Part shown: positions 1-64,000 of the stretch, in pieces
Layout: each line of letters starts with the position of its first letter
Position numbering within the stretch: the first letter of the stretch is position 1
Source of the DNA: Branchiostoma floridae
Taxonomy: Eukaryota; Chordata; Leptocardii; Amphioxiformes; Branchiostomatidae
DNA length: 64,000 nucleotides
Direction: 5' to 3'
Assembly (NCBI RefSeq): GCF_000003815.2
Contig: NC_049982.1
Location: forward strand, 31,852,560-31,916,559
Translations under genes and position numbers: made by a program
Notes under the pieces: generated by a model
Databases searched by the model: none
What the model was told of the DNA's origin: nothing
The model's input: the letters and a program-made list of their open reading frames with translations, nothing else

Positions 1-842
1 ACGGATGACTGCGGTGCGATAGGTGTCGGTTAGCTGAGGAATCAGTCCAATCTACTAGCTACTTGCTGTGTCGGATCGTCATGATTTTTGGCATGTAAAT
101 AGCCTAAGTGAAGACTTATATAATGTGATACTAATTATGCAAATTAACAGCTAATTTGCATAACTGATTAGGAAAAGTTCATAAATCCACAGCATTCCAT
201 TATAGTACTTTCAAGGTTGTCACATATGTAACTGAGAAAGAGGGAAGAGAGTAAGAGGTGTATTTAAAGACTTGAAAAGAGAATAACTCAAGAATGGATC
301 AAAGGATCATCATGATTTTTGGTATGCTGATATCTATTAATTGTAACTTGGGATCTAATTTGCCGAATCAATCAATGCCGAAATTTTATAAACCAACTCC
401 AAGCATATAATCTTGAAATGAAATGAAATGAAATGAGTAACGCATTTGTCTACAGACATCATTCTACATAACAAACCTGGTTTATTTGGCAAAGGTATGT
501 GTTCGTGGAACTCTAGTTCGAACTATCTATGGCCTGTTGATCATGAGTGCGTGTGTGTGGTGGGACTAGGGGGTTATTTTGCAGCATTCTTTACCTTATT
601 GTGCTAAGGTTGTGTACATCATACTATCCCTGCTATGTCCATGTTGTGATACGCTCACATGCTTATAATTTTTGCCACTCAATTATATCTTTGAAATGTC
701 ACCAAGGAAATTATAATTTTCGGGTGCGAGTTGCAGACCTAAACGGTTTCTTTTCATGGTTTTTATAATTAATAATGCATGATTTGGATTATTCACATGT
801 AATTAAATCATAGGGTTATATCTGGTAAGATACCCACGAGTT
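1..842. other. Intergenic, no gene recognised
   Basis: AT-rich sequence with no ORF that resembles a known protein and no convincing exon. The only simple feature is a short GAAAT tandem at about 414-434. Confidence 0.5.
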
Positions 843-1085
843 AAGGTGCCCTCTCACTGCACTTGCGTCAAGCTTGCGTCACTGCGGGGTTCGTTCACTG
901 CGTCACTGTTCTGTTCCGATTTTTTATAATATAGATATTGCGTGATATGTAAAAGTATGGCTTAGAAGACGACAAAATACAAAAAAAGGAAGTTCCTCCA
1001 AGGACCTCATCCCTGAAATTCGTTGAATATCTTTCGAGCACTCCAGTGACGCAAGAGTGACGCAAGTGCAGTGAGAGAGCACCTT
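843..1085. mobile_element. Harbinger-like MITE, copy 1
   Basis: Terminal inverted repeats begin AGGTG..CTCTCACTGCAC and contain two GCGTCA blocks. The right end is the near-perfect reverse complement. Flanks read TTA on both sides, which fits the 3-bp TWA target duplication of PIF/Harbinger elements. Two further copies lie at about 17743-17975 and 20148-20396. There is no coding capacity. Confidence 0.75.
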
Positions 1086-1834
1086 TACAAATCACTTTGC
1101 GGCCCCGTGTAGAACGCCCCAGAGTCGATTCTTAAAATCCTAAATTGTGTGTCAATCCGGCCATAAAAGAAATGGCGTAGTTGAGGTTTTCTAAAAAAAA
1201 TGTCTTGCTACGGAGGTTTTGTGGGATTGCTGGTGCTGCATTGTTAGTAGAGGTTTTTACAATCATAGTTTTCTTTATATGTGCGAAGGCCTTATGCTCC
1301 GTATGAGTTGCGCGCGTACTGATTTGTACGTCTGCGTATTTGATACGCAACTCATACGCACTTGAATATACGCAAAAGCGAAGCGTGAACGGGACTTTAG
1401 AATAACGCAGGGAATTATGAAAGTTGACATTTATTACAATATCCCCATCAGTTGTATGATTGATTCGCTAGAATTCGCCGCAGAGGGCAATATAACATGC
1501 CAAAAATAGCCTGACCCTTTTTTGTAATCCGGCTTTATACGCTTTGTGTGTGCGAAATCCTCACTCATGTGATGACATTATACTGTAATTGCATTTAGCC
1601 CAATGGGAGGCATGATGGTGAGAATAAACCAGGTTACCTTGATGCACGGCATGGAGCCATGTCGTTTGTCATCCAAAATGGGCAGCCTTTGGATTAGCGG
1701 GAGTAATGTTCTCCCCCAGATGACCCATTTATTGTGCCATGTGGTTCAACATGGATGGAGCGTTTTGATGAATAAATTAACGGCATTAGTTGTGCAGCTC
1801 CTTTCTTTTTCACTGACGGATGGCTGGTTGGTTG
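1086..1834. other. Intergenic with a short palindrome
   Basis: No gene seen. A short inverted repeat around 1298-1355 (ATGAGTTGCG / CGCAACTCAT) suggests the remnant of another small foldback element. Confidence 0.35.
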
Positions 1835-2023
1835 GTAAATTGATTGATTGATTGATTGATTGGCTGATTTGATATGAATGGTTGGGGTTTGTATGGATGG
1901 TGGATGGATGGAAGGATGGATGGATGGTGGAAGGATGATGGATTGAAGGATCGATGGATGGTGAAAGGATGGATGGATGGATGATGAATTGAAGGATGGA
2001 TGGATGGTGGAAGGATGGGACAC
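1835..2023. repeat. (GATT)n and (GGAT)n microsatellite
   Basis: A run of GATT repeats at about 1840-1861 is followed by imperfect GGATGGAT/GGAAGGAT repeats to about 2020. Open frames across it (Ser/Ile/His/Pro-rich on the minus strand) are repeat artefacts. Confidence 0.9.
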
Positions 2024-2037
2024 ACAAACAGCATTGA

Positions 2038-2260
2038 GTTTGTCAATTCTGTGACCTACATCAAGTAGAAGATGAACGACATTTTATCTTAGACTGTAAA
2101 CTGTATCATGAGGAGATAATTGTGCTAATTACAACGGTATCAAAGAAGAGTTTCCGTATTTCAAACATCTTAATGCAACGGATGAATTTCTATTTTTGAT
2201 CCTGATGTGCTTAGACAAACCTTGTAACGTTATAATTAACGTTATAAAGCACAATATCTG
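2038..2260 (+). mobile_element. LINE reverse-transcriptase C-terminal relic
   Basis: Plus-strand translation from about 2045 gives a CDLHQVEDERHFILDCKLY-like stretch. This is the C-x-x-x-x-x-EDE-x-HF-x(3)-C motif found near the C terminus of many non-LTR retrotransposon polyproteins. The frame stops at about 2196. It is a short degenerate fragment and the element class beyond 'LINE' cannot be set. Confidence 0.55.
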
Positions 2261-2557
2261 TTTCTATATCTATACGTGAACAAAGAAGCGAGAAGATGTG
2301 GACTATTCCATTAGCTTTAATAGGATAACACCTTTATATCGATATCTTAAATTCGTGTATTGTTGTTTCCACTTTCCTGTATATGTTTGTTACGTGACCC
2401 ACGTCATACTATTAACGGGTCGGGCTGTACCTAGCCCGTCCTACTGCTAGCTTTATTAGATAGCCAGGCGACGTTGACCAACCAAAAGGCCCCATTTCGT
2501 ATTGGTAATGACGCTGTATCCGTTACAGGTGAATCACATTGTGGTATAACTCATAAC

Positions 2558-2850
2558 AGGATCCAATAGAAAGAGAGTTCACAGAATATTGACCAATCAG
2601 AATAACGCAACGGCAAGGAAGTCTGGCTGTACCCAGCAGGGAGGAATGTTTATCAATGCGGTACAATATTGGACAAGATTTGAATAGATTTGACATGCAG
2701 ATATTGCTACATTATGGATATTTGCTATAACCACCGAATAAATCCACCGAGTGAGCGAAGCGAACGAAGCAGATCTATTCGGTGGTTATCCTATAGCGAA
2801 TGACCATGCCTTATGACACTATATACACCTCGGGACGGGTCATTGACCCT
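2558..2850. repeat. Dispersed repeat, copy 1 (second copy near 38.02 kb)
   Basis: This stretch shares long similar blocks with 38024-38335: GACCAATCAGAATAAC, ACCCAGCAGGGAGGAATG, AGATTTGACATGC, and the closing ACACCATATACACCTC..GGTCATT..CCCTTTA. In this copy the middle holds a palindrome (about 2728-2800) with ACCACCGAATA / TATTCGGTGGT arms. No protein is encoded. Confidence 0.65.
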
Positions 2851-3050
2851 TTATGATAAAGGTCATCCATTCATTAATTCATCAATTCAATGACAGAAAT
2901 ATTTCTGCCATCCTGGATCTCATATTTCGCACCCAATTTGTCTCCTACATACGACAAGGGCTGAAACGGACAGAAGATGGTTTGAAGTTCGGGGTAAAGA
3001 GGTTACGGCGGAAACCACAGAAATTTACAGTATATATGGTCTATACGCAG

Positions 3051-3749
3051 TCACCACCAAGTGAACACAACCTCGTGCAGCCATTTGGTACACCAGGGGC
3101 ACTGAGGCGGGTTGTTCTCGGCGCCACGTGCGCTGAACCCCCGCCTACCCAACTCCAACGTCAGGCAGTCCATAAACACGTCCACCTCCGCTTTCTTACA
3201 CGTGTGTAGCGGATGGAAAATACAGAACGCTTTCTGAGTCACGTAACAGTTATGCCCCTCGCCCGTTGGGTATTCGTTCTCTTTAAAATTACGCTGTAAC
3301 ATAATTCCGCTAAGCCCTATCTTTACGGACGTTGTCCGGTAAGGGCACTTCGACAATGGCTTCTTCGCTTCTTCTATAAGCGTGTCCAGCAAGATTTCAA
3401 AGTCGTCGAAAGTTTTCAAGTAATCTTGTCTGAGTTTTTGAGCTGACAATGTAGGAGTGTTTTCTAACAGAACCATCAGAGGTTCTAGCCCGTAAAATTG
3501 AGCTTCGTTGTACGCATGCTCGAGAGAATTTGGCGGGATGTCCGGAAGGTCGTCCGATCTGAGGAAATCAAGGACGAACTTGAAGTACGTCCCGTCCCTG
3601 TCGATGAAGTAGCGCCCCTCCTTGTCCCGGGCTAGGCGGTGCCTCCCGCTGAACATGGTGGCCAGCATGGACTCAGGGTACTTTCGTAGGGTCGCCAGAC
3701 ACGTCGTGAAGTGTGACCCGCCTACATTCAGCTCCACTACGTCTGGGAA
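3051..3749 (-). CDS. KCTD7: KCTD7/KCTD14-like BTB/POZ (T1) domain protein, 3' exon
   Basis: This is a single long 3' exon of 232 codons plus stop. It opens at a splice acceptor (TTCTTCTAG, then TTC CCA GAC GTA GTG) that gives FPDVVELNVGG, the start of the KCTD T1/BTB fold. The domain follows with the family's MFSGRH, EGRYFIDRDGTYF and VLDFLRS..LP signatures over the first ~100 residues. The C-terminal half ends in FTWW, matching my recollection that KCTD7 ends in TWW. KCTD proteins are substrate adaptors for Cullin-3 ubiquitin ligases or regulators of membrane excitability. The GTG sometimes taken as a start (at 3737) lies inside the conserved FPDVVELN block. The exon is therefore internal and the N-terminal exon lies at higher coordinates, where I could not place it. 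KCTD7 versus KCTD14 cannot be settled, because both derive from one invertebrate gene. Confidence 0.85.
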   Translation of the reverse strand, partial: FPDVVELNVGGSHFTTCLATLRKYPESMLATMFSGRHRLARDKEGRYFIDRDGTYFKFVLDFLRSDDLPDIPPNSLEHAYNEAQFYGLEPLMVLLENTPTLSAQKLRQDYLKTFDDFEILLDTLIEEAKKPLSKCPYRTTSVKIGLSGIMLQRNFKENEYPTGEGHNCYVTQKAFCIFHPLHTCKKAEVDVFMDCLTLELGRRGFSARGAENNPPQCPWCTKWLHEVVFTWW

Positions 3750-4483
3750 CTAGAAGAAAACAGAGTTTTTAAATGACGAATATGAGCGCAAAGAAGGCCA
3801 TGCTGACCTGTGACGGCAGCAGGTATAGACTTCTGGGCACCTGACGTCACACATCCCAGAGATCAATGCGCATCAGGAAATGGATTATGATGTGAAGATC
3901 AACGGATCCTACCGAAATATTAAAATTCGTTTGTCACGTGCACATTTCTTCTTTATTTCTTCTTCTTCTTCTTCATTTTATAAAAGGTAAACTCTTTAAT
4001 CATGTACCATATCACCCCCCACAGATGACACTGAAGTCTGATTTGTATATTTCAAGTGTACTAGTATCTGACACATTAAGCATGTTTTTTCTGCATTTAC
4101 TTTTGATTAAGGAGCAGAATCCTTGCGTTGAACTAGAGTTCATAATCGATAGCTCGTAATGTTCGTAAATTGTATCTAATCATGTGAATCATCTTCAAAG
4201 CTAACGTTTACTACATAGTAAAAATCATGACAATCAGTCAACCCCTTCTTGAGTCATTCTCTTCGAAAGTTTGAAAGAAAAAAATCAGCCATGTAGTTAA
4301 AAACAAGTCGCTAGGTGGCAACCTTACAATTGCCCGCAAGAGCTATTTCATTTACCGCTAAAATAACGACCATAGCATGTCCAACACTAGATATCAAAAC
4401 CCAAATCAGAATGGTTCACATTTGTGTAGGAGTCATTCAAAGAGGGAATGCAATGCGTTTGGATGCAAATGCTGCTTTTCCTA

Positions 4484-4651
4484 CTCTCCAAGCAGAGGTT
4501 ATGCTCCGGCTGTTTCTTTGACGTTTTAGTCGTTTTATGGCAGCCCAAAGACATCGAGAAAGAGTAGAAAGCCGATGAAAACGATAGTCGATAAAAACGA
4601 CTAAAAAACTTCAAAAAAAGAACAGCCAGAGCATAACCTCTGCTTGGAGAG
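4484..4651. mobile_element. Foldback element with CTCTCCAAGCAGAGG ends
   Basis: CTCTCCAAGCAGAGGTTATG at the left is the reverse complement of the right end (CATAACCTCTGCTTGGAGAG). The arms continue inward through GCTC(C/T)GGCTGTT. The termini resemble the AATCTCCAAGCAGATC family at 6453, 24728, 25356 and 30533, so this is probably a related non-autonomous DNA transposon. Confidence 0.7.
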
Positions 4652-5659
4652 AAGCTTTTCCAGTTTCGATTGATTTGGCCTGCTGACTAATCGGCCAAGT
4701 AACATTTACGTTACATGGCAAAAGCGCCACCATACATGCAGTTTATCCTCAAAACATTGTAGCTAAATACAAACCTTATCGGATGACAAGCTGCTGTCAG
4801 TCATCTTGTACATGGCGGTATCTAGTATGATGTGACAACTGTTAATTTAGATACATTGAAAGAAGAAACACAAGGAAGACTTAAATCTTGCGTAAGTTGC
4901 ATGCCAGCCAGCGCTCGAAAACCGGGTACGATGATTCAACGAATGACTCCAGAAACGACGTGGCGTACATATAACTTAGCTGCAACTTAGCTAACATATA
5001 ACAAATATGATCAAACCACACGTACAGCACACGAAAAACTAAACACCCGTTCAACCAGTACTGAGGTTATCATAGTACTTCCAGGTCAATAACCTGTACC
5101 ACGTCGTCACTTCCTGTATACATGTTACACAACGATGACGCAATGATGATCAATGATGTAATGTTACGTGGCAATGCATGTAACGTTTACTACCACTACT
5201 AGAGCTGAATATTGTTCAGCATTTGCACTGTAATGCAGACAAGTCTCTGGAGACTAAAATACCAGTTTAATGTTACAGTAAGGCCACAGCAAGTGTATTT
5301 TATGGATGACACCAGCAGGCTCATGAATTGAAATTTTCTAGTATATCGTGGTCAGATGATGACATGAGATATTTGAACATATCTTCCTTCGTCATGTGTG
5401 CATATTTCTGATCTACATGTGCAGCATTAACAAATGTATTGCGCAGATCATTGTACAGTTAACGGATAAAGTTTACTCGATCCGTGGATAAGGGTGACTA
5501 AGAAGTAGCTACCACACTAGTGTCACTATATGCATCTCTCGAATACAGAAATAATGTGATGCCATGTTCGCCTCAATTCTTGTCACAACGTTTTTGGCAT
5601 CTATTTGGGAAATCTATTGAAAAAAAAAAGTTTTTTCCCCCTCTCTCTCATTAAATTTG

Positions 5660-5878
5660 CAGTCTGCAGAGAATGCCATCCATAAAACTTGCTGTGGCCT
5701 AATCGGTGGTCCAGGTGGCAGACATTTGGTGATGACGTGCCACGATGCTCGTGAGGTGGTAAATATCATTAATATGCGAGGTTTTATTTTGGATGATAAG
5801 TTACATGTCATAGACAATGCCGTATATTGTAGTACGTGCGCTCCGAAACGTAAATTCTGTGTCAGGTTTCAGCGTTGA
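5660..5878 (+). other. Unidentified open frame behind a strong acceptor-like site
   Basis: A pyrimidine-rich run ending in TTTGCAG (5655-5660) precedes a 72-codon open frame with a balanced, protein-like composition (for example GLIGGPGGRHLVMTCHDARE). I do not recognise it. A donor-like GTG|GTAAAT occurs about 100 bp in. It could be an exon of an unannotated gene, a domesticated transposon fragment, or chance. Confidence 0.2.
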
Positions 5879-6132
5879 AGCGAATTTTGGCTTCAGATTC
5901 TGTAATCTCCACCACGGCAGAAAACGTTATACATGTTACAAAGTTAATGTTTTCATAAGGTACGTGTACGCTTTCAGGTCGAGACTGCGAGGGAATCCAA
6001 ATCAACTTGAAGTTGGGAGCAGGTGTGGAGAAAAATCTCCATGAGATGTGAGGGCACCTTTCTGTTTATGGCCTCCTTTGGTCAATATTGCCTATGTTAA
6101 AATCCTAATTGATATCAGCCCTACAGCTTCAA

Positions 6133-6342
6133 CTATCCCATACGAGAATGGCTGTCTCTGCCACATAGGGACAGATAGGACTGTCCGGCACATCTGTTAG
6201 CTGACGCAGGTCTGTTGCAGAGTTCTTTTCTCTTGATCCGCCTTTCTTCTGCCTTGCGCATCAGTCTGGTTTCTCTCAATTCAATTAGCTGCCTCATGGC
6301 CTGGAAATTGTGCATATGTCCAGCTGGATCTGTCATTTGCAC
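6133..6342 (-). mobile_element. Possible LINE C-terminal relic
   Basis: The minus-strand frame ends in YLSLCGRDSHSRMG. This resembles the C-x-x-CGRDCHSRIGL zinc-knuckle tail found at the end of some non-LTR retrotransposon proteins, although the first cysteine pair is not intact. A basic region (RKAEERRIKRKE) precedes it. The relic is truncated and the class is uncertain. Confidence 0.4.
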
Positions 6343-6452
6343 TCCTGCCAGTGCTCTGTGTCAATGTAAGAGCTTTCAGGTCCCTCTTACAGATGTATTT
6401 GAAACGCAGTGGTCGCCCGGGCCTCTTTCTGACTCCAGAGTGTTAATCTAGT

Positions 6453-6502
6453 AATCTCCAAGCAGATCTTGCTGTGGCAAATGGGAAGGAGTTTAGCCGG
6501 CA
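6453..6502. mobile_element. AATCTCCAAGCAGATC MITE, left end, cut by gap
   Basis: The sequence starts TAATCTCCAAGCAGATCTTG and continues through AAGGAGTTTAGCCGGCA, identical in layout to the copy at 24728. It runs into the assembly gap at 6503. Confidence 0.65.
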
Positions 6503-6602
6503 NNNNNNNNNNNNNNNNNNNNNNNNNNNNNNNNNNNNNNNNNNNNNNNNNNNNNNNNNNNNNNNNNNNNNNNNNNNNNNNNNNNNNNNNNNNNNNNNNN
6601 NN
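6503..6602. other. Assembly gap (100 N)
   Basis: A run of exactly 100 N, probably a fixed-length gap of unknown true size. Confidence 0.98.
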
Positions 6603-6631
6603 CCAGATAGCCGCTGGCGTCAGTGTAATGG

Positions 6632-7036
6632 CGTGGGACCGCGTAGCGCAGTGGGGCCGTGTTCGCCCCGTGAACGAGAGGTTGCGGGTTCGAATCCGCC
6701 TGCCGTGTTACCGATCTTGTGCCTTTGGGAAAGGCACTTTACACGGGCGCCGGCTTTCCTCACTATACTCAGGTGAAAATGAGTACCTAGCTTCGGCTCA
6801 CGGTGATTTACATCATTCACCCGGACGGGAGACCTGGCGCATATGAAAGGGTATGTCACCCCGTAAGGGGCAGTATAACCCCGTCGTGTGTAAACATGTG
6901 CGAACGGTGCGATCACGTCGACCGATGATGTATGTTCGTCTGTATCTCTGTGGACCTGCCGCTACCAGCCCAAAGCTGCCTAATGAGTTGTATCATTGTC
7001 AAATAAATAAATAAATAAATAAATAAAATAAATAAA
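6632..7036 (+). mobile_element. tRNA-derived SINE
   Basis: Pol III box A (TAGCGCAGTGG, about 6644) and box B (GGTTCGAATCC, about 6687) lie at tRNA-like spacing. A non-tRNA body follows (TTGTGCCTTTGGGAAAGGCA..), and the element ends in a (AAAT)n tail at about 7003-7036. The tRNA cloverleaf itself is degenerate, so this is a SINE rather than a tRNA gene. A diverged relative lies on the minus strand at 26880-27178. Confidence 0.85.
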
Positions 7037-7090
7037 CATCTCTCAGCTGTGAATTACCGAACATCTGGCTTCAAGTTGATCTGGCTTGGA

Positions 7091-7345
7091 GAGCTACTAG
7101 TATAGTAGAAGCCGCTTAATTGCACACCCCATTTGCCAGTGCATTTCGTTCAATTATCCGAATGGTGCTATAAAGCGAAGGTATTAAGCTGGACTGCACC
7201 ACCACGGGATTTTGGGATTTCGTACAATTAACAGAATATCATCCGTTGTGCAATTTTAATTGTACAACGGATGATATTGAACAAATTCACAGCTATGCGT
7301 AGACTTTAAAAAAAGTCTACGTATAGCTGTGAATTTGTTCAACTC
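7091..7345. mobile_element. TAGTAGAAGCCGCTTAATTGC MITE plus two adjacent hairpins
   Basis: The left part (TAGTAGAAGCCGCTTAATTG, about 7094) matches the reverse strand of the element at 53850-54028. It runs to a CCGTTGTGCAATT end and is followed by two near-perfect palindromes, 7235-7278 and 7279-7341. The second has arms of about 28 bp around a short A-rich loop. Confidence 0.65.
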
Positions 7346-8244
7346 TCCAATTTCAAACAATAGGTCACAATCGGGGTGCTTTGGCTGAGTCTTGCGCCAA
7401 GGAAAACAGAAACCCAATCGAAGGGCTCTTTCAACATTGCTAGCAGACTAACATGTAACGTTAAATTACTTATTATTCTCCTCGCAGACGGTCTCAATTC
7501 TTGTAAAGTAAACGTGACTAATCGACTTGAAGGCGGGAAACTCAGGCTGAGGTAACTGGGGTTACATTCAGGACACAAAGTCGCACGGACAGCTATTCGG
7601 CCCCCAACAGCTCAGTTGCCCGCGCGGTCGTTTGTGCTTGCCGAGTGAGGAAGGTGAGTGATAGACATGTCAGAAACGACATTTCGGCTCACGCACACTC
7701 AAAGTGGCTTATTGTTTATCATGACCTTTCTCCTACATTTTCTGTAATATGTGGGTTTTGTGATGAATATAATCATGTAACAATAAAACCAATGAGCTCT
7801 TTGCACGTCGACGTCAGATCCATATGGTTTGAACTTGGCATGTAACTGTTACCAATGATCATTGTACAATCGAATTTTTTTCTCGCTTTCCCACCCAAAA
7901 CCGTGTGATTGCTTTTGCTGACGACAAAAAACCGTAGGCGATTTCTGAGTAGCATTAAGTAAGAGTGTTTTCCGTGACAAGTAACACGAAGTAGCTTCGT
8001 CATGCTTCCTGTTTGTTCCGGTCTTAACCAGTTGGGGATCTAGCTTATATATCTGGCTAAATTGAAGAAATATTAATTCAACATTCATCTATACCTTCAG
8101 TTCTTGAATATCAATGTGAAACATATTTCTCTGTTTCTTCCGTTTTTAATGTAAATCGCATTTTCCCCGCGCAAAATAACTATTAATTTTTGTTCCAAAT
8201 GACATTTACCCCCTATATGACTGAAATGGATGGGTCCGCCTAAG
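7346..8244. other. Intergenic, upstream of mitoferrin
   Basis: No gene, RNA or repeat family recognised. Confidence 0.4.
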
Positions 8245-8400
8245 CATCATCTTTCTATCATGTGATAATTCCCGCTGCTCTGATTGGTGGAGACTCCCTC
8301 CGACTGCACTGGCATGGCGAGCATGGCGGGACCGGAAACTACAGGAAAACATAGGAAAACATAGGAAAACACAGGAAAACATATGAAGGAGTGTTTAATC
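8245..8400 (+). promoter_or_regulatory. Possible mitoferrin proximal promoter
   Basis: Contains CTATCATGTGATAA (two GATA-type sites about 8256-8269) and an inverted CCAAT box (GATTGG, about 8281-8286). A short AGGAAAACAT tandem follows at 8343-8385. The position is 300-450 bp upstream of the mitoferrin ATG. Motif content only; no start site can be proven. Confidence 0.3.
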
Positions 8401-8701
8401 TACTAAAATACGGTGAGTTATGATGAGTAAACATGGCAGGTTGCTATATTATGCCAAAGAATAATCTACAGATGGCCCTGGAATGAAGAAATTGTCAGAA
8501 AATGCCTGAGACAACGGGCCTGGTTTCCTGTGGTTCCTAGGTTTTTCTCTCCTTTCCGGTATTAAGGCTGACCGGCATGGCGGAGGCAAGTCGTGAGGAG
8601 CAGTCGTGTGGTCTTCTCTCTCCTCAGCTTCCGATCTCACTGTTGTCCACAGGAACTACAGGTTAGGTCCCTCACTAGACTGTCTTCCTGCAGCATCGAG
8701 G

Positions 8702-11700
8702 ATGGACCCGGACGACCCGTACGAGAGCCTGCCGAAGGAGAGTAGTCTGGCGGCGCATTTGGGAGCGGGAGCTCTGGCAGGCATGGCCGAACATTGCATA
8801 ATGTACCCCGTGGATTCTGTCAAGGTTAGTGGCCCTAACACACACCCCTCTGCTTCAACACTTTAAATATAACCTTAACAGTTACCTAATAGGTTTACCA
8901 AAGTTTCTTTAGCCACCATCAATATTCTTTGATCTGTGAGCGAAATTTTACACTGTGTGTTTTTGACACGGTCTATCCAAATTTTGAGAAAATCGCAAAA
9001 CCGGCGTGAGAGATTTTGAAAATTAATTCCCTGAGGATTTAAGATAGCGTTGTCATGTTGTTTGCTTATTATTGAATTGTTGTGGACTTGTTTTATGATT
9101 GTAGTAGTTGTCATTGTTTCGATCGAGCATATGTGGATGTGGTTGAACATGTGCACAACTGTCACGACCCTTTGAGGTCAACATAGCTATAGCTGCTTGC
9201 ATAAACTTTGAGGGGAGGGGGGCGGACCAACACATTTTGTTGTGCATATAGATCATAATCTTTTATATGGACGGAACGTGGCATAGTTCTCCCTCAAAAA
9301 CTAAGGTCTCCATTTTTTTACAGTTGTCTTTGCCAACATATCATTCCCGCTGAAGTCACTTCCTAGATTCCTAGAATCTTTTTTCTCATCTCACCTGATC
9401 CAGGACCTGACCCACTCTATTGTTTACACATGACACGCCCCTGTTTTACATGTAGGTGATACAATGTACTGTATATCCTGAAATATTTGCAGATCCTTAA
9501 ACTTTAAAGTGTGCAAAATTTGCTACGTCATCGCCAACTCGTCATGCCACAAACAGGTGGCCACATTTCCGTCCTGTTGCAAACTATAAGCCATTCGAAT
9601 ATTTCGCAAATTTCGTGGGCGACAGTAATTGTAGATAATATGTCAAAGCCCCTGAGATGTAAACAACCTCATCCCGATAATTGTTTTTTTATTTGCACAA
9701 CAATGTACGGAACATAATGTTGGTGTACAAGTAGATCACAGTAGTTGTCTGCAAACATTTCACAAATAATCTAAAGCAAGGGAATGTTTGGGCAATGTTG
9801 ACGTCTTATCACTTATCTTGTGAGTTTTCGTACCTGTAACGGTTATGTCACTTATGTTTGTACTAACGGGAGTGGTGTGAGAATGAAACAAGTGCTGACA
9901 TCGTTAAATATTAAACAAAACCAAGGAAAACAAGCATTGCCCATCCTGTGTATTATGTAACTGAAGGACAACATTTTAGGAAGGGCTGTCAAACTTTTTT
10001 GTTTGTGAAGGTGCGAGGAATGGTTAAAAATTTTTGTTCAATCTGCTCCATCCAGACGCTGGAAAGAGCACTGAGTTCGTGGCTTCTAACTAGCAGCTTC
10101 TGAAAAGAAATAGCTGACTTCAGCTCAAAGGACATATCATGGCTCGGGTCCAAGAAAGCGAATTGTTAACACTCCTTGAAGTTTCAAGGCATACTGTGAA
10201 AGACCACTCCGTGCATGTGAATGAGATGTGTATCAGTTTCAAAGGATTCAACTTTCAAGTCCAATAATTTCTAGTCCAAAGGAACTCTTAACTTCCTAAC
10301 TCAAGAAATTTCTGTTGTCCGTAATCTTTGCAATCAGTTGCTAAGGAACTGTTAATCTAATGCAAAGAAGTTATTTGAGTACATATCGGATGCTCTTGTG
10401 GAATCTTGTTCTATAAATATGATTGGTCTGTGTATCCAGGTTAGGCTTATTTGCTTGGTAAAGTAGACTGATCCGCTTTATAACCTTCACTTTCAATGTA
10501 AGCCAGGGCTTAAATTACATGCCTTACATTTTGTTCGTGGATTTCTATTAAGATTCTATTGGATTAAGATTTCTAGTGAAGATATCATCCAGTTATTATA
10601 GTTTTACACTCTAGAAATGTTTTTCCTTTGTTCATCTAAATCACGTGTGATGCTAGGGCTGTGTACCAGCACTGTGTACTATATCGTAAAAATCGTATTG
10701 TCCCTATAGAATACAATTTGATGAATAATAAAGATTGAAGAGTTTCATGTCGTTGCAAAGCTATATACTCTGCAGTATACTGTAAGCTTCATTGCGTATG
10801 CCGAAATTGTTCCATGGCAAGAGCAGCAGCTTGAGTATTTTTACAGACATATTCCAGAGCTTGAAATACCCACTTGCACACTTGGAAACACAACCACACT
10901 TTGCTTGGCGCAACTTAATTTTAAATCCAGGTAGCCCAGTGTGCAACCTGAAATTTTGCAGTTGGAACACTGCTTTTCCTCCGCCTACGTGCAAAATCTT
11001 TTGCATTTATTTCTTGACAAGAATATCTAAACATAAGTAGCTACATGTAACTGGCAGAAAAGATAAGAGCTAAGTAGCTGAGTTGAAGACAGTGATAACT
11101 TGGGAGTTTGGAAACCTGAAAATGCTAAAATGTTTATGGCGCAACCTGCCTTTTGACTATGGTTGAAAAAGTATTTCAAGCACTAGATTCTCCAAAAATG
11201 ATGTTGCAGGTATTAGCCTTACTGTAGGCCACATGAAGGTGTCTATGTGAAGTCTTGTAGTGCTGCTAATGTACTATTCGTGTTACCTAGGGAGCATGGA
11301 ACTGCTGTTATAATAGTGAAGTGGACCTCTGTCATTGTGTCCCTCTTTGAGGACTCTTAGCTCTGCAGTCGTGCAAGCTATTGAACATACCTTGATACCA
11401 TTTAGGGCTATAGAATATCAATATAGGGTAGGTCACTACATGTGTGGAAACTTTTCTCAAAATGTTGGCAGTAGATGTGGGCACTGTTATATTGTACCAA
11501 TACGATGCCGTTTTTTTCCTTTTATGACTGATCCGAAAAAACACATGAAAACCAGTGGACCAGATTTTGGACTGATTAAAAAATGAACACACATTACATT
11601 ATATCAGCAGGTGTTTACACATTGTTGGGATTACTGGTTTAAGAAAATAATGTGTAAAGTAGAGTTCTTAATTATATCTACAAGTTTCTACAGTCAAACA

Positions 11701-14700
11701 TACAGAAGCAGTTAGAATCGTTTACATGGAGATAGGATTTTAAGACGCCAGTGGGAGTCGGATAATCCACCAAACAGATTCCTTTGTAGCGAATTGGACC
11801 ATTGTTTAGAGTATGCCCTTTCACATTAAGTTTTCACAGACAACTTAGGTCCAGATCCAGGTCCAGAGTAAGTCCCGTTGAAATGAACACATATACATAT
11901 ATAAATCTAATATATAAATAAACAAATAAATAATTTAAGCATTACACCATCCATCGGGTCTTGACTGTGGTTGTTGTTTACTTCATATTTCAGACACGTA
12001 TGCAGAGTATCATACCCGAGCCCGGCGCGAGATACCGTAGTATCGCCCACGCCTTCAAAACCATCATCCGACAGGAAGGACTGCTGAGACCCGTGCGAGG
12101 CGTGAGCGTGGTGGCGGCGGGGGCGGGGCCCGCTCATGCTCTGTACTTCTCGTGCTACGAGCAAATGAAAAGGACTTTAGGTGGCAACAGTCGTGGAATG
12201 GAGCCTGGACACTACCCCGTGGCCAATGGTAGCAATGTTTGTTTTTCTTAGGTGTGTCGTTGAAGAGGTTCATCAGTCACGTATGAACACAGTTAATGGA
12301 TATTTTCTAATCAGTGACACTTTAAAAGGCGTAACCACGTACCTCCAAATTTTCAATTCATGGAGTGACCTAGTCTTATGTGAGCAGGAGACTAAGTCCG
12401 AGAGGCAGGCTTTTAGCCTAGCATGCGTCAACGCGTCATCTGGACGCACTTTTCTTAGAATAACAAGAAATTTGATGCCCCTGGACGCCCTATACTGGGG
12501 AGAAAATCCTCTGATAAGCATGAAATTCTGATTGACCAGGGATGCTACCAGGTCATCTGTGGTCTCAGTCTTCTACTGTGACATCTGTAACAGTATTTTT
12601 GCCTCTTGGGATACCTTAGAATGCACTGTTTTAACTTAAAATCATCAAAAACATCAGACCCCCTACAATAGTCACTTATTGCGACTCACCAATAAGTTTG
12701 GACTCCCTATGTATTATAAAATCCTAGCTAAAAGCCTGCCGAGAGGAGACTGGAAGGGGGGTAAAGATTCGTGGAAATCTTTGACCTAGAGTCTTGTGCT
12801 CTCAAGAGGCTAGGTCACTCAGCGAACTGTCATGTCACTGTTTGAAGAATAGTCTATTAACTTCTTTAATGTATTTTTACAAAAGAAATTATAGATATAC
12901 ACACACAGAAAACACAATGGTAGCAATGTTTGACTGTAATTTGTGTGGATGGTAGGCTAAACCAGCCGTTACCGATTTCCCCAAAACAAACAGATGTTAG
13001 ATTCGTGGCAGCTACATATATATATACATACTCCTAAACATGGCTTTGTTTTTTTAATAGAAATGCTAATGCTGTGTATCTTACAGTTATAATCCATGGG
13101 AATGTATTGCATGTTACGACACCATATCAGTGAAGGGGGAAATTGTGCCCTTCCTGATCCAATGATATCATTGGTCACAGCTGCTACAGTGTGAAAATAG
13201 ATGGTCATGCAGATGTCACCCATAGGATCAAATCAACATGGGCTAACCTGAAAATTTTATTTTTGAACTTGCTACAAATTTTTGAAGTTGTATATGTTGT
13301 AATGCTATACTGGTTTAAACTTAAAGCTTTTATGTTTATTACAGTATATATGCTTCCTTGTGAAATGTTTCCTAGCATTTAGTCCAGAGACAATAGAGTT
13401 TCGCGCCATAATCAGTTAAGGTCTACAGCAATAAGTAAGAATTTATTTAGTGTCAAAAATGGTTGGTTAAACTGTTAAAGTTTTGAGTCCTTTTATGGGA
13501 AGCAGTTTGTTTTCCTCTTGTTTCATCTTGTATTCCAGGTGCGGCAGGGTGTATCGCAACAGTGTTTCATGATGCTTCCATGAATCCAGTAGACGGTACG
13601 TCGGTCAGTTGTTGTAGTGGGGGGTGATAGTGCTAAATATTCAAATTATGATATTAAAGGCCTAGGAAAAAATGATGTTTCCTGTTTCAGTCCTGAAAAA
13701 AATTAGGGTCAGTAGGTAGGGATTGTCTTTTTTTAATTTTTTTGTATAGACTTTTTATAGACTACAGTTAAACAAAGTACATGTATGAGGACACTTATTT
13801 TCAATCTCAAACTTAACACTTCTGTGGATATATTTGTCCTACATTAGATAGAACAGTTGCTTTACTTGAATAGGTAGCAGGCTGAGCTAAACAAGAAATC
13901 TTTTAAAAAAAGCTGTGCCTTGCCGCGTATTTTATGTTATTTTGGTAAGTTAGACTAGATTCTACGCTTAAAAATCCCGAGTTCCACATGTCGCCCCCCT
14001 CCCACCCAAGTTCTACATGCGGGAAAGCTTGGGTGACTTCTCCAGGTGCCAATCCAGTCCCAAATCTTCTTTTCACACAATACAAGCTCTATCAAGGACA
14101 TTCATAGTCACAAATGTCTTTAAAAGGACTAAATGTACTTACCTGACTACTAGTCGCCTAGTTGATATTGTTCCTATGTGTACCTCTATGTTGGAAATTT
14201 ACCTCATTATCATAATTTATGTCAGATGAATTATTGGCACATTAAACAAGTTTTGTAAAACTTTTTGACCCACAATGAATATGCATTATTTTATATTACA
14301 AAATAAGTTCCTTCTGAGTTTTAATACTCGCCTGGAATGTACTATTGTCAAACTAAGCCATGAAACTCGGCAAGGAAAGAAGGGCCTTTGGAAGGGGCTT
14401 TGGAAGGGCTGGGTTAAAAGGTCCGTCCATCGGTCCATCGATCCATGGATCCATGGAAGAAAGCTGGCGTAAAGCCTTGCCGGCGGCAAGGCAAAAATTC
14501 TAAATGGAAACTATTTGACTCCATTGTTCACCCAAGAAAGGATAGGGCAGGTATTTCTAGGGTATGTCGGGAAACAGGAAAGACAACATTATTTTTCCTA
14601 GGCCTAAGGCCCAATCTACACACAGTATTTACCGATATCTGTGGAGATGTCGGGAGGGATCTAGAACGTAGGGGGCCGGACACCCATGGTGCTTGCAGTC

Positions 14701-15872
14701 ATAAACATATAGCGTGATTTTCCAAATGGCGTTATATGCTAATGAGCCTTCCCGAAGTCGGGAAGCATCTATATGCGCGCAAAGCTGTCGGGGACCCCTG
14801 CTAAGCTATCGGTAAGGTTTGTACGAATTGTCCGGACCTTTTGGGAGAAATTTTCCCGATATTGTAATGGCGATATAGTAGTTCCATCTAGACAATGAAA
14901 AAAAGCTGTCGGCGAGAGGTTGTAGGCTCGCCGATATCGGGAAAAACTGTGTGTAGATCGTGCCTAAGACTAAGAGAATACAAATATTAGATTGTTTACA
15001 TGCCAAAGGAATGCCAGATACAGTATTTTGTATGTTGAAAGTTTTGACAAATTTCTTGGATTCTGTTATTTTGCAGCTCATAAATCATGCTGATACCAAT
15101 CCTTTGTTTCATTTCTTATGCAATGTTTCCTCCGTAAAAGTAGGAATCTTGATTCCTGTACTTTGTCATAAACGCTGTGAAATTACAGCACTAACAGACG
15201 ACATTTTCTTTTTTCTTTCATTCTGTGCTGTACCAACTGTGGACTTGTGAATTGTATCTTGACGTGACATCTACTTGCTGATAAACAGTTGTGAAACAAA
15301 GACTGCAGATGTACGGAAGTCCGTACAAAGGTGCAATAGACTGCTTCCGGACTGTTCTCCGAACGGAAGGGGTGGGGGCGTTCTACAGGAGCTTCACCAC
15401 ACAATTGACAATGAACCTCCCCTTTCAAAGCATCCACTTCATGGTGTACGAGTTCATGCAAGAGCATTTCAACCCGTCGCATGAATACAACCCGGAGACC
15501 CATCTCGTGTCGGGCGCCATGGCGGGAGCGGTCGCCGCCGCCATCACCACCCCATTGGACGTTTGCAAAACCCTGTTGAACACGCAGGAGAAGAGAGTAC
15601 GCAATAAGAAGGCAGCAATCTCAGGGATGGTGGATGCGTTCAGAACGGTTTATCGCGTGGGGGGATTCTTCGCGTACTTCAAAGGGGTGAGGGCGAGAGT
15701 GGTGTTCCAGATGCCGGCCACGGCCATATCGTGGTCGGTATACGAGCTGTTCAAACACCTGATCACCAAGCAGCAGCGGTCGGCCCTGTACGCGAAAGAG
15801 AGCGGCCGCCAGGAGCCTAAACAGGACCTGGTGCTCCTCAGGCAAGACAAGATGCCGTTAGCTGTCAAGTGA
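8702..15872 (+). CDS. SLC25A37: Mitoferrin (mitochondrial iron carrier, SLC25A37/28 family)
   Basis: Four coding exons: 8702-8824, 11994-12228, 13539-13595 and 15289-15872. All have GT/AG borders and consistent phases, giving 332 aa, close to vertebrate mitoferrins. The protein is an inner-membrane carrier that imports ferrous iron for haem and Fe-S synthesis. All three carrier signatures are present: PVDSVK (36-41), PVDVVK (136-141) and PLDVCK (227-232). Mitoferrin-specific stretches include YESLP, EHCIMYP (30-36), [18 protein letters not shown] and [12 protein letters not shown]. An in-frame ATG at 8606 would add 32 residues. I prefer 8702 because a TCTTCCTGCAG acceptor-like site lies just before it, suggesting a non-coding first exon. 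Introns hold several transposons. One deuterostome gene probably represents both vertebrate mitoferrins. Confidence 0.96.
11750..11880 (-). mobile_element. Fragment of the hAT-like element found in nvd intron 1
   Basis: Read on the minus strand, it shares with 25780-25925 the order CTGGACCT.. / ACAATGGTCCA / TCGCTACAAAGGAATCTG / TTTGGTGG. It is truncated and inverted, inside mitoferrin intron 1. Confidence 0.6.
12356..12825. mobile_element. Inverted-repeat element in mitoferrin intron 2
   Basis: GGAGTGACCTAG at the left pairs with CTAGGTCACTC at the right. Internal arms GGCAGGCTTTTAGCCTAG (about 12405) and CTAGCTAAAAGCCTGCC (about 12724) also pair. No coding capacity. Confidence 0.5.
14604..14968. 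mobile_element. Long-TIR MITE in mitoferrin intron 3
   Basis: The left end (CTAAGGCCCAATCTACACAC and on through CCGATATC) is the reverse complement of the right end (GATATCGGG..GTGTGTAGATCGTGCCTAAG), giving arms of about 35 bp with few mismatches. A single copy is seen here. Confidence 0.75.
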
Positions 15873-16059
15873 TGGTTCTTACACCATGTAGGGCAATATA
15901 CTGTTGTTAAGATGTACCCTGTGCAGAGATAGTGTCAAAAAATATTACATGTGTATCTCAGCAGTTGTGGGTAATTCACAAAGAAAAAAATATAAATTTC
16001 ACACAATATGATCTTAACAGCTCCCAGCCCTACTATTAGTACTAAGTCAACTAATGGAC

Positions 16060-16065
16060 AATAAA
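16060..16065 (+). terminator. Candidate polyadenylation signal of mitoferrin
   Basis: First AATAAA downstream of the mitoferrin stop (188 nt after it). Position only; other AATAAA sites lie further on (for example about 19047). Confidence 0.4.
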
Positions 16066-17039
16066 ATTGCAGAGATGAATCCAATCTAATTGAAAACACA
16101 AGACGATACGCCGCACACAAGTTTCTGTCAGCTTGCATTATTGTGAGATTCATCCCCTATCCTCTAAACATGCGAGAGGAATTTTTGTGGTAGCCCATGT
16201 GTTGTAGTGGTCAGATGTAAGCAAAGGGGCCACCATATGTTCTACTAGTTCTTACCAAACAAAGAGCAATTGCAAACTTTGGGAATTGTCACTGCAGCCA
16301 TAAGCATCGTTGAGAAACTTTTTACCCAAGCTGTGATTTTGAAGTATTCCTTGCATCTTACTTTGTCCAAAATCTTGTGTTCAACAGTCCAAAACATGGC
16401 AGACAGTAAGGGATTTGTAAGGCCACACCATCTTATCTTCTTGGTTTTTTTCTTGACACTTTAAGTTTAAAGAAACAATCTAGCAAGAGATCAACATAAG
16501 AATAGTAGTTAAGTGGAAATAGTCTATTATTACGTGTAACTCCCGTATACTGTGTGTTCCAGTTCAGAAATATTCTTTTTTTTTAATTCTAGCACAAACA
16601 AATTGAAATGGTGTGGTCGTATCATTGTCAGATGGGGCAGGGCAATGCGGTTAGAAATGTGGAATTGGAATAAGAGCAAGATATTTTTGCAGAAAGTGTA
16701 CATATATATATTGTGTCCACATATATATATATAATGATTGGTTCAACTAGAGCTTTATGATAGAAGTGCCGGATAATCACAGTCAGTTAAGGGAGGAAGG
16801 GAATGGAAAGTCGATTTTGATTTGATATTGGAAAATGGCAAATATAAGATGTGTGTTAACAACTGGAATACCTTAAGTTAAAGGCCCATATTGTAGGACT
16901 TAGTCGCTAAAACCAGAAATACCCCCCCAAAACAAGATTTGGCTGAATGTTTTCATTCATAATCATTTCTGACACGTATGTTTGTCATTCTACATGTTAT
17001 ATCACATACAAAGTTTTCAATAGATTGCCAAATACAATG

Positions 17040-17238
17040 TACTGTAAATGCAGAAATATTCGCGATGGTCTTGCATTCACAGTGTTTGCAGTAGATGCTT
17101 CAATGCAAACTTAAAGCCACCGCGAAGATTTTTACATTACAGCATGTGGCCACATTATGTGGCGTTACCGTCAACTCAAACCACTGCGGACACTCCATTT
17201 TAAATTAAATCCCGGCAAACTTAAATGCATTTACAGTA
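17040..17238. mobile_element. TACTGTAAATGC MITE, copy 1
   Basis: Starts ACTGTAAATGCAGAAATATT and ends TTAAATGCATTTACAGTA. The interior alternates short GCGG/CCGC blocks. It is the diverged copy of the family best preserved at 20927-21138 and 55076-55287. Confidence 0.7.
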
Positions 17239-17742
17239 TGTGCTGAACTAGTACGATGCTCTTGACCAAAACAAACTCGACTTTGGGGGGAAAAAAGTCC
17301 AGGTTTTCAACATATTGATATGGTACAACAAGGTTGCATTTATACTCGGTGAATGTCACCAACACCAACAGACTGTCATCATCTAAGGTAGATTCAACTT
17401 ATGTAAAGAAATGTCCAAAACTTTAATTCTGTATCATTCAGTCCTACAATGGGGTTTTAGACTTGTGGTTAAGTGTCCACCACTTAACAATACTGAAGGA
17501 TCATATCAACTTTAGGTGTTACCAAATAGCCTTGTGCCTTTTGGAAATAGTGTTACAGTATGTAAGACTTTCTGTCATTTCGAAAAGTTGAAGACCTGTG
17601 GAACTGACTTGGGGAGTGTTAAGAAAGTGGGTTAAGAATCTTTGTGAATGGAAATAGTAATATGTTGAAAATTGTAAAATCTGAAAGATGAATGAAAGAA
17701 AAATTGTAAAGGATAATACATTTATAACAGTTGTTCACTATA

Positions 17743-17975
17743 GGTGCACTCTCACTGCACGTGCGTCACGCTTGCGTCACTGCGGGGTTCGAAAGATACT
17801 CAACGAATTTCAGAGAATTTCTTTTTGTGTATTTTGTTGTCTTCTAAGTCATATATTTATGCATTACGCAATATCTAAATTATAAAATAATCGGAAAAAA
17901 ATAGCAAAACAGCGATGCAGTGAAGGAACCCCACAGTGACGCAAGCTTGACACAAGCTCGGTGAGAGTCCACCTT
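17743..17975. mobile_element. Harbinger-like MITE, copy 2
   Basis: Same termini and subterminal GCTTGCGTCACTGCGGGGTTC block as the copies at 843 and 20148. The right end is more diverged. Confidence 0.7.
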
Positions 17976-20147
17976 ATGTAGCACCTAGTAGCACATAGGT
18001 CAGCATTTTTACTTGGTGTTTCAGTAGCAGGGTTTATATTTGCAGGGAATGACCTATAAAGCCAGTATCATACTTTAATTCTGCACAAAGTTTCTTAGCA
18101 ATTTGAATTCAGCCAGTGCACATATAATTAAAACTTGGGGACAGTATTTCATTCAAGGGACAGAGAGAAATTGTTACAAGAAAAAAGTGGGGAAAAAGAC
18201 CTAGACAAGAAAACCAATGTCTTGCAGAAGAAGCTCTCAGATGTTTTGTGACATGTACTCATTTTTCTGATCATCTTCTCGATACCTACATTCAATTTTA
18301 GCTTTGTTTAAAGATCATTTGGCCATAGAAGTCAGTAGTCTATTTAGACAGTGGAGGGCAATTGACATCAGATTAATATGCAGAAAGTTGAAAAGAAATC
18401 AATATTAATGAATCATTTTATCACGCCATTACAAAAATTATGTAATACAGTTATTTTCTTGCACAACCAGAACATTTTCATAGTCCTTCTGTCTTCCTCG
18501 GGGCAATACTTTACACTACTAGGTGGTACAGGCTTAGTCATGTTTGGGACAGCTTTCTTCTCACTGGAGTGCCACCTGGCAGTTGGAAGTGGCACTACAT
18601 GTCAGTATTGCCCTAGCAAGTGAATCAATCCCATTGGCTGTGCAACATAAATGTATTACCTGTATCCAGAAATTGTTGTATATTGTAACAGAATGCAAAC
18701 ATTCAATATGCTTCTTGTTGAATTGACCCATAGTATGGGTCCTACAATTTTGCAAGTTCATTCAAGACTACATTATGCCAGTGTCACTTAATACTTCCAA
18801 AAGCACAAATATTAAGCTCTCATATTCATAAACATGATGGAAATAACAGTTGACAACACAGACAATAGAAATGCATACAGTAGGAATGTTTTTTTTAAAT
18901 TGATGTTTTAATGGGTAGGTACTCTGAAAAGATATTGATTGTATATGCTGGAATTTGTTTACTGCATTTCAGAATTGTAGTCTATTATATAATTTCAGAT
19001 CATTTTAAATATGGACAAGAAAAGTTATTGGGAGAGTCTTGTGTCAAATAAATACATTTTCAAAGCTTAACACGTGGTTGTTTTTGTACTTCATATTAGA
19101 GGGAATAGATGTTTCAATGTGATCAATTGTACAGCATATTCGCTTTTAGGCCATGGCAAGGGAATGTTGTAGTAACTTGTAGATGTCATCCTCTACACTT
19201 TAAAATTTAATGCAGGTGAGCAAAAAGAAAGTTGTACAAAAAAACATGATGCCACATTTAAAATTTAGACAACTAACACGTTGTAAAAGGAACTTTATTC
19301 TCATATTAAGGTCCTTATATATTCGTATTCGTGTTCTTACACATGCACAGAAACATGCAAGACAAGTAGATATTGTACCATGAAATGATTGTCTTTTCAA
19401 AATTTTTCAACATAAAAACTATTTTGACAAAATCAATCTCAATCAGACACACCAAATTAACTGAGATTTATTTTGTTAATCTTTGAAAGTACATGTGATA
19501 TTTTCATATATGTTTTGTTACCAGTAGCTTACCAGGCATAGGTTTTCACTGTCTTGCCCAAAAAGTTAAAAATCAAGCTTCTTGTATATTTTTGGATACT
19601 TGATGATAAAAAAATGTCTAAACCTGAAAGAATCTTTCTCTAACACTCATCAACAGATTGTAAACTTGCACATGGCAAAAACTGGACAAACCAAACTTAT
19701 TTGCAACACATTTGATTTCTTGATTATATACAATCTTTTACTTAAGAACTCTCTATAGTAGACAACAATCTTCCAACTTGGGACTGACAAAATGAAATAC
19801 AAATTTGCAGTTCCTGATATATGTCAAAAATCAAATTTAAGTTTGATTACTGAGGTATAACATACAAATATAAAACAAGAATGGAAAAGAAAAATATTGG
19901 TCTAATTTTCGTCATAACTCATTGTAGACTAGCGAGAATACACTTCCATTCTGTCATTTAAGCCTTTTGAATATAATCGTTGATAGGTTCATTTCAATTG
20001 GAAATTTCTGAGAACAAAAACGTTCATCAAATAAACGCTGCCCGATTCAATCACAGTTTGTAGACCTTTGATACAAATTCTGAACTGCATACACGTGCTT
20101 GACGACAAAGACTTGAATTTGGGACCGAAAAGGATGACATATCGGTT

Positions 20148-20396
20148 AAGGTGGTATCTCACTGCACTTGCGTCAGGCTTGCGTCACTGCGGGGTTCATT
20201 CACTGCGTCACTGTTTTGTTACTTTCTCTGGGGATTTTTTATAATGTAGATATTGAGTAATACGTAAAAGTATGACTTAGAAGATGCAAATACACAAAAA
20301 GTAAGAAAATTTGTTCTTGGTCTCTGAAATTCGTTGAGTATATTTCGAACCCCGCAGTGATGCAAGCGCGACGCAAGTGCAGTGAGATACCACCTT
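20148..20396. mobile_element. Harbinger-like MITE, copy 3
   Basis: Best inverted-repeat pairing of the three copies. The left AAGGTGGTATCTCACTGCAC pairs with the right GTGCAGTGAGATACCACCTT. Flanking TTA on both sides. It lies just beyond the nvd stop codon. Confidence 0.8.
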
Positions 20397-20464
20397 TAGC
20401 AATCTCTCCTCTTGATCACAACATGGTCGGCTGATCTTTCATCATTGCTCTGGTAGGGCTAAGG

Positions 20465-23400
20465 TTACCAGTCCAAGCTTGTCCGTTGGGTTGTGAATCG
20501 CGGGCTATTTTTACTGTAGAACTGGGAGTACCAGCGCCGATGACGTACGATGGCGGCGTCTTCCTTCACCAAGACCGGCTTGGCCGGGTAAGACTTGTTG
20601 TTCCAAACGGTGACGTCACGTTCCAACTGGAAATCATCATACAATACATCATGTTACAGATGTAAATTCATAGTTTAAAATTCAAAGCAGAAGACAATGA
20701 ATCCATTTTTCACTTCATGTCAACAAAACAAGTACCTCGTATAGTCGTTAACGTTACTTCATAGTTTGAATTACAGAACAGGCAAAAATTCTACTTTTTG
20801 AAATTAGAAATTAAAAAGATTAGAATAGGATGAAAAACTCACGATGTATTTACAATCAATTCCTCATCATTGTCAAAAATTAATCTAAATTTGATCGCAG
20901 ATGTATAGGAAACCTATGACATCATATACTGTAAATGCATTTAAGTTCGCGGGGATTTAATTTCGCGGTAGCGGGAAAATGGACTTTTCGCGGTGGTTTT
21001 AATTTCGCGGTAGTACCATGCACTGTAGTCTCTTACTGTTATGGAAAAATGTTCGCGGTGGTTTTAAATTTGCGGTTAAGTGTCCGCCGCGAAAACCGTG
21101 AATATTAATCCACCGCGAACATTTCTGCATTTACAGTATATCAAAGTGGGTTCACACGTGCGTACGCGTTCAAGTCCGTATGAAGTCCGTATGGAAGCCT
21201 CTACTAGTATCGACACCGGGTCGTTCAAAAAATAATAGAAATTTGACAAATAAAGACAACATGCCAAACCAATTGGCTGGCCGAGGAGTATGGTTTGTGA
21301 CCCAGCTAATTTCTCTGCCATGTTATCCGTCTATATTTGTCCAATTTTTCCTGGGACATATGGAGTCTGTTATAGGCTAAAAAATCCATACGGACCTCGT
21401 ACGGACTTGAATACGTACGCACATGTGAACCCCACCCTAATATTTTTAGATTTTAGAAAAAAGAAAGAAAAAAACTCAGTCTAATTGTAAATGTCAGTAG
21501 CTGTGTCGTGGCTTACATAATATTTATATATCATATATTATGCAAGTATTCTTATCTTAAAATATCCTTTGCTTACCTGTACGGCTTCTCCCCACTGCAC
21601 TATCTTAGCGAGGAACGTCGGGGTGCCCCGGCTGGCGTAGATGCTCTGTGTGTAGCGCAGCAGGAGGGGTTCCACTGGCGTGATGGAGCTCACCAGCACT
21701 ACGTGCATCAGGGGACCATCAATGTACAGGTACACCACGCCCGGGCCGTTCTGGTGGTTTGAGTTTCAGTTTACTTAGATCCACAATTAGCCTAATTAGA
21801 CGCTATTCTTCCTTCTCCCTGCACATCCATATTTACATAGAATATATTTAAAAACAAACATACAGAGACATTCAGAGTGACAGTAGAGAGCAAAATAACA
21901 TAGTTCGCAATAATCACAGTCCAATACTTCGCTAATTGTCGCATGAGTTGTTCCACGACCCCGACATCCTGTGCAAAAAGCGCATTTTCTGAGAGTTGGA
22001 TTTTGGTTTCGGTAGTCTGATTGTCGTGGATCGTTGTCGTGAGTGTACGGCGTAGATCTCAATAGCATGACAGTGATGTGTCAAGGTTATTGTAAGGTTA
22101 CACTAGGATTTGGCGACCTCATACCTCTATGGAAGAGCTTGAGCTGTTATGCAAATGACTTACACATTTACATGATTTATGCTTGGTGCATTTATGCAGT
22201 TTCATCATTGATTAGCTTACATATGCCACAAATAAAAATCCCGTCATTTATTAAGCAGTTTGCATAATCAATATAATATTGCATTGATTATGCAAATTAG
22301 TCCCTTATTTGTATATTTGGTATCTGTGTATGTTCCACCAGTCATGTTTGTATTGAAGTCCAGTTATGGAAATAATGGAAGTTCCTAATTAATTATGCAA
22401 ATTAAGTATGATTTGCATCACATATATCTACTGAGAGACTCAGAAATAATATTTTACTTTCTATTCATCAATGAATATATCATCGACATATTCATAACGG
22501 ATGAACCTCTATTTTTTAAAAGTACAAGTAATATTAGCTTCCCCGTATCAATGCACGTACAATAGCCTGTACCAGGCTTCGTAGATCGGTGGTCTAATTG
22601 TAGAAATTGGACAAATAGAGTCATAGCACACTAGGGGAGTCAGCCGGCCAGAACAATCATTTCCTCACGTAGGTCGCAAGCTGTTCCCTAGCCGGCTGTA
22701 TTTCTCTGGCCGGCTTACTCCTCTATTTGTTCCATTTCTATGGTTTTCCCAGCGACCTATGAAGTCTGATAGAGACTACGTACAATAGATCATAAACATA
22801 CCTGTATGGCACGGGCCTTGACACTCGGCAGGGGGATTCTGTAGCCGAAGAGATACATGTCCATGTCCACGGTCATGGTGCCGAACTGTGTGTCTGGCGC
22901 GGGGAAGGGTTGCCAGTCCGCCTCCCACTGGTGTGTGAAGAAGCCGGTGAAAGACGACCAGATGTGGCGCAGGTCATTCCCTGTCGTTACCCCGGGCCCG
23001 TGCAGGTGGTTCAGGTGACCGATGTCCGCTCCGTTTTCGGATATCTCCTGTTCATATCAAGACAGAAAAAAATGAAAACAGAAATGCAGTGAATGTCACT
23101 CGAAGGCAGAAGGAAAATGTCCAGACTTTGCATGATGTACAAAATGACCAGTAAACTGGTGGATGGACGTACCGACTGATAAGTATCTAATACCAGCTCA
23201 AAAAAGAACAAGAAACAGTCATGCCTTCAAGTAACACAGTTACCAACCTAGGATTGCTGTACGTGTGTAGACAGACCCTCCAGACTCGACTTAGGCCACA
23301 ATGCTCGAACACCAACTTCAGTACCAAGGACAACCCCTCTCTCCCTGTTTCCCCTGTCTCTCCGCTCGCTCTCCCTCCCTCTCCCCTCTCTTTCTTTTTC

Positions 23401-24173
23401 TTGGGAGTGATGGTCGACCATTTTTAAATGCAATTTAGGTACTGACACGCTGTGACTTATGCAAAAAAACTAACATGTATGTCTTTGCCATTAATGAGGA
23501 GATTGATTTGTGAATTTAGTTAGTCTATTACTAACAATGTTTTTGCATTTCGTATCTATTTTTGCATTTTTTAATTAATTACTTTATTCGTTTATGTTCC
23601 CATAACCCCCACCCTCTACCCCACTGGACCTTTGGGCAGAGCGACAGTAGCCTTTACCAGATGCTGTTCAGTCGAAAATTTGGGTAAGTCCAATTTTCAT
23701 GTTGGATTTTACAATTCAACTAGTTCAAGAATGACTTCTACCAACACAAATGAACTTTCGAGTTAAAGTTATTGATTGATTGCTTGATTGATTGATTGAT
23801 TGATTGATTGACTACCTCCACATGTGCGTTGATGAAGTGTTCAGACAGCCCCCGGCACGTCCACTCCCCGCTCTCCACCTCGTCCACCAGTTTAGGTGTC
23901 CATGAGGGCTCCTCCCCGTCACAGTGGTACCAGATGTAGATACTGCCGTTACACTCCAGACACGTCCACGACTTCACTCGGGCCACGTCGGGAACTGACG
24001 GAACATTTTGTGTGGTTGTTTTTATTGAAATCCATCTTATTTTATCGCTTAAACTTAAGAGACATCAAAGACATACAGTTATGGCTACGAAAATAACAAC
24101 TACGTGACTATCAAACAGAACACTATGCAATATCGAATCGTAAACTATCCGTGTATGTGTGTGTGTGTGTAAT

Positions 24174-24213
<40 letters not shown>

Positions 24214-26583
24214 ACGAAGGTATGTGTGTGTGTGTGTGTGCGTGTGTACGAATGTGTGTGCGTGTGCGTGTGTACGAACGTGTGTGTGTGTGCACGCGTG
24301 TGCGTCTCTGTTTCTCTCTCGCTCTCTCTGTGCTTTTATGTGTGTGGTGTGTGTTTGTGTGTGTGTACATGTGTGTGTAAGTGATTGTGTTAGTACTAGT
24401 GTGTTAGTAGATGTGTATTAGTATGCTAGTGTGTGCGTTGTGTGTATGCGCGCGCACGTGTGTGTGTGTAAGTGTGTGTAAAAGGAATTAATATAACAAA
24501 TGATTGCCCAACCTTTAGCGGCATACGGGATGTGCATACACTTGCCGTCCTCTCCCCGGTACCGCCACCCGTGGAAGGGACACTCGATACAGTTGCCGAC
24601 CACCCGTCCCCCCACGCCCAGGTTGGCGCCCAGGTGCGGGCAGTACGCGTCCACTACAGACACTGTCCCGTTCTCCTGACGAAACACCGCTAGATGTTCC
24701 CCTGTGGATGCATTGGTGTGTCAGACTTAATCTCCAAGCAGATCTTGCGTGGCATGATATAGTATCATAAGCTGGGGAAGGAGTTTAGCCGGCAGAGGAG
24801 TTAATTGGCCACTAGGAGGAGCAGAAACACGTTTCTGAAAAGATCGCCCCTCCCAGTGCCTTTGAGCGGTTCCGTTCTGCCGCAGATTTTCGCGTGGCCA
24901 AACAGTCAGAAAAAAACAATAACTTAACTTTCCGGAATGAAACACTGTGATGGGAAAGATTTTCTGCGAAAAATACGGTCGACGCTCGGGCGATTTTGAA
25001 ATTTGGCGAGCTCCAGCCGATCTACAAATTCGGTCGGCGTTCGCTTGAATTGTGGCGCAGGCTTGAAAATGCAGCAAACTATAGATATGTCATTTCTGAA
25101 AATCATGTGAATACTAGTAACCCAGCTAGTTGTCACCAGTCACTCTTCGGCCGTCAAGATGACTGTGCTTGAAAGTTTACCTTGTAGGTTGCATTTTGAA
25201 GTATTAGTTGCGCACAAATATTTTAGACTGTTTAATATTCAACAAAAGCTGTGTTTGTACAATTATTAATGACTGCATTCAGTGTTTTCTTGCGTTCAGA
25301 ATTGCAATTGAATTCAGCCCCAGAGTGGCATAAACGTAAATGTATGCAATGGACTAATCTCCAAGCAGAAGATAGTATCAAAAGCTGCCAGCGGAGTAAA
25401 GCCGGCCTATGACTGTGTTTGGCTACCGGGGAAAAGTACACCTCTTGGCTGACAACACTCCTTGGCCAGTTTAGTATCTTATAATATCGTAGGATCTGCT
25501 TGGAGATTGAGAGTCTTATCTGTAAAAGCGCTTACCTAAAGCGACAACCTCCTTGACCTGACCCCGTTGTAGCAGACGAGACTCGAGAATCCCCCACCAG
25601 CCGTTGGGATAGACCGGCGGGAGGTGGCCCCTCTGCCGCCGCCTGCGGGCGTCGTTAGCCATGGCCTTCATGTTCCTCGTCCCGTCCGGGTGATACCCCA
25701 GGTCACCGAGCTGACGACAGAACTCCATGGGAGAAAACAGTACCTGGTAGGAGTAGGCACCGGTACAGAAAATTCAGGTACAGGTACGTTCCGGGTCAAG
25801 AGAATCAGGTCCAGGTCCGGACCTGAACCTGGACCTTATTGTCTCTGAATGGGCAATATTCAAAACAATGGTCCATATTTCGCTACAAAGGAATCTGTTT
25901 GGTGGTGTAACTTCACATTAACAACACTACCGACCAAGTTTGACTGTAGAAACTTGATAAAAATGACTATAACATATATCAACTCTCCTCTACTTCGCTC
26001 TTCCTATTTTCTTGGACCAATAAGCCTCAAAACACGTGAACCGCCGTATTGCCGGAATGATCTGTTTATTGTAAAGTTTATTGCAAATTCTTGCCCGTGG
26101 GCTAATTGCAGGTAACATAAGAGATTCCAACAGTGTGAAAACAATATCACAAGTGTCTGCTCTAGTCTAAAGCCCGTAAAAGCTAACTCTAGATCCTGGG
26201 TTATTGCCTAATACATGTATTGGGTTCGACTCCTTTTTCGAAGACAGTGGAAGATCCCACCTTTTCTATTATGTGTATTTCTATTTATTTCTTAATCGGT
26301 CCAACATCCGGTCCACTGAATTTTTTGTCAGGTCCGGTCTTTCCGGACCGGTCCAACAAAAAAAACGGTTTTGTACCCCTAGTACCTGATAAAGCCAGAT
26401 GGCACCAGCGAGACCAATGGCGAAGAGCAGGAGGATTTCTACGGACGGCCATTGGAAGGCGAGTAGCGTTTCTCCTCGTAGCAGCACCCAGGCGGCGTCC
26501 ACTCGTGTCGGGCCGTGTTTCAGACCGACCACGGACGCCAACACCGCCAGCAGGACGGCGAATAGATGACGAACACGAAACAT
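20465..26583 (-). CDS. nvd: Neverland/DAF-36-type Rieske oxygenase (cholesterol 7-desaturase)
   Basis: Seven coding exons: 26583-26386, 25743-25536, 24701-24513, 23994-23816, 23047-22802, 21750-21577 and 20626-20465, giving 451 aa with clean phases. Family enzymes convert cholesterol to 7-dehydrocholesterol in the ER. An N-terminal hydrophobic region (about residues 1-66) supplies membrane anchoring. The Rieske [2Fe-2S] ligands are C156-x-H158 and C176-x-x-H179 (CPHLG and CPFHGW). The mononuclear iron site is E262-x3-D266-x2-H269-x4-H274. The [11 protein letters not shown] and FGYRIPLP blocks are also family-like. The ATG at 26583 is chosen because CCCTTTACAG lies 2 nt upstream, implying a non-coding first exon. 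The exon 3 donor is an unusual GTTGGG. All iron ligands are present, so activity is expected. Intron 1 is transposon-derived (see findings). Confidence 0.95.
20927..21138. mobile_element. TACTGTAAATGC MITE, copy 2
   Basis: Nearly complete. Begins TACTGTAAATGCATTTAAG and ends TTTCTGCATTTACAGTA. The interior repeats TTCGCGGTGG / TTTTAAATT and its complement CCACCGCGAA. Lies in nvd intron 6. Confidence 0.85.
21146..21437. mobile_element. Long-TIR MITE with GTGGGTTCACACGTGCG ends
   Basis: Left arm GTGGGTTCACACGTGCGTAC and on through TCAAGTCCGTA; the right arm is its reverse complement with about four changes (TACGGACTTGAATACG..GTGAACCCCAC). Arms are about 35 bp. It sits almost directly beside the preceding MITE in nvd intron 6. 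Confidence 0.8.
22571..22780. mobile_element. Foldback element in nvd intron 5
   Basis: TAGAAATTGGACAAATAGAG at the left pairs with CTCTATTTGTTCCATTTCTA at the right. Inner GCCGGCCAGA / TCTGGCCGGC and outer AGGCTTCGTAG / CTATGAAGTCT arms also pair. Confidence 0.65.
23768..23812. repeat. (TTGA)n microsatellite at nvd exon 4 donor
   Basis: About ten TTGA units, ending immediately next to the exon 4 splice donor (CTACCTC on the plus strand). Length variation here could affect splicing. Confidence 0.85.
24150..24480. repeat. (TG)n-rich microsatellite in nvd intron 3
   Basis: Long GT/TG tracts interrupted by TACGA and a CTCT block. Cys/Val and His/Thr open frames over it are artefacts. Confidence 0.95.
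24728..24800. mobile_element. AATCTCCAAGCAGATC MITE, truncated copy
   Basis: Starts TAATCTCCAAGCAGATCTTG, continues AGTATCATAAGCTG and GGAGTTTAGCCGGCAGAGG, then loses similarity. Right end absent. Confidence 0.65.
25356..25508. mobile_element. AATCTCCAAGCAGATC MITE, short copy
   Basis: AATCTCCAAGCAGA at the left and TCTGCTTGGAGATT at the right. The interior has AGTATCAAAAGCTGCCAG / TGGCCAGTTTAGTATC, shared with the copy at 30533. Lies in nvd intron 2, 28 bp from the exon 2 donor. Confidence 0.85.
25748..26381 (-). mobile_element. hAT-like non-autonomous transposon forming nvd intron 1
   Basis: On the minus strand the element begins TAGGGGTACAAAACCG and ends CGGTGCCTACTCCTA. The ends pair as imperfect TIRs (TAGGRGTA..ACCG), and many GGTCCGG/CCGGACC subterminal motifs lie inside. 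It is flanked by near-identical 8-bp direct repeats, TCAGGTAC and CCAGGTAC, as expected for hAT target duplication. The flanks are the splice sites themselves: CAG|GT on the donor side and CAG|GT on the acceptor side. A truncated relative sits at 11750-11880. No transposase is encoded. Confidence 0.7.
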
Positions 26584-26879
26584 TTCTGTAAAGGGGTATA
26601 GAGGGAGCATTTTAGAAATTAGACGTTTCGACAGTACCTTTGAAAAACCGTTGAAATTTACACTGACTTATTGTGGTCGTCGCTAATTCTGGATCGCCGA
26701 TTTTTAGACTGCTTTTGCGGTATAAAATTCAATTCATGTCTACTTTTTGCACATATTTATAGCTGCAAGATGTATGTGACTTTTAAAATCACCCCCATAC
26801 ATTGTACGTGGATTGATAACAGTTACAGTGTATATATTGTGATGGACATCAAGTCAAGTCTACAGCTATTCTCTGCATA
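26584..26879. other. nvd 5' flank
   Basis: Sequence upstream of the nvd start. A splice acceptor (CCCTTTACAG on the minus strand) abuts the start codon, so this is probably a 5' UTR intron. The upstream exon was not found. Confidence 0.4.
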
Positions 26880-27178
26880 AGTGGGGCACGGTGTGGCCCA
26901 CACAAAAAAAGAAAGGGTGCCAAGCGATTGTTCTTATGATAGAAGTAATATCGGAATATATTTCAACTATTTAACCGGCACCACTAGACAATCTCATGAC
27001 ACCATATCTATCATGGTCTACGATGAGAAATCAATTCACCATCGCGAAATTCGTGTTAAGTGCTTTCCCAAGGTGTAAAGTGCCGATCCCAAGGGCACCG
27101 CGTCGGGGTATTGTAGGTATCGAACTCGGGATCTCTTGATTCCGAGCCTAACGCGCTACCAGTTATGCCACATCAACG
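26880..27178 (-). mobile_element. tRNA-derived SINE, diverged, minus strand
   Basis: On the minus strand, box A (TGGCATAACTGGTAGCG) and box B (GAGTTCGATACC) lie at 27170-27115. They are followed by CCCTTGGGATCGGCACTTTACAC, which resembles the body of the SINE at 6632. The tail is degraded. Confidence 0.6.
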
Positions 27179-27460
27179 CCACAAAGGGCAACAACACAGT
27201 AGAAACCCAGAATACTCGACAGTAAATGGTGAGGGTGAAAACAGTCCATATCTTGAAACGCCGCCGAACCCCAATTAGCCGGTATCTCGCATAAGAAGAG
27301 CTGGCTGACCATTAAACAATAAAATGTATCACTAACGGTAACGAAGCGATTTACAAATATTTACCTAACCCTACTGTCACACTGACCCGAGTCCAACGAC
27401 CAATCTAGCTTTCCAAAGCCGTTCTAGAGAACGATTTCACGTGGGTAGTGTTTTTTGCTT
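27179..27460. other. Unassigned intergenic
   Basis: No gene or repeat family recognised. Confidence 0.4.
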
Positions 27461-28464
27461 ATACCCCCCTCACATTAGGCTCGATTCGATCGGACGAGGA
27501 GTCTGCGAGCTCTAATTTACGAGGAGGCATGACCCTGATGCCGACGAAGNNNNNNNNNNNNNNNNNNNNNNNNNNNNNNNNNNNNNNNNNNNNNNNNNNN
27601 NNNNNNNNNNNNNNNNNNNNNNNNNNNNNNNNNNNNNNNNNNNNNNNNNNNNNNNNNNNNNNNNNNNNNNNNNNNNNNNNNNNNNNNNNNNNNNNNNNNN
27701 NNNNNNNNNNNNNNNNNNNNNNNNNNNNNNNNNNNNNNNNNNNNNNNNNNNNNNNNNNNNNNNNNNNNNNNNNNNNNNNNNNNNNNNNNNNNNNNNNNNN
27801 NNNNNNNNNNNNNNNNNNNNNNNNNNNNNNNNNNNNNNNNNNNNNNNNNNNNNNNNNNNNNNNNNNNNNNNNNNNNNNNNNNNNNNNNNNNNNNNNNNNN
27901 NNNNNNNNNNNNNNNNNNNNNNNNNNNNNNNNNNNNNNNNNNNNNNNNNNNNNNNNNNNNNNNNNNNNNNNNNNNNNNNNNNNNNNNNNNNNNNNNNNNN
28001 NNNNNNNNNNNNNNNNNNNNNNNNNNNNNNNNNNNNNNNNNNNNNNNNNNNNNNNNNNNNNNNNNNNNNNNNNNNNNNNNNNNNNNNNNNNNNNNNNNNN
28101 NNNNNNNNNNNNNNNNNNNNNNNNNNNNNNNNNNNNNNNNNNNNNNNNNNNNNNNNNNNNNNNNNNNNNNNNNNNNNNNNNNNNNNNNNNNNNNNNNNNN
28201 NNNNNNNNNNNNNNNNNNNNNNNNNNNNNNNNNNNNNNNNNNNNNNNNNNNNNNNNNNNNNNNNNNNNNNNNNNNNNNNNNNNNNNNNNNNNNNNNNNNN
28301 NNNNNNNNNNNNNNNNNNNNNNNNNNNNNNNNNNNNNNNNNNNNNNNNNNNNNNNNNNNNNNNNNNNNNNNNNNNNNNNNNNNNNNNNNNNNNNNNNNNN
28401 NNNNNNNNNNNNNNNNNNCAGACTCGTCGTCCGATTCGAATCGCGCCTAATGTGAGGGGGGGTA
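27461..28464. mobile_element. TIR element spanning an assembly gap
   Basis: The left end ATACCCCCCTCACATTAGGC and the right end GCCTAATGTGAGGGGGGTAT are perfect 20-bp reverse complements apart from one extra G. The arms continue inward as CGATTCGATCGGACGA / TCGTCCGATTCGAATCG. The interior, including any coding region, is lost in the N run. Confidence 0.8.
27550..28418. other. Assembly gap (about 869 N)
   Basis: A run of N inside the inverted-repeat element. The non-round length suggests an estimated size. Open frames spanning it are not evidence for genes. Confidence 0.98.
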
Positions 28465-28466
28465 TT

Positions 28467-28668
28467 AGGGCGCGGTCACATAGGTCGTGGGATCGTCGTA
28501 CGATCACTAACTTCGGACATTTTGAAGAACAAAATTGTACGTTTCCTGCAATGTTGAACTGTCTTGGTACACAAAATGCTGTTATGGATCCATGTCGGTG
28601 GTTTGTTCTGTCACGGCCTGCTTGAATATCCTATGGCGATCGCACGACGTACGTATGTGACCGCGCCA
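28467..28668. mobile_element. GGCGCGGTCACATAGGTCG MITE, copy 1
   Basis: Left GGGCGCGGTCACATAGGTCG and right CGTACGTATGTGACCGCGCC are inverted repeats, with an inner GATCGTCGTACGATC palindrome. It abuts the preceding element with only a few bases between. The second copy is at 35450-35670. Confidence 0.85.
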
Positions 28669-31600
28669 TTATATATGTAACATCATACAAGTCGTCTTCA
28701 TATATTGATACTAAAACGGTTGTGATATTTCAATCTTAAAATTCCGCACAGCTTTGTCATTCACATTATTACGTAGGACAGGAAATCAACGCTTAAAAAA
28801 CTGAACAACTTGCGGGCTTTGTGCCCATAAGTTGTCAGAAACTAAAACAGAATTCGGAGCATGGCGATTCAAATACTGATTGTACTATAGAATGAATGAA
28901 CACCTTTATTGTACATTTTTGCCCAACCGAGCTAAGTACAGGGCACAACAGGGACAGAATATACATAATATTTAGTATCATAACCCTAGTCTAAGACTAA
29001 CATAGAAGTCAGGCTTCTTCTCGCTTCTTGGTAATGGTGAAAATGTAGGACTGTATGGGTTTAGCTATTGTCGGTTTGTCAAAACTAGTGCATGAGGAAT
29101 AAAATTTGTCAGTGCTACTCATATGTAAAGTGAGGGAATCTACTTTCTATATAGAGTAATTCTATCATTAACATACATAGTACAATCAACAATGAAGTGC
29201 ACTTCATCTTCTACTTTGTTTGACATACAATAATGCATCGAGATCTGAGGTTAGATAACACGTGAATGACCCAGGATCACTAGTCAATTCGAAACAAGAA
29301 GGACGCCCCTGTTATTCCATTATCGACCAACTATAACGTATCTTGTGAACCATTCACCATAGCATTATGAAATTGTTTGTGAACCTTTATTTATTCATAG
29401 AAAGCTCAAAACGTCCTGCAGAACGTTTTTTATTGAGGTCATGAGGGCGATATGGGTCAGATAAAATAAAACAGAGAATCCCCTAGTCAGAGATACAGAT
29501 TATATCGAGTCCTAATAAATATATCAACATATATCATTACATACATGTATACATGGTTCAAAACATATAGTACAGCGAAAGCTAAGGGTTCATAGTCCGT
29601 GTCCATTCCTTTTGGTCATTTCTTTTATACTTAAAGACTTGGAGCCGTATGTGTGTCTTGCGGTAGGTTCTTCCAGACAGAAAATATCTTCAACGTACGT
29701 AAAACCCCGTATTCACGGTGAAGGTGGTCACATATGAAACGGGTTTGATTCCAACGCTGTTCCTTATGTTTGATCGATCTTTATTTTACACCATTCCTAC
29801 GGACACGTTTGGCACGTAGTCCATGCTATGGTCTGTATGACCAGGCCGCAACAACGAAGATTCAATATCAAATCTATGTAATTCTATCATTCGTATCAAA
29901 TCTGTTTTTGATATTTGTATTTAGTTGAATGACGAAATAAAATTTTCGATGACAGAAAAGAATACGTATACACTGATACATGTACTAGTCTCGACCTCAC
30001 CACTCAGAGGTTATGAAAACACAGCTGGTCAGTCCATTTACGTAACGGTGGTTTCGTAAAGGTTTAACGTTAAATCATAAAGGCATGGATGACATGTTCT
30101 ATCTGGACCAACAACAAATGTATTTTGTATACATGCATCATTGCTATAACGATCCGTACCCAGTACTCAGTACTGACATACTGGCCTCAGCACATACATG
30201 TACAGAATAGTCGTACACAGGTGCATAGCAACATGACGATCTGACATCAGACCCATGCTTCCGGAGTTCCGCGAAAGCACACAATCAGGAAGAGGGTTCT
30301 TACTCACTTTTCCGGAAAATCTATAGTTGGAAGAATCTCCACGCTGTAAGGACACTTCCTCGCCACCGTGACAACCCCGACTGACCCTGTGTACGGCTCG
30401 TGACGATGTCCTGATCGGTGCGATATTGGAAAAGGGTCTGTCGGACTTTGACCTACGGACTCTGACCTTTGCACTTTGTTGATGGATTGAGAGAGACCAT
30501 TTGATTCATGGGGGGAGGTTTGGTAGAAATCTAATCTCCAAGTAGATCCTACGGTAGCATAAGATTAGTATCAAAAGCTGCCAGAGGAGTAAGGCCGGCT
30601 CAGGAGTGTGTTTGGCTACATGGCAAATGGACACCTCTTAGCTGACTACACTCCTTGGCCAGTTTGGTACTATTTTATACCATTGTAGGATCTGCTTGGA
30701 GATTAGCAGAAACCAACTTATAAACAGTTTCGTTGCAACTCAAGATATGCAAAATTGGTATACGGAAAAGGATGATGCCCTTTTGGACATTCAGGGACAT
30801 ACATGTAACGTTACTGGCTTTTGCTTCTGGTGGATAAAAAATAAAATAAAATAAAAAGTGGGTCAATGAAAAGGAACAGCTGATCATATTTATGGGCTTC
30901 CAATGAAACAACTCCACTGGGACTGGAAGAAAAGCAATTCCAAGTATACAACAAAAACTGGAAATGCTAAGATTGAAACGGGTCAGTGGTACATGTACGA
31001 AACTATTTCCACGATCTCATACCTTCATAAAGAAATTTTGTCTCATTACAATGCAAATTAGGACGTGTTTACACAATTTCTCACTGGCTGGGGTTAATGA
31101 CCCCCTCCTGCTGGGTGGCGGCAACTGTTGGGCCGGCCGCTAGGAGCGCGATTTTAGACAGGCTACAATGCAAATGATTTGCAAGGACGTCTCCTATTAG
31201 CATAATTTACTTGTTTTCACTATCTCCTCATTCCAAACGACATCATGTTGCATCTACCTTTCTTCAAGAATCTATTGTAGTATTTCCTCGCTAATCACAC
31301 AAATAGGCAAATTTCCATATTTAATGGTAGAAGGTTTTCATCTTCATCTAACCTACGTTAAGGTATTAACATGATTTGCATAATCCATGAACCAAATTAT
31401 TATGAAGTTCCTGTCATCTACCACAATCGAATTTCCGTCATTAATTATGTAAATCCAATCCTAATTTTCCATAATCTACATATCGTTACATCGATCTATG
31501 TAACGTTAACGATCTATGGAACTGTTCTCTTCCGTACACTACGCCTACAGCTGAGATTGACGCAGTTTTTCCTCAAACCCCCATGTCTACCCTTGGGGCC

Positions 31601-32057
31601 CAGAAATGGTAGCCTGGCAGGGTAGCCAGCCCAGCCGCTAGGTTCAGCCTTTTCTATAAACCCCTATATTTATTTTAGGTCATAATCATAAATGTTCATG
31701 AACTTTTCGCGCGATTTAGCATGCATATATACTCTTGGACTTGAACTAAACATGTTCATATAAATTGCGATGAATTACTATCCATTTTGAAGGACTGAGT
31801 CACTGATTTTTCAATACTCAGCAATAGCAACAAAGTATGGATTCACACCCCCATAAAATGGTATGGTCCAATCTGGTGTTTTTGGCTTTCAAATTCAAGA
31901 TGGCTGTCACAGAGATCTAGAGATCCTCTAGTCAGACGCCCAGTGGTAACGATAGAGCGATCTGCAAGGTCTTACAGATTTCTCTACATCAGAATACTCT
32001 TCCCCGACCTACGTCACGGAGTTTTAACCCTAGCAGGTTTAGCTAAGTTGAGCCACG
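28669..32057. other. Intergenic between nvd and ARL10
   Basis: No gene recognised. A possible LINE-type 3' tail on the minus strand (CACCTTTATTGTACA, about 28901) and a MITE at 30533-30705 are the only assignable parts. A CRE-like CTACGTCACGG (about 32010) lies 45 bp upstream of the ARL10 ATG and may belong to its promoter. Confidence 0.4.
30533..30705. mobile_element. AATCTCCAAGCAGATC MITE, fullest copy
   Basis: TAATCTCCAAGTAGATCCTA at the left pairs with TAGGATCTGCTTGGAGATTA at the right. The interior holds AGTATCAAAAGCTGCCAGAG and CTTGGCCAGTTTGGTACTA. Confidence 0.9.
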
Positions 32058-35000
32058 ATGCCTGTGAATAACGGACTTGTTGGTTTGTGGGAGGGGGGCA
32101 TGTGGCGGAAGGTGGCGGTGCTGGTGGGGTCTGCCACCGCTGCTGTAGCGCTGCTGGTGCTGGTGGAGCGGTACCTGAGGCGGCGGCGCGGCGGCTGGAC
32201 GGACGTGCAGGACGAGGGCATAGAGATGGACATGGTGGAGGAAGAGGTAAGGTTGCTAGTCTCCTACATAATTTAATGAACAAATAATTAAAGAAGTCGT
32301 TTGGGGGGGTATTCTTCAAGCAGACGTCTGCTGGGTACCTGGAGACCATCACATGCTATCAAGGCCATCTGAAGAATGCCTTGGACACCCGGAGAGCTGA
32401 AGTATGCTCAGACTCTTTTCAACAATTTCACGACGCATTCATGACAGGACAGGCGACAGGAATCCTCTGTAATATTGTAAGAAAGGTGTAGAAACACGCG
32501 CTGAATCCAGGCCAACAGATGACAAACCCAACACACAATCGATGACGCCAAAAGGCTCAAAGCTGTTTGGCATGGTCGGCTGGCGGTACTGGAACCCCAC
32601 TGTTACAAAATGTCAAAGATGAAGGCCCATTAGAAGTAAACAGTCATATCTTGACCATGATAAGATTTGTATGACAATGTTTGGAACAACATAATGGCCA
32701 CTCCAAAATGGTGGAATTTTTTTGTTCATGGAGCCTTTGACAAATGACATAGGAACATATAGTTCAAGTTGAAATTATTGCATGCTAAGGTAGAATGCAG
32801 TTGTATCTTATCTCGTAGTTTTAAATTGTTGTCTCTTTACATTATTTCCTCTACCCAGTCAGACGAAAAGCGTATCGTGGTCCTGGGGCTAGACGGGGTC
32901 GGAAAGAGCAGCTTCCTGGCCTGTATCGCCAACCAGGACTGTCGGCAGACCATGAAGCCTACAGAAGGGTTCAATGTCATGTGCATCCAGACAAGACAAA
33001 CGTCACTCAACATATGGGAAAGTAAGGGCAAATTCTGATATGTATATTTACTGCACCTCACATAATGCCATTCACATCACAACACACATTTCTGAAAATG
33101 ATTTCATCAGGTTGGTAGAATATTAGCTGGGGTACCATCCAGGTAGTAGTTTGCTCCTGTGTTCACTTCTGCTACCTGTCTTGGGATATTATATGTGTTC
33201 GATGCAGGGCTCTAGCCAGCGTCCGTTTTTCCGTCAATTGACGGAAATTTGCTGCGTGTGACGGAAAAATTATAAAACCAATCCGTCAACCTTGACGGAC
33301 AAAAATCTTTGGTGGAAGCTACAGGCGGCTTGGGGACGCCGTCCACGGCCGTAAAAGCCACATGCTGTTTGTTTTGCTATTGTTATGATTGTTTGATAAT
33401 GTGTGTCGGTGCCCTTTTGCATACGATAATCTCATTAAAAATCTGTTTTTCAAGATCTCAGTTCAGTCTCTCTAACTCCTGGAATAGTGTTTTCGCGGTT
33501 TTCGCGACAATGGGAATTGGCTGACGGAATTAAAATTCGAGCTGGCTAGAGCCCTGGTTCGATGGTTACGTCGGTTAACAAGCAAATTAAGGAGTGGGTT
33601 CTAGAGCACTCATTCGATAACATTAAGCATCCCACAAGTGAACGGGGGGTGTTTTGGGTGTTGGAAGACCTGAGTGTTTAAACGAGCACTTGAACCCATT
33701 TCTTAATTCGCTCTTGTGTAGGGACCAATCAGCGCCTTTGTCAAAATTTGGAAGACTCCAGAAGTTAGAGATGTCAGGGTTCCCAGCTGAAATAGCAGAG
33801 AAGCGACTGTATAAAGTGTATGATAAAAGTCGGGGCAAGAAGCAGCTGTATATTGTGTATAATAAACATTGTAGCGAACTACTCCCGGATGGTACCCAGG
33901 CAAGAATATAGGATATAGGAGAACTCTTTTACACAGCCAATTTGTACTCACTTTGCTTACGTTTTTTTTCCCAACTGATTTAATGCTATGGGTTTTTCCT
34001 ATTGCAGACACTACAAAACTGCCAAGATATCACATAAAATCCTACCAAAAAAGGTTTTTCAATGGTTTAAAGCCTCATTTTATTGTGCTTTCTCACTATG
34101 GCGTCTAGGCGCCGGCGCCACCCCTGAAAATATTCTTCTTGGCCATTGCAGGATGTTCCATCTTCCAGCATTCATTGCCACATACAACTGCTTGAAACAA
34201 CTTATAACAACAATTTTTCCCTTTTTTTTCAGTTGGTGGTACAGAAAATGTGCGCTCCTACTGGGCCAACTTCCTGCCCAACACGGACGTGCTGGTGTTT
34301 GTGGTAGACTCCACAGACAAAGGTCGGCTGCCGCTCGCTAAGGAGGAGCTTCACAAGGTTCTGGCACACCCAGCTCTGAAGGGTGTTCCACTACTGGTGC
34401 TGGCTAACAAACAGGTGGGTGCTGACATGGATACAAGTAATAAATTACATCACACACATACATACACACACATGTACATAATACACACATACATACACAC
34501 CCAGCTCTGAAGGGTGTTCCACTACTGGTGCTGGCGAACAAGCAGGTGGGTGCTGAGCTAAGGGCACATCTAGATACAAGTAATGAATTACACCACACGC
34601 TTACACACACAATGTACATACACTTTATACACACACACGCGTACATATACACATGATACATACCTATACAGTACAGACACACACATATGCACATACACAT
34701 ACATTCCTACACACACACACACACACACACTCACACACATACATACCTACATATACATACAAACTTAGACACATACACACTCATGTAAACACAAACTCAC
34801 AAACATACACATACATGCATACACAATCATGATACACTCAAACACACACACAATGTACACATACATACATGTGGACCCAAACACACTTACACACACACCA
34901 ATACTTACATACACACACATATGTACACATGCATACATGTACATACACACACACAGATTACATACACACATAAAACAAACATGTATACAGATATGCACAT

Positions 35001-35423
35001 ACACAAACACATGCATGCCCATGCATATATATACACATACACACAGTCACTAACTCACACACACACATATACACACACACTTTCAAATGCTCCACATATG
35101 TACATGTATGTAAAGCCAGAGAATCATGGTATCATATGACCCTGCTGAAGGGCAGTATATTCTGTGTGTGGATAAGAGCAAAATCTGTTGCATGATTAAC
35201 ATAAAACACGTTGCCTTGTAACCAATCCCAACCCTCCTGTTGTCCCCAGGATGTGTCCGGTGCCCTGAGTGTGGAGCAGGTTGGCTCAGCTCTGGACCTC
35301 GGGTCCTGCCGTTCCAACAGAGCTGCCCACATCCTGCCAACAGAGGTGCCGCCAGGCCTCCCCACCAAGACAGACAGCACAAAAAAGGCAGAGGAAATGC
35401 TGTCAACTCTGTCTAGGAGCTGA
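32058..35423 (+). CDS. ARL10: ARL10-like membrane-anchored ARF-family GTPase
   Basis: Four exons: 32058-32246, 32859-33021, 34233-34414 and 35250-35423, giving 235 aa (human ARL10 is, as I recall, about 244). An N-terminal membrane segment (about 18-36) is followed by an Arg-rich stop (RRRR) and an acidic linker. This replaces the usual myristoylated helix and is typical of ARL10. The G domain has GLDGVGKS (73-80), a threonine in the switch I region (PTEGFN), IGG at switch II (118-120) and NKQD (176-179), the last split across the exon 3/4 border. The switch II Gln of classic ARFs is absent (IGGTEN), as in vertebrate ARL10. Substrate GTP is expected; cellular partners are unknown. Exon 3 is partly duplicated in the following intron. 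The coding sequence ends 27 bp before a MITE. Confidence 0.93.
33125..33905. mobile_element. Inverted-repeat element in ARL10 intron 2, carrying a nested MITE
   Basis: Left GGGGTACCATCCAGGTAGTAG pairs with right CTACTCCCGGATGGTACCC. Inner arms AATTAAGGAGTGGGTTCTAG and AACCCATTTCTTAATTCGC also pair. A related element lies at 58985-59366. A second element (33205-33556) is nested within it. Confidence 0.7.
33205..33556. mobile_element. CAGGGCTCTAGCCAGC element, nested
   Basis: Left GCAGGGCTCTAGCCAGCGTC; right GAGCTGGCTAGAGCCCTGG. The interior carries repeated CCGTCAA / TTGACGGA motifs. Terminal sequence is shared with the elements at 36229, 39957 and 44966. Confidence 0.75.
34440..35090. repeat. 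(CA)n/(CATA)n microsatellite tract in ARL10 intron 3
   Basis: Several hundred bases of ACAC/ACATAC repeats with scattered ATGTACA. Open frames across it are artefacts. Confidence 0.95.
34498..34599 (+). pseudogene. Partial tandem copy of ARL10 exon 3 end and donor
   Basis: Repeats the sequence starting at 34367 (ACCCAGCTCTGAAGGGTG through AACAAGCAGGTGGGTGCTGA and ATACAAGTAATGAATTACA), shifted 131 bp downstream. It has no acceptor and no 5' half of the exon. Reading from exon 3 into it meets a stop, so it is not a usable exon. The two base differences within the coding part are synonymous. Confidence 0.85.
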
Positions 35424-35449
35424 TGTAGTTAACTTAAAGATCACCCTTA
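35424..35449 (+). other. Start of ARL10 3' UTR
   Basis: Short unique sequence between the ARL10 stop and the MITE at 35450. The 3' UTR must either end here or run through the MITE. Confidence 0.5.
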
Positions 35450-35670
35450 CGGCGCGGTCACTTACATGTAGGTCGTGCGATCGTTGTACGATTTGGAAGC
35501 CATAGGATTTTCAAGCAGGGCATGACGGAACCAACCACTGACATGGATCCAAAACAGCATTTTGTGAACCAAAACAGTTGAACTTTGCAGGTGACGTACA
35601 TTTTGGTCCTCAAAAATGCCCGAAGTTAGTGATCGTACAACGATCGCACGACCTATATGTGACCGCGCCC
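35450..35670. mobile_element. GGCGCGGTCACATAGGTCG MITE, copy 2
   Basis: Left GGCGCGGTCACTTACATGTAG(GTCGTGCGATCG) and right CGATCGCACGACCTATATG(TGACCGCGCC). CTTAC-like flanks on both sides suggest a target duplication. It lies in the ARL10 3' flank or 3' UTR. Confidence 0.85.
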
Positions 35671-35879
35671 TTACATAGGCATTGATGGCTATGCATCTAT
35701 CTTGCAGTGCTGTCAGAAGGCCTGGGAGTATATAGGGAATAGGGAGTGGTCAGCGAACAGTAGTTGCAATATGCAACTTACGTCTTCAGCACACTTTAGA
35801 GCATTTTCACATGACGTGCTGACTTTGTCTGCTGACATGCTGGTGTCTCTATTTGCATATGGGGTGTCGTAGCTCACTC

Positions 35880-35996
35880 AATTGCTTGGAACATTGAAAT
35901 ATCTTGGAGCATTGAAATATCTTGGAACATTGAAATATCTTGGAACATTGAAATATCTTGGAACATTGAAATATCTTGGAACATTGAAATATCTTC
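35880..35996. repeat. 18-bp minisatellite
   Basis: Six to seven copies of CTTGGAACATTGAAATAT. The unit length is a multiple of three, so it reads as an open LGTLKY repeat, with no sign of a gene. Confidence 0.95.
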
Positions 35997-36015
35997 TGAT
36001 CCTTTCAACAACTAC

Positions 36016-36120
36016 TATTGTAAATGCAGAAATATGTTTGCGGCTTTCGTGGTGGTCGCTTTACATGCAAACGCAAAACCGACGCAACAATTTTCCATTA
36101 CGGTGTGTGGCTACATTATA
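36016..36120. mobile_element. TACTGTAAATGC MITE, truncated copy
   Basis: Begins ATTGTAAATGCAGAAATATG, then TTTGCGG..CGTGGTGG. Lacks the right half. Confidence 0.5.
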
Positions 36121-36228
36121 TCATTATGAGTAGCCAAATCCCTTGGCAAATATTCTCCCCATAGCCAGTGTAGTTAGTCTGGTAAAGACGAAACGGCTAC
36201 AATAGAGAATACCCAGGGTCAGGGTTCT

Positions 36229-36553
36229 AGCCAGGATTTCATTTTAGCGTAGTGGGAATGGCATGGTAGCAAAGCGACCCATCAGGAGATTGATGAGATT
36301 TTGACAATGTTGAGTTAAAAGTTGGCACTCTGTTAACATCACGTAATTTGAAGGATTTTTGGTCAGTTTTGAATGGCATATCATCATTTTTCATTGTTCA
36401 GACATTGATTAGACATTGTTGAACAAGCAAATGATAGCAAAGCACCACTACACTAGTTAAAAATTAGCGTTGTGGCCCTTATTTTAGCGTAGTGGTCACA
36501 AATTTTAGCGTAGTGGCCCACTACGCTAAAATGCACTAGCGAGAACCCTGGCT
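36229..36553. mobile_element. CAGGGTTCTAGCCAGG element with TTAGCGTAGTGG core
   Basis: Left TCAGGGTTCTAGCCAGGAT; right CTAGCGAGAACCCTGGC. The core repeats TTTTAGCGTAGTGG four times, one of them inverted. Confidence 0.7.
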
Positions 36554-38834
36554 GTGTATGCTTAAACTGCAGTCAGTCAAAATGCAAACAGGGATATCAA
36601 CATGGTGTCAGACATATGGAAAGTGAATGAACACACTGTAAAGACACATATACATGGCACCAAATTTGTTCTACTTTGTAAATGACTTGTGGTGTGATTA
36701 AGTTTAAAGGATGTTGTCTGCTGATTGTCAGATTTCACATGATATTTTTTAAGAGAGATGGGTGTTTCTTGTTTACATACCTGTGGCAGCTTGACATTTT
36801 TGTTTTAAGTGATTGTGACAACAAATTGCAACGTTCCCTGAGTACAATAAGAGATCGAGAGGTCACGGTTGGATTCCCAGCATTGCTAAATGTTGGGCCA
36901 TACCTCGGGAGATATGGAATACCTTGTGTTGTATCCTATATCAAACATCTATGTTCATTGAATAATACTTAAAGGTAGAATGTAAACAAGTTGTGTTTTG
37001 GGTGTCGTTTGTGACACAATCACTTAAACTTTAGCAAACAACCTCCAGTTCAAGATATTTGGCTTTTAAGCTTAATCTGCTATGTATATTTTTTGGTGGT
37101 ATTATTATTTTTATTATTATTATTATTACAAGAGGGAAATCTGGGCCTACAGTGCACAGCATAGCTGCTGTGAACTGAGCTATGTGTCATGCCTAAACTA
37201 GAAATTCATTTGTGCCCCCACTTTGATTTCCATCAATTAACATGTGCCCTCAAACAGGGCATATCAAATCTTTGACATCATTCCAGTGAAGTAGCAAGTA
37301 CATCGCTTTTGACATATCAATGCTTCTTAATTAACTGGCTGTAAAAGACCTCCATGTAAGTACTGTAATGTATACTAGTATTTTTATCACTTTGTTTGGT
37401 GTGTTTTTTGAGTACAAGCAACGATATGTGACTATTTGTATGGACTTGGAAATGAAAATACATGTATATTAAGACAAGAAACTGTTATTTCCACTAACCA
37501 TAGCCTATCTGTTTAGAAGATATTCTAAAAAGTGTTTGAGTGAAGAATTATGAAATGTATCTAAAGTACAAGATGTTGAAGTGCTATACTATGTATTTGG
37601 GCCCAGGAATTGCTTCCCAGACAAAGGAAAAGTTTTACTTAATGCTGTTGATTGTGCAGAAAGTACAGTTATGATGTTTTTTTTAGTCTGTATATAGTCC
37701 AACATATTGTTGTGACAGTCACAGTTGGTATGTTTCAGGCCCACACTATGCTAGCCTTAGGGAAAGCCAAGCATTGGGAATATATTGGTGACATGATAAA
37801 CTTAAAAAACAGATGATTTTTGCCTAGTATGTTAAGGGACCAAGGTTACCTTCTTAACTTACCTGTCTTGTCAGGTAGGTATGGTTCAGTGTTACCTGTG
37901 CTACTTACTCATTTGTATGAGCGAAAAAAAAATACATGCAATCACTGTTGTTGACACGTAAATAAACTTGTATCTGTTCATGTAGACTTTCATGTTGACT
38001 TTTCACTGGTGTTTAATGAGTTTTTAGGAATGTCCAATCAGAAGGAGAGTTCACAGAACATTGACCAATCAGAATAACACCAAGCAGGAAGGAATGATCA
38101 TACCCAGCAGGGAGGAATGTTCAATACAGTGGAATTTTGAAAAGATTTGACATGCCAAGATTGCAATGTGACGAATATTTTATGGAAAAATGGTTTCAAA
38201 ATGAAATCTATAATCTTTTGTACCAAAAAGGCAAATGCTTTGTTTACTCGGTGGCCTTATTCAGTGGTTATAGCAAATGACCAGGCATTAAGACACCATA
38301 TACACCTCAGGGCAGGTCATTAACCCTTTATTGACTTTGTACTAGGATGCTGTACTATACGTAATCTACATTAACACGAATAGCGTATATGAAAGATAAC
38401 ATTTTCTTGCTCACTTCTCCACTGCAAACTGTATTTCCATTGTGTGGCTACTTCTGTTTTAAGTACAAACTACTGACTTTTGCCATGTCAAATTTAGGTG
38501 CCACGAATTAAAATGAGTTAACAATACAGTCAAACCTGTACAAATGGTCACTTTTTGGTGGTTTAAGCAATTTTTCCCATTGACACAAACAAGTGATGAA
38601 CCTTGCCTATAGTGACAGTGTCCACATCGATTTCATCCTCAAGTCTTGTAGTCAAGTCAAAAACTGTGTACTAGTAGGCTTCTGCCGTCCCCCATGCATG
38701 AATTTCTATTCTGTATATCAATTTGTTTTTAAACCACGTAATATGTGCAAATAAATAAAGAACAAAGTGATCTCCTTTGGCAGTTTTGACTGTAGTTGCA
38801 CATGTACTGATCTCATACAGGTTAGTCTTAGCTA
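36554..38834. other. ARL10/METTL17 convergent intergenic region
   Basis: No gene recognised. Contains a short (TTA)n at about 37105-37128, candidate AATAAA signals on the plus strand (for example about 37966 and 38752), and the dispersed repeat at 38024-38335. Confidence 0.4.
38024..38335. repeat. Dispersed repeat, copy 2 (first copy at 2558)
   Basis: Same block order as 2558-2850, from GAGAGTTCACAGAACATTGACC to CAGGTCATTAACCCTTTA. The internal palindrome is only partly retained (TTCAGTGGTTATAGC). Confidence 0.65.
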
Positions 38835-41581
38835 CTACTCTGAGTCTGAGGCAGAAGCTACATCCTCTACTGTCTCTATAGGTGGCCACCCTGGCAGCAT
38901 GTCCCCCCACTCGCTCATCCGGGCACACCTGTACAGCGGCTTCCCGTGCTTCCTACCGGTTAGAACCGCATCCTGAAGCTGTCCGTTCCCCAGGCACATC
39001 CTACAGTGGACGTGCCGCGGGCGCCTCAGCACCGGCCGCACGATCCTCGGCCACCTGATTGACTCCTCACTCCTCTGCCCCTTACGCAGCACAACATACG
39101 AGAAGGTTTCGAACAAGGAAGAGTTACCGTCGCTCTTTGGCGGCACTGGCATGAAGTTAGGAGGTTGGTAAGACTGCTGAAAGTTGCAGGGTGTTCTGGA
39201 ATTGTCTGCAAGACGAGGGCATGATGTGTCGTGTGGACATGGGGAGAACACATGAGCACTGGGCTGGTCACTTGACTGTGGCTGGTCACTCGACTGTGGC
39301 TGGTCACTCGACTGTGGCTGGTCACTCGACTGTGGCTGGTCACTCGACTGTGGCTGGTCATTCAACAGTGGCTGGTCACTCAACTGTGGATGGTCACTCG
39401 ACTGTGACTGGTCTGGACCAGCAGACTCATCTTCAACATCCGGGTCAAGGACATCTGAGAACAAAGAAATGAAAGATCAGTTCCCAAAGAATCTTTTTTT
39501 CTAGTGCAGTACTGTTAGAAAAAGTATTTTTTGAGCTTATCAATATGTTATTGGCTATATATAACTTATAAGTCATACAAATTGCAACTAAACTGAAGAC
39601 AGAGAGGTTTTGTTTTGCAGGACAGGTGGTTTCCAAAAAAGGTTTCTGCCAGTCAAGCATGGATTTTTGCTTAGCTACCCATCAATGTTCACTCCCCATT
39701 TCACCAGTTTTTCCCCATAGTATTCTACATGGTTTCAATCTGAATAGGATCACATGGTTGCTAAGTGTCAGAGTGCTAAGTGTCAAAGTTCATCATGATT
39801 TCCCAACAGCTATTGGGAAAAACAGTAGCATGTAAGCCCTTTCACAGAGATCAGAACGCATGTGCGGCAAATGGAATTCTAGGTAAAGATAAAGGCCCAC
39901 AAAAAGTAAACAACCCCATGAGAACATTGTCATACAAATCGATACAATGGTTGAGCAGGGCTCGAAATACATTTTTGGGAATAGGTGCACTGGTGCACCC
40001 AACCTAGAAAATTGGGTGCACCAAAATATTTTTGGGTGCACCACATAAAATAATGTCGAATATCAGAATAACCTAATTGCAAACCTACTAAAGTAGTAAT
40101 TTTAACGGCTTTCTTCAGAAATCGGAAGTACCATGACAGACATTTTATCATCTTTCTAACACATAGATGTCAAGAATATGGTGTTAACTTAGTATACTGA
40201 CATCTTTACATACATAAGCCTATGAAAATATTTGGGTACACCCTGTGCACCCACAGAAAAAAATGGGGTGCACAGCTCCTATTTTGGGTGCACCTGGGTG
40301 CACAAAACCCCAGTATTCCCAGCCCTGTTGAGACAAGGACTGTTCCTTTTTCAAGGCCTTTACCTTTGACATATGTCCTGTTGCCGCACATGCATTTTGA
40401 TCTCTGAAAGGGCTTATTGCTTATGCTGGCAATCAAGCTCATTTTAGCCAGTAAAAACTTTGACCATAGGCTTAGACCACAATGCAGAACACTGCACATG
40501 CACACTTGAACTGTGAAATGCCTTATTGGTGGTACCAACCTTCTGTCAGTGTTCCCCTGATACTAGCCTTGCCACTGAGCACCAGATCTCTTGCCTCCAT
40601 CACCATCTTGTGTCCTTCGTTTGTTCCATTCTCCACGATCACCAGGAACTGCGAAGTCTTCCTCCACAGCCTGCGTACCACCCTCATCCTCTGTACCGCG
40701 CTCGGCTGTTCGCTCAGCGAGTACGCGCACACCACCAGGTCGTGCTTGATGTTCGGATTCGGCAGCTCGTACTGTCTGAAGAAGATGTTTGGGTGGAGAA
40801 GCTTCCCGTTTTCTTCGCCACCCCTCAAGAGGAGTTCTGCGAGGTCGTTCATAGACGACGATGTATCGAAACAAGAGTACTCTCTCAGCCAGTGCCCCCA
40901 GATAGTATGAGCAGCCCATACAGTCATCCCTGCTCCCGAACCGTAGTCCATCAATGTCATAGGGCGGAATTTGGGTTCTCGCTTACTGAGCTCCGCGAGT
41001 ACGCGATAAGTGGCGGCGTACACACCCGGCGCCTTCCCCACGAGATATGCCAACCCTGTTGCCTGATTCCACGTTACAGGCTGCCAGTGGTACAGCTGTT
41101 GCTGCACTTTTTTCATGACTTTACGCTCAACTTTCTTCTGCTGTATTCGTGCCTTTTCATCCATCAGATTCTCCTCCTCTTGGAGTAGGCCTTGCTGGGT
41201 GTACTCTTCTGCAATCTCTTGTGCTTTCCTTCTGACTTCAGCGTCTTCAACGGGCCGCTTTCTACTCCACAGGTAGTTCGTAAGATACGTGGCGTTCTGT
41301 TTCAACTGATTTGCAGGCGCGCCCGTGCGTTGTAAGGTTGTTTCTACCGCCTCCACGAGTCGTTCAGGCAGACGCACCGTCTTCACGTGCAGTTTTCCTG
41401 GGTGTTTCTTCGGCTTCGTATTCCCCAGAATGTCCACGATGTCACTTCCTGCTAAGCCTGGTGCTTGTTGGGAGCTAGATTGTACCACTGCACTGGTTTT
41501 AAACCTATGCTGGGCGAAAGCGACACGAAAATGCCAACAAAATCGGAGCAAAACGTGTTTCTTCGTGATGGAGGCAGCCAT
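38835..41581 (-). CDS. METTL17: METTL17 (mitochondrial Rsm22-like, mitoribosome small-subunit assembly)
   Basis: Two exons. Exon 1 is 41581 to about 40540 and exon 2 is 39454-38835, giving about 553 aa. The exon 1 donor is ambiguous: GAAG|GTTGGT at 40540 is favoured, while A|GTATCA at 40564 keeps the same phase. The N terminus (MAASITKK..) is basic and suits a mitochondrial presequence. A class I methyltransferase glycine motif is at 212-218 (DYGSGAG), followed by LVVCAYSLSE. The Fe-S cysteines known from METTL17/Rsm22 are visible as CPHDTSC..PC and HVHCRMC in exon 2, and the LYRCAR..WGDMLPGW end is typical. The human protein is about 456 aa; the extra length is largely an in-frame 18-bp minisatellite just before the first cysteine. 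The family assists assembly and quality control of the mitochondrial 28S subunit. It diverges from PEBP1. Confidence 0.93.
39256..39412 (-). repeat. 18-bp minisatellite inside METTL17 coding sequence
   Basis: About eight to nine copies of GACTGTGGCTGGTCACTC (plus strand), read on the minus strand as DQPQSS hexapeptides. Five central copies are identical and the edge copies are diverged, as expected from recent expansion. All units preserve the frame. Confidence 0.95.
39957..40330. mobile_element. CAGGGCTCGAAAT element with GGTGCACC core, copy 1
   Basis: Left GCAGGGCTCGAAATACATT; right ATTCCCAGCCCTG. GGGTGCACC / GGTGCACCC motifs recur at both ends. A close relative lies at 44966-45289. Lies in the METTL17 intron. 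Confidence 0.75.
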
Positions 41582-41592
41582 CTTGAAAAATG

Positions 41593-41605
41593 TGACCTCT
41601 GACCT
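41593..41605 (-). promoter_or_regulatory. DR1 nuclear-receptor-type site 1
   Basis: TGACCTCTGACCT, i.e. AGGTCA-G-AGGTCA on the minus strand: two perfect half-sites with 1-bp spacing (HNF4/RXR/COUP-TF class). It lies just upstream of the METTL17 ATG, probably in its 5' UTR or promoter. Confidence 0.5.
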
Positions 41606-41753
41606 TGGAATGAAGCCTAATAACTTCTTTGACGAAGAACCAAATCCTTTATGACAACTTATAGATGATCTAAGATCCATTACTTTTACATCTAGTATCA
41701 AAGATATTTGAGAAAAATAGAGTATTCAAGTGTTTTTTTTACTTGAGTTAGCG

Positions 41754-41766
41754 TGACCTTTGACCT
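41754..41766 (-). promoter_or_regulatory. DR1 nuclear-receptor-type site 2
   Basis: TGACCTTTGACCT, i.e. AGGTCAAAGGTCA, the textbook DR1. It lies 148 bp from site 1 in the METTL17/PEBP1 divergent region. Confidence 0.5.
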
Positions 41767-42419
41767 CCCTGACACAACTAGGCCATCACATGGTATCAAG
41801 CACAAGTGAACTGAAGAAGTTCAGGAGGTTTCACCAAGGAGGTTCTTACGTAAGTTTTCCTTAATAATAAGCTATTTAAGTGCTGACAACTTTGAAATGC
41901 AACTGGTCACCAGTCTCTCACATTTATAAAGCAAACCTTAATAGGGAATTCTTTAATATTTCTTCTCTCTTGCAGGGCCTCAAATTATTGCCAGCACAGA
42001 TGATAGTATATTTGCTCTGCTGCTGAGTCATCGTGACACACACTACAAAGTTATCAGTTGTAGTGCACCTGTGTCATAAATGATCTTTGACAACATACCT
42101 AGCGGATCGCTTCTGTATTGCCTCAATCTTGTCTTGCAACGCATTTGGGCATTCTGGTCTTGGTTCAGACTTTTTTGATAATTCATTGGGGGCCGGACGG
42201 ATGTTGGGCAGGCTGCTATAAGCGGGATTTAATCAGGCTAATGTGGCAGCAAAAATGGAAATGTTCTGGATAACGGAATCTTCAACTTATTGACATTTTC
42301 TGCCAATTTATGGCACATATGGGGTTGTGTATTTATGGAAAGAAATCAAATGTTTTGTTTCATCAATATTTTTTGCATCAAGTTTGTTGTATCTAAAATT
42401 GCAATTGTTGTTTCAGATA

Positions 42420-45400
42420 ATGGCTGCTGAAGCATTTAAGAAACACGAGGTCGTTCCAGACGTGATTGACAAAGCTCCATCAAATGTGATAGAGGTAGGT
42501 GTCATAATTAACATCATGGAACTTGTCTGAACTTTAATAACATAATAATTAGCCACTGTGTCAGTACTCTAGTAATGTTCCGGCACCTACAGACCACATC
42601 TAGTGCAGTGATAGACATAATAGAAGACATTACAACAACAACATATCCTTAGAGTACAAATATACAAATTTATTTTGTGCAAAGCCCTGCTGGTCAACCA
42701 ACCGTTGACATAAGATAATCTGTAAACCAAGTTACCAACCGACAGACAGCAATGTAGTTACATCTTAGGCCACACCAATTTAATTTCTTGGTTCACGGAT
42801 TTTTTCATAAAAAATATAGAGCGAGAGGGCGAAATAAAAATAAGAATTGTACTAGTAAAATGGTTGGGGTAAAGGTAATGGCTAATCCAAAACATAAAGA
42901 ATAAAAAGTTTTCAGCTTGAAAAAAGTACGAAAACACTATTACTGTACAGTAACAGCACCTGTACCCACACAAATATAAAGGCCAATTTGCTACACCAGA
43001 AAGTTAGTGAATGGTTTCATTAATGGTGAAAATTTGCTGAGTGGTAATTTTTATTTTTTTTCCAGAAAATAGGAGCGAGCGAATCCGTGAACCAAGAAAT
43101 TAAATTGGTGTGGCCTTACAATAAAATGAAAACAAACACTGTGACCACTTGTGGGGTTGTGTGGCGCAATTGGCAGGGTGCAATAAAAGCAAAAAACTTA
43201 ATGTGCAGTGCCATGTTTTATGCGGTCAACAAACACATTCAATTTTTTGTCCATTTTAAGAACATGTAAAAATGGTGTGCCTAACTTTCAGTAGCTTCCT
43301 AATTCATATCAGATTGATGGGTTGGGTTTTTGTGCACGTTAAAAATTTGCGTGTTTAAAATATGCAAATTAGCTGATTCCCTGGGGATTCAAAAACGTTT
43401 TTGCAGCTTAAAAAAGATGAAACAAAATGAAATTTAAGTATCATTCTAGAGTACAACATTGCTTGCTGTAAATATTCCAGGAGTCTTAAAGTGATTTTTA
43501 GATGTTAAGTTTTAACGCGCAACAAAGGTTGAAATTTGCATGTAAAACAATCTGCTTGAGAAAAGATGAAATGAAGCTTATAGAATGGAGAAAAGCCTCA
43601 AGCTGTTATATTTTACAATACAAAGCCTCATATTAGTAATTTTTCCATGTATATGTGTCAAATTTAAGTGATTTTGAAATATTCTGGATATGCAAATTAA
43701 CCTATTCCCAAGGGACCTAAAAATCAGTGACTTTTCAAACCAAAAATTCAGGTAACAAATGGAAAATCACAAAAAGCGGTCACATTTTTCTGCCAAAGAA
43801 TTTCTCACTACACATTTTCAAAGATATTTCAAGAACTTAAGTTTTAACGCACAGATTTTTAATGCGCACACAGATTTGTAACGCGCAGAAAACCCGTTCC
43901 CAGATTAATTATAGGTGCCAGAAGATGGGGCATAATTTTGATTATACAAAAAAATGTATCATTGCCGTTTCAGCTAAGCTATGGTGCTGTCAAGATTGAA
44001 CAGGGCAACGTGGTCACCCCAACACAGGTTAGACCTAGACAGCTTTTATTGTTCCTTTATTGTTCCTTTTCTGTAGTAATGGTAGTTAATATGTTCCTTT
44101 TCTGTAGTAATGGTAGTTAATATGTTCCTTTTCTGTAGTAATGGTAGTTAATATGTTCCTTTTCTGTAGTAATGGTAGTTAATATGATCCTTTTCTGTAG
44201 TAATGGTAGTTAATATATTCCTTTTCTGTAGTAATGGTAGTTAATATATTCCTTTTCTGTAGTAATGGTAGTTCAAATTCAATATAGCTTTACAATCTGC
44301 ATTGTGCTCCAATTGAGGACAGTATAGGAAATACATGTGTATGTCATAATTCATAAAAATATGTGTTTCTGCAATTGTTGTTCAGGTGAAGGACCGACCA
44401 ACTGTGTTGAACTGGCCAGCTGAAGACGGTGCACTTTATACACTCATCAAAACGGGTAACTTAACTTTTATCTTCTGAATAAACATACCAGTACATGTAC
44501 ATTTATTGGGGGGGAGGGGGGTCGGGAAATTCACCTGGTACGGTCTTAGAGTTATGCGTTTTCCACCCATGTTCCCCTGGAATATCTGAGGTACTGTAAA
44601 TGCAGAAATGTTCGCGGTGGATTAATGTTTGCGGTTTTCGCGGTGACCACTTCACCGCGACATTAAAACCACCGCGAACATTTTTTTCTATTATGGTATT
44701 AGACTGCAGTCTATGGTGCTACCACGAACTTAAAACCACCGCGAAAAGTCCTTTTTTCCGATAACGCAAAATTTAATCCCCACGAACTTAAATGCATTTA
44801 CAGTATCTCAGATTCATCTCAAGCCAAACATTAATATAAATATTTGTACTATCTTTTGGTCAAAATATTTAGGGAGTGCAGCTAATCTCAGATACATTTG
44901 AATACACAACGATAGATGATCCTGAGATACTATGCCACCTGTCTTGGTTAGGTTTTTCTAAATGCAGGGCTCGAAATTCATTTTTGGGATTAGGTGCACT
45001 GGTGCACCCAGCCTAAAAATTTGGGTGCACAAAAAAATTTTGGGGTGCGCCACATAAGATAAAGTATAATATCATAATAACCTAAGTGCAAACCTACTTT
45101 GGAGCATTATTTCTATAACACATAGATGCAAGGAGGTTCCTTTTTCAACTTTCTTGATAGATATCAAGAATATGGCGTTTATTAGTATACTGACACCTTT
45201 ACATACTTAAGCCTATGAAAACATTTTAAGAAATTAGGTGCACAGCTCCTGAATTTTGGGTGCACAAAACCCCATTATTTTGAGCCCTGAAATGTATCTA
45301 CATGTAAGTTTCCGTGGATTTGATTTTGCGGTAGCAGGAAAACAGAGTGTAAAATTGCGGTGGTTCCCAGTAGCACCATAAAATGTAGTCAAATACTGTA

Positions 45401-46501
45401 ATGGAAAAATGTTTGTAGTGGTTTTGAGTTTAACAACCATTGCAAACCACAATCATAAAACCACATTGATTGTTTTTGCATTTACAGTGATATACACTGA
45501 CCTTCAGAAAGGATGGTAAAAGAGGAAATTGTACATGTGGTGCTCTATGACTCGCTGGTCCACTTGTTAATTGTGCCACCTGCCATTGTACAGACCCAGA
45601 TGCCCCCAGCAGGGCAGACCCAAAGTTCCGTGAGTGGCACCACTGGGTGGTGGTGAACATCCCCGGGACTGACTGGAGTAAAGGGGAGGTGTTGTCGGAC
45701 TTTGTCGGTGCCGGCCCCCCACCCAAGACTGGGCTGCATCGCTACGTGTTCCTGGTGTACAAACAACCGGGCAAACTGGAGTGTGATGAAGAAAGGCTGC
45801 CCAACACTTCAGGCAAAAACAGGTACTAGTACTTTTTTCTTTAAAGGAGTTTGTTCAGTGCAAGGCCATTGACCATGTCTAAGGCTAAGCTCACTGTAGC
45901 AGCATTTCTTCTCCCTAAGGCCACAGCAATTCTATTTGTTGTTTCTTGGATTTTTTCAGAAGGTTTGTCAGTGGAAAAAAATTTTTTTTTTAACTTTTCC
46001 AAAAAGTCGGAGTAGGAGAGATTGGGCATGAAATTTTCTGTTGAAAGTTTAAGTCTATATTACATGTACATTGTACGTCTTTATTACATGTACATTGTGC
46101 TGCAGCACTAGTAAGTAACACTGCTTTCAGTTTACAGATGCAGTCACAAACGTATTAACCTAGCGCTAGAGTACAATGCAAACCAGTCAGAATTACCCTT
46201 AGGAAGGTGACAGACGGTCACCAAAACGTTGCTGTGAAAACAAATGGTTGTGTGGGAAAAAAAGAGTCTCTTTAATTTAAACAGTCAACAAGGGATGTAC
46301 ATGCGTACTTGCAGTGATTGTGATTAGGGCATTATAGTCTATAGAGAAGTATTAATATCAGTGTGTACTCTCCACAGGGGAGGCTGGAGTACACGCAACT
46401 TTGTGAAGAAGTACAACCTGGGCGACCCTGTGGCTGGAAACCTGTTCCAGGCAGAGTACGATGACTACTGCCCTCAACTCTATAAACAACTGGGGATGTA
46501 A
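42420..46501 (+). CDS. PEBP1: Phosphatidylethanolamine-binding protein 1 / RKIP
   Basis: Five coding exons: 42420-42494, 43974-44027, 44386-44455, 45594-45822 and 46378-46501, giving 183 aa (human 187). This is a small cytosolic lipid-binding protein that in vertebrates inhibits Raf-1 signalling. Both PEBP signatures are intact: DPDAPSR (67-73) with EWHHW (80-84), and GLHRY (113-117), which together form the anion/phospho-ligand pocket. Other blocks also match: LTPTQVK-like [32 protein letters not shown]. Exon 1 starts at an acceptor 3 nt before the ATG, so the 5' UTR is split. Intron 2 has a 31-bp minisatellite and intron 3 has three MITEs. The N-terminal 25 residues are poorly conserved, so the first coding exon rests mainly on the ATG context and splice phase. 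Confidence 0.96.
44056..44275. repeat. 31-bp minisatellite in PEBP1 intron 2
   Basis: About seven copies of a unit containing TTCCTTTTCTGTAGTAATGG and TAGTTAATATG. Units differ by single bases and there are no spacers, so it is not CRISPR-like. Confidence 0.95.
44592..44805. mobile_element. TACTGTAAATGC MITE, copy 3 (inverted)
   Basis: Begins TACTGTAAATGCAGAAATG and ends TTAAATGCATTTACAGTA, the reverse orientation of the 20927 copy. Confidence 0.85.
44966..45289. mobile_element. CAGGGCTCGAAAT element with GGTGCACC core, copy 2
   Basis: Left GCAGGGCTCGAAATTCATTT; right ATTTTGAGCCCTG. Highly similar to 39957-40330 across GGATTAGGTGCACTGGTGCA and the central CACATAAGATAAAGTA.. stretch. Confidence 0.8.
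45300..45490. mobile_element. TACTGTAAATGC MITE, degenerate copy
   Basis: GTTTCCGTGGATTTGATTTTG..AAAATTGCGGTGG..TGTAATGGAAAAATGTTT..GCATTTACAGTG. Same order as the intact copies with CpGs decayed. Confidence 0.6.
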
Positions 46502-47891
46502 CAACACTGTACTAAAGAAGTACACGTACATGTATTTGTGCCATATGCCTCTACTTGATTTGGCTTTCAATAATCAATGATGGTCATGTATTTCTAGAAT
46601 TGTTTCTTTAAATACTAGTGTTGACTGTATGTTGGATCAAGTCTAATGCAACGAAACTACATGGGTTTGGAACTAAAAGAGGCTTTCTGTTTGTATGTGT
46701 GTGTTTTGTTACTTTATAGATATTGAAAACCAGACCTTTTGAGTATTGTTTTGGAACTGGTGATTCAGAGAATCAGGATCAAATTGTATTGATCTTACGT
46801 TTGTTTTACCATGCAATGGCGTTGAACATATTCATGATAATCAGTGCTGTGTGATATGCTGTGAAAAGATAACACGTGAAACAATAAAATGCTGAAAGCA
46901 ATATGAGAAAATAGCAGTGCTTCCAAGTTTATTACTGCATAATTACAGAAAATCTAGTTCACAGTTAGTGAAAACTTCCACTTTTCTAGTCGCAAAAATA
47001 TTGATCAATTAGATCCATTCAATATCTTTTTTATGAGTGGTCAGCAATTTTTAATTGCCACCATAGCAGCACAACATAATATTGTGTTCACCGAGTCTCT
47101 AATTTTCATGGTGTCATCTACTGCTAATGCTACTTAGGCCATGTTGATGTTAAAGGCACTCAATGCAATATTCTGGATAAGACAATTGGTACGTTATTGA
47201 CATTCACTTTACCATACTAGCACATTTGTATCATTTCGAACTTGAGCATTTAAAAAGAATGCACAAACATGCAAATGGTGCCCCACAATAAATCAGCACA
47301 GGATCAAGCCATTGTGATGACTGGTTTCCATGGTGACAGAGAATCCTGTACTCCTATTGGACGGACCTTAAATCACTTTCATCATATGACATGAGACAAA
47401 AAAAGATACACACATCCTAACTTTTCATCAGCCACTTCTATCTTAACGATGGCATTCTTGTTGTGAAGATATACACTGTGTATCAACGGTTCTAGACAGC
47501 ATCTGTCCTTTGATGGAATTTTGATGCTGGGACAGACAAAAATCGGCATATAAAGATATTAATTTAACTAAGTCTACCAGCAAATTTGCCCCTCAAAATA
47601 AAGGAAATAGCATTTCAGAGAGACTAGATTTCAAGATTATTATTGAATAGTTAAACTGTAATATCCAACACGAAAAGTGGACTCACCCAAATTTTTGACT
47701 GAACAAGATTTTAATGAGGAGCATACCCCCAGACCCCCCTAGCTATAGGATTGTTGTGAATTCCACAGGATTTCCATTCAAAATCCAGGGGACGGAAAAA
47801 ACTAGTGGCTGGCTAGAACACTGATCAGAACATTCTTTTTAGTCTGATGTTCAAATGAAACCAAAGGCAGACCGGGTTGGCACCTGAAATG
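46502..47891. other. PEBP1/allantoicase convergent intergenic region
   Basis: PEBP1 3' UTR to about 46900, then AT-rich sequence with no gene recognised. Confidence 0.45.
46883..46888 (+). terminator. Candidate PEBP1 polyadenylation signal
   Basis: AATAAA 382 nt after the PEBP1 stop. Confidence 0.5.
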
Positions 47892-47897
47892 TTTATT
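47892..47897 (-). terminator. Candidate allantoicase polyadenylation signal
   Basis: AATAAA on the minus strand, 373 nt beyond the allantoicase stop. It would place the 30-bp minisatellite in the 3' UTR. Confidence 0.45.
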
Positions 47898-48012
47898 GAT
47901 AAAGATACAAATGCTCCCAGGGACTGCCAAAGTGATTGCTGATTGGGTAAGACGGTTGGCCCGTCATGAATGGGAGTGTTTTGATGTGTCTCATAACAGA
48001 AGATGGTTGGCT

Positions 48013-48269
48013 TGGTTTGACTGTACCAGCTACAGTTTGATAGGGTTTGACTGTACCAGCTACAGTTTGATAGGGTTTGACTATACCAGCTACAGTTTGG
48101 CAGGGTTTGACTGTACCAGCTACAGTTTGATAGGGTTTGACTGTACCAGCTACAGTTTGGTAGGGTTTGACTGTACCAGCTACAGTTTGGTAGGGTTTGA
48201 CTGTACCAGCTACAGTTTGATAGGGTTTGACTGTACCAGCTACAGTTTGACAGGGTTTGACTGTACCAG

Positions 48270-48296
<27 letters not shown>
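48013..48296. repeat. 30-bp minisatellite at the allantoicase 3' end
   Basis: Nine copies of a unit with GACTGTACCAGCTACAGTTT plus GATAGGGTTT, with a few GATAGG/GGCAGG/GGTAGG variants. The copy nearest the gene contains the allantoicase stop codon (TAG at 48272-48270). Both strands stay open because the unit is 10 codons long. Confidence 0.97.

Positions 48297-64000
<15,704 letters not shown>

Follow-up and report, generated by a model that had tools for sequence, protein, structure and literature searches.

The window, by which we mean the whole stretch of 64,000 nucleotides analysed here, corresponds to C4:31852560-31916559 of the Branchiostoma floridae genome (513 Mb, 431 contigs). A complete gene on its minus strand is referred to as nvd; we take it to encode a neverland/DAF-36 Rieske oxygenase, a class that we assume to be defined by a Rieske domain together with a KshA-type C-terminal domain. 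Both of the domains required of the class were present in the predicted protein (Pfam Rieske, 3.5e-20; KshA_C, 2.6e-28), and its best PDB match was a 3-ketosteroid 9alpha-hydroxylase, as were its nearest solved relatives, so that the product is compatible with the neverland/DAF-36 family. The positions of the gene and of the repeats associated with its first intron are listed in Table 1. Elsewhere in the window, long minus-strand frames at 49189-52370, endonuclease-like and reverse-transcriptase-like, resemble a non-LTR retroelement by eye. Two similar stretches beyond the 3' end of nvd, at about 20150-20395 and at 17740-17975, have inverted-looking halves (CACTGCACTTGCG... / ...GTGCAGTGAGA) and are probably another dispersed repeat.

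Table 1. Features of the nvd locus and of the repeats in and near it (window coordinates)
Feature	Position	Strand	Description
nvd gene	20465-26583	(-)	complete, seven exons, 451-aa product
nvd exon 1	26386..26583	(-)	66 codons, ends ...WLYQ, phase 0
nvd intron 1	25744-26385	(-)	642 nt, phase 0 after codon 66; GTAC (duplication copy 1) + element + CCAG (duplication copy 2)
nvd exon 2	25536..25743	(-)	
nvd exons 3-7	24513-24701, 23816-23994, 22802-23047, 21577-21750, 20465-20626	(-)	
Target duplication, copy 1	26382..26389	(-)	TCAGGTAC in gene sense; predicted to give 5' splice site CAG|GTAC; same register as family copies
Target duplication, copy 2	25740..25747	(-)	CCAGGTAC in gene sense; predicted to give 3' splice site CCAG|GTAC; 7/8 identical to copy 1
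Miniature inverted-repeat element with nested repeat	25748..26381	(+)	TAGGAGTAGG...ACCCCTA; from search of own genome
Nested SINE-like repeat	26071..26279		about 205 bp, inside the element; near-perfect 10-bp duplication TCTGTTTATT / TCTATTTATT around it
Right terminus of element	26358..26381		23-bp deletion relative to usual family end
Second, more decayed family copy	11553..11867	(+)	colinear BLAST pieces; upstream of mitochondrial-carrier exon

Read on the minus strand, the sequence ...CTT TAT CAG closes exon 1 at 26386 and GTA CTG TTT opens exon 2 at 25743, and the intron between them reads GTACTAGGGG...CTCCTACCAG. The coordinates given in Table 1 for the intron and for the element within it are those of the original prediction and proved right on direct reading of the sequence. 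Only 4 nt on each side lie between the element and the intron borders. The 8-mers bordering the element, GTACCTGG and GTACCTGA, match at 7/8 positions in the fixed register of the element family described below, a value obtained by direct comparison, the right end there carrying a deletion. Near-identical 8-bp repeats had been predicted at this point and were found; the perfect 8-mer that appears when the border is shifted by one base is not the duplication, as CAGGTACT takes in the first base of the element itself, T. The intron had also been described as almost exactly one inverted-repeat element, which holds for its borders, but its content is the element plus the nested repeat.

Judged within the window, the inverted ends of the nvd copy are poor (10/16 positions ungapped, 7/8 over the first 8), and local alignment of its two 200-nt ends scored no better than letter shuffles (33, against a mean of 26.5 and a maximum of 43 in 300 shuffles). 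The deletion at the right end partly explains the value of 10/16. Allowing for the duplication, intron 1 begins and ends where the mobile element does.

The element was compared with the rest of the genome in a whole-genome search using 25748-26381 as query, in which 40 of 5791 first-look candidates were scored, and all counts from it are therefore lower bounds. At least 56 matches were obtained: nvd itself, 22 left parts of the element, falling inside query 1-323 and 74-82% identical, 16 right parts (query about 528-634) adjoining left parts, and 17 matches to query 324-529 only, 83-85% identical, which represent the nested repeat alone and form a separate repeat family. In an alignment of 20 copies the ends were shared, and they correspond to 25748 and 26381 in nvd, as expected from the element borders originally predicted. 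Most of the 22 copies start with TAGGGGTGGGTA or a near variant, and TAGGGGTGGGTACC-like terminal inverted repeats occur at both ends of family copies. Over 306 sites of the left element part, nvd differed from the commonest letters of the family at 7.2%, and the 20 other copies at 5.8-16.5%.

A right end was counted as recognised at an end-fit score of at least 44, a cut chosen after the scores were known, and by this rule it was recognised in 17/22 copies (none in L010, L011, L013, L024 and L027). Duplications of 8 bp matching at 6/8 positions or better flank 12 of the 17 two-ended copies; three match at 8 positions (L015, L016 and L019), four at 7 and five at 6, where the chance of a match of 6/8 or better is 0.004 per copy. 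The remaining five (L012, L017, L021, L026 and L042) showed no duplication match (2-5/8). Perfect duplications were also present at six places beyond the 22 (L056, L060, L067, L120, L122 and L123).

Transposons of the hAT superfamily make 8-bp target duplications, with A preferred at position 7, and have TAGGG-type ends and a YARNG-type start. The family shares with hAT miniature elements the 8-bp duplication and the TAGGG-type ends, the sole traits behind the label, and on these the element would be classed as a hAT-like miniature element. The TAGGGGTGGGTACC-like terminal inverted repeats of family copies also begin in the YARNG manner. Among the 12 copies with a duplication, 10 have A at position 7; the nvd duplication differs, with G there in that reading.

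One relative, L067 (C11:13186121 region), is 1205 bp long, starts with TAGGGGTGGG, ends in CCCCTA and has a perfect CCAGGTAA duplication and a different middle; no open reading frame >125 aa is listed at its locus. L066 has the same left border as L067, and the site seems to occur twice. In the window itself, the left similarity of the second family copy (Table 1) may extend to about 11510 by eye, and the exon downstream of it matches PF00153 at 1.6e-12. This copy, which has no nested repeat and shows indistinct ends, is probably intronic.

The nested repeat must be younger than the element, because it lies within it. In an alignment of 12 copies of this repeat, the one in nvd differed from the commonest letters at 6/183 sites. 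It contains GGTTCGACTCC, which we take to resemble a tRNA B box; ARAGORN detected no tRNA in 25700-26600. A search of 20000-27000 against Rfam with E up to 1 gave 6 matches, all below their gathering scores. A candidate mir-3569 overlapping the element was rejected at 23.1 bits, the gathering score being 50, and a 24-base core sought in viral contigs gave no match.

Since splice sites have a consensus of their own, part of the similarity between the two flanks is expected at any intron, as the original prediction had cautioned for CAG|G at both borders, and the consensus was found to account for about half of the match. The flanking 8-mers of 10 other introns (5 of nvd and 5 of its paralog) matched at 3-5/8 positions, and a rough independent-position model built from those 10 introns gave P of about 0.008 for a match of 7/8 or better. 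When the flanks of the other introns were cross-paired, 2/100 pairs reached 7/8. The flank match alone is thus only moderately unlikely given the splice consensus and is insufficient to carry the claim of an insertion by itself; the claim is carried instead by the fixed register that the family provides and by the paralog without the intron.

The same figures bear on the explanation that an older intron was present first, that the element entered it, and that later deletions left only the element, the flank match being splice consensus. The share of the match that consensus covers speaks for this, and family copies do occur in probable introns (11553-11867, and L056 at an acceptor). With 4 nt left per side, however, trimming of the older intron would have had to stop precisely at the element on both sides, the flanks of the element form the 8-bp duplication that the register of the family leads one to expect, and the paralog, which has the other five introns in common with nvd, has none here. 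We consider this explanation very unlikely.

A protein search of the B. floridae genome gave 13 matches, among which there was one other nvd-type locus, C8:11205094-11211039, lying in region L053 (C8:11203600-11212600). The paralog encodes a protein of 458 aa with the same two main Pfam domains as nvd, and the two proteins share 257 identities over 451 aligned positions (57%), which suggests that the duplication of the neverland-type enzyme in this lineage is old. Homology and the splice consensus were used to set the exon edges of the paralog. So set, its exons 2-6 equal nvd exons 3-7 in length (189, 179, 246, 174 and 162 nt), and all five of its introns match those of nvd in codon and phase (135/1, 198/1, 258/0, 340/0 and 398/0). 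The sixth intron position of nvd, 66/0, is uninterrupted in the paralog, where the insertion site falls within the 427-nt first exon; nvd exon 1 aligns to the N-terminal part of this single exon. The site itself is aligned without a gap, with AAWLYRLLLCP in the paralog and AAWLYRLLLCPL forming part of that pairwise alignment.

With the paralog serving as a stand-in for an outgroup within the same genome, the intron is thus absent at the codon concerned and the other five are shared, in line with the gain originally proposed. The converse, that intron 1 is ancestral and was lost from the paralog, would be in keeping with a duplication that is probably old at 57% identity, and intron loss is common in evolution. 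Loss would nevertheless leave unexplained why the whole nvd intron consists of a mobile element and its target duplication, and the insertion of an element has a direction, the empty state coming first. Because the paralog has no intron there and insertion is directional, gain in nvd is much more probable than loss in the paralog, to which we give even less weight than to the older intron. Intron 1 was most likely gained by nvd.

The proposed origin of intron 1 is an insertion into exon 1 that duplicated an 8-bp target, both copies of which would then have supplied splice sites. We put the probability of this explanation as a whole at roughly 0.9. According to it, a hAT-like miniature element would have inserted in the coding sequence TTTAT-CAGGTAC-TG in exon 1 of the ancestral nvd, duplicating the 8-bp target TCAGGTAC, which contains CAG|GT. 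The first target copy would have become the 5' splice site CAG|GTAC and the second the 3' splice site CCAG|GTAC, with the pyrimidine-rich end of the element (...CCTACTCCTA) acting as a polypyrimidine tract. Splicing would excise the element and exactly one target copy, giving ...TTTATCAG-GTACTG... and the frame ...WLYQ-VLFSP... Afterwards the SINE-like repeat would have entered the element. A loss of 23 bp from one terminus would have happened at some point. The ends of the family, the register of the duplication and the intronless paralog all agree with the de novo intron gain by transposon and target duplication that had been predicted, and the predicted restoration of the frame by removal from CAG|GT to CAG|GT holds at the level of sequence and frame.

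Use of the predicted splice sites in vivo is something we infer from the quality of the signals and the frame. The donor CAG|GTACTA has 6/9 letters of the donor consensus, the other donors of the gene having 5-8. Pyrimidines make up 13 of the 20 nt that precede the CAG of the acceptor, the joint highest value among the six nvd introns. In many family copies each end, read outward, closes with CCCACCCCTA or a similar sequence, so potentially any of these copies would supply a pyrimidine-rich stretch whichever way round it inserts.

An in-frame ATG (SPMEF) near the start of exon 2 is the point in favour of a different reading, in which the proposed splicing of the element does not take place and the element is disruptive or provides a promoter, translation beginning from exon 2. 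Exon 1, however, is an intact frame of 66 codons that is in frame at the junction, and it is homologous to the N-terminus of the paralog, including a hydrophobic stretch. The nested repeat and the divergence of about 7% suggest that the element has resided here for a long time, and exon 1 is undecayed. This reading is most improbable, and we would place it between the older intron and loss in the paralog.

Further exon-splitting copies were sought by looking for AGGT in front of the element start. An exact AGGT shortly before the start was found at 21 places (control, 1). With a shorter element end, 49 places including these 21 were found (control, 23), so that perhaps half of the 49 are chance and not element starts. 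When up to 2 mismatches were allowed at one spacing, 644 places were found (control, 9). In all, 56 AGGT-flanked start-like places were examined, comprising all 49 and 7 of the places listed first among the 644. At 14/55 of them a right end was recognised together with a duplication matching at 6/8 or better, and by a looser rule this was also so at L067. Recognition of the right end was strict, so that degenerate copies could be missed, and the search patterns themselves miss ends as divergent as those of nvd. Under the looser rule, L054 and L073 matched at 7/8 at a poor end. No convincing second exon-splitting copy was seen among the 56 places.

Translations of the rejoined flanks of L057, L077, L073, L056, L122, L117 and L121 were searched against Pfam, and only L056 was above the curated cut-off. 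L073 (C19:2753972 region) has the flanks CAGGTTAG / CAGGGTAG and a degenerate right end; its rejoined flanks are open over 88 + 89 codons and have no protein-family match (best Pfam match 0.049), and it is a possible second exon insertion in a putative coding frame. The family member L056 (C3:5244989 region) is 403 bp long, has a perfect TTCAGGTG duplication and lies exactly on a 3' splice junction, and the exon there encodes an LDL-receptor class A domain (PF00057, 6.6e-7). As the junction reads, the downstream copy of the duplication restores the acceptor, and a splice signal would have been duplicated here as in nvd, but at an existing intron.

The gain of introns by transposons that bring target duplications is known from introners. 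Gozashti et al. (2022, PMC9860276) attribute 27,563 introns, spread over 175 of 3,325 genomes, to introners, in families of 5 to >2,000 copies per genome, most of which leave mRNA length unchanged. Among animals and land plants, that paper places introners in two groups only, both animal, and the words Branchiostoma, chordate and tunicate are absent from its main text. As in the introners described there, a non-autonomous inverted-end DNA element with its target duplication would have become an intron in nvd. According to the legend of Fig. 2E in the same paper, both splice sites of the Florenciella introner were already present where it inserted, and the same would apply to nvd. Unlike the introner families of that paper, the nvd case comprises one intron, and it is a single event and not a demonstrated introner family.

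Intron gain has been discussed for amphioxus before. In the passage of PMC5802833 concerned, an intron gained by amphioxus PRHOXNB is said to contain the MITE LanceletTn-2, the reference cited there having a GDF8/11 title; going by that passage, PRHOXNB and nvd are alike in having a gained amphioxus intron with a miniature inverted-repeat element. The relevant part of PMC3087553 describes 'mirage' minisatellites in amphioxus globin and Adh3 genes, where AG/GT-bearing duplications are proposed to create intron positions, and this precedent in amphioxus is what would recommend a tandem duplication of an AGGT site as the source of nvd intron 1. Mirages as described in that part are tandem duplications of exon-intron boundaries, whereas in nvd a dispersed element has been inserted: the intron contains no repeated exon-intron boundary, and the sole tandem repeat reported inside it is a 12-nt unit x 2. 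What the intron contains already refutes an origin by this route. The one Branchiostoma passage in PMC3488318 is a species list, and no earlier report of nvd intron 1 was found among the titles and abstract openings of the open-licence papers listed. The mechanism is already known from introners elsewhere; for a chordate, nvd intron 1 illustrates it clearly.

Animal introns with a still-readable origin are rare. A single genome here contains the element, the duplicated target and a sister gene lacking the intron, so that the origin of this intron can be traced step by step. It is conceivable, if doubtful, that the family, a large hAT-like one, is pre-adapted for making introns, offering a pyrimidine tract in either orientation and gaining both splice sites from an AGGT-bearing 8-bp target in an exon, and that nvd is one of several gains in the lineage. 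If the proposed mechanism is right, splicing should remove those of the many family copies that insert at an AGGT within an exon.
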